Shown: in pieces, positions 1 through 64,000 of the stretch
How positions within the stretch are numbered: the stretch's first letter is position 1
How the letters are laid out: each line of letters starts with the position of its first letter
From: an uncultured Methanobrevibacter sp.
GTDB taxonomy: Archaea; Methanobacteriota; Methanobacteria; Methanobacteriales; Methanobacteriaceae
Reading direction: 5' to 3'
Assembly: GCF_902784195.1 (NCBI RefSeq)
Contig: NZ_CACZTX010000001.1
Span: 124,001 to 188,000 of the forward strand
Length of the DNA stretch: 64,000 bases
Translations under genes and position numbers: made by a program
The notes under the pieces: model-generated
What the model saw: the letters and a program-made list of their open reading frames with translations, nothing else
Told to the model about the DNA's origin: nothing
The model's database searches: none

Positions 1-2
1 AG

Positions 3-44
3 ATTGACTTCTTCGTCATCACTGGAGATGATGACTCTTGGTGA
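3..44 (+). CDS. 3' end of a phage head-tail/tail gene (partial)
   Basis: A reading frame enters from the left edge and stops at 42-44. Its stop overlaps the GTG start of the next gene in a GTGA arrangement, the same kind of overlap used between later genes of this module. Only 13 codons are visible, rich in Asp, so the product cannot be identified. From its position before a gp10-like gene it is probably a head-tail connector or closure protein. A second open frame (1-57) also crosses the edge but lacks this overlap. Confidence 0.5.
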   Translation: MDFFVITGDDDSW

Positions 45-484
45 AATTGCAGATTGACGTTGAGGAACTCAAGCCATTGGAGCCAAGGTTCAAAAAGGTT
101 GCTAAAAGGACAGTTGTGTTGACTGCAAATGAATTGCAGAGAAACCTCAAGAAGTTGAGTCCTGTGGATCATGGAAGGCTTCAGGGCTCTTGGGTAATCT
201 TCCAGACAGGAGAATTGGAAAGGACTGTGAAAAGCAGTGCAAAGTATGCCATTTTCGTAAATGATGGAACAGGTCTGTACGGTCCTTTTGGTCATAAGAT
301 AAGACCTAAGAACGGAAAGTTCTTAGCCTTTACACCAAACAAAGGAAAGTTCAAGGGAAAGCTTGTTGTGGTTCCATGGACTAGAGGACAGAAGCCTCAG
401 AGGTTTGTTGAGAGAAGCATGGAAATGACTGAAAGGAGAGTGCAGGAATTTATGATTAGGGCAATGATGGAGATGGACTCATGA
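41..484 (+). CDS. HK97 gp10-like tail completion protein
   Basis: A 147-residue protein resembling HK97 gp10-family head-tail/tail completion proteins. The N-terminal half is amphipathic with many Lys and Leu. It is followed by the family's typical SPVDHGRLQGSW segment, an Ala-Lys-Tyr-Ala-x-Phe-Val turn, and a C-terminal PQRFVERSM helix like the 'P-F-x-x-A' end of gp10 proteins. GTG at 41 is preferred over TTG at 38 because it overlaps the upstream stop. The 3' end overlaps the next gene by ATGA, indicating a co-translated tail operon. The family match is from pattern recognition. Confidence 0.75.
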   Translation: MKLQIDVEELKPLEPRFKKVAKRTVVLTANELQRNLKKLSPVDHGRLQGSWVIFQTGELERTVKSSAKYAIFVNDGTGLYGPFGHKIRPKNGKFLAFTPNKGKFKGKLVVVPWTRGQKPQRFVERSMEMTERRVQEFMIRAMMEMDS

Positions 485-990
485 AATTCGTAAATACTGC
501 TTCGCTTGTTCCTCAGACTGTAAAGGCATATCTTGAACATGAGATAAAGGAAGGAGGATTGCTTGAGGATGTGGAGACACTGATTCCATCCGTGAACAGT
601 GATGTTCCTGTGGACCCTCCTGCGATATGGATTGTGCAGCACCCTACTACAAGATGGGTCAATGACAAGGCGAATCTCTCCAATAAGATTACATTGTCAG
701 TTCCATTCGAGTTCGTGTGCGTAGAGTACAGCGATGACTTGGAGGAGGCTGAGATATTGGGAATCAGCCTTGCAAGCAGGGTCGGCTCAAGCCTGATGAA
801 GAACTTCAACAAGGTGAAGGTTGACGATTCCATGCCAAACAGGTTCTTCCACAAGCTGGAGTTCGAGACATTGTATCCAGTAGGAGAGGTAACGGTTGTA
901 GGAAAGAGCGAAAGGATACCCGCAACCAGCATAATCTTTAATTTTGTTTATATTGTTGATTGGTTGAAATGTAATAGAAAGTATGATTAG
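481..990 (+). CDS. Phage tail terminator-like protein
   Basis: A 169-residue protein with ATG at 481 overlapping the upstream stop. It lies between the gp10-like gene and the tail tube gene, where siphoviruses keep the tail terminator (gpU-like). It has no clear catalytic motif. The pattern is an N-terminal helix, a stretch giving the 'nominal value' beta strands (PPAIWIVQ, VPFEFVCVEY), and a central helix EAEILGISLASRVGSSL, compatible with the small alpha/beta tail terminator fold. Role comes mainly from gene order. Confidence 0.6.
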   Translation: MKFVNTASLVPQTVKAYLEHEIKEGGLLEDVETLIPSVNSDVPVDPPAIWIVQHPTTRWVNDKANLSNKITLSVPFEFVCVEYSDDLEEAEILGISLASRVGSSLMKNFNKVKVDDSMPNRFFHKLEFETLYPVGEVTVVGKSERIPATSIIFNFVYIVDWLKCNRKYD

Positions 991-1000
991 GTGAGATTTT

Positions 1001-2278
1001 ATGGGAATTCGTGTTGTAGGAATTAAGGAAGAGGCAAGGTATGGAGTTGCTGAGTCAGCGCCCGACTTCCATCAGGAAGTGAGCAAGGCAAAGGCTTCCC
1101 TGAACTCAACTCCAAACACAAAGTCAAGCGGATCAAGGATGAAGAAGAAGGCAAGGGCAGGTGTGTACAAGCCTACTGCCAACATCGAAGGTGAGGTTGA
1201 CCTTAAGAGGATAGGGCACTATCTCAAGGCATTCCTGGACAACTATCACTTCACTGACGGAGGCTCCAGCCCCAACACCCATGAGTTCTGGGGAGGAGAG
1301 AACAACAAGTTGAGCAGCTTCACCCTTTGGGTTACTTTTGACATATTCGAGAAGACCATTGTGGGCTCCTTGCTTGACAACTTCAAGATGGAGGTTAGCG
1401 ACGAGTACATGAAGTTCACTGCTGACTTTGTATACAAGACAGAGACAAGCGATGAGATTGATGACATGGAAGATTATGCAGTCAAGCTTATCGACGGAGA
1501 TTGGGCATTGATGTTCTATGATGTTTCCGTTGAGATAGACGAGTCTGCACCTCCAGGAATCGTTTCAAGCTTCAGCTTTGAAGGAAAGAACAACATCAAT
1601 GTCGACAAGACAATCGGATTGGGTAGCCGTGGTCCTCAAAGGAAAGCCGCTGCTCAAGGAAGGGACATAACCATTTCATTTGTTAGCACTTTGGAAAGGG
1701 AAACCTTTGAACTGATACAGAAAGCGGAATATGGTGAAGTCGGAAATGGACCGTCTGAATGCAAGCTTTGCAAGATTCCGTTAAAACTTATCTGCAATGT
1801 CTGTGAGGACACAACCGACAGGCTTGAGATCACATTCCCCGAGTGCATATTTGCGGTGGACTATGAGTTGAGCGAGGCTGACGAGATTGAGGTTACATTC
1901 AACTTGGACGCCATGGGAACAGGCTATGCCACAAAATTGGATGGAACCCGCGTATTGACAGACATGTATTGCAGGCTTGTGAATGACCAGCCTGAGATAA
2001 AGAGCGGTGAAGGTGTAACAAGCGCTACCGTAAGGCTTACAGTCAAGGACGAGAATGAACAGCCTGTATCAGGCAATGTTGCAATTGTCAACAGAGTTAC
2101 TGAAGAAAGCCTTGAGGCAACCACAGGCAGTGCAGGAGGCTGTTCCTTCAATGATGTGGCTCCTGGAAGGTATGATGTGATTGTTGAAGGGTACGAGGTT
2201 GTTTCAGGAAGCATTATATCCGTAAATGACATTGACGAAAGCTTTGACATTACTGTTGAAGAGATTGAAGAGGATTAG
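1001..2278 (+). CDS. Major tail tube protein with C-terminal Ig-like domain
   Basis: A 425-residue structural protein that probably forms the tail tube. Residues about 1-330 look like a long-tail tube protein: beta-rich, with an N-terminal charged arm that could mediate stacking, and the GIVSSFSFEGKNNINVDKT region common in such tubes. Residues about 255-275 hold CxxC...CxxC (CKLC, CNVC), a possible zinc or disulfide site. Residues about 340-420 form a carboxypeptidase-regulatory/Ig-like domain (TVKDENEQPVSGNV, then a GRYDV turn), a surface decoration typical of tail tubes. It is preceded by a GGTGAG ribosome site and followed 5 bases later by the chaperone gene. Confidence 0.75.
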   Translation: MGIRVVGIKEEARYGVAESAPDFHQEVSKAKASLNSTPNTKSSGSRMKKKARAGVYKPTANIEGEVDLKRIGHYLKAFLDNYHFTDGGSSPNTHEFWGGENNKLSSFTLWVTFDIFEKTIVGSLLDNFKMEVSDEYMKFTADFVYKTETSDEIDDMEDYAVKLIDGDWALMFYDVSVEIDESAPPGIVSSFSFEGKNNINVDKTIGLGSRGPQRKAAAQGRDITISFVSTLERETFELIQKAEYGEVGNGPSECKLCKIPLKLICNVCEDTTDRLEITFPECIFAVDYELSEADEIEVTFNLDAMGTGYATKLDGTRVLTDMYCRLVNDQPEIKSGEGVTSATVRLTVKDENEQPVSGNVAIVNRVTEESLEATTGSAGGCSFNDVAPGRYDVIVEGYEVVSGSIISVNDIDESFDITVEEIEED

Positions 2279-2283
2279 GTATC

Positions 2284-2724
2284 ATGGTTGTAGTAAAGAA
2301 ATCAGACATCCTGAAGGGTGTCAAGAAGATTGAAAAGGTGAAGATTGACGCTTTGGATGGGGACGAGATGTACTTGAGACCCCTTTCCCAAGCGGAAATC
2401 AATGAGGTTGATGAGATTGAGGCAAAGGCTATGGGCATATTCGAGACCAACGAGACTGCCCACAGAGGAAGAAGGCAGAAGCCAAAGAGTGTAGTCGAGA
2501 GCAAAGGAAAGATAAATCTCGAATTGCAGCAAAAGGCACAGCACCAGGCTAAGACCAAAGCCATCTTCATGTCATTGGACAATGAGAAGAATGTCGGCGA
2601 GGAGGCTTGGAGCGAGACAGAGATTGAGCAGATGCCTCACAAACTTTTTGAAGAACTGTTTTCCCATGTCCGCAGATTGAGTGGAATAGAACTCTCTGAG
2701 GATGAGGTAGATACCTTTCATTAA
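2284..2724 (+). CDS. Tail assembly chaperone, N-terminal product
   Basis: A 146-residue, highly charged alpha-helical protein between the tail tube and tape measure genes, the invariable place of the tail assembly chaperone (lambda gpG). Its opening (VVVKKSDILKGVKKIEKVKI, then DGDEMYLRPLSQAEINEVDE) resembles a 'set the level' beta hairpin plus helix seen in chaperone proteins. A second open frame overlaps its 3' end and continues for 56 codons without its own ATG near the front, as expected for a frameshifted G-T pair. Confidence 0.75.
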   Translation: MVVVKKSDILKGVKKIEKVKIDALDGDEMYLRPLSQAEINEVDEIEAKAMGIFETNETAHRGRRQKPKSVVESKGKINLELQQKAQHQAKTKAIFMSLDNEKNVGEEAWSETEIEQMPHKLFEELFSHVRRLSGIELSEDEVDTFH

Positions 2725-2881
2725 ATCAAAGGAAGGTAGGCAGATTCTATGGTTGGATTACTGCGGCTACCATTTGACAAGGTGTCAAAGTGATTTAACC
2801 ATACTGCAAGCTGTCTTCCTGACAAAAGGAAGACTTGAACTATATCAGGAAATGAATAAAGTGGAAGAAAGTAAATTTTAG
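2711..2881 (+). CDS. Tail assembly chaperone C-terminal extension (probable +1 frameshift product)
   Basis: An open frame of 56 codons, in the +1 frame relative to the preceding gene, starting just after a TAG at 2708-2710 and ending at TAG 2879-2881. The encoded peptide (IPFIKSKEGRQILWLDYCGY at the front, then Leu-rich helices) is protein-like. It has no ATG until its last codons, so independent initiation is unlikely. The overlap contains UUU-C at 2716-2719, where tRNA-Phe could re-pair on UUC, immediately before CAU-UAA. A -2 shift or a sequencing error are alternatives. Confidence 0.6.
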   Translation: MPFIKSKEGRQILWLDYCGYHLTRCQSDLTILQAVFLTKGRLELYQEMNKVEESKF

Positions 2882-2904
2882 CTATTTTTCAGGAGTGAAG
2901 GAGA

Positions 2905-5900
2905 ATGCCGTCAAGCAATGTAATGAACATAATCGTCAAGGCAGAGGACATGGCATCATCTGTCGCCCAAAAGGTTGAAAACAGCTTCAGGAAATTGGGA
3001 AACACAATTGACAGCACCTTTACAACATCACTTTCAAACACAAAATTCAATCAGGAACTCACTTCTTTTGGAACGGACTTGGACAAGGTAACCCAAAGGC
3101 TGAAGCAGGTAGGAGTCAACGGACAGTCAAGCTTCAACCAACTCACCAATGCAGAAAGGAGAACATTGGAAAAGCTGGGCGAACTGGATCCAGTATCTGC
3201 AAAGGTATTGCAACATCTGACAAGAATAGGAATAACTGGAAAGCAGAGCTTCAACCAGTTATCTGCTTCTGAGCAGAAGGCATTGATGACTATGAAATCG
3301 ACTTCTGAACAAATAGAGGAAGTCAATTCAAAGCTTAGAGTGGTAGGAATAGGTGCAGCACAGGCAGCGAACATGCTGAATCAGATGAAGCTTGACCCAA
3401 GCATTGGCTCAAACCTGGACAGGGCAAAGCTCAAGGTTTCGGAAATGGGCTATTCCCTTGACAGCACAAAGGGAAAGATACTTGTCTTGGGCACAGCAAT
3501 CCAGACCAGTTTGGGCAACAAGTGGGACTCCATCAAGACCAAGGTTCAGACCACAGCCACAAACATAAGGACAGCATTGGGAAATGCCATCACTTCCGTC
3601 AAGTCAAAGGTCCAGAACTTGGGAAATGCCTTCAGCGGTCTTGGAGGAATAATATCCTCTGCAATCGGTGCGATAGGAATGGCTTCCATCTCACAGCTGA
3701 CTGTCGGACTGGCGATGAACCGTGAGAGGATGACTGCACTGACAAATGCCACAATGGGCGGTGCGAAGGCAGGAGACCATCTGCTCAACGGGTTCACTGG
3801 TGTGAACAAGGTCTTCAAGGACTTGAACGGGAACTCAACAAACTACTTCATGGGTCTTGACGAGATGACCAACCACAGCCTTGTCTCATTGGACGATTTG
3901 GGACAGGCTATGTCAACAATCAAGATGTCCACAGGAATGAGCAATGAGGAATTGATGATGTTCTCAAGCACCGTGAACGATGTAGGTCAGAGAGCTATCC
4001 TCATGGGAAAGAGCGGTGAGGAGGCGATTTCCCTCATGCAAGCGGCAGGAAGAGGATTGAACGGTGAGTTCGACATGCTCAAGTCAAACTTCGGAATCAC
4101 CAAGGAGACACTCACAGACCTTGGATGGAGCGGTGCGGCTGACGATGTCGAGGGCTATCAGATGGCTTTGGACAAGGCTCTTGAGAAGGGCGGAGACATG
4201 GACGGAATGCTCGACACCACAACAGGGCACCTTGAGACATTGAAGAAGAACTTCCGTGTCGCAGGTAGGCATGTGGGAGAGATGTTCACTCCATACATAG
4301 ACATGGCTGTGCAGAAGCTCAATGACTTGAATGACAGGTTTCCTGGATTGTTTCAGGGGCTGATAGGCATTGCAGGCGCAGTCAGCGGATTTGCAACTGT
4401 CGCTCCAAGCATCGCCCCCATGATAAGCGTTTTCAATGATGTGGGAAGTGCCGTCAAAAAGACAGCAGGATTTTTGGGGTTGATGGAAGTTGCTGAGGAC
4501 GCAGTTACATTGAAGTCCACATTCCTGACAATAGCTCAGATTGCAGGTGCGGACGCTGCTGTGCTTCAGACTGCCGCTAACAGCGGTTTGACTGCAAGCT
4601 TCTGGGCAATGGCTGCTGCGATATTGGCTAACCCTTTGACTTGGGTAGCGGTTGCATTGATAGCCATTGCAGTTGCAGTCTATGAAGTAGGAAAGAGCTT
4701 CGGATGGTGGACTGATGTGGGCTCAATGATAAGTGCCATAACAGCAGGTCTGCACAGGCTTTGGAGCGCATTCATCAACAATCCTAACGTACAAGGATTC
4801 CTGAAGGACCTGTCTAACGCTTGGAATGACATATGCGAGGCGTTGGCTCCTGTCATAGATTGGGCTAGGAAGGCTTGGAACGAGCTGTTCCCTCCTAGCG
4901 CCACAGGAAGCTTTGACATCGTAAGGGCGATAATCGATGTGTTCGGACAGTTGGGAGACTTCTTGGGCAAGGTTGTGAACAGTGCGAAAAGCGCTTGGGA
5001 AGCCATTGGAAGCTTTGGCGTTGCATTGGCTATCTTGGGTCCTGTCGGACTGATAGTCGAGGCTTTGAGAAGGATTGTCTGCATATTGCTGGGCTGTTCA
5101 CCGGGAATCGTTCCTGCATTGAGGCAGACACAGGCTGTCTTCATGAGCGTATTCGGTGCAATAGCTGGATTCATTGGAGGTGCAGTCGGCAATATCGTGA
5201 GCATTCTAAGGACAATCATATCCTCCTTGACAGGAATCTTCACCCGTGTAGCGTCCATCGTCATGACAAACCTGACAAGGACAATAAGCTCCGTTATAAG
5301 TTGGGCTTCCACTATCGTGAGCAAAGGGAAGAGTGCCTCCAGCAAGTTCCTGTCTAGCGTTGTCAGCTATTTCAGCCAGTTGCCTAACCGGGTTGGAAAC
5401 TACATCTCCAGCACCACAGGCAGGATTGCCAGCGGCGCTTCCAGTTGGGTGAGCAATGCAAGGAGCAAGGCTTCAGGTGTAGTAACTGCTGTTACAGGAC
5501 AGGTCAGCAGATTGCCCGGAAAGGTATACAGCGAGTTCATGGGAATCGGCTCCCGCATGCTGAGTGCAGGAAGCCAGCTGGTCGCAAAGGCTCGCCAGAT
5601 AGGAAGGAACATCGTCAGCGGACTGTTGAGTTCAATGGGAATTGCCTCTCCAGGTACAATACAGAGGAAGGTTGTCCTGGAGTTCGAGAACACTCTCGGA
5701 AGGGTCGGAGACATGACCTCAACAGGACTGACTGTCGGAAGGGCAGTCGGAAGCAGCATAGTGAACGGCTTCAGCGATTTTGACCTGACAGCCCCTACCT
5801 TGAAGGCAGACTATGCTCCTGATGACATAAAGCTGAACAACATAGCGACCGATGAGATCACCGGAAAGGACTTCGACACAAGGACTGGAGATTTCGTCGA

Positions 5901-6123
5901 AGTCGAGAATGAGCTTGTTGTGAGCGGAGAGCTTACCTTGAAGCATGAGTTCATAAACCTTCCTGATTCAGTAAGCGAGGATGAGGTGCTTAGGCTCATT
6001 GAGGAGTCCACCTTGAGCGACGAATTCATACACAAATTGGTGAACAGCAAGCTGTTCCAGAACCTTGACTTGAAGGTGAAGGAGAAGATAAAGCTTAAAT
6101 TGAATCGTAACAGAGGAGTCTAG
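2905..6123 (+). CDS. Tail tape measure protein
   Basis: A 1072-residue protein that sets tail length and is threaded through the tail tube during assembly and DNA ejection. The N-terminal 450 residues are coiled-coil and Ser/Asn/Gln rich. They include two related segments (GQSSFNQLTNAERRTLEKL and GKQSFNQLSASEQKALMTM) about 45 residues apart. Several Ala/Val/Ile-rich hydrophobic segments lie around residues 480-600 and 690-800, as in tape measures that insert into the host membrane. The C-terminal part has the GIASPG motif common to tape measure ends. It starts at an ATG after GGAG. At a typical 1.5 angstrom per residue it predicts a tail of about 160 nm. Confidence 0.9.
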   Translation: MPSSNVMNIIVKAEDMASSVAQKVENSFRKLGNTIDSTFTTSLSNTKFNQELTSFGTDLDKVTQRLKQVGVNGQSSFNQLTNAERRTLEKLGELDPVSAKVLQHLTRIGITGKQSFNQLSASEQKALMTMKSTSEQIEEVNSKLRVVGIGAAQAANMLNQMKLDPSIGSNLDRAKLKVSEMGYSLDSTKGKILVLGTAIQTSLGNKWDSIKTKVQTTATNIRTALGNAITSVKSKVQNLGNAFSGLGGIISSAIGAIGMASISQLTVGLAMNRERMTALTNATMGGAKAGDHLLNGFTGVNKVFKDLNGNSTNYFMGLDEMTNHSLVSLDDLGQAMSTIKMSTGMSNEELMMFSSTVNDVGQRAILMGKSGEEAISLMQAAGRGLNGEFDMLKSNFGITKETLTDLGWSGAADDVEGYQMALDKALEKGGDMDGMLDTTTGHLETLKKNFRVAGRHVGEMFTPYIDMAVQKLNDLNDRFPGLFQGLIGIAGAVSGFATVAPSIAPMISVFNDVGSAVKKTAGFLGLMEVAEDAVTLKSTFLTIAQIAGADAAVLQTAANSGLTASFWAMAAAILANPLTWVAVALIAIAVAVYEVGKSFGWWTDVGSMISAITAGLHRLWSAFINNPNVQGFLKDLSNAWNDICEALAPVIDWARKAWNELFPPSATGSFDIVRAIIDVFGQLGDFLGKVVNSAKSAWEAIGSFGVALAILGPVGLIVEALRRIVCILLGCSPGIVPALRQTQAVFMSVFGAIAGFIGGAVGNIVSILRTIISSLTGIFTRVASIVMTNLTRTISSVISWASTIVSKGKSASSKFLSSVVSYFSQLPNRVGNYISSTTGRIASGASSWVSNARSKASGVVTAVTGQVSRLPGKVYSEFMGIGSRMLSAGSQLVAKARQIGRNIVSGLLSSMGIASPGTIQRKVVLEFENTLGRVGDMTSTGLTVGRAVGSSIVNGFSDFDLTAPTLKADYAPDDIKLNNIATDEITGKDFDTRTGDFVEVENELVVSGELTLKHEFINLPDSVSEDEVLRLIEESTLSDEFIHKLVNSKLFQNLDLKVKEKIKLKLNRNRGV

Positions 6124-6126
6124 ACA

Positions 6127-7389
6127 ATGAAAAGCTACATTTTGCAGCCCAATCACGTCAGAGGATTGGGCAACATATTGGACAATGAGGACAACATAGA
6201 AGGTCTATATTGCAGGGTGCAACAGCAGAACACAACCGTTGACTTTGAGGAGGTCATTATGAAGACCTATTACATGGGAACAGGCAGTGAGCTGACAATA
6301 ACCTTCATCACTGACAGCTTCAGCATTCTGCCCAATTCCACAGCCCACATCGATGTCATGGTTACTGACGAGGAGGACAATCCTGTAAGCGGCGTTGACC
6401 TTTACATTTATGATGACGATGAATTGATTGCCCAGCTCGAGACCGGCAATGACGGTTTTGGAGTTGGCGATGAATTGATTGGCTTTGATTTCAGTTCCGA
6501 AGCTAGCGGAAGGTACAGCCTTAAATGTGTGCTTCCAAGACAGGACACCTATCTGGAGTCCGTCAAGGAGGTTGCAATCAATGTATATGAGCAGACCACT
6601 CTAACATTGAGCATTGATCCGTCCGAAATTGACAGCCTGACTGATACTGTTACATTGTACGGAACTCTGATTGGAGATGAGAGCTTCGGCATTGTCGGGC
6701 AGTCAGTGAAATTCTATAACGGGGATGAATATTTGGGAGAAGGAATGACTGATGACGATGGTGTCGCCACCTTGGTTGTCAATGTGAGCACCCTGTCCGA
6801 CATTGCAGAGGAGACTGTCATCTTCGAGGACAGCTGCTCATCCTCAAGCGGCTTGACAAATTATGGCAGCTCAATACCATTGAGAAGCGGTACTGCAACC
6901 ATCGAATTTGACGGAACAAACCTTTGCTATGTCATTACGAATACTGGAAGCCAGAAGGAGTCATTCATTCCTATTACTCCATTGACTGGACTCACCGACA
7001 ATTTCACCATAGAGTTCGACAGCTATATCAGTGGAACAGACGGGTCAAGCGGATTTGTCATCTACAATGACGCCAACAATTGGTACAAGTTGACAGATGA
7101 CGGAAACAACAAGTATTGGGTAGGATACAAGGTCAACGGCTCCTTCACTGAGATTCCTAAATATCCTGGCAACACCTATCAGATGTGGATCCACAGCAAG
7201 TTCACGGTCAAGGATGGCGTCTTCAGCGTAGTAATAAGTGATTTTGAGGACCATAGTGTGATTGCCAGCTACAGCGTCAATCTCAATGGCTTCACAATAA
7301 ATGAGAGCACAAGGTTCGGCATAGATTCCGAATGGCAGTTGAACAGGAAAACCTATTACAGGAACATTGTAGTCAAGCAGATAGCTTAG
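6127..7389 (+). CDS. Distal tail/receptor protein with Ig-like and lectin-like domains
   Basis: A 420-residue protein directly after the tape measure (3-base gap), where siphoviruses encode the distal tail protein. Residues about 60-250 contain two Big-type Ig-like domains with the usual EDNPVSGVDLYIYDD and GQSVKFYNGDEYLGEG turns. Residues about 255-420 form a beta-sandwich that looks like a concanavalin/laminin-G type carbohydrate-binding module (NFTIEFDSYISG, GFVIYNDANNWYKL, RNIVVKQI ending). It may bind wall polymer. The assignment is by domain pattern; no exact homologue is recognised. Confidence 0.6.
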   Translation: MKSYILQPNHVRGLGNILDNEDNIEGLYCRVQQQNTTVDFEEVIMKTYYMGTGSELTITFITDSFSILPNSTAHIDVMVTDEEDNPVSGVDLYIYDDDELIAQLETGNDGFGVGDELIGFDFSSEASGRYSLKCVLPRQDTYLESVKEVAINVYEQTTLTLSIDPSEIDSLTDTVTLYGTLIGDESFGIVGQSVKFYNGDEYLGEGMTDDDGVATLVVNVSTLSDIAEETVIFEDSCSSSSGLTNYGSSIPLRSGTATIEFDGTNLCYVITNTGSQKESFIPITPLTGLTDNFTIEFDSYISGTDGSSGFVIYNDANNWYKLTDDGNNKYWVGYKVNGSFTEIPKYPGNTYQMWIHSKFTVKDGVFSVVISDFEDHSVIASYSVNLNGFTINESTRFGIDSEWQLNRKTYYRNIVVKQIA

Positions 7390-7400
7390 GAGTGAAAATC

Positions 7401-8894
7401 ATGTTTAAGTTCAAGGCAGTTTATGAGGAGACGGAAAGGTTTTTAGGTGCAGAATCACAGGTTTCTGAGATTGAGAAATCGTTGGCAGTTCCTATCATCG
7501 ACACCTTGGTTCCTACTGGAACCTACAATGTTGGTGATGTGATACCTATCACAATAGCAATAATCAACAGGAATGGAATAGGCATTGATAATCTCAACTT
7601 TACGCTTAATATAAACAACACAAACTACAGCAGAACCACAGATAATGAGGGCTTATACACATTTAATCATACCTTGGTAGGAGAGGATAATCTGGACATC
7701 ACAATAACCACAGTTGCCAATGACATTTACCAAAGTGCAGTGCTCAACAAGACTATAGAGATTGACAGCAGGGTGAACACCAACATCTCACTCACCACTT
7801 CGACCACCAGTACCAGCTTCAAGAACAGCTTCACCATAAAGGCTACCTTGACTGATGAGTCAGGAAATGCTGTGAACGGTCAGATTGATTTCTATCAGGA
7901 CGGAACAAAGATAAAGACTCTAAGCACATCAGGCGGTGTCGCAAGCTTCAGCCATACTGGAAGCGTCGGAACACACAGCTATTATGCCGTCTTCGGAGGA
8001 GACAGCAGCCATTTCGATTCTACAAGCAAGACTGTCAATGTTACACTCACAAAGGACACGCCGACAATCACTGCCCTCACAGGAGACATCTATCAGGATT
8101 GGGTTACTGCATGTGTCCTCAAGGACAGCAAGGGCAATGTGCTGAGCGGAAAGACTGTGAGGATTTCAGTCTCCCGCGACAACTCCAGCTTCAGCAATTA
8201 TGACAGGACAACAGATAGCAGTGGAAAGGCTAAGCTGACCATGAACTGGACTCCAACAAAGGTCTATGTCAAGTACATCTTCAGCGGAGACTCACAGTAC
8301 AACGCCAAGACACTCACAACCACATTCACCATACTTAGTCCTAAGTCCGTCAGCAAGTATGTCGGAACCATCGTGAGTAATCCTGCTAGCGACAGCGCCC
8401 CTTACCGTAAGTGGTACGACACATACACCAATGGCGATGACAATAATCTCAGGGCAGGTAACACCTGTTCCTCCGCACCTATCGGAGGTAAGAACGGTTC
8501 ATACAACCGTCCTGCCAACATCGAGAAGTCAGGTTTCGGATTCAACATTCCTACAACAGCGACAATCACCAAGATTGTCTGCACATGGAAGAGCAAGCAG
8601 GGAACCTGCTCAAGCAACACCGCATACATAAGCATTCCAGCAGGAACGGTCAAGCTGACTGGAAGCGGAAGCGGAACCACTCTGAGCGGAACAGGCACAA
8701 AGGGCGGAAACGGATCATACACCAGCAGCACTGTTACTTGGTCCAATCCGGGAGCCACTCCAAAAGGAGTGAACAGCTCAAGCATGAAATTGGTATTGTC
8801 CCACGGAGCCAACACCACCACAAACCCTGGACTGTTCTATGTCATCGGTCCTACTCTCACAGTATATTACAATCCAGCCCAAGGAAGTGTATAA
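7401..8894 (+). CDS. Tail fibre-like protein with repeated Ig-like domains
   Basis: A 497-residue protein. ATG at 7401 is chosen because GGAG lies 8 bases upstream and this start avoids overlap with the previous gene. After a short N-terminus there are three Big/Ig-like domains (residues about 25-115, 120-215, 220-310), each with the pattern 'T-V-T-D-x-x-G-x-A-x-F' and a YYAVFGGDSSHF-type closing strand. Residues about 320-495 form a beta-rich module (GGKNGSYNRPANIEKSGFGF, ATITKIV, ending TVYYNP) that recurs in the next protein. Probably a host-binding tail spike or fibre. Confidence 0.65.
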   Translation: MFKFKAVYEETERFLGAESQVSEIEKSLAVPIIDTLVPTGTYNVGDVIPITIAIINRNGIGIDNLNFTLNINNTNYSRTTDNEGLYTFNHTLVGEDNLDITITTVANDIYQSAVLNKTIEIDSRVNTNISLTTSTTSTSFKNSFTIKATLTDESGNAVNGQIDFYQDGTKIKTLSTSGGVASFSHTGSVGTHSYYAVFGGDSSHFDSTSKTVNVTLTKDTPTITALTGDIYQDWVTACVLKDSKGNVLSGKTVRISVSRDNSSFSNYDRTTDSSGKAKLTMNWTPTKVYVKYIFSGDSQYNAKTLTTTFTILSPKSVSKYVGTIVSNPASDSAPYRKWYDTYTNGDDNNLRAGNTCSSAPIGGKNGSYNRPANIEKSGFGFNIPTTATITKIVCTWKSKQGTCSSNTAYISIPAGTVKLTGSGSGTTLSGTGTKGGNGSYTSSTVTWSNPGATPKGVNSSSMKLVLSHGANTTTNPGLFYVIGPTLTVYYNPAQGSV

Positions 8895-8895
8895 T

Positions 8896-11838
8896 ATGGT
8901 TACTAGTCAGAAATTCTATGCGAAGAGCATTTCACAGACAAGCGAGAGCACAGTCTGGAACAGCACAAATCCGAAGAACCCTAGAAAGTACAGGAAGTTC
9001 ATCAATCTGGACGCCTTGAAGGCTGATGACAGCAACTATGCGACTTGCAGCAACTTGGGAGGAAAGAACGGAACTTGGAACCGTCCGTCCACAATAACTC
9101 TCAAGAACTTTGGGATAACCCTTCCTCAGAACATCAAGATCACCAAGATCATCGTCGGATATGCACATAGCAAGATAACCTACAGCAGCAAGACAGCCTA
9201 TCCTACAATAGCTGCTCCGACCATTTCCCTCATGAATGTGAGCGGAAGCGGAAAGGGAAATGCGGTGCCTGTGAACTACACCAAATGCACAAAGAGCTTC
9301 AATGTGAGCGCAACACGGGAGAAGGTCATGAGCGGCAATTTCGGAGTGAAGATAGACTATCCTCAGAACACTTCCACCAACTTGGCGGGAATGAAGCTCG
9401 GATATGTCTGGGTGCAGGTCGTCTATGAGGAGATCAGGAAGAAGGTCAGCGGTGCGGTCAAATCCGTTACACCAAATTCCTCCTCCAACAAGTCCTCCCT
9501 TATGAACACCATTGACGAGAACCTTGACATCAACTATTCTGCAAACAGCGTCTATGTCGGAGGGCAGTTTGCAATCGACTTGACCGTAAGCACAAGCGTC
9601 GAGACCAGTTCATCATTGAGGTTCAGGATTGACTTGGGAGAAGGGTTCAGCTTCGGAACAAAGATTGGAGGAGACGGAGACATCGGGGAGACCATCTCCA
9701 ACATAGGCGACAGCGGTCTCTTCTGGACGGTGAACACTGCAAACAGGACTGCTGCTGTCAGCTTCAGCCTGAATGCATTGAGGACTGGAACCCACTACAT
9801 CACGGTTACCGACACCTCAAACAGCAGAGTCATCAAGAAGTTCGGTATCGTTGTGCTTGACGAGTACTGCGTTGTGTTCAGCGATTTGCCTAGCTATGCG
9901 CTAGAGAACGAAACGGTTACCTATGGCATTGAGGTTTTCACAACCAATGAAAGGACAATCGCCAAGACATTGAAGATTGAGTTTCCTAGAGAGGTCCTGA
10001 TACAGAACTTTGAAACAGAGGACGGCGTCCTGACTGACGTTTCAGACTCAAATGGGTCTGCATTGAATTGGGAAGCCTTATTCACCGAACAGAAGGCTGG
10101 GTGTGAGCTTACCATAGAGCTTACCAGCAGCGGCGTCTACGGGCAGGTCATCACTGACGTTTCCAAGGAAATGGTTCTGGAGACCGATGAGATCAAGGTC
10201 AAGCCAATCACATTGACCAAGCCTTTCTTCTGCAGGACCGAACTTGACGAGGAAGTCATAAATCGCCTTGGGGAAGGCATAACCTACAATGCCTCCTGCT
10301 ACATGAAGATTGAGATTGACGATGACGTGAATACAGTCGCCAACGAGCAGGACATCTTCGAGCCATATGAGCACAACTATCGCTTCGGAATCTATCAAGG
10401 AGACTTCGATGACGAGGACGAGGTCTTTGAGAGCACAGTCTGGAGCGAGCCTGTAAAGGAATTGGGAATCTGGACCAAGCTTGAGCTTAACTTTGTCTTT
10501 GACAAGAGCTTGCCAGTCTACCTGATCAGGACTGGAGAGTACATTGAGAATCAGGCAACCTATGTGCAGGTATACTTCACTGAAGCCTGCATCATAGAGG
10601 GTTCTGTGAACAACGGCTTTGAGCATGGAGGAAATTATCCTGTCCCTATAAGGGGCTTGAATTCATTGGCGGACTTCTCACTGTTCGACATGAAGTCATT
10701 GGACAACACAAGCCCAGTGAGGCTGTACGGCTTGGATATGGACGACCTTATCCTTGAGGATATTGTGGTTGAAGGGATAACTGTATACTTGGACGTGAAC
10801 TGCGACAACAGCACAAATCTCCTGTGCAATCTTGTTCTGCCGAACGGAAAGGTGGGGCACAGGAGCGTCAACATCGACGAGGACACCAACGGAACGATAG
10901 CGATAGGCGGAGACTTTGACCTTTGGGGCTTGGACTTCGAGGACTTCATCGTCGAGATACTAGATGACATCGAGATTGAGCTGATAGCGCAGAACTCCTT
11001 CCTGCATGACAGCCTCCTTGAGATAGGCAATGCGAGGATAGAGTTCCATTACTTGGAGCTTGAGGAGGACTACATCGAGTTCTGGGTGAATGGCGTGAGC
11101 TCCAAATACTACAACATATTCCTCACAGATGTTCAGGGAGTGAGCGGAGCCAACAATGACGTCAGCTACTATCAGGTCAGCGGCTCCGACAACACCTTGG
11201 CTTACCTTTCAAGCATTGAATCGAAGAGCCTTGAATTGGAGTTCTATGTCGGAAGCTGCACAATCGAGGAAGCCACCCTGTTCCTTCAGAAGTTCAGCAA
11301 GCTGCTCACCAACGATAAGGACGAGTTCAGCAAGCCTGCCCTCAACACCATAAGGTTCGCCCACATTCCTGACCTTGAGTACGAGTTCATACAGGAGAAG
11401 GCAATCAAGGAGAAAATTGAGACTGGGGAGTACAGCTGCAGCGTCAGCCTGGTGATTCCTGACGGCACAGCATACAGCGTCCATGAGTCCTTGTGCGTAG
11501 GCACAGGAGTGAACAATGGGATAGCCAAGGTCAAGCCGATTATCCAGCTGCTTGCCTTGAGCGATGAGATAACCGTTACCGAAGAGGTTACTGGAAAGAG
11601 CTTCATCATATTCTCCACAGGAGAGAACGATGTCGAGGTCAATGACATTGTCCTGATTGACTGTGCAAGCAGAAAGCTCACCAAGACCACAATAAATGAG
11701 GACGGAAGCTTCGACACAGTAGACATATCAGACCATGTCGACTATGACAGCGACTGGTTCAGCATCATCGGAGAGTTCGACTTCAACAGCGGAGAGTCAG
11801 CTCTCGTTCAGGCTGTAAGGTTCCGCGAGAGGTGGTAG
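8896..11838 (+). CDS. Large tail fibre/baseplate adhesin
   Basis: A 980-residue protein beginning at ATG 8896, one base after the upstream stop. Residues about 15-180 carry a second copy of the beta-rich module seen at the end of the previous protein (GGKNGTWNRPSTITLKNFG, then ITKIIVGY and KTAYPTIAA). Residues about 210-420 are Ig-like strands with Thr/Ser-rich spacers. The rest (about 430-980) is acidic beta-rich sequence with a phage-tail-like end. It has no catalytic motif that I can see. Its place between the distal tail proteins and the baseplate hydrolase suggests a receptor-binding or hub component. Confidence 0.6.
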   Translation: MVTSQKFYAKSISQTSESTVWNSTNPKNPRKYRKFINLDALKADDSNYATCSNLGGKNGTWNRPSTITLKNFGITLPQNIKITKIIVGYAHSKITYSSKTAYPTIAAPTISLMNVSGSGKGNAVPVNYTKCTKSFNVSATREKVMSGNFGVKIDYPQNTSTNLAGMKLGYVWVQVVYEEIRKKVSGAVKSVTPNSSSNKSSLMNTIDENLDINYSANSVYVGGQFAIDLTVSTSVETSSSLRFRIDLGEGFSFGTKIGGDGDIGETISNIGDSGLFWTVNTANRTAAVSFSLNALRTGTHYITVTDTSNSRVIKKFGIVVLDEYCVVFSDLPSYALENETVTYGIEVFTTNERTIAKTLKIEFPREVLIQNFETEDGVLTDVSDSNGSALNWEALFTEQKAGCELTIELTSSGVYGQVITDVSKEMVLETDEIKVKPITLTKPFFCRTELDEEVINRLGEGITYNASCYMKIEIDDDVNTVANEQDIFEPYEHNYRFGIYQGDFDDEDEVFESTVWSEPVKELGIWTKLELNFVFDKSLPVYLIRTGEYIENQATYVQVYFTEACIIEGSVNNGFEHGGNYPVPIRGLNSLADFSLFDMKSLDNTSPVRLYGLDMDDLILEDIVVEGITVYLDVNCDNSTNLLCNLVLPNGKVGHRSVNIDEDTNGTIAIGGDFDLWGLDFEDFIVEILDDIEIELIAQNSFLHDSLLEIGNARIEFHYLELEEDYIEFWVNGVSSKYYNIFLTDVQGVSGANNDVSYYQVSGSDNTLAYLSSIESKSLELEFYVGSCTIEEATLFLQKFSKLLTNDKDEFSKPALNTIRFAHIPDLEYEFIQEKAIKEKIETGEYSCSVSLVIPDGTAYSVHESLCVGTGVNNGIAKVKPIIQLLALSDEITVTEEVTGKSFIIFSTGENDVEVNDIVLIDCASRKLTKTTINEDGSFDTVDISDHVDYDSDWFSIIGEFDFNSGESALVQAVRFRERW

Positions 11839-11841
11839 GCT

Positions 11842-14130
11842 ATGGTTGTTGACATCATAGTGCTGTCTCCTGACGAGGAGTTCATCGCATGGCTTGACAG
11901 CACATGCGTCTACATAGAGGAGACCTCCCAGTCAGAGACAATCCGTGAGATAACCTTGGAGCACAGCCTGAATGACGATACTAAAATCAAGAAGTGGTAC
12001 AGGCAGGGCAACAAGATATGGATAAGCGGAGGTCATGGTCTGAAGCCCTGCCTCTATGTGATAAACCAGGAGTACAAGATTGACTACTGGCAGAAGGAGA
12101 CTGTTACCTTGGAGGCTGAGGAGGTCCTTGTCGAGCTGAACAATGTCGAGCTCTACAGCTATACCGGAAGCAGCGAGATTGCTGTGGACAGGAGCTTCCT
12201 TGAAGGAGTGTTCGGAGACTACTATGACATAGGAACAATCGACAGCTTCGTGAACAGGCAGAACAACAAGATACTGCCTGTCGGAACGATGACATTGATT
12301 GAGCTTCTACGCCTTATCGAGAGCGAGACAGGAATGGTCTTCGCAACCCGCTACGAGAAGGCAGGAAACAATGTGATAAGAAGGTATCTGGACTTGAAGC
12401 AGGTCGACAACATAGGATTCACATATTCTCAGGCTCTCGACATAGGATACAACACAGACAATCTTGTCCATACGGTAAGCGAGACAGACACATACAGGGC
12501 AATGGCTCCCAAGCTTAGCCTTAGCGACAGCAGTGACGAGACAAGCGCCACTGCAATGACAAAGAGCCAGCTGGGCACCATAATCAGCCAGTACAGGAGC
12601 CTTGCAGTCAGCAAGGGAGACAGGATTCCTATGATAATCGAGAAGCGTCAGGAGAACAATTCCGAGACTGAGGTTGTAACAGCCTACTGGTATGCTCCGT
12701 TCAACAAGAGGGCTAACAACCTGTACGTTGAGGACGATGCAGGGGCTGATTCCGACTACAGCACCACGGAAGCCAACTACAACCAGATCTACAGCAAGAA
12801 GAACAGGAACGGCACAATTAAGGTTCCTAAGGTCGGAACAGTCTCGACCAGCGAGACAAACAAGTATGCCATCTACAATGCCTGTGCGAGAGCCTTGCTT
12901 GAGAAGAGGTATCCTGACATCGAGATTGAGGTGAGCGTTGCAGACCTGAACCTTCTGGTCGGCGATGACAGCTATTTCCATGTCTACGATACCGTCTATG
13001 TGAAGATTCCAGGATACAACGAGCTGATACAGGCTAAGATAACAAAGACTGTCAAGACTCCGAATGACAGCGGAGCTAACAGGATAACTGTAAGCAATGC
13101 CAAGATAGGAACCAAGGTGACCCAAAGGGACACCAACATCTCCATTTCCGACACCACAATAGCAAAGAAGGGTCAGAAGCTTGCAGGAATCCTGTACAGC
13201 GAAGGCATTCCTCTCGGAGACGAGATAGTGAGCCTAAGCTTCCAGAAGTATGTCGATGAGGCTGAGCCGAAGATTGCAGACACTTCAAAATACTCATCAT
13301 CAAAGAAGTCCACAAAGACCAAGACCGTAACGGAGAAGGTGAAGAGGACAGATGTCATAACCGCTTGGGGCTACAACACCTGCGCATGCTGCGGATATCC
13401 TAAGAACCCTTATAAAAAAGTCAGGAAGACATACCTGAACAAGTGTCCGAGATGCGGAAAGGCAATGGTACTGAAGGACAATCCGAAGAAGTGCAAGGAC
13501 GGGGAGATAACATGCTCTGCGTGCGGAGCGGACTTCTGCATCAACTGCGGAGGCGACAAGCAGGGAAAGAGCTACTGCAAGAAGTACAGGCTCACATCTG
13601 CAAGCGAGTACACAACCGTTACCAAGAAGGTGGACGTTGTCTCCACAACCAAGAAGAAGGAGGAGAAGAAGTCCAATCCTGACGATCCGACAGACAATAC
13701 CGTCGCTAAGGCACAGATAAAGAAATATAACATTCACAAGGACGTTGTCGCAAAAGCCCGCAGCATTTGCTGGGGAAAGAGGACAGACAAGTCCAAGATG
13801 AGAGCCATCGCTGACTGGATGGGTCTTGGTAACAGCGGCAAGATAAAGTACGAGAGGTATGCCTGCACCAAGAGAGGCGCTAGGAAGACCTTGGAGGCTC
13901 GGAAGGGCAATTGCGCAGACCAGGCTCACCTGTGCATTGCATTGGCACGTGCGGTCGGAGTCAAGGCTCGGTATGTCCACCGGTGGAACCACTACTACGG
14001 AGAGTACAAGATCGACGGGAACTGGTTCGTTGTGGACACCGTAACCAGCAAGGGCTGGGGACACTACTGGAGCGGTAGCGGCTATCTGATTGGCAAGGGA
14101 AACAGCTTGAAGGGTTGTAAGGTATCATGA
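11842..14130 (+). CDS. Prophage tail/baseplate protein with zinc cluster and transglutaminase-like hydrolase domain
   Basis: A 762-residue protein. Residues 1-about 440 resemble the gp27/gp44-like 'prophage endopeptidase tail' N-terminal region that forms the baseplate hub. Residues about 449-470 read like the first half of an Ig-like domain (KLAGILYSEGIPLGDEIVS). A Lys/Ser linker and a Cys-rich module follow (CACCG, CPRCG, CSACG, CINCG), probably zinc-binding. The C-terminus (about 630-762) is a transglutaminase-like cysteine hydrolase with Cys691 (GNCADQAH), His717 and Asp732 (WFVVDT). PeiW/PeiP pseudomurein peptidases belong to this superfamily. It likely opens the wall during DNA entry. 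The stop overlaps the next start (ATGA). Confidence 0.8.
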   Translation: MVVDIIVLSPDEEFIAWLDSTCVYIEETSQSETIREITLEHSLNDDTKIKKWYRQGNKIWISGGHGLKPCLYVINQEYKIDYWQKETVTLEAEEVLVELNNVELYSYTGSSEIAVDRSFLEGVFGDYYDIGTIDSFVNRQNNKILPVGTMTLIELLRLIESETGMVFATRYEKAGNNVIRRYLDLKQVDNIGFTYSQALDIGYNTDNLVHTVSETDTYRAMAPKLSLSDSSDETSATAMTKSQLGTIISQYRSLAVSKGDRIPMIIEKRQENNSETEVVTAYWYAPFNKRANNLYVEDDAGADSDYSTTEANYNQIYSKKNRNGTIKVPKVGTVSTSETNKYAIYNACARALLEKRYPDIEIEVSVADLNLLVGDDSYFHVYDTVYVKIPGYNELIQAKITKTVKTPNDSGANRITVSNAKIGTKVTQRDTNISISDTTIAKKGQKLAGILYSEGIPLGDEIVSLSFQKYVDEAEPKIADTSKYSSSKKSTKTKTVTEKVKRTDVITAWGYNTCACCGYPKNPYKKVRKTYLNKCPRCGKAMVLKDNPKKCKDGEITCSACGADFCINCGGDKQGKSYCKKYRLTSASEYTTVTKKVDVVSTTKKKEEKKSNPDDPTDNTVAKAQIKKYNIHKDVVAKARSICWGKRTDKSKMRAIADWMGLGNSGKIKYERYACTKRGARKTLEARKGNCADQAHLCIALARAVGVKARYVHRWNHYYGEYKIDGNWFVVDTVTSKGWGHYWSGSGYLIGKGNSLKGCKVS

Positions 14131-14309
14131 CAGGAAGCGAAGGAAGGACATTGAAGTCCATGAAGACATACACAAGGACTACGGATTCGGAAGGCAGGTT
14201 CAGCATTCCAATCAATCTTGCGAAGGGAGACTATGTGGTTACCGTGAACTATGGCGGAGGGGTCGAGTACTCTCCGTCAAACCGCAGGATAAGCCTGAAG
14301 GTGAAGTGA
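14127..14309 (+). CDS. Half Ig-like domain protein, separated end of the preceding tail protein
   Basis: A 60-residue protein translationally coupled (ATGA) to the tail hydrolase gene. The sequence TRTTDSEGRFSIPINLAKGD followed by YVVTVNYGG and a closing ISLKVK is the second half of a Big/carboxypeptidase-regulatory-like Ig domain. It lacks the first strands. These missing strands appear in the upstream protein at residues about 449-470, just before its Cys-rich insertion. The simplest reading is one ancestral C-terminal Ig domain cut by an inserted enzyme module. Whether the fragment is made, and whether it pairs with its other half, is unknown. Confidence 0.65.
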   Translation: MTGSEGRTLKSMKTYTRTTDSEGRFSIPINLAKGDYVVTVNYGGGVEYSPSNRRISLKVK

Positions 14310-14313
14310 TTCC

Positions 14314-14472
14314 ATGATTGATGAGAGTTGCAGGAACTGCGCGTTTCTGAATGAGGATTGCCCTCCGTACTACTGTGATTTCGGAGAGGACAATCCAGTC
14401 ATTTGTGCTGTGAAGATGAGAAAGATGAAGGAATATAAGAAAAATAAGTTAAGGAGTTGTTTAGATGGTTAG
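14314..14472 (+). CDS. Small cysteine-rich phage protein
   Basis: A 52-residue reading frame with ATG at 14314, four bases after the previous stop, and its end overlapping the start of the endoisopeptidase gene by 8 bases. The N-terminal part has Cys at 6, 9, 16, 21 and 31 (CRNC, then C-P-P-Y-Y-C), suggesting a small zinc-binding or redox fold. The C-terminus is strongly basic. No family recognised. The tight spacing on both sides favours a real gene; a lysis-timing or holin role cannot be claimed because no membrane segment is seen. Confidence 0.6.
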   Translation: MIDESCRNCAFLNEDCPPYYCDFGEDNPVICAVKMRKMKEYKKNKLRSCLDG

Positions 14473-15151
14473 ATTTAGCAAAGCGATGCTCCAGGACGGA
14501 GCGAAAAGGATTTTCAAGTGGTTGAAGAAGGGCGAAGGTTTGCCAAGTTACCTTATCATGTACGATATGGACAGGAACAAGGAGTACAGATTGACTCCTA
14601 AGGAGTATGCAGGTCTCTATGAGTCAAGGAACATATTCTGGATAAAGAACGGAAGGGAGCCTAACTATGTTACACTGACTTCCGTTGCAAGGAATCCTCT
14701 TGTGATGGACTACCAGAACACCAACTACACCTGCTGTCCTACAAGCTTGGCGATGGCTAGCATGATTTTGTATCACTATCGCTCTGAGAGCACCTGTGCA
14801 AAGGCTCTTGGAACTTCCAAGGGCAGTGGTACAAGCCCTGCTCAATTGATAGCGAATGCTCCTAAGTTAGGGTTCAGGATAATTCCAATAGCTAGAAACA
14901 GCAAGGAAGTGAAGAAATACTTGAAGAAAGGTTTCCCGGTAATCTGCCATTGGCAAGTGAATCAGAGCAGGAACTGCAAGGGAGACTATACTGGAAATTT
15001 CGGTCATTACGGTCTCATTTGGGACATGACCTCAACCCACTACGTAGTGGCAGATCCTGCAAAGGGAGTGAACAGGAAGTACAGGTTTGCATGCCTCGAC
15101 AATGCCAACAAAGGATACAGGCAGAACTATTATGTTGTCTGCCCTGCATAG
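14465..15151 (+). CDS. peiR: Pseudomurein endoisopeptidase (PeiR type)
   Basis: A 228-residue lysin that cuts the peptide cross-links of pseudomurein to release phage. Residues about 25-72 resemble a pseudomurein-binding repeat (EGLPSYLIM, then GREPNYVTL). The C-terminal domain is a C39-like cysteine peptidase with the triad Cys90 (TCCPTSLAMA), His181 (GHYGLIWD) and Asp197 (VVADPAKG). This matches the architecture known for PeiR of the Methanobrevibacter ruminantium prophage. It is the last gene of the late operon. No signal peptide or holin is visible next to it. Confidence 0.85.
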   Translation: MVRFSKAMLQDGAKRIFKWLKKGEGLPSYLIMYDMDRNKEYRLTPKEYAGLYESRNIFWIKNGREPNYVTLTSVARNPLVMDYQNTNYTCCPTSLAMASMILYHYRSESTCAKALGTSKGSGTSPAQLIANAPKLGFRIIPIARNSKEVKKYLKKGFPVICHWQVNQSRNCKGDYTGNFGHYGLIWDMTSTHYVVADPAKGVNRKYRFACLDNANKGYRQNYYVVCPA

Positions 15152-15276
15152 GTTACTTTGCACATGCTCTGTAACAACCTTTTTATGTTGTGGAGTGCAA
15201 CTATATTATACAGGACATGGCTTTTTCCTTTGATATTGTGAAGGGAGTAACCATATATTCAAGCCATGTTCGATTT

Positions 15277-15323
15277 GAGATTATCCTTAGTGGTTTGGCA
15301 TTGAAGGATGTAAGGGTAATCTC
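15277..15323. repeat. Short hairpin related to the repeat A stem
   Basis: Left arm GAGATTATCCTT at 15277-15288 and right arm AAGGGTAATCTC at 15312-15323, pairing at 11 of 12 positions around a 23-base loop. The same arm sequence closes the 67-base stems inside both copies of repeat A. This is a shorter form without the conserved inner stem. Confidence 0.7.
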
Positions 15324-15358
15324 TCCCTACTCTCTTTTTCTTATTATTTTCAATAATT

Positions 15359-15568
15359 TTTTTTAGTTTTCAAATGCTCTTAGGTATCCTCTTTATATGC
15401 CGAAATCCAATGTATTATCAGGAGGCATGAAAGTTTTTTTCTCACTACTTCTTGCTTTTTTTTACTTCTGGGTGTACTATTTTTCCTTTTGTGCCTCTGA
15501 AGAGATTATCCTTAGGAAGTTGGTTTTGCAGAACTCTTCTGTTTTTGGGATGTAACAAGGATAATCTC
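15359..15568 (+). repeat. Repeat A, copy 1 (structured element)
   Basis: About 210 bases, visibly similar to 19142-19348. Shared blocks are TTTTTTAGTTTTCAAA at the start, TCTTAGGTATCC, CAATGTATTATCA, and GGTGTACTATTTTTCCTTT. It ends in a 67-base stem: 12-base arms GAGATTATCCTT (15502-15513) and AAGGATAATCTC (15557-15568), with an inner CAGAA/TTCTG stem. It could be a small RNA, a recombination site or a MITE-like element. It lies upstream of the zinc-ribbon gene. Confidence 0.75.
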
Positions 15569-15725
15569 AAACCATCTCTTTTTACAAAAATTTAAATACA
15601 ACAGAAAATATACTAATTTTTAACTATTATTTAATTTAGTTCATTAAACAATAGTTTTACGAAACTTAAATCTATTTGAGGATTGTAATATTTTTTTAAA
15701 TTGAGAAGAAAAGAGGAGTGATGAA

Positions 15726-16025
15726 ATGCCAACTTGTCCAAATTGCGGTTCATGGGTAGATGAAGGAGACAGCATATGCAGCTGTGGAGCCAGCGTAGGA
15801 GGATTCTCTTCAGGAACAGAAGATTTTGAATATGAAATCAGCGAACTGTATCGCCAAGCTCATGTATTCAGGGATAAAGGAAACTATTATGATGCAATCA
15901 AGTTGTATGAGGAAATCATCGATGAGATTGATGGAAGAAATCTTAATGACTGTGGGGACGCATGGGATTTTAGGCCTAAAGCAGAAAAGGAATTGGAAGA
16001 ACTAAGAAAACGTGCAAAACTTTAA
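15726..16025 (+). CDS. Zinc-ribbon/TPR-like small protein
   Basis: A 99-residue protein with an N-terminal zinc ribbon (CPNCGSWVDEG followed by CSCG) and a C-terminal helical pair resembling one TPR unit (YRQAHVFRDKGNYYDAIKLY). Such combinations are common in methanogens, and the function is not known. ATG 15726 follows GAGGAGTGATGAA, a strong ribosome site. It sits alone inside a unit bounded by inverted repeats, after repeat A, and is followed by a likely terminator hairpin. Confidence 0.7.
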   Translation: MPTCPNCGSWVDEGDSICSCGASVGGFSSGTEDFEYEISELYRQAHVFRDKGNYYDAIKLYEEIIDEIDGRNLNDCGDAWDFRPKAEKELEELRKRAKL

Positions 16026-16057
16026 AAAAGAAATGTATAAATTATTAAATATAATTC

Positions 16058-16080
16058 CAAACTTTTAAAAAAAAAGTTTG
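16058..16080 (+). terminator. Hairpin after the zinc-ribbon gene
   Basis: CAAACTTTT at 16058-16066 pairs with AAAAGTTTG at 16072-16080 across a five-A loop. The block TTCCAAACTTTTAAAAAA recurs at about 16144-16161. It lies 33 bases after the stop codon. No long T-run follows directly, so termination is likely but not certain. Confidence 0.45.
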
Positions 16081-16258
16081 ATCAATATATTATTTCCTAT
16101 TTTTTAATTTTTATGTTCCATTTAAATAATTTAATAAACGATTTCCAAACTTTTAAAAAAGGTTTCGTAAAACTCATATTTAAAGTAGTTAATTAAACCT
16201 TAAGTCAGATGAAAATTCACAAAATTTTTTTAACTTGAAACTAAATTAATAATTGTAG

Positions 16259-16344
16259 GGAACTAATCCTAATCTATTAAACCTTAACTCAATTACATAT
16301 CACCCCCTTTACATATGTTTTTTTTTAAAATTAGGATTAGTTCC
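16259..16344. repeat. Repeat B, copy 1 (15-base perfect inverted repeat)
   Basis: GGAACTAATCCTAAT at 16259-16273 and its exact complement ATTAGGATTAGTTCC at 16330-16344 enclose a 56-base interior. The interior shares TTAAACCTT-AACTCAATT-ACATAT-ACCC-CTTTACATAT with the second copy at 19402-19486. It lies about 125 bases upstream of the BspA-like gene. It could form a long stem in RNA or be a miniature inverted-repeat element. Confidence 0.75.
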
Positions 16345-16468
16345 ACTTCTACTGTTTTTCTTGATTTTGACTACTTTTAAATAATACGGTTTCAATATAT
16401 ATTATTAAGAGAGGGTGATGGCACCCATATTAAAATTAGCTATTTTTTATCATTTAATGGTGATATGT

Positions 16469-18697
16469 ATGTTTGAAAAGGAAAGATATGTGGAACCTGC
16501 TAATAAAGCTTTGGAAAGAATCAATACTAAAAAAATCGATATTTTCAAAACTATTAAAAATTCTTATTATTTTGATATAAACTTCTTGGATGAAAATGAC
16601 AACGGATATTTCCCTGATTCTCAGGAAAAGGATTTTAGAGGTCAAGTTCAAGAAGGTCTTGAAAGAGGGAACGGAATATTCATAAGATTGTTTCAATTAT
16701 TTGTTGATGAAACCGGATCTTTTAAAGATGCAGAGGAATATGATGATATCCTTGTTTTCGATGATACTGTTTACTATGAAGGGTATGTCAAAGAGTGTTA
16801 CAATGACTTTTGGGGTTATGATGAAGAGGACTTTGACGATGATGAGTTAGATGATGACTATGACGATGAGGACTATGAAGATTATGATGATGAACCAGAA
16901 GCAACATTCTTCAGCATAGAATCAAATAAAGACAGTTTTTATGTTGCCTGCACAGTAAATGAGGTTCCTCCAATCACTGATTTCATATGCGATTTGGGAA
17001 TTAATATCTGTAAAGAAGAAGATGGCTATGGACTTAGGATTGGATACACATATTTGCCTGATGACTCATTCCATACAAATGTCATTTTCGAGGATTTAAT
17101 GCTTAGTGGTGAAATTGATGATCCTTTAACTCAGGCATTAGTGTTTTTGCTAGAGAGAAACATAGTCTTTGAAGGCGAGGAAGATTCAGAAGGAAAAGAT
17201 GAAGATATTTTTGAAAACTTTTTACAGGATATAAAAAAGGAGACAAGTGCTGAAATCGCGGATGTTAAAATCAAATCAAAAAGCGATAAGTTTGAAAAGG
17301 AAGCTGACGAACTGTTAGAATCCGGTGAAATAAATAATTATCTAGAACATTTTGAAAGATTAAACACCACTACAGACAGCATTTATAATTTGGGAGAGCA
17401 TGATGTTCTGATAATTCTTAAAGATGGAACCAATCTAACTGATTGGGAGAAAGTGGATAGCAACCAAGACATTTTGTACATCAGTGAAGACCTTTCCAAT
17501 TGCAATTATTCTCCAAGAAAATATATTTATTCAACATCTTTAAAAGCAGCAGTCATAACTGGAGTGACAAATAAAATAAAAGATATGGAAAGCATGTTTG
17601 AGAATTGTACTTCTTTAACTGATTTGTCTGGTTTAGAGACTTGGGACACTTCAAATATTGAAAAAATGGAGTATATGTTCAAAAATTGCTCTTCCTTAAC
17701 TGACTTATCCTTATTGGAGAATTGGGATATAACAAAAGCAAATAAATTATGGAACATGTTTCAAGGATGTTCTTCCTTGGAGGATATATCTGCCTTGGCT
17801 AATTGGGACACTTCACATTTAACTTCTGTAGCAAGTATGTTTAGCCGTTGTTCTTCCTTGGAGGATATATCTGCCTTGGCTAATTGGGACACTTCCCATG
17901 TAAAGAATATGTCCGGAATGTTTGGAAGCTGTTCCTCTTTGGAGGATATATCTGCCTTGGCTAATTGGGACACTTCACATTTAACTTCTGTAGGAGGTAT
18001 ATTTAGTGGCTGTTCCTCATTAGTAGATATTTCTGCCCTGGCTGGTTGGGATACATCTAAAGTATCCTCTTTAGGTGATTTAGTATCTTATTGTTCTTCA
18101 TTAATTTCTTTAAGTGGATTAGAGAATTGGGATACTTCTAAAGTGGAAAGTATGCTTGGAGCTTTTCGAGGCTGTTCCTCATTAGTGGATATTTCTGCCT
18201 TGGCTAATTGGGACACTTCTAAGGTTGAAACTATGTGGGTTGTATTTGAAAACTGTTCCTCATTAGTGGATATTTCTGCCTTGGCTAATTGGGACACTTA
18301 TAAAGTTACTGGTATGAGATATATGTTTAGTGGCTGTTCTTCTTTGAAGGACATTTCCTCTTTAGAGAATTGGGATACTTCAAAGGTCACTGATACGATA
18401 GGCATGTTTAAGGGTTGTTCTTCCTTGACTGATTTATCTCCTTTGGTTAATTGGAATTTGTCTCGTGTTGTTGATGCAAGAGGTATGTTTAAGGGTTGTT
18501 CTTCCTTGGTTGATTTGTCCTCTTTAAAAGATTGGAGTTTTACTCATATTTGCGTTATGAAAAGCATGTTTAAGGGTTGTTCTTCCTTGGTAGACGTTTC
18601 TGATTTAGATTGGGAAATATCTTCTATGATGGATACAATTGAGATTTTTGATGATTGCCCTAATATAGAAGCGTATCCAAGTTGGTATGAGAAATAA
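16469..18697 (+). CDS. BspA-like leucine-rich repeat protein (DUF285)
   Basis: A 742-residue protein from ATG 16469, chosen because GGTGAT precedes it. ATG 16418 would add a hydrophobic 17-residue leader. Residues about 1-250 are an unrecognised domain with a very acidic run (about 115-135, mostly Asp/Glu/Tyr). From about residue 373 come 13 repeats of 27 residues plus a degenerate last one, with consensus MFxGCSSLxDISALANWDTS, the DUF285 family. These repeats mediate binding in surface proteins of gut microbes. No signal peptide or membrane anchor is seen, so the location is unclear. Several units are almost identical at DNA level. Confidence 0.8.
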   Translation: MFEKERYVEPANKALERINTKKIDIFKTIKNSYYFDINFLDENDNGYFPDSQEKDFRGQVQEGLERGNGIFIRLFQLFVDETGSFKDAEEYDDILVFDDTVYYEGYVKECYNDFWGYDEEDFDDDELDDDYDDEDYEDYDDEPEATFFSIESNKDSFYVACTVNEVPPITDFICDLGINICKEEDGYGLRIGYTYLPDDSFHTNVIFEDLMLSGEIDDPLTQALVFLLERNIVFEGEEDSEGKDEDIFENFLQDIKKETSAEIADVKIKSKSDKFEKEADELLESGEINNYLEHFERLNTTTDSIYNLGEHDVLIILKDGTNLTDWEKVDSNQDILYISEDLSNCNYSPRKYIYSTSLKAAVITGVTNKIKDMESMFENCTSLTDLSGLETWDTSNIEKMEYMFKNCSSLTDLSLLENWDITKANKLWNMFQGCSSLEDISALANWDTSHLTSVASMFSRCSSLEDISALANWDTSHVKNMSGMFGSCSSLEDISALANWDTSHLTSVGGIFSGCSSLVDISALAGWDTSKVSSLGDLVSYCSSLISLSGLENWDTSKVESMLGAFRGCSSLVDISALANWDTSKVETMWVVFENCSSLVDISALANWDTYKVTGMRYMFSGCSSLKDISSLENWDTSKVTDTIGMFKGCSSLTDLSPLVNWNLSRVVDARGMFKGCSSLVDLSSLKDWSFTHICVMKSMFKGCSSLVDVSDLDWEISSMMDTIEIFDDCPNIEAYPSWYEK
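17585..18655 (+). repeat. Tandem 81-base coding repeats in the BspA-like gene
   Basis: Thirteen in-frame units of 81 bases. Three successive units share the block GGAGGATATATCTGCCTTGG and the following bases exactly or nearly so (starts near 17778, 17859 and 17940). The later units near 18182 and 18263 are also close to one another. Such near-identity indicates recent duplication or gene conversion, and the number of units may vary between strains. Confidence 0.75.
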
Positions 18698-18711
18698 TGG
18701 GGTGAGTTTAG

Positions 18712-18792
18712 ATGACTAGCAAATATTTGAAGGAATTTGAGGAACTGAACACCACAACAGACAGCATTTATGACTTCTTAAATGATAAATGA
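18712..18792 (+). pseudogene. 26-codon remnant of a BspA-like gene
   Basis: A short frame, ATG 18712 to TGA 18790, preceded by GGTGAG. Its peptide YLKEFEELNTTTDSIYDF closely matches YLEHFERLNTTTDSIYNL inside the preceding BspA-like protein (around residue 291). Both the start and the abrupt stop suggest the leftover of a second, tandem BspA-like gene that has been lost. It might still be translated as a micro-protein. Confidence 0.6.
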
Positions 18793-18810
18793 GCATTTTT
18801 AAGCAATAAT

Positions 18811-18820
18811 TTTATATATT
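18811..18820 (+). promoter_or_regulatory. TATA box of the histone gene
   Basis: TTTATATATT, with A/G-rich AAGCAATAA just upstream as a possible BRE, 46 bases before the start codon. A strong GGAGGTGA ribosome site at 18854-18861 follows, in keeping with an abundant protein. Confidence 0.55.
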
Positions 18821-18865
18821 GAGATTTAAAAATATTATATCAATAAGGAGTGTGGAGGTGAAAAT

Positions 18866-19066
18866 GTGAGTGAAATACCAGTTGCACCAGTTGTACGTAT
18901 CTTAAAAGATGCAGGTGCAGAAAGAATCAGTGATGACGCTAAAAAGGCTTTTGCTGACGCAGTTGAAGCTTCCGCTGAAGAATTAGCTAAAAAAGTCATC
19001 AAAGCAGCAGCACACGCTGGCAGAAAGACCGTAACTGTAGATGACATCAAATTCGTCTGCGAATAA
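18866..19066 (+). CDS. Archaeal histone (HMf/HMt family)
   Basis: A 66-residue histone-fold protein that dimerises and wraps DNA. The family signature is clear: an IPVAPVVRILKDAGAERISD N-terminal part, a central helix, and the HAGRKTVTVDDIKF segment that forms the paired-loop DNA contact. The length matches HMfB (about 69). The start is GTG at 18866, five bases after GGAGGTGA. It is transcribed from its own promoter. Its position between mobile-looking repeats is unusual for a core gene. Methanobrevibacter genomes carry several histone paralogues, so it need not be the only one. Confidence 0.95.
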   Translation: MSEIPVAPVVRILKDAGAERISDDAKKAFADAVEASAEELAKKVIKAAAHAGRKTVTVDDIKFVCE

Positions 19067-19141
19067 TCTTTTTGCATTAATAACATTTATCTAAAAACTA
19101 AATTTTAATTTTTTTTATCTATTTTTTTCTTTTTTTCTCCA

Positions 19142-19348
19142 TTTTTTAGTTTTCAAAGGATCTTAGGTATCCAATTTAAATGTCAAAGTTCAATGTATTA
19201 TCAAGAAACATTAGAGTTTTTTTCAAATACTCTTTTTTGACTTGTTTTATGGTGTACTATTTTTCCTTTCATGCTTCAGATGAGATTATCCTTTGGGAAG
19301 ATAGTTTTGCAGAATCTCTTCTGTTTTTGGTATAGCAAGGATAATCTC
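19142..19348 (+). repeat. Repeat A, copy 2 (structured element)
   Basis: About 207 bases in the same orientation as 15359-15568. Its terminal stem has identical 12-base arms (19282-19293 and 19337-19348) and the same total length of 67 bases as copy 1. The inner CAGAA/TTCTG stem is kept although loop and linker bases differ, which points to selection on structure or to recent common origin. Confidence 0.75.
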
Positions 19349-19401
19349 TACCCACTCTTCACCTCACAAAAAGTTTTTATACCTTGAAATTAATTATTAC
19401 A

Positions 19402-19486
19402 GGAACTAATCCAAATTAAACCTTTAACTCAATTTACATATTACCCTCTTTACATATATACAAACTTTTTTTTATTAGATTAGTCC
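19402..19486. repeat. Repeat B, copy 2 (imperfect inverted repeat)
   Basis: GGAACTAATCCAAAT at 19402-19416 faces ATTAGATTAGTCC at about 19474-19486, pairing with a few mismatches. The interior is nearly the same as copy 1. The preceding CTTGAAATTAATTATTACA is also similar to the bases before copy 1. It lies 140 bases upstream of the TPR gene. Confidence 0.7.
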
Positions 19487-19626
19487 TTTTTTCATTAATC
19501 AAAGTAAAAAAATACAAACAGTTATATATTGCCGAATGTATAAATCATACGATATTTTTAAATCAACAAATATATATCCTATTTTTTTAAGATAATTTAT
19601 TAAGAAATATTTTTTGGGGGATCTCA

Positions 19627-20829
19627 TTGCAAGAAATAGATTACATGTTCCAAATGGCTAGAAATGACGAAGAAAAAATTGAAATGTGCAATATGTTATT
19701 AGATAAATATTTAAATTCCTATGTAAATGTCCTGTTTCGTAAGGGAGAAACATTAGGTGATTTAAAAAGGTTCGATGAAGCAATATCTGTTTTTAAAGAG
19801 ATTTTACATTTCTCCGGTGATGATATTGCTGGAAGAGCTCACAATTCAATTGGATTTTGTTATTCTCAAAAGATGGAATGGGATAAGGCAATTTCACATT
19901 TTGAAGAGGCTAAAAAATATTCTAATAATCCTCTTTTCTTGGTAAATTTAGCTATAGCTTATAAAAAATTAAATCAAAATGAAAAGGCATTAGAAATTTT
20001 CAAAGAACTGAAAAATTCAGGTTATCCTCTTGATGAGTATAAAGTTGTCATTGAAGATTTGGAGCATAAGGTAAAAACTGATCAACTGTTTAAGGACACT
20101 CTATTCAAGTCACTTCCAGAGGCATTTATGCAAGCATCAATATATTCTAACATGGAAGATTACGAAAATGCAATTAAAGTATATGATCTGATCACTGACA
20201 GAATTCCTATTCATTTGTCTGCTTGGAGAGATAAGGCTTTTGCTTATACTCAATTGGAAAAATATGATGAAGCGTTAAGATGTTACAATCAGGCTTTAGC
20301 CATTAATCCTGATGAGCCATACTCTCTCTTTTTTAAGGGTTCCATTTATATGAAAATGGAAGAGTTTGACCAAGCCCTTCAATTATTGAAACGTGCATAT
20401 GAAATACTTCCTGATGAGAATGCTTTTTTGGATAATTATTCTTATGTTCTATTCCGTGTGGGCAAATACCAAGAGACTGTTGATGTTTGTAATAAAATAT
20501 TAAGTAGAATGCCTAATCATCTTCAAGTTTTAATTGTTAAAGGAGAGGCTTTAGAGAAATTAGGCAAACATGAAGAAGCTATTGATAATTATGATAATGC
20601 TTTAAGGTTTTATCCTGATAGTCATGTTGTGTGGAGTAGCAAGGCTTTGGTTTTAAGGAATATTGGGAAATTGGAAGAGTCATTGAACTGTTATTATAAG
20701 GCTTTGGAATTGTCTCCAGCTAATCCAGAAGTTCTAAATGGCATGGCTATGACTTATGCTGCACTAGGGGATTTTGATAAATCATTAGAAATAGTGAAAG
20801 GATTGAATTCATCTACTGAGGATTCTTAA
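19627..20829 (+). CDS. Tetratricopeptide repeat protein
   Basis: A 400-residue protein made almost entirely of TPR units from about residue 15 to 395, each with the Trp/Leu-Gly-Tyr-Ala-Pro pattern (for example YDEALRCYNQALAINPDEP and HEEAIDNYDNALRFYPDS). Ten or more units are recognisable. TPR arrays hold protein complexes together; no enzymatic domain or membrane segment is visible, so the partner is unknown. TTG 19627 is chosen because GGGGGAT lies a few bases upstream; an ATG at 19645 is the alternative. Repeats A and B lie in its upstream region. Confidence 0.85.
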   Translation: MQEIDYMFQMARNDEEKIEMCNMLLDKYLNSYVNVLFRKGETLGDLKRFDEAISVFKEILHFSGDDIAGRAHNSIGFCYSQKMEWDKAISHFEEAKKYSNNPLFLVNLAIAYKKLNQNEKALEIFKELKNSGYPLDEYKVVIEDLEHKVKTDQLFKDTLFKSLPEAFMQASIYSNMEDYENAIKVYDLITDRIPIHLSAWRDKAFAYTQLEKYDEALRCYNQALAINPDEPYSLFFKGSIYMKMEEFDQALQLLKRAYEILPDENAFLDNYSYVLFRVGKYQETVDVCNKILSRMPNHLQVLIVKGEALEKLGKHEEAIDNYDNALRFYPDSHVVWSSKALVLRNIGKLEESLNCYYKALELSPANPEVLNGMAMTYAALGDFDKSLEIVKGLNSSTEDS

Positions 20830-20867
20830 AATAATGAATTTAGGTAAAATGAGTTTTTTGTGATAAT

Positions 20868-21410
20868 ATGTCCGATAAAACAAGATGCCATTGGGTGAAG
20901 GAATCAAGCGACATTTTAAGGAAATATCATGATGAGGAGTATTGTGTTCCCAATTTTGATGATGATTACCTGTTTGAGATATTGGTTCTGGTCAATTTTC
21001 AATCAGGGCTTTCCTGGGAGATAATGCTTATTAAAAGGGAAGCATTTAGAGAAGCTTTTGATGGATTTGATGTTGAAAAAGTAGCTAATTATGATGATGA
21101 GAAGATTGAAGAGCTATTGTCAAATGAATCCATCATCAGAAACAGAAACAAGATTAATGCTGTTATAAATAATGCACAGATATTTATAAAAATCAGTGAA
21201 GAATATGGTAGCTTCTATGACTACATCAAAACCTTTACAAACGGAGAGATAATTCATGAAAGGAGCTTGACAGAGTCTGAACTGTCCAGAGACATGGTAA
21301 GCGATTTGAGGAAAAGAGGAATGAAATATCTGGGCCCTGTTACCATGTATTCCTATCTGCAAACTGTTGGAGTCATAAATTCTCATGAGGAGACTTGCTT
21401 TTTATATTGA
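20868..21410 (+). CDS. tag: DNA-3-methyladenine glycosylase I
   Basis: A 180-residue base-excision repair enzyme that removes 3-methyladenine from DNA. The family hallmarks are present: the N-terminal Cys7 and His21 and the C-terminal His173-x3-Cys177 (SHEETC) that together bind structural zinc, the NFQSGLSWE segment with the acidic residue of the active site, and the RNRNKINAVINNA helix. The length is normal (E. coli Tag 187). It starts at ATG 20868 after GTGAT. It stands next to a block of restriction systems. Confidence 0.95.
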   Translation: MSDKTRCHWVKESSDILRKYHDEEYCVPNFDDDYLFEILVLVNFQSGLSWEIMLIKREAFREAFDGFDVEKVANYDDEKIEELLSNESIIRNRNKINAVINNAQIFIKISEEYGSFYDYIKTFTNGEIIHERSLTESELSRDMVSDLRKRGMKYLGPVTMYSYLQTVGVINSHEETCFLY

Positions 21411-21489
21411 TTTATAATTTTTTTAAAAACTTTGAAAATGAATTCCTTCATTTTGCAATAGTTAAAATTTCAATTATTTGAGTGATACT

Positions 21490-22035
21490 ATGAAATTAAA
21501 AGATGTTTATTTGATTGAACAAGATTTAATTAATGAAGCCATACAATATGCTGAGAAATCAAAATCATTCACTTCAAACAGGCATGATTTTCATGAAGGA
21601 GGATTGAAAAATAAAAAAAGAAAAATGTTTGAAGGAAAACTCGGTGAAAAGGCCGTGAAAATGTTTTTCCTAGACAACAATGTCTCTTTTGTAGAAGATG
21701 ATTCTCCTTTTTATGAACGTGACGAATATGATTTCTTATTAAAGAATGAAAATGAAACTTTAACTGTTGATGTAAAAACTAGGACAGAGGATTTTCATAT
21801 AAGGACTTTGGAAATGGTTGAACAAGCCAAGAATCACCCTAAGGACATTTTCATCTCTGTCAGGCTTCTGAAGGATACATTCACAGTCAAACTCTTGGGC
21901 TGGTTCACTTATGATGACATGATAAACAAAAACCAAATCGAAAACCAAGGCTATTTGGATAATTATGTAATGTATGATAGAGATTTAAGGTCTATGGAAG
22001 AATTTGAAGAAATAATTAGTAATTTCCAAAAATAA
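21490..22035 (+). CDS. PD-(D/E)XK nuclease-like protein
   Basis: A 181-residue protein. The middle has the order expected of a restriction-like nuclease: EGKLGEKAVKMFF helix with an acidic residue, EYDFLL with Asp, then LTVDVKTRT giving the Asp-x-Lys catalytic pair. The rest is unrecognised. ATG 21490 is favoured over an upstream non-ATG start because GAGTGAT precedes it. It lies 90 bases upstream of a restriction endonuclease gene on the same strand. It may be a solitary nuclease or part of that system. Confidence 0.6.
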   Translation: MKLKDVYLIEQDLINEAIQYAEKSKSFTSNRHDFHEGGLKNKKRKMFEGKLGEKAVKMFFLDNNVSFVEDDSPFYERDEYDFLLKNENETLTVDVKTRTEDFHIRTLEMVEQAKNHPKDIFISVRLLKDTFTVKLLGWFTYDDMINKNQIENQGYLDNYVMYDRDLRSMEEFEEIISNFQK

Positions 22036-22125
22036 TCATCTATCTTTTTTTTAGAAATAGTTTTATATTGTAAACTCTAAATTTATACCTATCCTTTAAT
22101 TTTTAAAATATAAAGAGGGTTTGGT

Positions 22126-23493
22126 ATGAATAACTTATTTATTTTAACAGAAGAAAGAGCTAAAAATGATGTTGTAGAGCAAATCTTGGAATTGTATTCA
22201 AAGGAATATGGAAAAAAAGCTAATTTTAATGATGTGAACATCATTCCTGAAATTAAGAATAACAAACACACTTTCCAATATAAAGTTGAAGGGGCTGAAA
22301 TCGAAGGCATTGATAGGATTGCATTACTAATTGTCTCAGGATATTCCAGTTTTGTTGATTTTTTACTTTTTGAACAGGAAGATAAGCCAGACAACAGAAA
22401 TGACAACTTATTGATGTTGATCGAGGAAACAAAAACCAGCGATAAGGAATCTAGAAATACTGGCGTTTACCAAAGAAGCTCAAAATTCGTATATTCAGAT
22501 TACTATTATCCTGACGTTCCTAAGTATATGCTATATAATTCCGAAAACAGCGATCATAACAAGGCTCCTACTGACACCAGTGTTTTTGGAACTAACCTTT
22601 TATTGACACAAAATGTAACAATTATTGGAAAAGACTTGCATTACTTCAGGAAATTCGAGTCAATTGAAGATTTGGCAAGAACCAAAAACAGAATGAGAAG
22701 ACCACCTAAAGGAAATGTTCCTATTGACATTACCATAAAAGATGATAGGATTGAGGTTTCAGGCAGATTGTCCAAGCCTGCAAATGAAGGGAATATTGGA
22801 CATGACCCTAACATAGGTTCCTTAACTTCCATTGCCAAGACTTTAAGAGTTTTGGGCTGGAATGGTAGAATTGTCATTACTCAACATGGAGTCAAACAGG
22901 AAAAAGTGAATAGAATGAGAAGCAATAAATTCCTGAACATTGCCTCCATTCTGGATGTCGAACTAGATGGAATCAGGTTCAGAAAACCAAGATTGCCTAC
23001 TCAATATTGGAAATATGAGGAGAATTCTGAAAAGTTGGGAACCATTTTCTTGCATTTGCTAGCCATAGGTCTAGATGAGGACATCAAAGGAATTTACGAA
23101 AACCATGCAGGCTGTGAGAGAGGCTATTTCTACACAAAAAGAAATACTACTGTAACAATTCCTAAGAAAGACAAGAAGGGAGTGAACTTGTACATACCTG
23201 ATCTGATTCTTAGAAATGATAAATATAAAGAGATTTTATTGATTGAGGGGAAACAGTCCTCAACTTTAGATAGAGGATTAGAAGAAATAGAGTATTTTGA
23301 CTCTATTGAAGATGAAATCATTACTCCAAATTACAGAGATTATTCCATCAGAAGATGGGTTGTAACTTATGGTAGAGACATTTATCACAATAATCTCAAT
23401 CCAAAGGTTCTATTCCATTTGAATAAAGATGGAAGTTACTATGTAAATGATAATGCTCCATCATGGATTAAAGATCTATTGCATGATAATTAA
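22126..23493 (+). CDS. Restriction endonuclease, probable type IIS, two PD-(D/E)XK-like sites
   Basis: A 455-residue protein convergent with a double adenine methylase (12 bases between the stops), the usual layout of a restriction pair. The C-terminal half has a clear PD-(D/E)XK site: PDLIL at about residue 358 and IEGKQ at about 375. The N-terminal half shows a second possible site: FLLFEQEDK then LIEETKTSDKES near residue 101. A double methylase implies an asymmetric recognition sequence, as in FokI-like systems. The target sequence cannot be deduced. The start ATG follows GAGGGTTTGGT. Confidence 0.7.
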   Translation: MNNLFILTEERAKNDVVEQILELYSKEYGKKANFNDVNIIPEIKNNKHTFQYKVEGAEIEGIDRIALLIVSGYSSFVDFLLFEQEDKPDNRNDNLLMLIEETKTSDKESRNTGVYQRSSKFVYSDYYYPDVPKYMLYNSENSDHNKAPTDTSVFGTNLLLTQNVTIIGKDLHYFRKFESIEDLARTKNRMRRPPKGNVPIDITIKDDRIEVSGRLSKPANEGNIGHDPNIGSLTSIAKTLRVLGWNGRIVITQHGVKQEKVNRMRSNKFLNIASILDVELDGIRFRKPRLPTQYWKYEENSEKLGTIFLHLLAIGLDEDIKGIYENHAGCERGYFYTKRNTTVTIPKKDKKGVNLYIPDLILRNDKYKEILLIEGKQSSTLDRGLEEIEYFDSIEDEIITPNYRDYSIRRWVVTYGRDIYHNNLNPKVLFHLNKDGSYYVNDNAPSWIKDLLHDN

Positions 23494-23504
23494 GGAAGAA
23501 CTAG

Positions 23505-25553
23505 TTAGTAATTTATTACTAATACTTCTTCCGCTACCTTATTTTTTTCTTTCTTTTTATAATTGGAATTTGAATAGTCTGAATCAATATCAATCACTTT
23601 GTAATTGTTTTCTTCTATCCAGCTAATTAACAAATCATTGGATTTGTCCCCTTGCCTTATTACATTGGATAAGGCAAACTTAATATTATTCTCATTCAGC
23701 TCATCTAATAGATTCAGCAATTCTTGCTCCTCTTTTTTTGTCCAGTTTTTGAATCCTCTGTTTCCATCGTTATAGCTTCCAGTTGTTATCAAGTATGGAG
23801 GGTCGCAATAGACTAAAGAATCCTTGTCCAGTTTGTTCGCCAAGTCCAAATCGGTGAAGTCCTTGTTGTAGAATGTGATGTCCTTTTCATGTATCCTGTT
23901 CACGAATTTTTCGAGCCTGTTTTCCATGTTTTTGGAGAAATGGCTCCTATTGGTTCCATGCGGGCAATTGTACTCTCCTGAATTGTTGTACCTTATCTGG
24001 TAATTGAATGAGTAAGCTATCAATACATACAAGTCCAAAGGGTTTTCTGCATGCTCATTGTAGTAATCTCTGAATTTAAGGAATCCTTCCTTTTCCTCTT
24101 TCTTGATGTTGAATTCATCAATTCTGTCTTTGATATGATTTATGATGTCCTCATAATCATTGTCATTCAGATATTGGAACAGGTCCACAAGAGGAGTTAT
24201 TTGGTCATTGTAGATTATTTTATCCGCATTTATGTTGATGCCTACATTGAATCCTCCTCCAAATAAGTCAACGAATGTTGATATTTCCTTTGGGAAGTTG
24301 GCATAAATCTGAGGCATTATCTTATGCTTGCCTCCAATGTAGTTGAAAGGAGATTTTAGGAAATTATTCTTCTCCTTTTTGGTTTTCTTCTTTGTTTCCT
24401 TTTTTGGAATGTTATTGGCATTGTCGAATTTTAGAAGTGTAGTCTGAGTTTCTCTTTTTATTTTTTTGATAGGATAGTCTTTAGGCATAGGATTTAATTC
24501 AATGAAGAACAATAATTCCTTCAAGTCCTTGCTTTTCTGTTTTTGTTTGCTTTTGTATTTTCTGTATTTTATCCTGTTTTTCCTAAAGGTTTCTGGATTT
24601 CCGTGCCTTTTGAATATCTCCTCAATTTCATCTTCTGTCAATATTCCGTCAGTACTGTAACTCATTACAATATAATTGAAGTCTGCATTAGATACTAAAT
24701 CTTCTAATGCTCCATACACTTCATTCTTTCTGCAGAATGGAGACACTTGGTTTGAATAGTCTCTCATTCCTGTTACTCCTTTTATTTCAGGATAATCATA
24801 ATGAGCTATTGTTTCTAAAACATGATAGTTTGGCACATATTGTCTGTGGTTATATGGAGGGTCTACATATAGTATGTTCCCTTTAATTTCCTTGATAAGC
24901 TCAAGAGAATCTTCATTGAAGGATTTATTATTCTTCTTGTTATCGCATATGTCTAGTTTCGGGAACTCAAATGGTTTGTACGCTCTTTTGTCCCAATGCT
25001 TCAAATAAGCACCATAAACTCCGCTAATGTTTGAGTAGAAAGGCACTGCTTCGATTAATAATGCAAGCAAATAATAATATTCCTCTTCATTTATTTTTTC
25101 TTCTTTATACCATCTTTCAGTAAGTATTCTGATTAAGTCTATTCTCCTTCCAATATCCGGTAGGAAGTACATTCTTTCGCAGTTCTCATTAGGAGTATAA
25201 TTATTTAAAATGAACAATTCTTCATTTTTTATATTAAAATCATTTTGCATGTCATCTAATGATTCTGTTTCCAAGAATTTTAAAATTTCTTCTAATGACT
25301 TTTTGTTCAATTCTTTCTGGAGTTCTGTAAATTTAGGTATTTCGTTAAGCTCTATTGTGGCTCTTTGCAAGACATAAGAGAAATACATGTTGTCATTGGA
25401 AATTATTTCATATTCCTTTTTGAAATACCTTCCCACTGATGTACTTCCTGAGAAAATATCGCAGAACACTAAATTTTCGTAATGAGGAATATTTTCATTG
25501 ATAAATAATTCAATATCTTCCAATAAATTGGTTTTGTTTCCTATAAACCTCAT
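23505..25553 (-). CDS. Fused double N6-adenine DNA methyltransferase (D12 class, M.FokI-like)
   Basis: A 682-residue fusion of two Dam/D12-class methylases. The N-terminal unit has RFIGNKTNLL, FCDIFSGSTSVG and a DPPYNHRQYV catalytic motif near residue 231. The C-terminal unit has FNYIGGKHKIMP (about 402), VDLFGGGFNVG and YCDPPYLITTG (about 582). A Lys-rich linker lies between them. M.FokI has the same architecture, one domain per strand of an asymmetric site. The start is taken at ATG 25553, where GGAG upstream lies inside the end of the RHH gene; TTG 25568 is an alternative. Confidence 0.9.
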   Translation of the reverse strand: MRFIGNKTNLLEDIELFINENIPHYENLVFCDIFSGSTSVGRYFKKEYEIISNDNMYFSYVLQRATIELNEIPKFTELQKELNKKSLEEILKFLETESLDDMQNDFNIKNEELFILNNYTPNENCERMYFLPDIGRRIDLIRILTERWYKEEKINEEEYYYLLALLIEAVPFYSNISGVYGAYLKHWDKRAYKPFEFPKLDICDNKKNNKSFNEDSLELIKEIKGNILYVDPPYNHRQYVPNYHVLETIAHYDYPEIKGVTGMRDYSNQVSPFCRKNEVYGALEDLVSNADFNYIVMSYSTDGILTEDEIEEIFKRHGNPETFRKNRIKYRKYKSKQKQKSKDLKELLFFIELNPMPKDYPIKKIKRETQTTLLKFDNANNIPKKETKKKTKKEKNNFLKSPFNYIGGKHKIMPQIYANFPKEISTFVDLFGGGFNVGININADKIIYNDQITPLVDLFQYLNDNDYEDIINHIKDRIDEFNIKKEEKEGFLKFRDYYNEHAENPLDLYVLIAYSFNYQIRYNNSGEYNCPHGTNRSHFSKNMENRLEKFVNRIHEKDITFYNKDFTDLDLANKLDKDSLVYCDPPYLITTGSYNDGNRGFKNWTKKEEQELLNLLDELNENNIKFALSNVIRQGDKSNDLLISWIEENNYKVIDIDSDYSNSNYKKKEKNKVAEEVLVINY

Positions 25554-25557
25554 GGTT

Positions 25558-25740
25558 TTATTCTCCAAAGATTTTTTCCTTGAGTGTTGTTGAAATGAAT
25601 GACTTTTCTGTAAGCCAAGCCATAGTTATGTTTTTTACAACTTCAGAATCACTGTTTCCTAATTCTCCTTTGAGTTTTTGGAGTAATTCATATTGCTCTT
25701 TTGTGAAATTCACCTGTATCCTTTTCATTTCTTTACTCAT
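25558..25740 (-). CDS. Ribbon-helix-helix protein upstream of the methylase
   Basis: A 60-residue protein with the pattern of a CopG/Arc-type DNA-binding fold: a strand KRIQVNFTKEQYELLQKL followed by two helices (GNSDSEVVKNITMAWL). It ends 4 bases before the methylase ATG, and its last codons carry the methylase ribosome site, so the two are translationally coupled. It could be the controller that times methylase and endonuclease expression, though classic controllers are helix-turn-helix proteins. The start ATG at 25740 follows GGTG. Confidence 0.7.
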   Translation of the reverse strand: MSKEMKRIQVNFTKEQYELLQKLKGELGNSDSEVVKNITMAWLTEKSFISTTLKEKIFGE

Positions 25741-25994
25741 ATATGCACCACATCTGTGTATTTTTAGTGTAATTTTTATTTTTCATAGTATATAAAACTT
25801 GTAAGAGCATATGGAAAGTAATCTTTTAAAAGTAATTTTAAATATTATGTAAAATATATTAATATCATATTTAAAAATTTAGAAGAAATAGTAAAATTTC
25901 TTCAATTGAGAGATTTATTTTTAGATTATAATTGGGAAGATTTCTTAAATTGTAAGCTTAATTTTTACTTAATTTTAAAAATGCAGTGATTAAG

Positions 25995-27761
25995 ATGGCT
26001 AAAGAAAAAATTATAGATTATATTTCAGGAAAAGAAGTATATGCTACACCTGAAGAAATAGAAGCAGTTCAAGTTTTTTCCAGAATGCTGGTTGAAGATT
26101 ACGGTTACAAAAAAAGTCAGATAGTTACTCACCCTCAGTGGAGAGTTAAAGCTAGACCTAGCGATACTAAAAAAGAGTACCCTGTAGATATTGCAGTTTT
26201 TAAAGATGACAACATTAATGATGATAATATTCTAATAATTGTAGAATGTAAAAAACCAAATCGTAAAGATGGAAGAACTGAATTAGAAGACTATTTGCGT
26301 TTTTCAAAAGCAAGATTAGGAGTTTGGTTTAATGGAAATGAAAAATTATTTTTAGAAAAAATTGAAAAAGATGGACAAATAATTTTTGATGACACTTTAC
26401 CGAACATACCAAAAGCAGGACAAAGAGTTGAGGATATAGGTAGATTTAAAAGGAAAGACTTAAAGCCTGCTGAAAACTTAAAATCTATCTTTTCAACTAT
26501 GAGGAATTATTTGGCTCCAAATGTTGTAGGGGCTTCTCGTGATGAAGTTTTGGCACAACAATTGATAAATATCATTTTTTGTAAAATCTATGATGAAAAA
26601 TTCACAAAACCTGACGATATGGTAAAGTTCCGAGCAGGTAAAAATGAATCTTTTGATGATGTTAAAGAAAGAATAGTAAAATTATTTGAATTAGTAACTT
26701 TACAATATTCAGATATTATTGATGAAACTGATAAAATCATATTAGATTCAAAATCTGTTGCATACATTGTAGGTGAACTGCAACAATTCTCTTTATTGGA
26801 ATCAAAAAGAGATGCAATAGGAGATGCGTTTGAAGTTTTTATTGATGGTGCTCTAAAAGGAGGGCAAGGGCAATTTTTTACTCCAAGGAATGTTGTGAGA
26901 ATGATTATTGATATTTTAAACCCTACAAAAGATGATTTAATTATAGATCCTGCATGTGGAAGTGGTGGCTTTTTAATTGAAGCTTTAAGACATGTATGGG
27001 CTGAAGTCGATGATTTCGGTAAGGAATATAATTGGCCAGATAACGAAATTGAAACTGAAAAACAAAAAGTTGCAATTGATAAAATTAGAGGTATTGATAA
27101 AGATGCCTTCTTAACAAAAGTTTGTAAAGCCTATATGGCAATTTTAGGTGATGGTAGAGGAGGTATTTTTTGTGAAAATTCCTTAGTATCTCCTAAAGAA
27201 TGGGATTTTAAAACACAAAATAAAATTAGTTTGAATAGTTTTGATATTGTTGTTACTAATCCGCCATTCGGTGAAAAAATAAAAGTGGAAGGTAAAGATA
27301 TATTAAAACAATTTAAAGTAGGTCATAAGTGGAAAAAGAATAAAAAAGATAAAAGTTGGGAAATGGGTAAATTAAAAGATAAAGAAGCTCCACAATATCT
27401 TTTTATAGAACGATGTCTTGATTTGCTTGTTCCTGGAGGTAAAATGGGTATTGTATTGCCTGATGGAGTCTTAGGTAATGATAAATTAGGTTATTTGCGA
27501 CAATACATATCTGAAAATGCTCAAATATTAGCAGTTATTGATGTGCCATTAGAAACTTTTATGCCTCATACAAGCACTAAAACAAGTGTTTTAATATTGA
27601 AAAAATTATCTAAAGAAGATATTCCAGATGATTATCCAATATTTATGGCTGTATGTGATACTTGTGGTCATGATAGAAAAGGAAAATTTACTAATGATGA
27701 TGACATTAGTCGTGTTGCAGAAAAATATCATGAATGGTGTAGGTTAAATGTTAATTACTAA
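25995..27761 (+). CDS. Restriction-modification fusion: HSDR_N-like nuclease plus HsdM-type methylase
   Basis: A 588-residue protein. Residues about 20-150 look like the type I restriction subunit N-terminal nuclease (EYPVDIAVFK then LIIVECKKPNR, a PD-(D/E)XK site). Residues about 165-580 are a type I/gamma adenine methylase with DPACGSGGF (about 318) and NPPFG (about 422). The specificity subunit follows with a 14-base overlap. There is no translocase HsdR gene nearby. Nuclease and methylase in one chain plus a separate specificity subunit is the arrangement of BcgI-like type IIB enzymes. ATG 25995 follows GTGAT; GTG 25986 is the alternative. Confidence 0.75.
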   Translation: MAKEKIIDYISGKEVYATPEEIEAVQVFSRMLVEDYGYKKSQIVTHPQWRVKARPSDTKKEYPVDIAVFKDDNINDDNILIIVECKKPNRKDGRTELEDYLRFSKARLGVWFNGNEKLFLEKIEKDGQIIFDDTLPNIPKAGQRVEDIGRFKRKDLKPAENLKSIFSTMRNYLAPNVVGASRDEVLAQQLINIIFCKIYDEKFTKPDDMVKFRAGKNESFDDVKERIVKLFELVTLQYSDIIDETDKIILDSKSVAYIVGELQQFSLLESKRDAIGDAFEVFIDGALKGGQGQFFTPRNVVRMIIDILNPTKDDLIIDPACGSGGFLIEALRHVWAEVDDFGKEYNWPDNEIETEKQKVAIDKIRGIDKDAFLTKVCKAYMAILGDGRGGIFCENSLVSPKEWDFKTQNKISLNSFDIVVTNPPFGEKIKVEGKDILKQFKVGHKWKKNKKDKSWEMGKLKDKEAPQYLFIERCLDLLVPGGKMGIVLPDGVLGNDKLGYLRQYISENAQILAVIDVPLETFMPHTSTKTSVLILKKLSKEDIPDDYPIFMAVCDTCGHDRKGKFTNDDDISRVAEKYHEWCRLNVNY

Positions 27762-29127
27762 AACTATAAATTATTCTAAATTAATTAGTTCTGAAAGATT
27801 CGATGCTAAATATTTTTTTCTTGAAGATAAATTGATGAATATTCCTTCAGATATGGAAGTTGTTAATTTAGGTGATGAAAGATTATTGGAAAAGATTACT
27901 GATGGAGAACATGCAGGACAAGTATTTGTTGATGAAGGAGTACTATTTATTAAGAATTCTTCTATAAAATCATTTGATATAAGTATGTTTGATGGGTTTT
28001 ATATCTCTGAAGAGAAACATAGCAAATTACAAAGATCTGCTTTAGCTGCTGAAGATGTGTTATTTACAACAATAGGCCATATTGGTTCTTCTGCTATTGT
28101 TCCATTAGATTTTGAAGAAGCTAATATTAATCAAAATTTAGTGAAAATGGAAATAAATAAAGATTTCATAAATCCTTATTATTTATCTGCTTATTTAAAT
28201 TCAAACTTAGTTAAAGAACAAATTAATTGCTTATTTACATCAAATACTCATAAAATAATGACATATCCTAAAATTAAACAATTACAAATTATAAAACCAT
28301 CAAAAGATTTTCAAGAAAAAATTGCTAACTATTATAAAGAAGCAATAGTTTGTGAAAACAAATCGAATAAACTAATAATTGATGCAAAATTGAAATTTAG
28401 AGAATATTTAAATATTGATTTTGATTCAATTGTTGAGAAGACGGAATATTCTACTATGCTTTCAGACATTATAGAAGGGGATTTATGGACGCCTAAATTT
28501 TCGTACTACAAATATAAGCTAATTGCAAATGAGATAGAAAATAAATGGCCTTATATTACATTAAATTCTAAAGAAGGAGCAGTTAAAATTTTTACTGGGT
28601 CTGAAGTAGGTAGAGATAATTACATAGATTATTTAAATAAAAAAGAAGGAGATTATCCTTTTATTAGAACTTCAGATGTTTATAATTATCAAATGGATTT
28701 GCAACCTGATTTTTTTGTTGAGAAATCAGTTGGTGATGAAATTAATCAGGACATTTGTCCTAATGATATAATATTTACAAAAGATGGCAAAATTGGTTGT
28801 GTGGGCATGATAACAGAACATGATAAAGTCTTTATTGCTTCAGGATTAGCTGTTATAAGAGCCATTAATATTAATCCTTATTACTTATTCCTAAATTTGA
28901 TCACGGAAGAAGTTGGACAATATCAAGCAATACAAAGAACAGTATATGCTTCTACAATTCCTCATTTAAGAAAACCTCGTATTGAGGAGTTTAAAATCCC
29001 TCTTATAAGTGATGATAAAATCATAGAATTATCTTCAATGATTGAAGAAGCATTTAAATTAAAAAATCAAAAAAAAGTTTTAATTAGTAAAATTAATTCA
29101 GAAATGGATAAGTTGACAAACAATTAA
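27748..29127 (+). CDS. Specificity (HsdS-like) subunit
   Basis: A 459-residue DNA recognition subunit. It has two target-recognition domains (about residues 20-190 and 235-420), each with the family's 'L-G-D' opening and an 'F-I-K/R-x-S-D/S-x' strand (GVLFIKNSSIK; YPFIRTSDVY) and 'D-x-x-F-T' turns (DVLFTTIGHIG; DIIFTKDGKIG). They are joined by long helices that bind the methylase. Its start overlaps the methylase gene, so the two are made together. Two different recognition halves indicate a bipartite target. Confidence 0.85.
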   Translation: MLITKTINYSKLISSERFDAKYFFLEDKLMNIPSDMEVVNLGDERLLEKITDGEHAGQVFVDEGVLFIKNSSIKSFDISMFDGFYISEEKHSKLQRSALAAEDVLFTTIGHIGSSAIVPLDFEEANINQNLVKMEINKDFINPYYLSAYLNSNLVKEQINCLFTSNTHKIMTYPKIKQLQIIKPSKDFQEKIANYYKEAIVCENKSNKLIIDAKLKFREYLNIDFDSIVEKTEYSTMLSDIIEGDLWTPKFSYYKYKLIANEIENKWPYITLNSKEGAVKIFTGSEVGRDNYIDYLNKKEGDYPFIRTSDVYNYQMDLQPDFFVEKSVGDEINQDICPNDIIFTKDGKIGCVGMITEHDKVFIASGLAVIRAININPYYLFLNLITEEVGQYQAIQRTVYASTIPHLRKPRIEEFKIPLISDDKIIELSSMIEEAFKLKNQKKVLISKINSEMDKLTNN

Positions 29128-29148
29128 TGGTTCAAATCCTGTTCTTTT
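29126..29148 (+). other. tRNA T-arm-like fragment
   Basis: GGTTCAAATCC at 29129-29139, directly after the specificity gene stop, matches the T-arm consensus of tRNA genes. The flanking bases do not close a T-stem properly and no D or anticodon arm lies upstream, so this is not a tRNA gene. It may be the 3' tRNA remnant left by an integrated element, or chance. Confidence 0.3.
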
Positions 29149-29203
29149 AATTAATCTAAAAAACACATACATGTTTGGCTAAAAAAATGTTTAAGTGATT
29201 TAT

Positions 29204-29722
29204 ATGGCTAAAATTACAAGATGTTTAAATGAATGGAATGCTATTATTGAAGCATTAGGTCAAGGAAAACAAACAATTTTAATAAGAAATAATCCTACTG
29301 CTATTAAAGAATTTTTATTATATCCTACAATATCTTATGCGAAGAATGAAAATGTGTTAAACAATTTTAAGGAAGATTATCATTATTTTGTTGAAGAAAA
29401 TTTATTACCAAATGCTAAAGGAAAAGAATATGAGATTAAATATTATGCTAAGGTTGAAAAAATTATAAATAAAAGTCCTAGAAAAGTAAGTGCTTTAGTT
29501 GGATTTCATATTTGGAATAAAAATCATGTGAATAAATTTATTCGTGGAAAAACTCCTTATGTTTGGGTTCTTAGAGTTTATAAATTAGAAAATCCTCAAT
29601 TTTTAAGTAGAACTAGAGGTCAAAGATTTGCTAATGTTGGTAAGGAAGTGGATATTTCAGATTTAACACCCGTATTGTCTGATGAAGAATTTAATAAAAT
29701 TAAGAAAGTTATAGATCCTTAA
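29204..29722 (+). CDS. DUF1802 family protein
   Basis: A 172-residue protein resembling the DUF1802 family: the opening 'E-A-L-x-x-G-x-Q-x-I-L-I-R' (EALGQGKQTILIRNNP), the FLLYPTISYA stretch in place of the family's 'FLLxPTxxH', and a WVLRVYKL strand near the end. Function unknown. It follows the nuclease-methylase system by 76 bases and shares its very AT-rich composition, so it may have come with it. ATG 29204 follows GTGAT. Confidence 0.6.
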   Translation: MAKITRCLNEWNAIIEALGQGKQTILIRNNPTAIKEFLLYPTISYAKNENVLNNFKEDYHYFVEENLLPNAKGKEYEIKYYAKVEKIINKSPRKVSALVGFHIWNKNHVNKFIRGKTPYVWVLRVYKLENPQFLSRTRGQRFANVGKEVDISDLTPVLSDEEFNKIKKVIDP

Positions 29723-29830
29723 AAATTATTAATTTTTTTATTTCTTCAACTACTCTATTTTTTCTATCAAATATCTATTAAATAGCTATTTGGATATTAA
29801 CTTTTTCTTTAAAAACTACAAACTATTTCT

Positions 29831-30094
29831 ATGGACGATGAGACATTAATCTTGATAGCATACATAAAAAATGCACCAACTAGAGAAAAGGTGCTCATGT
29901 CATTTGAAGGCGAGGATTTTCTAAGACCAATACAGATTTCCAGAAAAATGAATCTTCACCCTAACAATGTCAGCAAGAAATTGAAGGACCTTCGTGAGCA
30001 TGAACTGGTCTATGTGATTAATCCAGAGTACCATGTTCCAAAAATGTACAGGCTTACCGAAAAGGGTAAAAATATGCTCCAATACTTGCAGTAA
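29831..30094 (+). CDS. Winged helix-turn-helix regulator
   Basis: An 87-residue protein with a winged-helix fold: REKVLMSFEGEDFLRPIQIS helix pair, recognition helix HPNNVSKKLKDLREHELVYV, and a wing ending in MYRLTEKGKNML. This is the MarR/ArsR-like pattern common in methanogens. The regulated genes are unknown. There is no obvious ribosome site before ATG 29831, so the mRNA may be leaderless. The base composition returns to the host pattern here, marking the right side of the restriction block. Confidence 0.8.
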   Translation: MDDETLILIAYIKNAPTREKVLMSFEGEDFLRPIQISRKMNLHPNNVSKKLKDLREHELVYVINPEYHVPKMYRLTEKGKNMLQYLQ

Positions 30095-30390
30095 ATTAAC
30101 TGTTTTTCAACAAAATCATGTTTATTTATGGATACATGTACATGCTTTCACGGTTTTATGGCACTTTCGCATTTCTCAAAAAACATAATTTTAAATATTA
30201 GTTCGCATATATTAAAATTATATATTATATTATTTTGACAATTGCAAAAATTTTAAAATTTTTGTTATATTGGGGTCAGAATAAGAATAATAATTAAGTA
30301 CATTTAACTTTATAATAAAATTAAGAGTTCATTAATTGGATGATTGGTGAATAAATTAAATTTTTATAATTATTTTAGGATGGTAATAAT
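30095..30390. other. Non-coding stretch with a long AT palindrome
   Basis: No gene seen. It holds a perfect 20-base palindrome, CAAAAATTTTAAAATTTTTG, at 30245-30264, followed by a GGGG run. This could be a terminator or a DNA-binding site for the downstream HEAT gene. Confidence 0.4.
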
Positions 30391-30815
30391 ATGGAAAAAT
30401 CTATTGATGATCTTATATTAGATTTAAAGGATTCTGATGATTTTGTAAGAGAAGAAGCAATAGGCATGCTTGAACTTAAAGGTGAAGAAGCAGTTGAACC
30501 TCTTATTGCAGCTTTAGATGAAAGAAACAAAGACATTAAAATTGGTGCAGCTCAAATCTTAGCAGCTATTGGTGATAAAAGAGCTATTCCTGCACTTGTA
30601 AAGACTTTAGGAGACAGAAACAAATTGGTAAGAAGAGAAGCTTCCACAGCTTTAACCACTATGGGTGATGAAGCTATTGAACCTGTGCTTGCTGGATCTT
30701 AGGAGCACTTGACGCTAAGGAAGCTCTTCCAAAACTCGAAGAATTATTAAATGATGAAAGCTCTTTTGTGCAATACGGTGCAAAAGATGCAATTCACAGA
30801 TTAAAAGATGAATAA
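30391..30815 (+). pseudogene. HEAT-repeat protein gene with a frameshift
   Basis: The first 103 codons encode HEAT/PBS-lyase-like repeats (IDDLILDLKDSDDFVREEA, AVEPLIAALDERNKDIKIGA, AIPALVKTLGDRNKLVRREA) and stop at 30700-30702. The next frame continues the same family (GALDAKEALPKLEELLNDES, then VQYGAKDAIHRL) up to TAA 30813-30815. One missing base near 30696-30702 (GGATCTTAGGAGC) would explain it. It is either a recent mutation or an error in the sequence. An intact protein would be about 141 residues. Confidence 0.8.
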
Positions 30816-31031
30816 GTGATTTATTCATTTTTTTATCTTTTCTTTTACTTTTTCTTACTATTTTTAACTCTTTTTAACTTATTTTTGTTATTCCACTTTT
30901 TTTAAATTTTATTTATTCCATTTTTTTTTAAGATTTTACTTTTCAACTGCTGTCTATAAGTTTATTTATAATGTTTAACATAATATAATTAAATCAGAAA
31001 AAGAATATTTTTTAAAAATAGGGTTTTACTT

Positions 31032-31487
31032 ATGATTACAATTACAAAAGCAGAAGAAGAAGTTTTAAATCAAATTAAATCATATCAGGAAGAAAAGATA
31101 GATGTCTCTCTCCTTAAAGATGATTTGGGTATGTATGAGCATGACCTCAATGATCTTTTGAAAAGCTTGAAGTCTAAGGGGTTGGTGTTCTATAATGGCT
31201 CTACAGTTCAATTGAAGGAAGTTGATGCAACAATTAACACTGTAGATTCAAAAGAAGATGTGATAAATGCTGAATTGAACCAAAAGGAAAAGGCATCCTT
31301 TGAAATAATTAAGTCTTTAGCAGATGATAAGGGATTTGTTTCAAGATATGAAATCGAAGGAAATCTTCTATATGGTGATTTGAAATTATCTGACTTTAGA
31401 ATGTATCATATCCTATTGTCTTTAGAAAATAAGGGGCTTATTAAAGCTGTTTATAGGAAAAATGGGGATTATTATAAGATTTTATAA
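31032..31487 (+). CDS. Protein with two winged-helix-like modules
   Basis: A 151-residue protein. Residues about 3-65 (TKAEEEVLNQIKSYQEEKID then LLKSLKSKGLVFYNGSTVQL) and about 85-151 (LNQKEKASFEIIKSLADDKG then ILLSLENKGLIKAVYRKNGD) each have the helix-turn-helix plus hairpin pattern of a winged helix domain. It is probably a DNA-binding or archaeal transcription-associated protein; no specific family is recognised. It is a single gene with its own AT-rich promoter region. Confidence 0.6.
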   Translation: MITITKAEEEVLNQIKSYQEEKIDVSLLKDDLGMYEHDLNDLLKSLKSKGLVFYNGSTVQLKEVDATINTVDSKEDVINAELNQKEKASFEIIKSLADDKGFVSRYEIEGNLLYGDLKLSDFRMYHILLSLENKGLIKAVYRKNGDYYKIL

Positions 31488-31550
31488 TAATCAGATTCAT
31501 TGCTTTTTTCACTTTTTCACTATTTTACTTTTTTTTAGTTTTTAATTTTT

Positions 31551-32342
31551 TTATCCTATTTTTGACATAAAATCATTAATGATATTCAATACTTTTTCAA
31601 TATTTCTGCCAATCAATATATTGTGTTTTGTTTTTTCGAGAACAATCAATTCAGAATCTTGGATGTTATCGCTTATTTTTCTTTGAATATCTAATGTGGT
31701 TAAATTGTCCTCTTCACCAGCAATAACGAGTGTAGGGGCATTTATTTCATTTAACTTGTCTGAAAGGTTAAATCCATATCCCGCATTGATTCCCTTTTTG
31801 ATTCCTTCAATATTTGCAGTCTTTGCAGCTTCGACCTTAACGTTTTCCAGGAGCTCCTTATGTTCTTCAAGAATATCATCAGGTAATGTGTAAGGCAGGA
31901 TTGTATCGAAGAATTCAACGAATCCTTCATCTATTGCATTATCAAAGTCATCAAAGATATTTTTCAATTTTTCATCATGTTCAGGAAAGCTTGACATGAC
32001 AACAAGCCCATTGACCATTTCAGGATGATTTACAGCCAAGTTCAATATGACATTTCCACCTAATGAAAGCCCTACAAAAACAGCATTTTCAATATTTAAG
32101 GATTTAAGCAATTGATATAAATCCTCCTGATACAAGTCAATTGTGGTGTTTCTATCATCATCAGAGGATTCTCCATGTCCTCTTAAGTCATAAATCAATG
32201 TTTGATAATCATTCTTTAGGTTTTCGCTTAGCACTTTCCAATATGCTAAGCTATCTGATAATCCATGTACAAAAACAATGGTTTTTCCTTCCCCTTCAAG
32301 TTCATAATTAATAGTAATGCCATTAATGGTTTTTTTAGTCAT
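31551..32342 (-). CDS. Alpha/beta hydrolase
   Basis: A 263-residue esterase/lipase-like hydrolase. It has VHGLSD (oxyanion hole), YDLRGHGES, the nucleophile elbow GLSLGG with Ser95 region, an acidic residue in IAGEEDNLT and the catalytic His in KTKHNILIG. The substrate is not known. The ATG at 32342 is preferred over TTG 32348. It is convergent with the preceding gene and divergent from nikR, with 245 bases between. Confidence 0.85.
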   Translation of the reverse strand: MTKKTINGITINYELEGEGKTIVFVHGLSDSLAYWKVLSENLKNDYQTLIYDLRGHGESSDDDRNTTIDLYQEDLYQLLKSLNIENAVFVGLSLGGNVILNLAVNHPEMVNGLVVMSSFPEHDEKLKNIFDDFDNAIDEGFVEFFDTILPYTLPDDILEEHKELLENVKVEAAKTANIEGIKKGINAGYGFNLSDKLNEINAPTLVIAGEEDNLTTLDIQRKISDNIQDSELIVLEKTKHNILIGRNIEKVLNIINDFMSKIG

Positions 32343-32587
32343 AATCAATCATTTATTTTAAGTTTAATATAATATTTTTTATTGAATGCATTAAGTATTC
32401 AATATCAATTTTTATTACTTAACCACATTTAATATTTTATTGGAAATTTGTATTATTTTTAGTAATATTTATATTATAGAAAGTAATAAAATATTATTAG
32501 TTAATAATAATGGTGTGTTTTTTATTATATTTTTAATAAATGGTAATTATTATTAAATATTTGTATTGTAGTTTTAGGTGTTTAATT

Positions 32588-33040
32588 ATGATGAGAATAA
32601 GTATGTCTTTGCCAAAAAAGCTTTTGGCTGAATTTGATGAAGTTTTAAAAGACAGAGGTTATCAATCACGTTCAAAAGGTATTCGTGATGCTTTAAGCGA
32701 TTACATTTTAAGATATCAATGGATGAATGAAATGGAGGGTCAAAGAGTAGGTGTAATCACCATTATCTACGATCATCATTTCACAGGTGTTATGGAAAGC
32801 CTTGCAAACATCCAGCATGATTTCAGAAAGGAAATCAATGCAAGCATGCACATTCACATGACCCACAAGTACTGTATGGAAGTCATTGTTGTGAATGGTG
32901 ATGTTACACAAATCAGAGACCTTACCGAAAGAATGATGAGACTTAAAGGTGTAGAGCATGTAAAACTTACCTCTACAGCAAATGGTGAGTCCTTAGATCA
33001 TGAACATAGCCATGAACATGATATCGACCACGTTCATTAA
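32588..33040 (+). CDS. nikR: Nickel-responsive regulator NikR
   Basis: A 150-residue transcription factor that senses nickel. Its N-terminus is a ribbon-helix-helix DNA-binding domain (RISMSLPKKLLAEFDEVL), followed by an ACT-like nickel domain with HHF, HIHMTHKYC (the His-x-His and Cys nickel ligands) and MRLKGVEHVKL. The C-terminus is His-rich (HEHSHEHDIDHVH), possibly for extra metal binding. Methanogens need nickel for hydrogenases and coenzyme F430. ATG 32588 follows AGGTG. The upstream region has repeated TATTA/TAATA blocks that could hold its own operator. Confidence 0.95.
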   Translation: MMRISMSLPKKLLAEFDEVLKDRGYQSRSKGIRDALSDYILRYQWMNEMEGQRVGVITIIYDHHFTGVMESLANIQHDFRKEINASMHIHMTHKYCMEVIVVNGDVTQIRDLTERMMRLKGVEHVKLTSTANGESLDHEHSHEHDIDHVH

Positions 33041-33181
33041 TCATTAACTTTTTCTTAATTTTTTTTAATTGGAGGTTCATTAGTTATCTAATGGGTCTTT
33101 ATTTAAATATTTTTAATATATTTTATATTCAAAATGTCAATTTAATCTATTTTTTATAATCTTTATTGATTGAGTGTTATT

Positions 33182-34105
33182 ATGAAATTCAATGTAAATT
33201 CATATCATTTTAAGCTTTTAAGAGATTATGAAAGACTTAGCGCTTTCAAGGAAGCTATTGATGATTATGCAATAAGGAATGGTGGGGATTCCAATTGTTC
33301 AAATAGTAAGGTAGCTTTTGACTTGGGATGCGGCTCTGGAGTTTTAAGCTATTTTGCTAGTGAATATATGGGTAGGATTATAGCTATTGAATTAAATAAT
33401 TCAACCTATCAATTAGCTAAAGAGAACCTTAAAGAATTCGATAAGATACAAGTTGTCAATGATGATTTATTAAGCTTTGATTTCAGCAAATTAAATGAAA
33501 AAGCTGACCTGATTATATGTGAAATGTTGGATACTGCATTGATAGATGAAGAGGAAGTTCCTGTATTGAATCGTGCTAGGGAATTCCTTAATGATGATGG
33601 AGAAATCATACCAAGAGGAATGATCAATTCAGTTGAAGCAATATTCATGAACAATCATTTCATTCAATATGAAGATGATGAATACAGTCCAATCTATATT
33701 TCGTTAGGCGAATCTGTTGTTTATAGTGAATTTGACTTTATGAATGAAATCGATTGCAATTTCTCTGCAGAAATAGAACTAAAGATATATGGTAAGGAAG
33801 AATTGGATGAAATGGGCTTTGAAGAGAAATTAAGTCAAGAAAAATATGAGAAATTCAATTTTAAAGAAAATTTTAATATTGAAGAAGATAAATTAAAGAT
33901 TAACGGCATTAAACTAACAAGCTTTACCAAATTGAATGAAAACATTATCTGCGGACCTACCCCAATGCTAAATCCTGAAATGTTGATTCCAATTAAAGAG
34001 ACTGAAGTGAGTTGTGGAGATTCAGTAAGGATTGGATTGGAATATGTGATGGGTGGTGGAGTTGAAACCATCAAGACTGATGTTTTAGAAATCATTCATC
34101 AATGA
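33182..34105 (+). CDS. SAM-dependent methyltransferase (PRMT-like)
   Basis: A 307-residue class I methyltransferase: motif I DLGCGSGVLS, acidic motif II IAIELNN, then CEMLDTALIDEEEVPVLNRA, which resembles the 'double-E' loop of protein arginine methyltransferases. The C-terminal half is beta-rich. The substrate is unknown; a protein or RNA target is possible. ATG 33182 is used because the codons before it lack a ribosome site. It precedes the hydrogenase protease gene by 158 bases. Confidence 0.75.
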   Translation: MKFNVNSYHFKLLRDYERLSAFKEAIDDYAIRNGGDSNCSNSKVAFDLGCGSGVLSYFASEYMGRIIAIELNNSTYQLAKENLKEFDKIQVVNDDLLSFDFSKLNEKADLIICEMLDTALIDEEEVPVLNRAREFLNDDGEIIPRGMINSVEAIFMNNHFIQYEDDEYSPIYISLGESVVYSEFDFMNEIDCNFSAEIELKIYGKEELDEMGFEEKLSQEKYEKFNFKENFNIEEDKLKINGIKLTSFTKLNENIICGPTPMLNPEMLIPIKETEVSCGDSVRIGLEYVMGGGVETIKTDVLEIIHQ

Positions 34106-34263
34106 TATGGTAATTTTTAATGGTAAAATAGGTATTCATTCAATAAAATTTAGTTAAAATGTATGATATTCAATTGATGTGAAATATATTGAATGCATAC
34201 TTTTTTAGTTGCATTTCAAGTGTAAAAATTTTCAAGTTTTTCAAATGTATTCTATGTGATAAA

Positions 34264-34959
34264 ATGTTAAATAATTTTGATAAAATAAGTTCAAATATTG
34301 ATTTATTTTTAGAAAACTGCGATAGTCTTCTTATTTTAGGTATAGGAAATGATATTCGTGGAGATGATGGTTTAGGACCATATATAATTAATCAATTATC
34401 TATTTTAAAGAAAAATATCTTAAATAAATCAAATCTAAATGATAATAATCAAGAAATCATTAAGAATGAACTTAAAAATCAAGATAATGAATTTGAGTTT
34501 TTTGATAATGTAAATGATATTAACACTGGAAATACACCTCTAGATGAGGCTCTTGATTCGTATATGGACGAATTAAATGTTGATGTAAATGAGTCATTGA
34601 TTGAAAGGTTGGATAAAACATTTTTAATCAATGGTGGATCTGTTCCTGAGAACTTTACAGGACTTATTAAGAAACTTGACCCATCTCATATCATACTGAT
34701 TGATGCAAGTCTGATGAAAAAAGAAGCAGGTGAGATAAACATAGTTAATAAGGACAATATTGTGGATATCAGCATTTCAACACACTCAATGTCATTAGCA
34801 TATCTAATCAAATATTTGCAGTTGGAAAAGGAGTATAACATTCTCTTCATTGGAATTGAACCTGAAATCATGGACTTGTCATTTGAGTTGTCTGATAATG
34901 TTAAAGAGTCATCAGACATGCTTGTCAAATTGCTCTTCGATAAGATTTTAGCATATTAA
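34264..34959 (+). CDS. Hydrogenase maturation protease (HycI/peptidase M52)
   Basis: A 231-residue member of the family that trims the C-terminus of nickel-hydrogenase large subunits. It has GIGNDIRGDDGLGPYI (nickel-sensing Asp), FLINGGSVPENF, HIILIDAS and the conserved STHSMSLAYLIKYL. An insertion of about 75 residues, rich in Asn, Asp and Glu, separates the first and second motifs, making it much longer than the usual 150-170. ATG 34264 follows GTGATAAA. NikR lies upstream, fitting a nickel theme. Confidence 0.85.
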   Translation: MLNNFDKISSNIDLFLENCDSLLILGIGNDIRGDDGLGPYIINQLSILKKNILNKSNLNDNNQEIIKNELKNQDNEFEFFDNVNDINTGNTPLDEALDSYMDELNVDVNESLIERLDKTFLINGGSVPENFTGLIKKLDPSHIILIDASLMKKEAGEINIVNKDNIVDISISTHSMSLAYLIKYLQLEKEYNILFIGIEPEIMDLSFELSDNVKESSDMLVKLLFDKILAY

Positions 34960-35094
34960 ATGCATTAAAAACTTTTTTTATACTTTTATTATACTTAATT
35001 TATTGAAAATACTGCTTTTCTTTTTATTTTTTAGTAAATTATATTTAATACGATTTTAAATATATTAATAGATTAAAGAATTCTATGTGATTTT

Positions 35095-36234
35095 ATGAAA
35101 GTACTGTTTATTGGATCAAGATTATACGATGATGTAGCTTATCATGTTGATAAATTGGGAGTGGAAAGCATAATAACCGAATCAAACGAGGAAGCTCCTA
35201 ATTTGGATTTGCCTACAAAATACTATATAGTTCCAAGAGGGATGGATAAACCAATGGAAATAGCTATTGAGGAGGAAGTTGATGCAATTGTTCCCCTTTT
35301 AGGAATAGACCCTCCATTGATGAGTGTAGCTATAATGAAGGAGGAAATAGAGAAGGAGCATCATATTCCAGTAATCTCCTCCAATGTGAATGCTGTATCC
35401 ATTGCATCCGATAAGATAAAAACCAAGGAATTCTTTAAATCAATCAATCTCAATGTTCCTCCTGCAAATGTCTTGAATGGAAATGACTTTGACACTGAAG
35501 AGGAATTTATAGAAAAGTTAGGATTTGATTTCCCTATTGTCTTAAAGCAAGGAGAAGGCCAAGGCGGTAAGGATATTTGCATAACAAATGAATTTAGTGA
35601 TGTTTTGGATTACTTTGAGAATTTTGAAACAGCTTTGATTGAAAAATTCATCGAAGGATCTGAAGTCTCAATTGAAGTTATTGGATGGAACGGCGACTAC
35701 TTGCCTTTGGTACCGGTTTACAAGGGAGAAACCAATTTGGAAGGAATTCATCCAATCAAAAGACTCAGATATGGTCCTTGTGACTTTGAAAATATGGATA
35801 ATGAAGAGTTTAGAAAAATTGCAAAGCACATTGCAACTAATCTTAAGTCTGAAGGAACAATTGATATGGACTTGATTTATTCAAAAGAGGAAAACAAGGT
35901 TTATGCAATTGAAATAAACACTCGTCCAAGCGGTACAAGATACCTTTCCTTTGCCTGCACAGACTTAAATCCATTGAACTTGCTTGTAGACATTGCAATT
36001 GGCAAATTCGATGTAAAAGAGCTTGAAAAGGAAATGAAAAGCTATTGCACTTTAGAGATTCCAATAGGTGATTATGAAGGACCTGCTCCTCAAGAACCTG
36101 TAAAGGAATACATCAATGGCAATTTCATTGTTCATGGCCCTAAAGGATACCAAAGGGTAACCATTAGGGGAAATACTCGAGAAGAGACCTTTGAAATAGC
36201 TAAGGAATTAACTGGAAATGATTATAGCTTTTAA
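35095..36234 (+). CDS. CarB-like ATP-grasp ligase of the pseudomurein cluster
   Basis: A 379-residue ATP-grasp protein: N-terminal Rossmann-like part, FPIVLKQGEGQGGKD (glycine-rich ATP loop), LIEKFIEGSEVSIEVIGWNG, and EINTRPSGTRYLSF (metal-binding). The family resembles half of carbamoyl-phosphate synthase large subunit. Genes of this type sit beside MraY-like and Mur-ligase genes in pseudomurein-walled methanogens, as here, and are thought to act in building the cytoplasmic precursor. The exact reaction is not established. Confidence 0.8.
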   Translation: MKVLFIGSRLYDDVAYHVDKLGVESIITESNEEAPNLDLPTKYYIVPRGMDKPMEIAIEEEVDAIVPLLGIDPPLMSVAIMKEEIEKEHHIPVISSNVNAVSIASDKIKTKEFFKSINLNVPPANVLNGNDFDTEEEFIEKLGFDFPIVLKQGEGQGGKDICITNEFSDVLDYFENFETALIEKFIEGSEVSIEVIGWNGDYLPLVPVYKGETNLEGIHPIKRLRYGPCDFENMDNEEFRKIAKHIATNLKSEGTIDMDLIYSKEENKVYAIEINTRPSGTRYLSFACTDLNPLNLLVDIAIGKFDVKELEKEMKSYCTLEIPIGDYEGPAPQEPVKEYINGNFIVHGPKGYQRVTIRGNTREETFEIAKELTGNDYSF

Positions 36235-36558
36235 ATAAAATTATAATTTTTTCAGTACTATTATTTTTTTAATCCTATTTTTTAATTATTTTAACTCTTT
36301 TTTTCTAATTTTTTTAACATTATCTTTTTTAAAGAATTTATCTAATTCTCAAATTCTTTTTTTAAATCCTCTTTTCATTTAAATACATTTTTTATGGTGT
36401 TTTTTGATGTTATCACTTTGAAATGATAATATCATTGTAATATCATTTTTTTATTATAAATAAAAATATAAATATTAGGTTAACTATAAAATATTATATT
36501 ATAATATGAATTTTTAATATTTTTTAAGAATTCAGTGTGATTAATTAGTGTGATGAAT
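36235..36558. promoter_or_regulatory. Upstream region of the MraY-like gene with inverted repeats
   Basis: It carries T-rich runs after the ATP-grasp gene. TGATGTTATCA at 36405-36415 and TGATAATATCA at 36424-36434 are close to a mutual inverted repeat, with a further TAATATCA just after. This looks like an operator or hairpin between the two cluster genes. An AT-rich promoter-like region (TATAATATGAATTT) follows near 36500. Confidence 0.4.
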
Positions 36559-37632
36559 ATGGATTTGACAAAAATAATTATAATGTTTTTAATAACTTTC
36601 TTTGCAACAGTGATATTCACCTGGTTTGTAAGGAAAACATTAAGGGATGCAGACTTGTCTGACAATCCTATAGTAAGTGAACATAGACATAAGGCAGGAA
36701 CCCCTACAATGGGAGGAATAGCTTTCTTATTTGCTATTTTGCTTATTCTTTCATTATATTATAAAAACACAGATATTTTGATCATTTCATTTATCATGCT
36801 TACCGGTGGAGTAATGGGATTGCTTGATGACCTATTAGGTCTTAGAGTGAAGGAATATCAAAAGGTAGTTAAAAATATCAGCGATTCTGTGGTTCCTATA
36901 GGATTGCTTGATTTAGGTGTTGGTGAAGAGGCAAGAATCACCACTGACAAGGCGAAAGAACAGGTTGGCGCATTGGTTGATGAGGGCAAGCTTGAGATTG
37001 TTGCTGAAATTCCAATCAAATACGAGCCAAGTGAAGGAGTAAAAATCATTGTACAGCTATTGCCTGGTTTATTCTTGGCATTTACAGGTGCTGTAGCAAC
37101 TTGCGGTGGATTCAATTTAGGCCTTTTGGCATATCCTGTTTTAATCATAGGTGTATTAGGTGCAATCAATGCAGTAAACCTTATTGATGGTATGGATGGT
37201 TTGGCTGCTGGAATAATAGCTATTGCATCATTTGCATGCTGTGTTTACGGATACATGTTTGGAAATCCAACAGCACTTTATCCATTTGGACTCTTGACTG
37301 CAATTTGTCTTGGATTCTTAGTATTCAATAGGTATCCTGCTTCAATATTCATGGGAGATACCGGTTCATTTATCTTAGGTACAGGTTATGCTGCAGCAGT
37401 GTTCTTAACTGACATGCCTTACTTTGGTTTGCTTGCATTGGCTGTGCCAATCGTATCAACAATCATAAGCTTAATGCACAGAGCTCATATAATAACTTTG
37501 CCTGTAGAGCCTTTGCATCATACCTTGAATTACAAGGGAATTTCTGAAATCAAGATTGTTTTAAGCTATTGGCTACTTACTGTACTTGTATGTGCAATTG
37601 GAATTTTAGGAAAACTTTACCTCTTTTCATAA
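36559..37632 (+). CDS. MraY-like glycosyl/phosphosugar transferase of pseudomurein synthesis
   Basis: A 357-residue polytopic membrane enzyme of the MraY/WecA family, which attaches a nucleotide-activated sugar-peptide to a lipid carrier. Hallmarks: HRHKAGTPTMGGIAF, GLLDDLLGL (Asp-Asp), NAVNLIDGMDGLAAG, FMGDTGS and HHTLNYKGISE. About ten membrane segments are visible. A 75-residue charged loop between the second motif and the next segment is longer than in bacterial MraY. It is flanked by the ATP-grasp and pMurE-like ligases. ATG 36559 follows GTGATGA. Confidence 0.9.
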   Translation: MDLTKIIIMFLITFFATVIFTWFVRKTLRDADLSDNPIVSEHRHKAGTPTMGGIAFLFAILLILSLYYKNTDILIISFIMLTGGVMGLLDDLLGLRVKEYQKVVKNISDSVVPIGLLDLGVGEEARITTDKAKEQVGALVDEGKLEIVAEIPIKYEPSEGVKIIVQLLPGLFLAFTGAVATCGGFNLGLLAYPVLIIGVLGAINAVNLIDGMDGLAAGIIAIASFACCVYGYMFGNPTALYPFGLLTAICLGFLVFNRYPASIFMGDTGSFILGTGYAAAVFLTDMPYFGLLALAVPIVSTIISLMHRAHIITLPVEPLHHTLNYKGISEIKIVLSYWLLTVLVCAIGILGKLYLFS

Positions 37633-37773
37633 GATTTCAAATTAAACTATAAACAATTTAATTTATTATCAATTTATTATCAATTTATTATCAGTTAATT
37701 TAACAATTTTCAATTAATTTAACAATTATTTTTATTTAATTTTTTATTCTTAAAAACACATTAAGGGATTGAA

Positions 37774-39420
37774 ATGTCAAAAACATATTTTTTAAATGAA
37801 TTAGCAGATTCAGTATCTTCTTTAAACACTTTTTCTATCGACCAGCTTGCAGATTCTATTGGGGGAAAGATCTATGGGTCCAATAGCTATAAAGCTTCAA
37901 ATGGATTTACAGGAATCTTTGAAACCTTAAATGAAGCTCAAGAGGGAGATATTGTAATAAGGCATTGGATTAACGGCAAGGGTGTTGAAATAGCAAATGA
38001 CAAGAATGTGGCTTGCCTAATCACCTTGACTCCTAAGGAAGATGCTTTGGAAATGGCTGAAAAGCTCCAGTTTCCAGTGATTGTAGTTGATAGAATCGAA
38101 TTTGCAAATGCATTCGCAATCAAATGGACAATTGACAATTTGGTTCCTGACTGTAAGAGAGTGGTGATAAGTGGAACAAACGGCAAATCCACAAGTTCCC
38201 ATATGATTTATCATATTCTATCCCATGCAGGATACAATGTATTTACAAATACCGATGCAAAATCCGAATTCAATACCTTGATTGACCCAATGGTTGCAAA
38301 ATTGATTTCAGAAGAGGTTTTGGCAAATCAGGGAGTGGATCCGAGATTATTCAATTTCATATGTGACATTCCAAACAAGGAAGTGTTCGATTATCTTGTA
38401 ATTGAAGTTTCAGAAGTGCAAGGTTGGGGAACAGACTTGATGAAAAACCATGCATTGATCATGTCTTCAGCAATCAATCCTGATGTTGGTGTGGTGACCA
38501 ATGTTGCAATGGACCATATTGGCCTTGTAAACTCAATTGAAGATGTTTTCGAAGAGACTTCCGGTGTAGTTAAAGCTACAAACAAGGGTGGAATTGTCCT
38601 TAATTTTGATGATGAGAATGTCTTGAACATGAAACAGTTTTTAAATGATGGCGTTGATGCTTACTTCACTTCAATGGAAAAAGGCCTTATTGAAGATTAT
38701 GATGCAAACAGTGATAAGAAAGTCTATTTTGACAGAGATGAAAAAAAGATAAAGTATAATGGCGAGTCAATTCTAAGCTTTGAAGATCTTCCATTCACTG
38801 GAGAGCATTTTATCAGAAATATCCTTTCTGCAATTTCTGCATGCATTTCATTGGAGATTCCAATTGAGGATATTGTAGATGGTGTTAAAACTTACAGGCC
38901 TTTAAGCAGAAGGTTTACAAGACTTTACGATGAGCCTATAGTCATTGATGACTTTGCACATAATCCTGATGGAATAAAGAACACCGTAAGAGCAAGCTAT
39001 GACTTGGTAGAGCAATTGGATAAGAATGACTTGTATGTAGCTTGTGCAATCAGAGGTTCACGTGGAGAGACATTGAATGGCCTTAATTCAGAGGCTTTGG
39101 CAGAAGTGATCAAGGAATTGCGTCACAGAAATGATGACTTGATTGAAAAGGACCCAAGCGCTAAGAAAAGAAAGATTTACCTAACATTATCCTCAAGTGT
39201 TGATTTGGTGGACCATTTGAATTATGTTGAAGACTTTGAAAAGGACATATTCTTTGCCAAATTGGATGAAAAGCATATCAAGTACAATCATTTTGAAAAG
39301 CTCTATGATGCTTTAGGATACATTATGGAAACTGCAGATAATGATGATGTTGTACTATTGATTGGTGCACAGGGAATGGATCCTGCATCAGATGTATTGA
39401 AAGACATTTTAGGACATTAA
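37774..39420 (+). CDS. Mur-type peptide ligase (pMurE-like)
   Basis: A 548-residue ATP-dependent ligase of the Mur family, expected to add an amino acid to the pseudomurein peptide. Seen: N-terminal domain (about 20-125), ATP loop SGTNGKSTSSHMIYH, VIEVSEVQGWG, NVAMDHIGLVNSIED, and RRFTRLYDEPIVIDDFAHNP at the start of the C-terminal domain. It belongs with the preceding ATP-grasp and MraY-like genes; pMurE proteins have been characterised in other Methanobacteriales. The amino acid it adds cannot be told from sequence alone. Confidence 0.85.
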   Translation: MSKTYFLNELADSVSSLNTFSIDQLADSIGGKIYGSNSYKASNGFTGIFETLNEAQEGDIVIRHWINGKGVEIANDKNVACLITLTPKEDALEMAEKLQFPVIVVDRIEFANAFAIKWTIDNLVPDCKRVVISGTNGKSTSSHMIYHILSHAGYNVFTNTDAKSEFNTLIDPMVAKLISEEVLANQGVDPRLFNFICDIPNKEVFDYLVIEVSEVQGWGTDLMKNHALIMSSAINPDVGVVTNVAMDHIGLVNSIEDVFEETSGVVKATNKGGIVLNFDDENVLNMKQFLNDGVDAYFTSMEKGLIEDYDANSDKKVYFDRDEKKIKYNGESILSFEDLPFTGEHFIRNILSAISACISLEIPIEDIVDGVKTYRPLSRRFTRLYDEPIVIDDFAHNPDGIKNTVRASYDLVEQLDKNDLYVACAIRGSRGETLNGLNSEALAEVIKELRHRNDDLIEKDPSAKKRKIYLTLSSSVDLVDHLNYVEDFEKDIFFAKLDEKHIKYNHFEKLYDALGYIMETADNDDVVLLIGAQGMDPASDVLKDILGH

Positions 39421-39503
39421 AAATAATGGATTGAATTAGTGAATAAGAATTTAGTTTAAAAATCTTAATTTTATTATTTTTATTTTTTTAAAGAGTTGTT
39501 TAT

Positions 39504-41120
39504 ATGAGTGAATTTTGTTTTAGTTTCTTGGAAAATCAGTTTAGGGACATATACTTAGACTGTGCCAGGATGGATAAGAATCTCATTGAAGGAGATGGGG
39601 TTGAGGCTATTCTTATTGCTGGAAGAATAGCTGAAAAGGTCACTAAGGCAATTTTCGCTTATGAAGGAATCAAAGATGATGAAAATAGCCAGTATAAGAG
39701 AATTGAAAAGTTGAATAAGGCCAATATCTTGCCGAATAATATAAAAAATGACTTTTCAAAGCTTAGAAGATTAAGAAATGATGTTTATCACAATACATTA
39801 AACAGTGATGGAACTGGTGGATTCAGGCCATCACAACAAACAAATAAGCCTTATGTTCAAAATGGCGGTTTAAGGGATTATAAAACTGGTTTTAATGAAG
39901 TTAAAAGCGATTCTTCACTTAGCAATGATGATTTTCGTGATGAGTCTGCAAATCAATCCACTAATCCGCTTTTATCTAAAAACCCTTCAAATGATATAAG
40001 CGGTGAGCTTCAGGCCGCAAGTGAAGCCCATAAGATCATATTCAATATATGTGTCTGGTTTTATGTAAATTATTCTGGAGATAAGGACTTTATAAGGCCT
40101 AAATATAAGCTTAGCAGAAGAACTCAGGATGCAGACTTCCTGATTAGGCTAAAATCAGCAATTAATGATGGCAAGGACTTCATCCGACTTAGGCAATCCA
40201 GTCCAGACAATGAAATCATACAGATATTGAATGAATTGTACATCCCTAAGGCAAAAGAGGAAAAGGATGAAAATCTTGTTTATGGAATTAATAATCAGGA
40301 AATAAAGATCAGACAACCTGATGTTCCATATTCGCAATGCTTGGGAATTTCCTATGACGATAATCTTTTCATGTGGAAAGCAGAGCATGAAGATAAGGAA
40401 TTGGGATTATACCAATCATCTAAAGAGGCTTTCGAAGCAAGGGAAATTTATATCCATTCGATTCCAATGCCTAGAAAGATAGGTGGTGCTTATTCCAAAG
40501 CAAGAGGAATCTCCTTTAGCAAAATACAGAAATTATGGTCTGTAAGCGTTAAGGGACAAATAATATCTTACCACTCAAGCGAGAATGAGGCAATCAAGGC
40601 AAGAAAGGATTACTTGAAGGAAAACGGTTTGGTTGATGTAAAGGTCAAAGGTGGCTATAAGACAATCACCCTTGAAGAAAGGGATAAGTTAAGGGCTAAA
40701 GCAAAAGAGAATGCTAAAAAGACCAAAAGTTCAAAACCAATCAAGTCAATTGATTCAAAGTCAAGCATTAAGAAGGAAATGGCTAAAAGCAAAGATTCCA
40801 ATAAAAAATCTAAATTGGATTATGCTAAGGAATTTAAAAAAGATACTGAAAAAAATAAGGTTAAGGTTGAAAGCGGAAATAAGGTCCAAAAAGAAAAAGC
40901 TAAAAAGAAAGTTAAGGTTAGCGGTGGAGCTAAGGTTTCCAAGTCCAAAAAGTCAGATTCAACATTAAGTCAGAAAAAATCCTCAAAGTATGAAGGAGTT
41001 TTCTATGAAGAAGGATTATTCATGTGGAGTGCTGAAGTTGACGGCAAGCATTTAGGTTTATTCCCAACTGAAGAAGAGGCTCATGAAAAAAGAGCGGAAT
41101 ACATTAAAAACAGATCTTGA
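39504..41120 (+). CDS. HEPN-like plus AP2-like multidomain protein
   Basis: A 538-residue protein. Residues about 1-100 are helical and end with RRLRNDVYHN, an Arg-x4-His pair like that of HEPN ribonuclease/DUF4145 domains. Residues about 270-380 and 490-538 hold three AP2-like units ('G-V-x-Y-x-x-x-x-F-M-W-x-A-x-x-D-x-K-x-L-G-L-F-x-T-x-E-E-A'), small three-strand DNA-binding folds also seen in homing nucleases. A Lys/Ser-rich linker (about 390-485) joins the second and third. Its start lies 83 bases after the Mur ligase. The role is unknown: a DNA/RNA-targeting regulator or defence factor is possible. Confidence 0.6.
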   Translation: MSEFCFSFLENQFRDIYLDCARMDKNLIEGDGVEAILIAGRIAEKVTKAIFAYEGIKDDENSQYKRIEKLNKANILPNNIKNDFSKLRRLRNDVYHNTLNSDGTGGFRPSQQTNKPYVQNGGLRDYKTGFNEVKSDSSLSNDDFRDESANQSTNPLLSKNPSNDISGELQAASEAHKIIFNICVWFYVNYSGDKDFIRPKYKLSRRTQDADFLIRLKSAINDGKDFIRLRQSSPDNEIIQILNELYIPKAKEEKDENLVYGINNQEIKIRQPDVPYSQCLGISYDDNLFMWKAEHEDKELGLYQSSKEAFEAREIYIHSIPMPRKIGGAYSKARGISFSKIQKLWSVSVKGQIISYHSSENEAIKARKDYLKENGLVDVKVKGGYKTITLEERDKLRAKAKENAKKTKSSKPIKSIDSKSSIKKEMAKSKDSNKKSKLDYAKEFKKDTEKNKVKVESGNKVQKEKAKKKVKVSGGAKVSKSKKSDSTLSQKKSSKYEGVFYEEGLFMWSAEVDGKHLGLFPTEEEAHEKRAEYIKNRS

Positions 41121-41137
41121 TTTTAGGTTATGATAAT

Positions 41138-41758
41138 ATGATGTCTAATTTTAAGTATTGTCCAAAGTGTGGAACACAAAGAGAAGATGGAAGTCAATTT
41201 TGCAAAAATTGCAATTTTGAATTTTTAGTTGGAAAGTATGTAAAGTTAGATGATGAAAAGTCTTCTCAAGATGAAATTATCACTACCGAAAAAGTGTCTC
41301 AGGAAGAGTTTGTTGAATCAAATGATATGTTAAGACAAACTAAGGATAAAATTAATTGTTGTATTGCTAAGTATCTAAATTATGAACTGACTAATCAATA
41401 TAATGAAACTTATGAAGAAAACATCAATATTACTATAACTGAATACATATCTCACAGTTCAGATAGCTCATTTGATGACATTTTTGAAAAAGAGTATCTT
41501 GAAAAATTTGAAAATTTGATTCATGATGAAAAATTTGTAGATTCAAAAAATATTTTCATTCAATGGATTGGTGAAAATAGGGGTCACTTGCCAGGTATGG
41601 TATTGAATCAATACAAAGTTCCAATTCAATCAAACATTGATAGTTTGAAAAATGTAATTTCATTAGATCTGGTTGATAGTGATGAGAATGAAAAGTTCAA
41701 GGATCTATTGAATGAATATTTGGATTTTGAAAATGAGTTTATTGAAAATTTAATTTAA
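41138..41758 (+). CDS. Zinc-ribbon protein of unknown function
   Basis: A 206-residue protein with an N-terminal zinc ribbon (YCPKCG, then FCKNCNF) and an acidic, helical remainder with no recognised fold. It starts at ATG 41138, 17 bases after the previous gene, and is probably co-transcribed with it. The last 170 residues contain no membrane segment. Proteins of this type are frequent and mostly uncharacterised in Methanobrevibacter. Confidence 0.65.
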   Translation: MMSNFKYCPKCGTQREDGSQFCKNCNFEFLVGKYVKLDDEKSSQDEIITTEKVSQEEFVESNDMLRQTKDKINCCIAKYLNYELTNQYNETYEENINITITEYISHSSDSSFDDIFEKEYLEKFENLIHDEKFVDSKNIFIQWIGENRGHLPGMVLNQYKVPIQSNIDSLKNVISLDLVDSDENEKFKDLLNEYLDFENEFIENLI

Positions 41759-41820
41759 TTATTTTTTTTTATTTTGAAACTATTTTTTTTTTTAAAAAAA
41801 GAAATTATGATAGAAATAAA

Positions 41821-42009
41821 TTATTTTCTATCACTTAATAATTCACCAGCAACACCTATGCTTTCAGGTGGTAAAGCTTCAACTAGAACAGTGATTGCTT
41901 CAATTGGTAAATTGTATGCTTCAGCTACAGTTTCACTTACTTTTTTTACCATTTCTCTTTTATCTTCTACACTTATGTTTGGGTTTCCAACGATTGTTAC
42001 TACAGGCAT
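41821..42009 (-). CDS. 4-oxalocrotonate tautomerase-like enzyme
   Basis: A 62-residue tautomerase-superfamily protein. The catalytic Pro directly follows the start Met (MPVVTI), and the length and the NISVEDKREMVKKVSETVAE helix match the family. The usual Arg39 region reads ITVLVEALPPESIGVAG. It forms hexamers in known relatives; the substrate here is unknown. The ribosome site GGATGTGAA precedes the ATG. Confidence 0.85.
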   Translation of the reverse strand: MPVVTIVGNPNISVEDKREMVKKVSETVAEAYNLPIEAITVLVEALPPESIGVAGELLSDRK

Positions 42010-42267
42010 TATTTCACATCCTTTTTTTGTTAATTAATTCTATTCTTTTTATTATAGATATTATTTTTCTTTCCTTGGTTATTTTATTATTCTAATTTTT
42101 ATATTCTTATAAACTTGTTATAAAATTTAAATCATTTTAAGAGATTATATTCAATTAATAAAATTTATATGAACTTAAAAAATTAATTAAAGACTGTAAA
42201 ATTATTTATATTAAGAATAAAAAGATTTAAATAGTTTATAGTTAAAAATACAACTATAAATTATTTT

Positions 42268-43098
42268 TTGGTGATTCAAATTTCAGATAAATTTTATGAC
42301 AAGGCATTTAAATTGCAAAGCATTAAGCATTTTGAGAGCTTATGCTTTAATTGCGGCATTTTTATCGAATTTGATCACTTTATAAATTCAGAACTGGTGG
42401 ATGACGGTGGAACTACATACCATATGGATATTGCCTTTGTAGATAGGAGGGGCTTCATTGCAATAGTTGAATTCCAAAGTTCTGTTGTAACTGAAGATGA
42501 TGTCGACAGGTTTATGAAATATGCAGTTTTGACTTATCTTCGAGAAGGTAAAAATGTACATATTTACGTTATCAGCACTGTAGAAGAACAAGATAGAGTA
42601 ATTAAGCGAAAATGGAATTTATTTAACGAGTTTACTATTTATATTAAATCGTTAAAGTCTATTGATGGAAATAAAACTTTAAATAGGATAAAACAAAAAA
42701 TAAAGAATAATGAAGTGAATAATGAGGATATTGCTGATTTAGAAACAATTATTTTTATGAAGTCTGATAAATCAGTAGTTGAATTGTTATGGGAAATAGC
42801 CACTTTAGTAAACTGTATAGAAAATATGGATGGAAATGAAATATATGATTTAAAAATGTTTTTAGAAATGTATGTAAGAAAATTTGTTGATGATGAGTAT
42901 GAAGCAGAAAAGCTAATGGAGCTGATTGAAATGAAGAAGGATTTGTATCATAGAACTGTCGATACTATTATGAGTAGAGGGGAGTCTAAAGGTGAAGCCA
43001 GAATTATAAATAATTTATTGAAAAATGGTTTTACTTTAGATGAGATATGTGCTATGGTTAATTTAGAGAAGAATTATGTATTGAATCTATTAAAATAA
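42268..43098 (+). CDS. Rpn/PD-(D/E)XK transposase-like nuclease
   Basis: A 276-residue protein. Residues about 30-75 show a nuclease core (YHMDIAFVDRRGFIAIVEFQ: Asp, then Glu-x-Gln). The later part is helical and ends in a region (SRGESKGEARIINNLLKNGF) common at the C-terminus of Rpn-family recombination-promoting nucleases and related 'PD-(D/E)XK transposase' proteins. The start is TTG 42268 or GTG 42271. It is a single gene between AT-rich flanks, with no inverted repeats seen next to it. Confidence 0.65.
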   Translation: MVIQISDKFYDKAFKLQSIKHFESLCFNCGIFIEFDHFINSELVDDGGTTYHMDIAFVDRRGFIAIVEFQSSVVTEDDVDRFMKYAVLTYLREGKNVHIYVISTVEEQDRVIKRKWNLFNEFTIYIKSLKSIDGNKTLNRIKQKIKNNEVNNEDIADLETIIFMKSDKSVVELLWEIATLVNCIENMDGNEIYDLKMFLEMYVRKFVDDEYEAEKLMELIEMKKDLYHRTVDTIMSRGESKGEARIINNLLKNGFTLDEICAMVNLEKNYVLNLLK

Positions 43099-43172
43099 TT
43101 GATTATAATAATGTTTATTTAATACTAATTACAAAGTAAAATTTAATTATAACAATTATTTTAAGTGATATG

Positions 43173-44267
43173 ATGAGGAAAACAAGGTTTTATTCAATTT
43201 TAATTCTAATTATAGCTATTCTTTTAGCGATATCTGTCTTTGGAACATTTTTTATGGGCTCAGGCAATTCATATGATTTAGGTCACGATGACGTTTCAAT
43301 TGCAGTTACTGGAGATGTCATGTTTGGCCGTAAGATGCCTGCTGTATTGGACTCTGGCGAAAGCCCATTCAGGTTTGTTGAGAATGTAACCAAGAATGCA
43401 GATATATTGCTTGTTAACTTTGAAAACCCTGTAACCACTTCATCCTATGCTGTGAAAGGGGATGTTCCATTAAAGGCAAACCCTAAATACACATATCTTT
43501 TGGCTAATGCTAACGATAAGGTTGTAGCATCACAGGCAAACAACCATGCATTGGATTATGGTGAAGCAGGATTAAATGAAAGCATAAAGAACCTGAAGGA
43601 TGCGGGCATTTATGTTATGGGTGCAGGAAACAACATTAATGAGGCAACACAACCTGTAACTATAGAATCTGGAGATAGGAAGATCACCATATTGAACTAT
43701 ATGGATGCAGATAACTTTAGGGAATATCGTGGAGTGATGGACCCTGCAACAGCTAACAGTTCAGGATACTCCGCATATGGCACTGAACTTGCCCAAAGAC
43801 AAGTTCAGGAAGCTCGTGATAATGGATCAAGTATCGTAATCGCTTACCTTCACTATGGAAATGAGTACAGCAGAAGCCCTAATGAAAACCAGATAAAGAT
43901 ATCCCATGAACTCATCAATGACGGTGCAGATATTGTAATCGGTTCCCATACTCATGTAACCCAAGGTGTTGAAATGTACAATGGAAAGCCTATTTTCTAT
44001 AATTTAGGAAACTTCATCTTTGACCAGTCAAATCCAGCTACTCACACATCATATTTCTTGAATTTGGCTTTGCACGAGGATAATTGTACTGTAACACTTT
44101 ACCCAACTTATTTATCTAACTATTTGCCACACTTCATGGATGCAGAATCAGGTAAGGCTTTAATAAATGTGTTGAATCCACATTGTGATGAGTTGAAAGT
44201 AAATGATGACGGTACTGGTGAATTGACATTTAAATTAGGTAACAATACTTTAAATTCTACTGGTTAA
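43173..44267 (+). CDS. CapA-family metallophosphatase-like membrane protein
   Basis: A 364-residue protein anchored by one N-terminal membrane segment (about 7-30). The outside domain has the CapA/PgsA family marks: VTGDVMFGR, LVNFENPVT, SQANNHALDYG, AYLHYGNEY, VIGSHTHVTQGVE and NLGNFIFDQ, together a calcineurin-like metal site. In bacteria CapA takes part in poly-gamma-glutamate capsule export; its archaeal role is unknown, probably at the cell envelope. ATG 43173 follows GTGAT. A terminator hairpin lies directly after. Confidence 0.85.
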   Translation: MRKTRFYSILILIIAILLAISVFGTFFMGSGNSYDLGHDDVSIAVTGDVMFGRKMPAVLDSGESPFRFVENVTKNADILLVNFENPVTTSSYAVKGDVPLKANPKYTYLLANANDKVVASQANNHALDYGEAGLNESIKNLKDAGIYVMGAGNNINEATQPVTIESGDRKITILNYMDADNFREYRGVMDPATANSSGYSAYGTELAQRQVQEARDNGSSIVIAYLHYGNEYSRSPNENQIKISHELINDGADIVIGSHTHVTQGVEMYNGKPIFYNLGNFIFDQSNPATHTSYFLNLALHEDNCTVTLYPTYLSNYLPHFMDAESGKALINVLNPHCDELKVNDDGTGELTFKLGNNTLNSTG

Positions 44268-44292
44268 AATAACCAGTATTATTATTTTTTTT
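44258..44292 (+). terminator. Hairpin terminator after the CapA-like gene
   Basis: TACTGGTTA (44258-44266) pairs perfectly with TAACCAGTA (44270-44278) across a 3-base loop, followed by a T-rich run. It overlaps the stop codon. This is a bacterial-style hairpin plus T-tract; in archaea the T-tract is the essential part. Confidence 0.65.
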
Positions 44293-44340
44293 AATATTTG
44301 GTGAGTTAAAATTTTTATTTTTATGTTTTGATGTGATAAA

Positions 44341-44796
44341 ATGCTTGGTGAAATAGAACTTAAAAAACTCTTTCTAGACTTTGAGGATTTGGTTCAGCCA
44401 TCTGGAATTGACTTGGAACTTGATGAGATATTCATTCAGAAATCTGGCGGTTCATTGATTGATAATGAGAAAAACATTCCAGAGATTGAGGCTTTAGAAG
44501 GGCCTGTTTATACCTTAAAACCTCATACTGCTTATTTGGCTTCAATAAAGCGTAAGGTGAAAATTCCTAAGGGATATACAATGCTCTACTTGCCAAGGTC
44601 CACATTGCTTAGGTCTTTTGTTTCTGTACAGACAGCAGTTGGAGACCCTGGATTTTATGGAACCTTGATGTTCATGATTTACAATCATGGGGAATTTGAA
44701 TATAAGATCAAATCCGGTGATAGGATAGCTCAAGCTGTTGTTTATCCAGTTGAAGGTTCTGGTGAGTATAACGGTTCCTATCAGGAAGAGGAATGA
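44341..44796 (+). CDS. dut: dUTPase, dCTP deaminase-like family
   Basis: A 151-residue nucleotide hydrolase of the DCD/dUTPase family that removes dUTP and supplies dUMP. Seen: QPSGIDLELDEIF, PRSTLLRSFVSVQTAVGDPG (the conserved catalytic stretch), GTLMFMIYNHGEFEYKIKSG, and the RIAQAVVYPVEG end. The length is shorter than dCTP deaminases (about 190), as for archaeal dUTPases. ATG 44341 follows GTGATAAA. Confidence 0.85.
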   Translation: MLGEIELKKLFLDFEDLVQPSGIDLELDEIFIQKSGGSLIDNEKNIPEIEALEGPVYTLKPHTAYLASIKRKVKIPKGYTMLYLPRSTLLRSFVSVQTAVGDPGFYGTLMFMIYNHGEFEYKIKSGDRIAQAVVYPVEGSGEYNGSYQEEE

Positions 44797-44911
44797 TTTT
44801 TAAATAGATTTATATATTCCTAATAATAGAGTATAATTGAAATCTTATGATTTATATTTATTTTTTAAAATAAGTTAATTTTAATTCTTATTAATTATTT
44901 TAGTTGATATT

Positions 44912-45898
44912 ATGGTAAAAATAACAATTGGATTGCCTAAAGGCAGTTTAAACAATGTAAACAGAGGAAATACCCATCAGTTATTTGTAGATGCAGGTTA
45001 TGAAGTAAGGGGATATGATCCTGGAAATGAATCTTATGAAATTGATATTCTTAATGATGAAGAGATAAGTGCATTTTTGACTCGCCCTCAAAGTACTCCT
45101 GTAGAATTGAACAGGGGTATGGTGGATATAGCTATTGTAGGAGAGGACTGGGTTTTGGAAGAGTCTGTTTTAAGCGAAAACGATATTGTTAAGATAGGTG
45201 ACTTGAATTATGGCCAAACCCGTTTGATTGTAGCTGTTCCTAAGGAATCCCCTTATAATGACTTATCTGATTTCTTTAGGGCAAACAAGGATAGGGACAC
45301 TCCAATCTTATGCTTTACAGAATATCCTAACTTAACCAGAAAGCACATTATGGAAAATGAGGCATATCAGGAAATCTATGGTGATGCCAGCCCATATGTG
45401 CAAGTTAGAGGATTAAGGGATGGAGACAATAAGAAAGTTCAAGTTATCAATTCAGACGGTGCTACAGAAGTTTACATTGCTAAAGGTGCAGACTTGATTG
45501 TAGACAACACTCAAACTGGTAGCAACTTAAGAAAAGCAGGTCTTAAAGAGCTTGAAACCATCTTGCATTCTTCAGCAGGATTATATGCTGGAATAAGCTG
45601 TGACGATGAAAAGATGGCAAAGGCTAAAATGATTTATGAACAGTTGTTAGGTGCTGTAACTGCAAGGAAATACTTTGATGTGAAATTCAATATTGCAAAC
45701 GAATCCATTGAAAAGGTTTCAAATTATTTGGTTGAAAACAAGTTCTGCAGTGCGGAGCCAACTGTCAATCAAGGGTCAAGCTTTTCACAGATCAATGTTT
45801 TGATTCCTAAAGAGCATTTCCCTGAAATGTTAGATGGAATAAGGGCATTAGGTGCTTCTTCAATTATAAGAAGTGATGTAAAGCAATATGTAATCTAA
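44912..45898 (+). CDS. hisG: ATP phosphoribosyltransferase
   Basis: A 328-residue enzyme for the first step of histidine synthesis (ATP plus PRPP). It has the family opening [11 protein letters not shown], the [20 protein letters not shown] segment, [20 protein letters not shown] (PRPP-binding), and a C-terminal ACT-like domain (about 250-328) for histidine feedback ([20 protein letters not shown]), so it is the long, self-regulated form. It stands alone; no other his gene is adjacent. Confidence 0.9.
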
Positions 45899-46315
45899 TT
45901 TATTTGGATTAATTTCCAAATCTTTCTTTCTTTTTTCTTTTTTATTTTTATCTTATTTTATTTTATTTTTATCTAATTTATCTTATTTTTCTCTTTTTAG
46001 TCATTTTATGCTTAAATAGCTGTTTTTCCTCTTATTTAATTTAATTAGTCATTATAAATTAAGAATTATGCATTAAAAACATGATAATTTTATTTTATTT
46101 ATAATGATTTTTAATAAAAAAACAATATCTTTTTATATAATAATGTATAAATCAGTAAATAATAATGTTAAATAATGATAAATCATTATAATTTATTTGA
46201 ATTTGTCATTATGATTCTTAATTTATAATGATATTTTCAAAATCGGACTGTTAATTTAAATTGGTTAAGTGTTTTATTTGCAAAATGCTTGTATTTTTAC
46301 ATTTAGGTGTCTAAA
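45899..46315. promoter_or_regulatory. Upstream region of the CBS regulator with TTATAATGA motifs
   Basis: T-rich terminator-like runs come first. Then TCATTATAAATTAAGAAT at 46049-46066 faces its exact complement at 46214-46231 (18-base perfect inverted repeat, 183 bases overall). Further TATAATGA/TCATTATA motifs occur near 46100, 46182 and 46205. At least five copies of one motif in 190 bases suggest an operator array for the following regulator, or a cruciform. Confidence 0.5.
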
Positions 46316-47239
46316 ATGTTGACTTCTGTACAAAAGGAAATTTTACAGACTTTAATTAATTTGTATCAAAATTCAGATGGCAAGTCCATTAAGGGTGAAG
46401 ACATTGCTGAAGTGATGAACAGGAACCCTGGAACCATCAGAAATCAGATGCAATCTCTTAGAAGCTTAAGTCTTGTAAAAGGTGTACCAGGACCTCGCGG
46501 TGGCTATAAGCCTACTATCGAAGCGTATCATACTTTAAATATTTCATTTACAGATAATAGTGCAAAGGTTCCTGTATACAAAGAGAATAGAAAATTAGAG
46601 GATGTTTCAGTCGCTAAGATAGAGTTTACAAGTGTGCCTCATCCTGGTGAATGTGAAGCTGTAATCAAGGTTTTAGGAAGCATTAAGGATTTGCATGTGG
46701 GAGACATTATCCGTGTAGGACCTACTCCAGTCAATAATCTTGGTGTTATTGGTGAAATCGTAGGTAGAGATGATATGGACAATATCCTTCTCTTGGATAT
46801 CAGTACCATAAGAAGCATTCCTAAAAACTCTGTTTATGAGATAGCTACATTGGATTTGATCTATCTAAAGCCTGGAGATTCAATTAAGGATGCTGCATGT
46901 TTGCTTTCAAAAAACAATATTGATGGAGCGCCAGTAATTACTGAAGGTGTAGCTATTGGTATGGTTTCATTGGTGGATATTGTAAAGGCATTGGCTGAAG
47001 GAAAGGAAAATGAAGACGTTAGGGATATCATGTCCAAACGCTTGTTCTTCATTGATAAGGATACAAAAATAGCTACTGCAGTTTACAAAATGTATAAGTT
47101 TGGCATAAGCAGATTGATTGTAGTTGATGATGACTACACTCCAATAGGTGTTGTTACCCGTACTGACTTGATTGAAAAGATTACAAATCTAAACAATTTC
47201 CCATTGTTGAATGATAACGATTTGGAAGATGAAATTTAA
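46316..47239 (+). CDS. HTH-CBS domain transcription regulator
   Basis: A 307-residue protein. Residues about 1-75 form a helix-turn-helix (EDIAEVMNRNPGTIRNQMQS then LSLVKGVPGPRGGYKPT). The middle is an unclassified beta domain, and the end (about 180-300) has two CBS units (LLSKNNIDGAPVITEGVAIG and YKMYKFGISRLIVVDDDYTP) that sense adenosine ligands. Such regulators are conserved in Methanobacteriales. The motif cluster directly upstream suggests self-control. ATG 46316 follows AGGTGTC. Confidence 0.85.
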   Translation: MLTSVQKEILQTLINLYQNSDGKSIKGEDIAEVMNRNPGTIRNQMQSLRSLSLVKGVPGPRGGYKPTIEAYHTLNISFTDNSAKVPVYKENRKLEDVSVAKIEFTSVPHPGECEAVIKVLGSIKDLHVGDIIRVGPTPVNNLGVIGEIVGRDDMDNILLLDISTIRSIPKNSVYEIATLDLIYLKPGDSIKDAACLLSKNNIDGAPVITEGVAIGMVSLVDIVKALAEGKENEDVRDIMSKRLFFIDKDTKIATAVYKMYKFGISRLIVVDDDYTPIGVVTRTDLIEKITNLNNFPLLNDNDLEDEI

Positions 47240-47357
47240 TTTTAAATCAATTAGAAGAAAAATTGTCTTTTTTTCATTTCTTCTATTATTTTTTATTTTT
47301 TATTTCTTTAAATTTTTTAATATTATTTTATTATTTTAGTTTTTAAGTGTGGATTAT

Positions 47358-48293
47358 ATGAAAGTTGATCAATTGAAATTAAAGAAGGATATGACTGTTA
47401 GCGAATTGATTGAACAGTATGACAAGTCAGGCGTTTTAGGGGCTGGAAGAGTTGCAAGAGCTTCTAATTTGCTTGTTGACATGATTAATGATGAAGATAT
47501 GGACATCTTCATGAGTTTAGGAGGTCCATTGGTTCCTGGTGGAATGCGTAATATCGTAGCCGATTTAATCAGGGAAAAAAGAATCAAGGTATTGATGACA
47601 AGTGGGGCAAACATCACTCACGATTTGCTTGAAGCCTTTGGAGGCAGACATTACAGGGATCTTGGAACCAATGATGAAGAATTAAATGATGCTGGAATAG
47701 GCAGAATTGCTGATGTTTACACTCAAGGAGATGACTTTGAATTATTTGAAAGCGAAATAATCAAGATATTTGAAATCATCAGCGAAAAAGTGGATAATGA
47801 TGAGGATAAGGGAATAATTTCCATTCAAAGACTTTTAAAGGAAGTTGGTCTTTTGATTGATGATGATAATTCAATCCTAAGGCAAGCTGCATTGAATGAT
47901 GTTTCAATCTTTGCTCCAGGGCTCATTGACAGCATGTTCGGTCTTCAGTTATGGATGTTTACACAGGATCACACTCTCGTAGTGGATGCTGTTGGAGACA
48001 TGCATTACTTGTCAGACCTTGTATTTGAGTCTGAAAAGATTGGTGCTGTAATGTTAGGTGGAGGTCTTCCAAAGCATTACACCCTTGCTTCAAACCTTTT
48101 GAAAGGAGGAATAGATGCAGGTCTTCAAATAACTATGGACAGGCCTGAAACCGGCAGTCTAAGCGGTGCACCTTTAGAAGAGGCAAAATCATGGTCAAAG
48201 GCAAAGCATGGATCCAATCTAGTTACTGTCATTGGTGATGTGACTATCATTTTCCCATTGATAGTGGCTGATGCATTGAATAGAATAGATTAA
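47358..48293 (+). CDS. dys: Deoxyhypusine synthase
   Basis: A 311-residue enzyme that modifies translation factor aIF5A using spermidine and NAD. Clear motifs: MSLGGPLVPGGMRNIVADLI, LMTSGANITHDLLEAFGGRH, and near the end GSLSGAPLEEAKSWSK with the catalytic Lys. The length agrees with archaeal homologues. ATG 47358 follows GTGGAT. It is a core gene not linked to its neighbours by function. Confidence 0.95.
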   Translation: MKVDQLKLKKDMTVSELIEQYDKSGVLGAGRVARASNLLVDMINDEDMDIFMSLGGPLVPGGMRNIVADLIREKRIKVLMTSGANITHDLLEAFGGRHYRDLGTNDEELNDAGIGRIADVYTQGDDFELFESEIIKIFEIISEKVDNDEDKGIISIQRLLKEVGLLIDDDNSILRQAALNDVSIFAPGLIDSMFGLQLWMFTQDHTLVVDAVGDMHYLSDLVFESEKIGAVMLGGGLPKHYTLASNLLKGGIDAGLQITMDRPETGSLSGAPLEEAKSWSKAKHGSNLVTVIGDVTIIFPLIVADALNRID

Positions 48294-48565
48294 GTTATGG
48301 TGAAGACTTAATCTCTTTTTTCTTTTTTTATTTACATTATCATTTTTCATTCTCTTTTTAACTTTTTAAACCCATAATAATTTTTTATTTTAAGTATAGT
48401 TTACTATATTTAACTAATTTTCTTAAATAATGCTAAGATTTACTTTATATTTTAAAATAATAATTATTTAATCATTATATTTAAATATAAGTAATTTAAG
48501 ATATTATTTTAAATAGGATTACAAGTAATTTTAAAATTTTTTAATCAATTCAATGTTGTGTTAAT

Positions 48566-48973
48566 ATGGATTTAAGTAGAATTAATCTTTTTAATATTCT
48601 TGCTGTAGTTCAAAGAATTCCTTTAATAAAAAGGTATATTGATACTTCTAAAAACAATTATAATTATAAAAAATCAGTAGAAGACTCCTCTAGGGCTACA
48701 TTAGATATTGATGAAGATCTTAAAAGGAGATTGGAGGCTAGATCTAAAAAAACTGGGTTTAGCGAACATGATTTGGTAAATTCTTATATATTCCATGGCT
48801 TAAATGAAGATGAAAAATATGAATGTGAAGGAGGTATGACTCCTGAAGAAATTTTTGAGCTTTTAGAACATGATTTGCCTGAAGGAGATTGGGTTTCAAA
48901 TGAGCTTATGGGTTTGATTGAAACTGAATACCTTACTAATGCAGTTAAATTAAAAAAAGATAGTTATAAGTAA
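48566..48973 (+). CDS. Small protein with ribbon-helix-helix-like segment
   Basis: A 135-residue protein with no recognised family as a whole. Residues about 45-80 (ATLDIDEDLKRRLEARSKKT then SEHDLVNSYIFHGL) have the strand-helix-helix pattern of an RHH DNA-binding domain. The N-terminus is hydrophobic (about 8-25) but too short and charged for a clear membrane segment, and the C-terminus is acidic. It could be an antitoxin-like regulator, but no toxin partner is seen. Confidence 0.55.
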   Translation: MDLSRINLFNILAVVQRIPLIKRYIDTSKNNYNYKKSVEDSSRATLDIDEDLKRRLEARSKKTGFSEHDLVNSYIFHGLNEDEKYECEGGMTPEEIFELLEHDLPEGDWVSNELMGLIETEYLTNAVKLKKDSYK

Positions 48974-49008
48974 GTGAATATTTTTTAGATAGTCACTTGA
49001 TAAAAAAG

Positions 49009-49548
49009 TTATAAAATATAATTTTCAAAGAATACTCTAGCTATTTCATAAGCTATTTCAAAGCATAGGAAATAGATAAAGCTCCAAATGTTCAATAATC
49101 CAATTAAAACAAGCAATAGAATCACTACTTTTAATGCAAACCTATAATCGAAGAAATACTCTAAAAACTTGCTTTTTGAATAGATTTTATCATTGTCATT
49201 TCCTATTTCATCGATAATTGCTCCAATCATGCATATTATAATTGTGATAATGGAAAGATATGTGAAAGATTGCAATCCAAGAAATAGGAATGCTATTATG
49301 AATGAAGCCATTGTTGCGATATGATGAATTCCATCAACCTTTAAAGCCAAGATATTTCCGATAAGAATTGCTATGAAGATGCAAGAGGCATCCAAATCGA
49401 TTGAACATGCATAAGCAGTAAAGAGTCCACAGACTATTCCAAGAACAATAGCTATTGCCTTATTTGACTTTTCATCATATTCATCATCTGAAAGCTTCAT
49501 AAAGAAGCCAGAAAAGAAATAGGATAAAGCTAAACTAATATTAAACAA
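49009..49548 (-). CDS. Integral membrane protein of unknown function
   Basis: A 179-residue protein with about six membrane segments (for example AIAIVLGIVCGLFTAYACSI, YLSIITIIICMIGAIIDEIG and VVILLLVLIGLLNIWSFIYF). One segment is followed by the acidic GAIIDEIGND turn. No family is recognised. The start is TTG at 49548, supported by AGGTG five bases upstream; the 5' end is 82 bases from the end of pyrF, which is transcribed in the same direction, so they may form an operon. Confidence 0.65.
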   Translation of the reverse strand: MFNISLALSYFFSGFFMKLSDDEYDEKSNKAIAIVLGIVCGLFTAYACSIDLDASCIFIAILIGNILALKVDGIHHIATMASFIIAFLFLGLQSFTYLSIITIIICMIGAIIDEIGNDNDKIYSKSKFLEYFFDYRFALKVVILLLVLIGLLNIWSFIYFLCFEIAYEIARVFFENYIL

Positions 49549-49630
49549 ATTTACACCTTTTTATACTTAAAATAAATGAAATAGAATTAGTAATTATTAA
49601 TTAATTTATAACTTATTAATAATTTATAAT

Positions 49631-50278
49631 TTATTGGATTGAATCAACAATGTCTTTAGTTGCCTTTTCAGGGTCTTCTGCATTGTAAATGGATCTTCCA
49701 ATGATCAATGCATTGGAATATTTCAATGTTTCCCTTGGGTCTCCACCTTGTGTTCCTACTCCAGGAGAAATCATGAATGCATCTTTTCCAACGATATCCC
49801 TTATTTCGGACAATCTTTCTGGTCTTGTGGATGGTGCTACATAGTTAGTGATTCCCATTTCAACACCCATTCTTGCTATTTCATCTGCATTTGGCTGGAG
49901 GAACTTGATTGCTCCTGGGTGAGACATTTCAGTTAAAAGGAATATTTCCCCTCCATGGTCTTCTGCAGATGTCTTGCATGCATCTACACTATCTGAACCT
50001 ACAAATCCATGACAAATTATTGCATCTGCGCCAGCATCAAAGGTTTGGTTAGCTATCTTTTCATTGGTAGCTGGAATGTCTGCAACCTTATAGTCACAAA
50101 TAACCTTATAATCGAACTTTTCCTTAAAGAATCCAATAGTTGACAGTCCCTCAGCAAGGGTCAATGGATATCCGATCTTTATTGTATCAATGTACTCGTT
50201 GATTGATTCGCATACCTTTTCCGCTTCCTTCAAATCCATTAAATCCATTGCAAGTATGATATTGTTTTTTATATTCAT
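49631..50278 (-). CDS. pyrF: Orotidine-5'-phosphate decarboxylase
   Basis: A 215-residue enzyme that makes UMP. Catalytic Asp-Lys-x-Asp-type array appears as CDYKVADIPATN, with LAMDL at the start, LLTEMSHPGA, and SPGVGTQGGDP near the phosphate site. The length is normal for archaeal PyrF. ATG 50278 is chosen because GTGAT lies just upstream; the frame is open 8 codons further. It is divergent from the wall-polymer locus. Confidence 0.95.
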   Translation of the reverse strand: MNIKNNIILAMDLMDLKEAEKVCESINEYIDTIKIGYPLTLAEGLSTIGFFKEKFDYKVICDYKVADIPATNEKIANQTFDAGADAIICHGFVGSDSVDACKTSAEDHGGEIFLLTEMSHPGAIKFLQPNADEIARMGVEMGITNYVAPSTRPERLSEIRDIVGKDAFMISPGVGTQGGDPRETLKYSNALIIGRSIYNAEDPEKATKDIVDSIQ

Positions 50279-50575
50279 ATTAATCACTTTAAAGCTTACC
50301 ATATATAATTTATTTTTTATTAAATTTAATTATTTTTGTTTTGTTTTTAGTGCTTTCGTTTTTTTTTTAATTATTTTTGTATTAATTTTATTTTTTCTTT
50401 TTAGTGATTAACTTTTTAATTATAAATTAATTTAATATAGTTAATTTTTTATAATATATTAAATAATATATATTATAAGTTTGATAGTAATTTTTACTAA
50501 AAAAAAGTTCTGGGTAATTATAGATAATTCTAGCAAATTTTAGGACTTTTTATCATGACACATGGGAGAAAAAAT

Positions 50576-51343
50576 ATGATTTTTGCGGCTATTCTAGCAG
50601 GTGGCGATGGAAACAGAATGGGTGAAGTGGATAAGCCTAAACAGTTTTTAAAATTAGGTGATAAACCTATCATTATTCAAACCGTTGAAAAGTTTTCTTT
50701 GAATAGTAAAATTGATGAGATAATTGTATTGTCTCATAAATATTGGTTAAATCATACAAAAGATTTGATTAATCAATATTTCCCAAATTCTTCTAATATA
50801 GTTGTAATTGAAGGTGGAGAACTTCGTAATGATACAATTATGAATGCAATTAATTATATAGTGGAAAATTTTGAAATAAGCGAGAATGATATCATTTTAA
50901 CCCATGATTCAGTACGACCATTTGTTACACATAGGATTATTATGGAGAATATTGAAAAGACTTTAGAATTTGGTGCATGTGATACCGTAATCCCTGCAAC
51001 AGATACAATTGTTGTTTCTGAAGATGATGGGCTAATTTCCAATATACCAAATAGGAACTGCATGTATCAGGGACAGACTCCTCAGACATTTAAGATTTTA
51101 AAGCTTAAGGAAACTTATGAAAATTTGTCTGACGAGGAAAAAAGTACTTTAACTGATGCTGCAAAGATATTTGTTCTGAATGGTGAAGAGGTAGCTATTG
51201 TTAAAGGAGAAGTCTTTAACATCAAAATTACCTATCCTTATGACTTGAAAGTGGCAAATAGCATTATAAAAGATGCTAAATTAAATGTGTCTGATGCTGA
51301 ATCAAGTGAACAAACAGTAAATTTATATGATTTCAGCACTTAA
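50576..51343 (+). CDS. tarI: Ribitol-5-phosphate cytidylyltransferase (TarI-like)
   Basis: A 255-residue IspD/TarI-family cytidylyltransferase. It opens with FAAILAGGDGNRMG and KPKQFLKLGDKPI (CTP-binding loop), and has LTHDSVRPFVT and QGQTPQTFKI. Archaea make isoprenoids by the mevalonate route and do not need IspD, and the next gene is TarJ-like, so the likely reaction is ribitol-5-phosphate plus CTP to CDP-ribitol. ATG 50576 follows GGGAG and aligns with the usual N-terminus; an ATG 21 bases earlier is less likely. Confidence 0.8.
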   Translation: MIFAAILAGGDGNRMGEVDKPKQFLKLGDKPIIIQTVEKFSLNSKIDEIIVLSHKYWLNHTKDLINQYFPNSSNIVVIEGGELRNDTIMNAINYIVENFEISENDIILTHDSVRPFVTHRIIMENIEKTLEFGACDTVIPATDTIVVSEDDGLISNIPNRNCMYQGQTPQTFKILKLKETYENLSDEEKSTLTDAAKIFVLNGEEVAIVKGEVFNIKITYPYDLKVANSIIKDAKLNVSDAESSEQTVNLYDFST

Positions 51344-51440
51344 TTTTTTTTTTAAAATTATGATTTGTAGTTGAGTTTATAAATATTTATTATTTATGAA
51401 TAAGGTTTAAGACATATGTATTTATAGTGGGGATTTTATT

Positions 51441-52463
51441 GTGATAAATATTGTATATAGGTTAGTGGCTCCAAAGCTTTTGGAAGAGGTTTACACGGAT
51501 TTGGATTTGGAAAAAGGAGTTATCGTTAGACCTACCTATCTTTCCATCTGCAAAGCGGATCAAAGGTATTACTTTGGTAAAAGAGCACCGGAAGTCATTG
51601 AACAGAAATTGCCTATGGCTTTAATCCATGAATCCATAGGTACAGTTGTAAAGGATAATACGGGAACTTATAATGTTGGAGACAACGTTGTAATGATTCC
51701 AAATCTGCCAATGAAAGCGGATGATTTTATTGGAGAAAATTATAGGCAGTCCAGCAAATTCAGATCAAGCGGTTCAGATGGATTTATGGAAGAGTATGTT
51801 TCCCTTACAGCAGACAGATTGGTAAGGATTCCGGATGAAATCAACTTGGAAGTTGCTTCCTTCATTGAGCTTATTTCCGTAAGTGTTCATGCGATAAGCA
51901 GATTCCTAAAGCTTTCCCACAAGCGCAAAAACACCATTGCAGTTTGGGGAGACGGAAGTTTTGGATATATAACAGCCCTTTGCCTGAAGATCATGTTTCC
52001 AGAGTCTGAAATAATTGTTGTAGGAATGCATGAGGAAAAGTTGAGCATGTTCACTTTTGCAGACAGAACTTTCCTGGCAAGCGAGCTTCCTGAGGATATC
52101 AGCATAGATCATGCTTTTGAATGTGTAGGATCATCAAGTGCAAATGATGCAATTGACCAGATAATCGAAACCATCAATCCTGAAGGAACAGTATCCCTTT
52201 TAGGAGTTTCTGAGTTCAACATTTCCGTAAATACAAGAAAAATACTTGAAAAGGGGCTTAGAATATTTGGAACCAATAGAAGCACTAGAGAAGATTTCAA
52301 AACGGTCATCGATTTACTTGAAGAAAATGAGGATATGGTTCATTATTTGGAAAGCCTTATTACACAGGTAATAGAAATAAATACTTTGGATGATATTAAT
52401 CATGCCTTTGAATCGGATAAGAACCTTAGATTTGGTAAGACCATTATGAAATGGGAAATTTAA
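51441..52463 (+). CDS. tarJ: Ribulose-5-phosphate reductase (TarJ-like)
   Basis: A 340-residue medium-chain dehydrogenase, expected to reduce ribulose-5-phosphate to ribitol-5-phosphate with NADPH. The front (MINIVYRLVAPKLLEEVY, RPTYLSICKADQRYYFGKR, LPMALIHESIGTVV) closely resembles bacterial TarJ. The nucleotide site reads AVWGDGSFGY. GTG 51441 follows GGGGAT and gives the expected N-terminus. It lies 97 bases after TarI, making the two-step CDP-ribitol pathway. Confidence 0.85.
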   Translation: MINIVYRLVAPKLLEEVYTDLDLEKGVIVRPTYLSICKADQRYYFGKRAPEVIEQKLPMALIHESIGTVVKDNTGTYNVGDNVVMIPNLPMKADDFIGENYRQSSKFRSSGSDGFMEEYVSLTADRLVRIPDEINLEVASFIELISVSVHAISRFLKLSHKRKNTIAVWGDGSFGYITALCLKIMFPESEIIVVGMHEEKLSMFTFADRTFLASELPEDISIDHAFECVGSSSANDAIDQIIETINPEGTVSLLGVSEFNISVNTRKILEKGLRIFGTNRSTREDFKTVIDLLEENEDMVHYLESLITQVIEINTLDDINHAFESDKNLRFGKTIMKWEI

Positions 52464-52492
52464 CTCTTTTTTAATAATGTGCAGTGATTTAA

Positions 52493-53521
52493 ATGAGTGA
52501 AATAAAATTAAGTGTTATAGTGCCTACTTATAACTCTTCAAATACAATAGAAAGGTTAATTCATTCATTATCAAATCAAATCTTCAAGGAGTTTGAACTT
52601 ATTTTTATTGATGACAATTCCAGTGACAATACTGTAGATGTAATTGTCAATACATTGGAAAATTCAAATATTGCTTATAATTTGATTGTAAATGAAACCA
52701 ATAAGGGACCAGGATATTCAAGAAATAGAGGTTTGGAAAAGGCAAGTGGTGATTATATAGTTTTCATTGACAGTGATGACATTGTCCGGGAAGACCATCT
52801 GTCAACATTTTATGATAATATTAAAGATCATGATTCTGTTTTTGTTAAAGGATTAAAGGTGGATAATGAAGGAAATCTATTTGATTTTAAGGTGGATAGA
52901 TTTGATCCTTTATTAGACTTATCTAGAAAGACTGGCAATATTATTAAGGCTGTGGATATAATTAATCTGGAGCTACTTATGAAGATTCCATTTTCTTTTG
53001 TATTGCTTTTATATAAAAAAGATATCATTTTGAAAAATAATATTAGATTCAATGAAGAATTTGATTATGGTGAAGACACTGAATTTGCCATTAGGTATTT
53101 AGTTAATTGTGATATGGTAAAATTCGTTAATAAATACACTTATTACTATTATCAAATGGAAGAGTCAATCAGCAGATTCAGTTCTTTAAAGAGGTTTGAA
53201 TCTGTTCAACTATTTGAAGGGCTTTATGATTATTTCAATGATTTTTCTTATGATAATCCTATTTTTTATGATTTAAGTCAAAAATTGGTCCATTCCAGAC
53301 TTCCTAAGTTCGTATTCGGCAATATGAATTATTTCTTCTACAATGATTACGATAAGGATGAGATATTTAATAAAATGGATGAGCTTGACTTATTCAATAA
53401 ATTGAAAGAGTTCAAGGTCTATTCAAAAGATGATTGGAAGTTCAAGCTGAAATTGGTTTTGTTTTCATTAAGTCCAAATGTTTATTATAAACTATGGAAA
53501 AGATTTAAGAATAGGATTTAG
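52493..53521 (+). CDS. Family 2 glycosyltransferase
   Basis: A 342-residue GT2 enzyme. It has LSVIVPTYNSSNTIERLI, FIDDNSSDNT, GPGYSRNRGLEKASGDYIVF and DSDD (metal and nucleotide-sugar binding), then a helical C-terminus without membrane segments. It probably adds a sugar to the wall polymer or its linkage unit. It follows TarJ by 29 bases in the same direction. The sugar cannot be deduced. Confidence 0.9.
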   Translation: MSEIKLSVIVPTYNSSNTIERLIHSLSNQIFKEFELIFIDDNSSDNTVDVIVNTLENSNIAYNLIVNETNKGPGYSRNRGLEKASGDYIVFIDSDDIVREDHLSTFYDNIKDHDSVFVKGLKVDNEGNLFDFKVDRFDPLLDLSRKTGNIIKAVDIINLELLMKIPFSFVLLLYKKDIILKNNIRFNEEFDYGEDTEFAIRYLVNCDMVKFVNKYTYYYYQMEESISRFSSLKRFESVQLFEGLYDYFNDFSYDNPIFYDLSQKLVHSRLPKFVFGNMNYFFYNDYDKDEIFNKMDELDLFNKLKEFKVYSKDDWKFKLKLVLFSLSPNVYYKLWKRFKNRI

Positions 53522-53523
53522 GA

Positions 53524-54543
53524 TTATTTTTCCACTTTTTCTATATTGACTTGCTTTTCTATTTCAACACGTTTTGTAGAGTCTTCCACTAATTTTCTTG
53601 TATGACTTCTTCTATTGGTTTGGATCTTGTTTTTAACTTTTCTTAAAAGCTGTTTTTCTCTATCTTTAGCAGCCTTTCTTTTTCTTTCTTCTTTTCTTTC
53701 TTCGATTATGGCCAATAGTTTTTCTCTTTTTTCTTTTCTCAGTTCTTCATTGGCTGTTTCATCATTGCTTTTGTCCCGTTCAATGATCAGATTCAATTGG
53801 TCGTTTATTCCTTCAAAGTATTGTGGTGCATAATGAAGGGAGGAACATCCCCAGAAATGGTTTTCACTGGCTACTGTATCCTCATCAAAATATAAGACAT
53901 CCACATCAAAGTTTTTGATAATGTATTCATCAAGAAGGTCTCTGTATTGATTGAATTTTTTGCATTCACGTTTAAATCTATCAGATTCTATAATTGAACC
54001 ATCTTCATCCATTTTGCGATAGACATGTCTACTAGGGTTTAAGATTATTTTAGTATCAGGACAGTTTTCCTTTAAGAAGTCAAAAAACATATCGCAATGT
54101 CTTTTCCATATTTCAAAGTACTCTTCTGTATTGTCATAGATAGTTAAGACTCTTTTATGTTCCAGCTTTTCATAAAAAGCAGTTTCATCTAAACGAATAT
54201 TGTTTGTAACATAACTGTTGTTTCCAATATCGACTATTCCAAAATTAGTATCATAATAAGTGTCCATTAAAAGATATTCAAACCTTTCTCTTTTTAAATC
54301 TTCAAGGAATGTTTTTTTGAAATCTTTCTTTATCCAAGCTGTAAAATTAATATTTTTTCCAGTTTTTGGAAATATGTCTATATCCTTTTCATCAAATTTC
54401 ACTGGTTCTTGCATTATGCTTATAAAGGATAACCTAATGCCTGTAGGTCCAATTTCAAAGAAATCTTTATAGTTTTTGTTTATTTCACTATAAAAGACAT
54501 CTCTACAGGTGCATGAACCAAATACTGTAAATTTGCTAACCAT
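53524..54543 (-). CDS. DUF6270/SGNH-like polysaccharide-associated protein
   Basis: A 339-residue protein. The start (FTVFGSCTCRDVFY) and the end of the main domain (CSSLHYAPQYFEGI) resemble the DUF6270 family, which has an SGNH-hydrolase-like GSC...H arrangement and is often found in capsule and teichoic acid loci. The last 70 residues are an Arg/Lys/Glu-rich coiled tail. It is on the opposite strand, 2 bases from the end of the GT2 gene, within the locus. A transfer or removal of an acyl group is possible but unproven. Confidence 0.65.
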   Translation of the reverse strand: MVSKFTVFGSCTCRDVFYSEINKNYKDFFEIGPTGIRLSFISIMQEPVKFDEKDIDIFPKTGKNINFTAWIKKDFKKTFLEDLKRERFEYLLMDTYYDTNFGIVDIGNNSYVTNNIRLDETAFYEKLEHKRVLTIYDNTEEYFEIWKRHCDMFFDFLKENCPDTKIILNPSRHVYRKMDEDGSIIESDRFKRECKKFNQYRDLLDEYIIKNFDVDVLYFDEDTVASENHFWGCSSLHYAPQYFEGINDQLNLIIERDKSNDETANEELRKEKREKLLAIIEERKEERKRKAAKDREKQLLRKVKNKIQTNRRSHTRKLVEDSTKRVEIEKQVNIEKVEK

Positions 54544-54756
54544 AATAAAACCTTTAAAAAGAAATTAGAAACTTTTCATATTTAGTTTAATAAATTATAA
54601 TATAAATATTTGTTGCTATTCTATTTCAAAAGAAAAAATTAAACCAATAAAAATTTTTTATATCATAATTAACTTATTAAATAATATATATTAGAAAAAA
54701 TATATTTTAGTATAATTATAAAGTTTTTTAAAAAATTAGGATTTAATGTGAATATT

Positions 54757-55527
54757 ATGAGTTTGGTTAATGATAATACTCTTTTTTTATTAGAGGAAAT
54801 AGTTAAAAAGAACTTTGCAGCAAAATATAAAGGATCAGTATTAGGAATTTTATGGAGTGTTTTAAAACCATTGCTTATAATGATTTTATTAACAATCATA
54901 TTTTCTAATTTATTTGGTGGTAGCATTGACAATTATCCTGTTTATTTCTTATCTGGGAAATGTATTTTTGATTTTTTCACTGCTGCAACTAATGTATCAA
55001 TGATGTCTTTAAAGGGAAATATTAATATTTTAAAAAGAACCGCTGCTCCAAAATTTGTATTCACATTAGGAGGGGTTATCTCCGAATTTATTAATTTCAT
55101 TATCACATTAATAATTTTGATTGGTGTTATGATTGTTACAAAAGCGCCATTCCATTTATTTACATCTATCATTGCAATCTTCCCTATAATATCTTTAATC
55201 ATGATGATTATTGGTACTGGTTTGATATTGGCAGTTTTATGTGTATATTTCTCAGATATTCAACATTTATGGGGAGTAATCACCTTAATGTTAATGTATG
55301 CTTCTGCGATATTTTATCCAATGAATATTATTCCGGAGCCATTCCATAGTTATATGATATTGAATCCTGTATTCTGGGTGATTGATCAATTTAGGCTTCT
55401 TGTGCTTTGGGGAACCATTCCAAGCCGGATGAATATGATAAATTTAGTTCTTCTTTCTGCAATTATATTAGTACTTGGAGTAATTGTATTTAAGAGATAT
55501 GAGAAAAAACTTACATTAAAATTCTAA
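54757..55527 (+). CDS. Teichoic-acid/O-antigen ABC exporter permease (TagG/Wzm type)
   Basis: A 256-residue ABC-2 membrane permease with six membrane segments. The N-terminus (LFLLEEIVKKNFAAKYKGSV, LGILWSVLKPLL) and the C-terminal signature IFYPMNIIPEPFHSYMILNP are those of polysaccharide/teichoic acid exporters. It works with the ATPase encoded 12 bases downstream. ATG 54757 follows GTGAATATT. The cargo is presumably the lipid-linked polyol-phosphate polymer. Confidence 0.9.
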   Translation: MSLVNDNTLFLLEEIVKKNFAAKYKGSVLGILWSVLKPLLIMILLTIIFSNLFGGSIDNYPVYFLSGKCIFDFFTAATNVSMMSLKGNINILKRTAAPKFVFTLGGVISEFINFIITLIILIGVMIVTKAPFHLFTSIIAIFPIISLIMMIIGTGLILAVLCVYFSDIQHLWGVITLMLMYASAIFYPMNIIPEPFHSYMILNPVFWVIDQFRLLVLWGTIPSRMNMINLVLLSAIILVLGVIVFKRYEKKLTLKF

Positions 55528-55538
55528 GGGTTGGTTAA

Positions 55539-56864
55539 ATGAGTCAAAGAAAAAATCCAAAATTCAGAAAATCAGTGGACTGGGATTCTGTTAATAATCC
55601 AAAAACATACAATAGAGCTTCAAATAGTCCAAATTTTAATGCAAATAGAATTCAAGATAAGAGAATTAAAGCTAAGCTTGAATTAATGAATAGATACAAT
55701 ATGACTGAAGAAGAAGCTGAATTTACATTAAGAAAACTTGAGATGAAAGTAAGAGAAGAAAGAAAAAAAGGAAATGATACTCCTAAAGTTAAAAGATTTA
55801 TAGAAGAAAATGATGATGAGGATGTAATAGTTCCTATTCATGTTGAAAATAAGAAAAAAGAAGCTTTAAAAAAACCTATTGCCAAACCTGCATTAAAAAA
55901 TAAAGAAATGGTGAAAAAAGAAGTTTCAGAACCTATTCAACTAATTCAAAATCAAAAATATGTTAATTCTAAAATTAAAAATAATCAATCTACTAATTAT
56001 AACAATGAAATAATTAATGAAGTTCAAGTTAAAAAACCAAAACCTAATGTTGACTCACTCATTTCAGATCTAATTCAGGATACCAATAAGGAATTGTCTA
56101 TAGAAGTTAAAAACATATCTTTAAGTTTTGAAGTGGGAAATGATAAAATCGATAATCTTAAAGAGTATGTTATCCGTTCAATAAAACGTAATAAGGAAAA
56201 AAGAACTCACTTCCAAGCTTTAAAAGATATTAATTTTAAAATTTATAAAGGGGAAAAGGTGGGCATCATAGGTTATAATGGTGCTGGAAAAAGCACTCTT
56301 TTAAATGTAATTACAGGTATTTATCCTCCTGAAAGTGGGGAAGTTATAACTTATGGAAGAATATCCCCTCTCCTTGCTTTAGGGGCAGGCTTTGATCATA
56401 ATTATTCTGGACGTGAAAACATCTACTTGAATGGGGCTATTTTAGGTTATGATAAAAAGTTCCTTGAATCAAAATATGATGAAATAGTAGAATTTTCGGA
56501 ACTTGAGGAATTCATTGATTTTCCTGTAAAGAACTATTCTTCTGGTATGCTTGCGAAATTAGGATTCTCAATAGCTACCATTGTAGAGCCAGATATATTG
56601 ATTATTGATGAGGTTCTTGGTGTTGGAGATGTAAACTTCCAAAAAAAGAGCAGTGATAAGATCAGATCTTTAATGGATAAAGGTACTACAGTTCTACTTG
56701 TTTCTCATTCAATTCCGCAGATAAGACAATTATGTGACAAAGCAATTTGGATAGATCAGGGAAGGATAGTTGAAATTGGAGAAGTGAATGAAGTATGTAA
56801 TCATTACCTTAAAGATGCTGAAAAGGCAACTAAGGAACAATTGAAAGATATTAGATTTAGATAA
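55539..56864 (+). CDS. Polymer exporter ATPase (TagH/Wzt type) with long N-terminal extension
   Basis: A 441-residue ABC ATPase. From about residue 186 it has the TagH-like layout: LSFEVGNDKIDNLKEYVIRS, Walker A GYNGAGKST (about 245), signature YSSGMLAKLGFSIA, Walker B DILIIDEVLGVGD and VSHSIPQIRQLC. The first 185 residues are Lys/Asn/Glu-rich and mostly disordered or coiled, with a UBA-like patch (ELMNRYNMTEEEAEFTLRKL). Bacterial TagH and Wzt extensions, when present, are usually at the C-terminus. It overlaps no gene and pairs with the permease upstream. Confidence 0.9.
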   Translation: MSQRKNPKFRKSVDWDSVNNPKTYNRASNSPNFNANRIQDKRIKAKLELMNRYNMTEEEAEFTLRKLEMKVREERKKGNDTPKVKRFIEENDDEDVIVPIHVENKKKEALKKPIAKPALKNKEMVKKEVSEPIQLIQNQKYVNSKIKNNQSTNYNNEIINEVQVKKPKPNVDSLISDLIQDTNKELSIEVKNISLSFEVGNDKIDNLKEYVIRSIKRNKEKRTHFQALKDINFKIYKGEKVGIIGYNGAGKSTLLNVITGIYPPESGEVITYGRISPLLALGAGFDHNYSGRENIYLNGAILGYDKKFLESKYDEIVEFSELEEFIDFPVKNYSSGMLAKLGFSIATIVEPDILIIDEVLGVGDVNFQKKSSDKIRSLMDKGTTVLLVSHSIPQIRQLCDKAIWIDQGRIVEIGEVNEVCNHYLKDAEKATKEQLKDIRFR

Positions 56865-56903
56865 TTTTAATTTAAGATTAGTTATTTTAGGGATTGGATT
56901 GGT

Positions 56904-57719
56904 ATGGAGACAGTAAAAAATCCTGAAGATATAAAAAATTTAAAAGAAAATAAAGTAATTGGGGAAATTACATTAGAAAAGTCTGAAATAAAATTCTATG
57001 GTGTAAATAACATATTCTATTGTGATTCTGGCATTAAATTGAAGAAATCCAATATAAATTTTGTTGGAAACAATTCTATAGTTTATTTGTCTTACACTGA
57101 TAAGGATTATGTTTTAGAGGTCTATGTGCGTCATGATTCAACTATTTTCATTGGAAAAAACAATGAATTAGGAGCTCCTTTTAAGATTAATGTTCAAGAA
57201 TCCCAAAATCTAATTATTGGAGAGGATAATGTAATTGGAAATGATGTCTTTGTAAGAACAATAGACACTTATCCGATTTATGATATGAATACTAAAGAAA
57301 GAATTAATTACTCAGAAAGCGTCTTTATTGGAGATCATGTATGGATTGATCATTTCACTTATATTTCAAGAGGAGTTAAGATAGGTTCTGGAGCTATTGT
57401 AGGGGTTCGTAGTTTCATTCATCCATATGCTACTGTTTATTCAAACACTTATGTGATTGGAAACCCAGTTGTAACCGTTGAGAAAGACGTATTTTTCACA
57501 AAAAACTTTGTAGGGGTATTTACCGCTGAAGACACTGAAATCAATTCAGTGTATAATACAGATTTATTTATCTATGATTTTGTAAGCAATGAGACTTTAT
57601 CAATGGAAAATATTGACAAAATACTTAAAAGTTTGCCTGTAGAGGATAGGTTAGAGTTTATTCAAAAACTATTTGTAAGAAACAAGCGTAAAAACAGGTT
57701 TTCAATTAAGAAGTTTTAG
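56904..57719 (+). CDS. Hexapeptide-repeat acyltransferase
   Basis: A 271-residue left-handed beta-helix protein. Hexapeptide turns are seen (IIGEDNVIGNDV; VFIGDHVWIDHFTYISRGVK; IGSGAIVGVRSFIHPYATVY; YVIGNPVVTV). This is the acetyl/acyl transferase fold that modifies sugars in surface polymers. The last 60 residues are helical and specific to this protein. It lies between the exporter ATPase and the polymerase gene, so it may O-acetylate the wall polymer. Confidence 0.8.
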   Translation: METVKNPEDIKNLKENKVIGEITLEKSEIKFYGVNNIFYCDSGIKLKKSNINFVGNNSIVYLSYTDKDYVLEVYVRHDSTIFIGKNNELGAPFKINVQESQNLIIGEDNVIGNDVFVRTIDTYPIYDMNTKERINYSESVFIGDHVWIDHFTYISRGVKIGSGAIVGVRSFIHPYATVYSNTYVIGNPVVTVEKDVFFTKNFVGVFTAEDTEINSVYNTDLFIYDFVSNETLSMENIDKILKSLPVEDRLEFIQKLFVRNKRKNRFSIKKF

Positions 57720-57790
57720 GTTATGATCTATTTTTTTTTAAATGTTTTTCTATTTTTTCACTTGAAAGTCTAAATATGGGATGTTTTTAG

Positions 57791-60475
57791 ATGAATGAGA
57801 AATCAAACTACCAATTCAAATTTTCAATTATCATGGCTGTTTATAATGTTGAGAAATATTTGAATGAAGCCATTGATTCAATCATCAATCAAACAATTGG
57901 ATTCGAGGAAAATGTCCAATTGATCCTTGTTGATGATGGCAGTATTGACAAATCTAAAGACATTGCTAAAGCTTACGCAGAAAAATACCCTAATAATATT
58001 CTTTTTTTATCAAAGGAAAATGGCGGGCAGGCAAGTGCACGTAATCTTGGCCTAAAATATGCCAAAGGAAAATATTTGAACTTCCTAGACAGTGATGATT
58101 ACATTTCCAAAAATACTCTCGAGGAAGTCTATAAGTTCTTTGAAAAGCATACTGAAGAAATTGACATTTTAACCATTCCTATGATTCTTTTTGAAAGGGC
58201 TGAAGGCCCTCATCGTTTGAACAATAAGTTTGATAAGGGAAACAGAATCATCGATTTATTGGAGGAACCTAATAATCCGCTTTTATCCTCTTCATCCTCT
58301 TTCATTAAAGCAGAATCCTTTAAGGGTTATGAATTTGATGAAGATCTTGTAAACCTTGAAGATGCCTTGATAATAAATAAGATATTGTTGGATAAGAAAA
58401 GATATGGTGTTATAGATACCTGCAATTACTATTATAGGCAAAGGAGCATTAGAGGTTCTACAGTAGATAAGGTAAAAGCAAAGAAAGGATATTTCACTGA
58501 CAGGCTGGCTGATTTTTATGAAAACATCATAGATTATTCCATTTCTCTTGAGGGAAAGGTCCCCAATTTTATCCAATATCTGATGGCTTATGATCTTCAA
58601 TGGCTATTGAAAGTGCCTAATCTGAAGGTTTTTGACACTAAAGAAGAAATACAAGAGTTCTGGGAACATTTATATTTTGTAATTCATCATATTGAAAAGG
58701 ATGTTGTCATAGGCAATGAAAACATAGAAGAAGATTCTAAATCCTTTTTTGTCTTTTTAATGAATAATGATAACTTAAATAATTTTACTAATAAGGAATA
58801 CGTTGAATTAGACAAAAATAACAATATAATTAAGAAAACCAACGATTATATCATTGATACAATTAATATCCATAGAATATGGTTGGATGTAATTGAAATT
58901 AAGAACAATGCATTAAGCATTTCTGGAATGTTCATATCCAATTTCAATGATGAGGATTACTCCATTAAGGTTTTAAAGAAAACAGATAACAATATTGAGG
59001 AGTTCATCTGCAGAAAGGTCAATTACAACACTCCTGAGAGAAAGACCAGAAAATACCTTGGCTATGAATGGAAATATATAACTAATTTTGATGTTGAAAT
59101 CCCTCTAACAATAGGAGAAGAGAGTGATTTGGAATTCATAATCGATTATGATGACGGAACAAATTCAAGTTCATTTGAAGCCTTGATTGGAACCAATCAT
59201 AGTCTGAGCTTATCTGAATATAGTGCATTTCTCCCTAAAGAACCATTCATTGTTTTATATAAGGACTTAAGATTGCATATTGTAAAGCATAGTTATCTAT
59301 CTATGTTAAGATATGAATACAGCAACATTAAAAGGGCTTTAAGACTTAAGCCTAAATTCTATAGGTCTTCTCTAACAAATAAGTTAATTTATTATATCAA
59401 ATATCCATTTATGAAGAATAAAAGAATATGGATATTTTCGGATCGCCCTCAATTTGCAGATGACAATGCTAAACATCTATTCAAATATGCAATCAATCAA
59501 AATGATGATGTTAAAAAGTATTTTGTTGTAAATGAGGATAGCCCAAGCTTTAAGGAGATGAAAGATGATTATGGCAGTTCAATTCTTCCATTTGCTAGCT
59601 TAAAGCATAAGATACTGTATCTCTTTGCTGAAAAGGCAATTAGTTCCTTTACCAATGAGGATTTTGTAAATCCTTTCTTTGAACATGATAACAGGGATCT
59701 GTATGCAGGTCTCTTCACATGCGAAAGACTCTTCTTGCAGCATGGAGTTACAAAGGATGACATCTCCAAGTTTGTAAAGAAATACAATAACAACCTTTCT
59801 CTTATTGTAACAGTTTCAGATTTGGAAAGGGAATCCTTCCTTGATGAAGGATACAATTATGATGAGAATATTATCCAAGTTCTTGGCTTCCCAAGATTTG
59901 ACAATTTAACTGATAGTGATGACAATAAACAGATACTATTTATGCCGACCTGGAGGCTCCAATTTGACAGCGATGAGTCCTTTGTCAATTCGGATTATTT
60001 TAATTCATTAGAGGGTTTATTAAATAATGGGAAATTGCATAAGTTGTTGAATAAACATGGCTATAAGTTAGTATTCAAGCCACATGCTGAATTGATGAGA
60101 TACATTGACTTGATAGATATATGTGAGGATGTATATTTGTCATTAGATGACTCTTATCAGGATCTTTTTAGAGATTCATCTCTTCTTATTACGGATTATT
60201 CATCTGTATTCTTTGACTTCGCATATCTTAAGAAGCCTGTGATCTATTACCAGAGTGATGATGATTATCATTATGATGATGGATATTTCGATTATGAATC
60301 CATGGGATTCGGGGAAGTATTAAATGATGAAGAAAATTTAATTAAAAGGATAGAAGAGTATTTGGAAAATGAGTGTATAATGGAAGAAAAATTTAAAGAA
60401 AATGTAGATTCTTTCTTTAAGTTTATTGATGGGAATAATTGTAAAAGAGTTTATAAATGGATTTTAGAGCATTGA
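57791..60475 (+). CDS. Bifunctional GT2 glycosyltransferase/TagF-type polyol-phosphate polymerase
   Basis: An 894-residue enzyme with two catalytic parts. Residues about 12-330 are a GT2 domain (FSIIMAVYNVEKYLNEAIDS, LVDDGS, GGQASARNLGL, DSDDY). Residues about 535-894 are a CDP-glycerol/ribitol glycerophosphotransferase (TagF/TarL) domain: RIWIFSDRPQFADDNAKHLF, LQHGVTKDDI (about 649), FMPTWR (about 717), FKPHAE (about 763) and ITDYSSVFFDFAYLKKPVIY (about 800). A middle region (about 340-520) is beta-rich. It would add sugar and polyol-phosphate units alternately or in sequence. Confidence 0.85.
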   Translation: MNEKSNYQFKFSIIMAVYNVEKYLNEAIDSIINQTIGFEENVQLILVDDGSIDKSKDIAKAYAEKYPNNILFLSKENGGQASARNLGLKYAKGKYLNFLDSDDYISKNTLEEVYKFFEKHTEEIDILTIPMILFERAEGPHRLNNKFDKGNRIIDLLEEPNNPLLSSSSSFIKAESFKGYEFDEDLVNLEDALIINKILLDKKRYGVIDTCNYYYRQRSIRGSTVDKVKAKKGYFTDRLADFYENIIDYSISLEGKVPNFIQYLMAYDLQWLLKVPNLKVFDTKEEIQEFWEHLYFVIHHIEKDVVIGNENIEEDSKSFFVFLMNNDNLNNFTNKEYVELDKNNNIIKKTNDYIIDTINIHRIWLDVIEIKNNALSISGMFISNFNDEDYSIKVLKKTDNNIEEFICRKVNYNTPERKTRKYLGYEWKYITNFDVEIPLTIGEESDLEFIIDYDDGTNSSSFEALIGTNHSLSLSEYSAFLPKEPFIVLYKDLRLHIVKHSYLSMLRYEYSNIKRALRLKPKFYRSSLTNKLIYYIKYPFMKNKRIWIFSDRPQFADDNAKHLFKYAINQNDDVKKYFVVNEDSPSFKEMKDDYGSSILPFASLKHKILYLFAEKAISSFTNEDFVNPFFEHDNRDLYAGLFTCERLFLQHGVTKDDISKFVKKYNNNLSLIVTVSDLERESFLDEGYNYDENIIQVLGFPRFDNLTDSDDNKQILFMPTWRLQFDSDESFVNSDYFNSLEGLLNNGKLHKLLNKHGYKLVFKPHAELMRYIDLIDICEDVYLSLDDSYQDLFRDSSLLITDYSSVFFDFAYLKKPVIYYQSDDDYHYDDGYFDYESMGFGEVLNDEENLIKRIEEYLENECIMEEKFKENVDSFFKFIDGNNCKRVYKWILEH

Positions 60476-60613
60476 AAATCATTTATTGAATTAGTTATTT
60501 ATATTTATAGTAAATTTTAAATATTTTTTTAAAGATATTATTATAAATAATAATTATAATATTTTTTTATGATTCTTAAAAAGTATAATAAACATATTTA
60601 GGGGTAGTTTATT

Positions 60614-63600
60614 TTGAATAAAAAAATTGTAAAAGACAGTAATCTTTCTTTTAAGTTTTCAATTGTTATGGCAGTAAACAATTCCGAATTGTATTTAAGA
60701 AAAGCTATTGATTCTGTTGTTAATCAATCATTAAATTTTGAAGATACCATACAACTTATTTTAGTAAATGATGGGAGTATAGATCAATCTGAGAAAATCT
60801 GTTTAGAGTATCAAGAACAGTATCCTGATAATATTATAGTTTTATCTCAAGAGCATAAAGGAGTATCAAGTGCACGTAATTTAGGATTAAAACATGTTAT
60901 GGGGGAATATGTTAATTTTTTAGATAGTGATGATTATATTTCTCAAAATACATTAGAAGATGTTTATGATTTTTTTAAGTTTCAAAAAAATTTTATTGAT
61001 GTTGTTTCAATTCCTATTTATAATTTTGAACGTAATAATTTAGAAGATGAATTAAATGATAAATTTAGTAGTAATAAAATAATTTATTTAGATTCTCAAC
61101 CAGATTTTATTCAAAATTCTGTTTCTTCAACATTTATTAAATCAGATATTGCAAAAAAATATACTTTTAATGAGAATTTAAATTCTTTTGAGGATACATT
61201 ATATATTAACAATATTTTATTGAACAAAAAGAAATATGGTGTAATTAACTCTGCAAAGTATTATTTTAGGCAAAGAAATAGTCAAAATTCATTACATGAA
61301 ACAATTATTTTTGAAAATGGATTTCAAAATACTATTTTAGAATGTTTTTTCTTAAATTTATTTAATTCCTCTCTTAATCAAGAAAATGAGATCCCTATTT
61401 TTATAAAGCACATTTTATCATTCAATTTAAGAAAATTTATTAAACTTAGAGATAAGTTAATTTTTGATTCAAAAATGCAGGGAGAACTAATGATTAATAT
61501 TTTTAAAAAAATTTTGTCTTATATTGATGATGATATTTTGGAGTTATATGATATAGAAAAATTTTTCTCTAAAAATCTTTTTAAGTTAATAAAATATAAT
61601 GATTTCCATATTGATGATGATAAGAATAATTATATAGTCTCTCGTAATGAAGAAAATTTTTTTGAGAATAATTTAATTTTAAATAATTTTGAAATAGATG
61701 GTGATGTTTTATCTATATCTGCTAATTCTATTATACCTTACTTAAAAGATAATATTACTTTGGAAGTCATTAAAAAAGGGGAAAATGGTACGGTTTTAAA
61801 AAAATTTTATAAAATTGATGATATTGAAACTAATAAACAAGATACTTTTTTATCTTTTTTGAATTATAATTTTAAAATAAAGATTCCTTTAGAATCAAAT
61901 AAAAGTTTTGAATTAGAATTCTTATTTAAATGTTTAGAAAATAGTTATCTAAATGATGTTCCAAATATCTTTTTAAAAAATTTTGATGAGGAAAGTCTTA
62001 AAGAATATTCCTTAGAAATAAAAGATAATACTTTAAAGTTTACTAAAAAATTCCTTTTTTCTGTTGTAATGCCTATTTATAATGTGGAAAAATATCTGTC
62101 TGAAGCTATTGATTCCTTAATTAATCAAACAATTGGGTTTGAGGAAAATATAGAATTAATTATTATTGATGATGAAAGTCCGGATAGGTCTAAAGATATT
62201 GCACTTGAATATCAAGAAAAATATCCTAATAATATTAATATTTTTTCTAAATTAAATGGAGGGCAAGCAAGTGCATTTAATTTGGGACTCAAATATATTC
62301 ATGGGAAATATATTAATTTTTTAGATAGTGACGATTATCTTTCTGAAAATACTTTTGAGGAAGTTTATAAATTTTTTGAAAAACATTATAATGAGATTGA
62401 TTTAGTAGCTCTTCCTTTAATACTTTTTGAGAGAAAAAATGGTCCACATAACTTAAATTATAAATTTAAAGAAACTCGGGTGATAGATTTAGTTAAAGAA
62501 CCAAATAATCCCCAATTATCAATTTCATCTTCAGTAGTAAAAAGGGAATGTTTTAAAAATTTAGAATTTGATACAACTTTAACACACGCTTATGATGCAT
62601 TAGTAGTAAATAAAATTCTATTAAATAAGAAAAAATATGGGGTAATTAATACTTGCAATTATTATTATAGGCAAAGATATAATACTACATCAATGATTGA
62701 TAATTTATCTACTAAAAAAGAATCTTTTACTCATATGTTAAAATACTTTTTTGCATACTTGATTGATTATTGTAAAGAAAAAGAGGGAGATGTCCCGGTT
62801 TTCATACAATATTTATTAGCTTATGATTTCCAATGGATATTAAGACAACCTTCATTAGATATTTTAGAAACTGATTTAAAAAAAGATGAGTTTTGGCATT
62901 ATTTTAATTATGTTATAAAAAATATCGGGGAAAAAACTGTAATAAAAAATCATCAAGTAGATAAGAGATTATATGCATTTTTCATGTTTCTAAGAAATCA
63001 AGAATATGAATTGAAAGAAGAAAATGATGATATTATAATGTTAACAAAAAATTACATTATAGATAAATTTAAGAATCATTGGCTGTGGTTGGATATAGTA
63101 GAAATTAGAGATGGATATTTGAGGATATCCGGTCTTTTTAGCTCTTACTTTAATACAGATTCATATAATATTTATCTTGTTAAAGAGGATGAAAATGGAA
63201 GTAAGGAAAAATTTAAGTCAGATCTTAAATTTTATACACATAATAGTAGAAAAAATAGTATATTCCTAGATATTCCTTGGAATTATAAATTTAATTTTGA
63301 TGTTGAAGCACCTGTGTCTAATATAAATAATTCTAAATTTTATTTCGAATTAGAGTTTGATGAGGGTTCTCATTATCTTACATATAATCCTAAAATTCAA
63401 TTTTCATTCTTATGTAATTTCTCTGATTCTAGTGCTTATTTAGTAAAAGACTCAAAAATTTTATTATTCAAACATAATAATTTTATTTTAATGCCTTATA
63501 AGTATCATAATATGTTAAGATTTGAATATTCTAATTTAAAGAAAATATATAATGATAAATCAAATGGGTATCAGCATGCTTTATTAATTAGAGTTATTTA

Positions 63601-64000
63601 TTTAATTTTGTATCCAATTATGAAAAATAGAAAAATTTGGTTATTCTCGGATAGGCCAATTTTTGCGGATGATAATGCTACCCATTTGTTTAAATACTCA
63701 ATTAAACAAAATGATGGCATAAAGAAGTATTTTGTTATTAAAAAAGAAAGTGAAGATTATGCTAATATGAAAAAAGTCTCAAACAATGTTTTAAATTTTG
63801 GTTCATTAAAACATGAAATAATGTACATGTTTGCTGAAAAATATATTACTTCATTTACAAATGAAATTTATATGAACCCCTTTTATGAAAAAAATTATAA
63901 TTTATATTCAAGCCTAGCTCAATTTAAAAGATATTTCTTACAGCATGGGATAGCAGTAGGTAATTTCTCTTCAATGTTAAATAAATTTTCAAATAAATTG
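60614..64000 (+). CDS. GT2-GT2-TagF polymerase, tandem paralogue (runs off the window)
   Basis: An open frame without stop from TTG 60614 to the window edge, 1129 codons so far. It aligns with the upstream polymerase from the start (FKFSIVMAV; YLRKAIDSVVNQS; DSDDY) and has a second GT2 domain from about residue 480 (FSVVMPIYNVEKYLSEAIDS; DSDDYL). A TagF-type domain begins near 1004 (KIWLFSDRPIFADDNATHLF; FLQHGIAVG) and is cut at the edge. TTG is chosen because it matches the neighbour's start. In the second GT2 domain the usual ASARN motif reads ASAFN. Its composition is more AT-rich than the neighbour. Confidence 0.85.
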   Translation, partial: MNKKIVKDSNLSFKFSIVMAVNNSELYLRKAIDSVVNQSLNFEDTIQLILVNDGSIDQSEKICLEYQEQYPDNIIVLSQEHKGVSSARNLGLKHVMGEYVNFLDSDDYISQNTLEDVYDFFKFQKNFIDVVSIPIYNFERNNLEDELNDKFSSNKIIYLDSQPDFIQNSVSSTFIKSDIAKKYTFNENLNSFEDTLYINNILLNKKKYGVINSAKYYFRQRNSQNSLHETIIFENGFQNTILECFFLNLFNSSLNQENEIPIFIKHILSFNLRKFIKLRDKLIFDSKMQGELMINIFKKILSYIDDDILELYDIEKFFSKNLFKLIKYNDFHIDDDKNNYIVSRNEENFFENNLILNNFEIDGDVLSISANSIIPYLKDNITLEVIKKGENGTVLKKFYKIDDIETNKQDTFLSFLNYNFKIKIPLESNKSFELEFLFKCLENSYLNDVPNIFLKNFDEESLKEYSLEIKDNTLKFTKKFLFSVVMPIYNVEKYLSEAIDSLINQTIGFEENIELIIIDDESPDRSKDIALEYQEKYPNNINIFSKLNGGQASAFNLGLKYIHGKYINFLDSDDYLSENTFEEVYKFFEKHYNEIDLVALPLILFERKNGPHNLNYKFKETRVIDLVKEPNNPQLSISSSVVKRECFKNLEFDTTLTHAYDALVVNKILLNKKKYGVINTCNYYYRQRYNTTSMIDNLSTKKESFTHMLKYFFAYLIDYCKEKEGDVPVFIQYLLAYDFQWILRQPSLDILETDLKKDEFWHYFNYVIKNIGEKTVIKNHQVDKRLYAFFMFLRNQEYELKEENDDIIMLTKNYIIDKFKNHWLWLDIVEIRDGYLRISGLFSSYFNTDSYNIYLVKEDENGSKEKFKSDLKFYTHNSRKNSIFLDIPWNYKFNFDVEAPVSNINNSKFYFELEFDEGSHYLTYNPKIQFSFLCNFSDSSAYLVKDSKILLFKHNNFILMPYKYHNMLRFEYSNLKKIYNDKSNGYQHALLIRVIYLILYPIMKNRKIWLFSDRPIFADDNATHLFKYSIKQNDGIKKYFVIKKESEDYANMKKVSNNVLNFGSLKHEIMYMFAEKYITSFTNEIYMNPFYEKNYNLYSSLAQFKRYFLQHGIAVGNFSSMLNKFSNKL

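Follow-up and report, generated by a model that had tools for sequence, protein, structure and literature searches.

Ig-like folds that are completed by strands of another chain are known from donor-strand complementation in pili and from the MG6 domain of complement C3. There, either one strand is donated or the chains arise by proteolysis, while at the locus described here about four strands would come from a separate gene.

Discontinuous Ig-like domains within one chain have also been described. In the RTX adhesins FrhA and MpIBP, split Ig-like domains hold a ligand-binding domain away from the chain, and the authors note that such domains escape homology searches (PMC10865825). In lipin a split Ig-like domain is formed from two distant parts of one chain (PMC8342540). 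For phages, there is ample literature on Tal and Dit proteins that bear wall-degrading or carbohydrate-binding modules; the enzymes follow the hub in one chain, or CBMs are inserted in Dit loops (PMC9692632). Further, programmed frameshifting is known to give rise to Ig-like extensions in phages (Fraser et al. 2006, cited in PMC5009743).

The locus studied here lies in a stretch of 64,000 nucleotides, hereafter the window (C1:124001-188000 of a 2.05 Mb archaeal genome). Like the RTX adhesins, it shows a discontinuous Ig-like domain with a functional domain in a loop, for which the adhesin paper proposes outward projection (PMC10865825). However, the adhesins are bacterial, consist of one chain and have ligand-binding cargo, while here the domain sits on a virus tail hub, the cargo is an enzyme and two genes are involved in two viruses. 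A gp27-type hub with Ig-like and wall-degrading or wall-binding modules is shared with the Dit-Tal proteins of Gram-positive phages (TP901-1, C41431, BK5-T); the portion of the paper available describes neither an enzyme placed within an Ig domain nor one divided between two genes (PMC9692632). As in the frameshifted phage extensions, Ig-like material lies in a second frame behind a structural gene. Those extensions, however, are whole domains with a recoding signal (PMC5009743), while here there is half a domain, no recoding signal and probably reinitiation. The adhesin-like surface proteins of the host, Methanobrevibacter, also contain archaeal big (Big_3_5-like) and transglutaminase domains but, unlike in the viral hub, these are separate, uninterrupted and membrane-anchored (PMC11532034). 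No case of a tail protein whose Ig domain is shared out between two genes came up in the open-licence literature. Interrupted domains themselves are known; what appears to be new is the use of a split Ig-like domain at an archaeal virus tail tip, together with a natural two-chain version.

The late end of the prophage and its hub protein

Positions 1 to about 15150 of the window are the late end of a tailed-virus prophage, which, as part of our overall explanation, is likely of archaeal siphovirus type. The gene order is HK97-gp10-like, tail tube, tail assembly chaperone, tape measure, two Ig-bearing proteins, Dit-like and hub; downstream of the hub follow the small gene, a 52-aa Cys-rich protein and a C39 peptidase (Table 1). 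A weak integrase match is found about 30 kb upstream of the window. In vir075 of Methanobrevibacter gottschalkii (L058) the counterpart of the Dit-like gene is annotated as distal tail protein, and a gene near the place corresponding to the C39 peptidase as endolysin PeiR.

Some other proteins of the region should be mentioned. The tail tube protein (1001-2278) has a C-terminal CarboxypepD_reg/Ig-like domain, and several unbroken Big_3_5-like domains are encoded at 7332-8894. The Cys-rich microprotein is 81% identical to its L052 version and about 50% to those of L064 and L078. Just past the prophage, at 16415-18697, a protein of 760 aa has DUF285/BspA-type repeats that closely resemble one another.

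The hub gene (11842-14130) encodes 762 residues, in the order hub, front Ig strands, linker, Cys module, linker and transglutaminase core, after which the chain stops. All the pieces that the initial annotation had named are found in the sequence. The motif that it gave for the front strands, GQKLAGILYSEGIPLGDEIV, is present as residues 444-463; however, it begins at nucleotide 13171, and the annotated start at 13195 cuts into it.

An AlphaFold2 model of the hub was made from an alignment of 17 sequences and has moderate confidence (mean pLDDT 68; 68-69 over this model and that of a relative discussed below). Against the PDB, Foldseek matched it to the tail-associated lysin of phage NF5 (9m7n, E 2.3e-13), and further to monocin, Listeria gp18 (3gs9), phage 80alpha, Mu gp44 and T4 gp27. 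In a Pfam search Prophage_tail is absent from the window hub protein itself but present in relatives, one of which (L039) is over the cut-off (5.7e-9). The protein has both marks of a Tal-type hub, a gp27-type fold at the N terminus and a gene directly after Dit. The hub profile was matched in 19 of the 151 genomes of the order.

The hydrolase has the core domain of the transglutaminase-like superfamily with Cys, His and Asp. By position the proposed triad is C691 (13912-13914), H717 (13990-13992) and D732 (14035-14037), all conserved in L064. No Pfam match at E <= 1 to the C71 model (PeiW/PeiP pseudomurein endoisopeptidase) was found for the hub protein. Judged from its fold, its position on the hub and the pseudomurein wall of the hosts, the enzyme probably cuts pseudomurein during entry. 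It is distinct from the separate C39 endolysin.

Table 1. Features of the late end of the prophage (window coordinates).
Feature	Position	Strand	Residues	Evidence
Dit-like distal tail protein, directly before hub	8839..11838	+		Pfam SPP1_Dit C-terminal domain 7.1e-4 (residues 894-999), under Pfam cut-off
Tail hub (Tal/gp27/gp44 type)	11842..13110	+	1-423	AlphaFold2 model and Foldseek
Ig-like front strands	13111..13269	+	424-476	Front-half HMM 7.5e-6; profile-profile against nested front halves P 6e-9; alignment A4
Lys/Ser/Thr linker 1	13270..13356	+	477-505	Sequence
Cys-rich zinc-ribbon-like module	13357..13608	+	506-589	Pfam IBR 3.4e-5, at IBR's cut-off
Lys-rich linker 2	13609..13716	+	590-625	Sequence
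Transglutaminase-fold hydrolase	13717..14127	+	626-762	Pfam PF01841 2.3e-14 (core residues 639-732); PDB 3isr_A 4.1e-4
AAGGT, modest putative ribosome-binding-like site for small gene	14119..14123	+		Sequence
ATGA stop/start overlap of the two genes	14127..14130	+		Sequence
60-codon gene, Ig-like back strands within residues 11-60 (14157-14306)	14127..14309	+	1-60	Back-half HMM 1.4e-22; conserved in L064
52-aa Cys-rich microprotein gene, between split-domain genes and endolysin	14314..14472	+		Conserved in L064, L052, L078
C39-family peptidase, PeiR-like endolysin, last late-block gene	14465..15151	+		Pfam Peptidase_C39 5e-9

The two half domains and the gene junction

The hub gene ends with TGA at 14128-14130 and the 60-codon ORF starts with ATG at 14127-14129. 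In Pfam the hits of the small ORF are confined to the second half of Ig models: positions 38-87 of 88 in Big_3_5 (5.1e-5, below the Pfam cut-off) and positions 28-63 of 82 in CarboxypepD_reg. A Pfam search of the front half alone gave no match, and an HMM built from unbroken domains alone did not detect it; family profiles are required. The small ORF scores 1.4e-22, against the window's other ORFs, with a back-half HMM made from relatives only (the window excluded), and the tail protein scores 7.5e-6 with a front-half HMM; the Ig match is therefore above chance.

In profile-profile comparisons with the unbroken Ig profile, the front half covers columns 22-72 (P 1.7e-6) and the back half columns 75-126 (P 3.8e-19), while control segments have P >= 0.05. 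The front half of the window and L064 alone is weak against the unbroken profile (P 0.0035) but strong against the nested front halves (P 6e-9). Both kinds of profile support the initial proposal that the missing back strands are encoded by the next, ATGA-coupled gene.

The exact split is known in two viruses only, the window prophage and L064 (IMGVR_UViG_3300031760_006869, IMG/VR contig 3300031760_006869), the latter being the only one recovered when IMG/VR was searched for further exact-split relatives. The hub of L064 is 65% identical to that of the window. It ends with GCKVY and two stops, followed by AAGGAGGG and a 59-codon gene with a TTG start. Its junction, TAATAAGGAGGGTTAAAGTTTTG, thus has a double stop, a strong SD and TTG, where the window has the ATGA overlap. 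The small genes have 63-65% amino acid identity, and their divergence at codon positions 1, 2 and 3 is 0.24, 0.22 and 0.68. The dN is 0.288 for the small gene and 0.284 for the whole tail protein, with dS saturated. This pattern indicates purifying selection on the small gene. The front half changes more quickly than the hub (56% versus 66% identity).

Could the break be a sequencing error, or a recent frameshift in a single genome, with the true gene a single chain as in the nested relatives? A shift of one base separates the frames of the two ORFs, and relatives with a single chain do exist. But the break recurs, with signals of its own, in L064 at 65% identity, and the small gene is constrained at a divergence where synonymous sites are saturated. 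Because the junctions differ and purifying selection acts on the small gene, neither sequencing error nor decay accounts for the split; two distant viruses keep the small gene, each with its own junction. L064 in essence refutes this explanation, and we regard it as extremely improbable. Very unlikely, too, is a programmed -1 frameshift into the small ORF, by which a fraction of the product would be a single chain. The small ORF of the window does lie in the -1 frame, and Ig-like C-terminal extensions made in this way are known in phages (PMC5009743). However, the -1 frame is closed by a TAA at 14118-14120, which leaves about three codons for any shift, and no slippery heptamer was found before the hub stop in the window. 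The closed frame and the lack of a slippery site argue for reinitiation over recoding. In L064 the small gene comes after two consecutive stops and a strong SD, and what a frameshift would add is half a domain. An Rfam search of the junction for RNA structure gave no match. Read-through of the stop was discarded, as no signal for it is seen and the stop in L064 is double.

A different explanation is that the small protein is expressed and conserved but acts independently, or pairs with another Ig-bearing tail protein, e.g. that at 7332-8894. Intact Ig-like domains are present in the neighbouring tail proteins, and in one relative (L043) two back-half genes accompany one hub front half. Against this, the hub front half is kept and the two genes are adjacent in both split viruses. 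Further, among the Ig domains of the family's genomes the small protein matches hub back halves at 1e-28 to 1e-30, while the next match is at 4e-15. On balance we find an independent role unlikely.

States of the domain among relatives

Relatives were found in the collections with alignment A1, while scans with a single protein as query gave nothing. The same Ig domain occurs in three states. Hubs in which it is unbroken at the same place, the comparison suggested by the initial annotation, number at least 13, e.g. vir075, L048, L050 and L076; here the complete domain is followed by Cys and transglutaminase-type modules. In six hubs (L038, L039, L040, L044, L046 and L065) it is interrupted within one chain by 150-290 aa of cargo in one Ig loop, and the back half forms the final residues, about 47, after front half and cargo. 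The cargo varies: L040 combines the Cys module with another transglutaminase subfamily, L038 has a different module, and the Cys module alone also occurs. The third state, with two genes, is that of the window and L064.

Alignment A4 contains 24 sequences, including eleven unbroken hubs, six with cargo and two with the gene break. The unbroken hubs align straight over the cargo site, with a short loop instead of cargo, and the joined halves match the unbroken domains column for column. In Big_3_5, the L064 small gene covers positions 43-87 of 88 and the unbroken L048 domain positions 5-88. This alignment, the joined halves and the complementary profile columns bear out the proposal that the enzyme modules lie within one Ig-like domain. 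Both pieces as separate complete domains were looked for and not found. The arrangement is that of a split Ig-like domain, an Ig/Big-like fold that is discontinuous with a functional domain in the gap, the fold being a prediction made in L040. The insert had been taken to explain the split as well. The interruption is real, but the gene split is a separate matter: in six relatives the interrupted domain is formed by a single polypeptide, in contrast to the window and L064.

A tree of 33 hubs was built with IQ-TREE and rooted by the choice of hubs without the Ig domain as outgroup. These fall on one side (100/98), and the unbroken hubs (100/100) as well as the window and L064 (100/99) form clades. 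Five nested hubs and the unbroken hubs form one clade that excludes the split ones (97/94). The nested hub L040 is a single long branch. Interrupted hubs are basal to unbroken ones, whose clade lies inside the interrupted or split forms. The idea that a cassette landed in the Ig domain is therefore not supported by the hub tree, and we do not take it as settled history that the domain was first unbroken. Nor are the unbroken hubs empty sites, as Cys and hydrolase modules follow their Ig domain. On this rooting, an ancestor that was already interrupted, with the cargo relocated later in the unbroken clade, would be no less simple an account than repeated insertion into the same loop. The HMM of the Cys module matches many hub and cargo positions among relatives. 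This module is mobile on its own, moving between loops of tail-hub proteins.

Some relatives show the modules in other settings. In M. smithii tailed virus 1 (L059), L055, L051 and L053, and likewise in vir249, the Cys module lies inside the hub domain; the hub loci with an internal module are L055:5324-7864, L059:4998-7538, L053, L051 and L061. In L057, two neighbouring reverse-strand ORFs (8599-9795 and 9789-10922, reverse-complement coordinates) have the same modules packed in another way: one combines the Cys module with a transglutaminase-like end, and in the other a short tail-like N terminus is joined to a transglutaminase that shares 47% identity with the window's. L029:688-2277 encodes a secreted host-type protein with a Cys module followed by a transglutaminase domain. 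It is a candidate host wall enzyme and a possible source of the cassette.

A second clade (L042, L043, L045, L047 and L073) is probably also split, the back half being supplied by a nearby lysin gene, but the sequences are suggestive and the case is less secure than that of the window. In its hubs, the corresponding position is occupied by a stretch that resembles the front half (P 1.2e-4 and 55% probability in the profile-profile comparison, with control segments at 0.14 or above). C39-like cargo comes next, and these hubs lack the back half. The downstream gene encodes an amidase-like or Cys module, a Thr-rich linker, the back half and a C39-like peptidase region, where C39 and amidase are assigned by eye and by weak similarity. 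The back-half HMM scores 4e-6 to 5e-12 on these genes, in which the HMM search did not detect the front half. In L045, L047 and L073 the downstream gene starts in overlap with the hub stop or 1 base away, behind GGAGG. L043 has two downstream genes with Ig back halves and different cargo for one hub, whose own C39-like cargo is broken by a frame change (reverse-strand ORFs 6402-8456 and 8404-9792, reverse-complement coordinates).

Proposed assembly and its implications

The explanation that we consider likely is that the Ig-like domain on the tail hub is a scaffold for cargo, completed in the two-gene version by the small protein. The cargo, the zinc-ribbon-like module and the transglutaminase-fold hydrolase, would be held in one Ig loop by two linkers, between the front and back strands. 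In most interrupted relatives a single chain would enter the domain, traverse the cargo and return to complete the domain. In the window and L064, the chain instead stops after the hydrolase, and the last strands form the separate 59-60-aa protein of the adjacent gene. In the window this protein would be translated by termination-reinitiation at ATGA. Most likely it pairs with the hub front strands and completes the domain non-covalently, so that two polypeptides would assemble in trans.

The fold of the split domain is read from a natural single-chain relative, L040, in an AlphaFold2 model of moderate confidence (mean pLDDT 68-69). In this model the strands of both Ig halves have a pLDDT mostly of about 70-90. 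According to the strand list, the pairs 511-518/768-775 and 521-530/756-765 would share one antiparallel register (sum 1286), which takes in the last front strand, the first back strand and the two linker strands beyond them. This is what one would see if the Ig hairpin continued through the linkers and carried the cargo on a stalk of two strands. For the window, the small protein would supply the second of these strands along with the remainder of the sheet.

More tentatively, the Ig domain may be a two-part dock in two clades, that of the window and L064 and that of L042, L043, L045, L047 and L073. Hubs would carry the front half and cargo-bearing proteins the back half, with wall-cutting proteins that are non-covalently held and exchangeable.

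If the halves meet, a virus tail tip would here bear an Ig domain that is naturally encoded by two genes. Versions with one chain, with two chains and with an unbroken domain all belong to one family, which makes each step comparable. A natural split-Ig pair of this kind would also be a possible tool for protein coupling. For archaeal viruses, it would reveal the means by which they mount and exchange enzymes that cut pseudomurein, a matter about which little is known.
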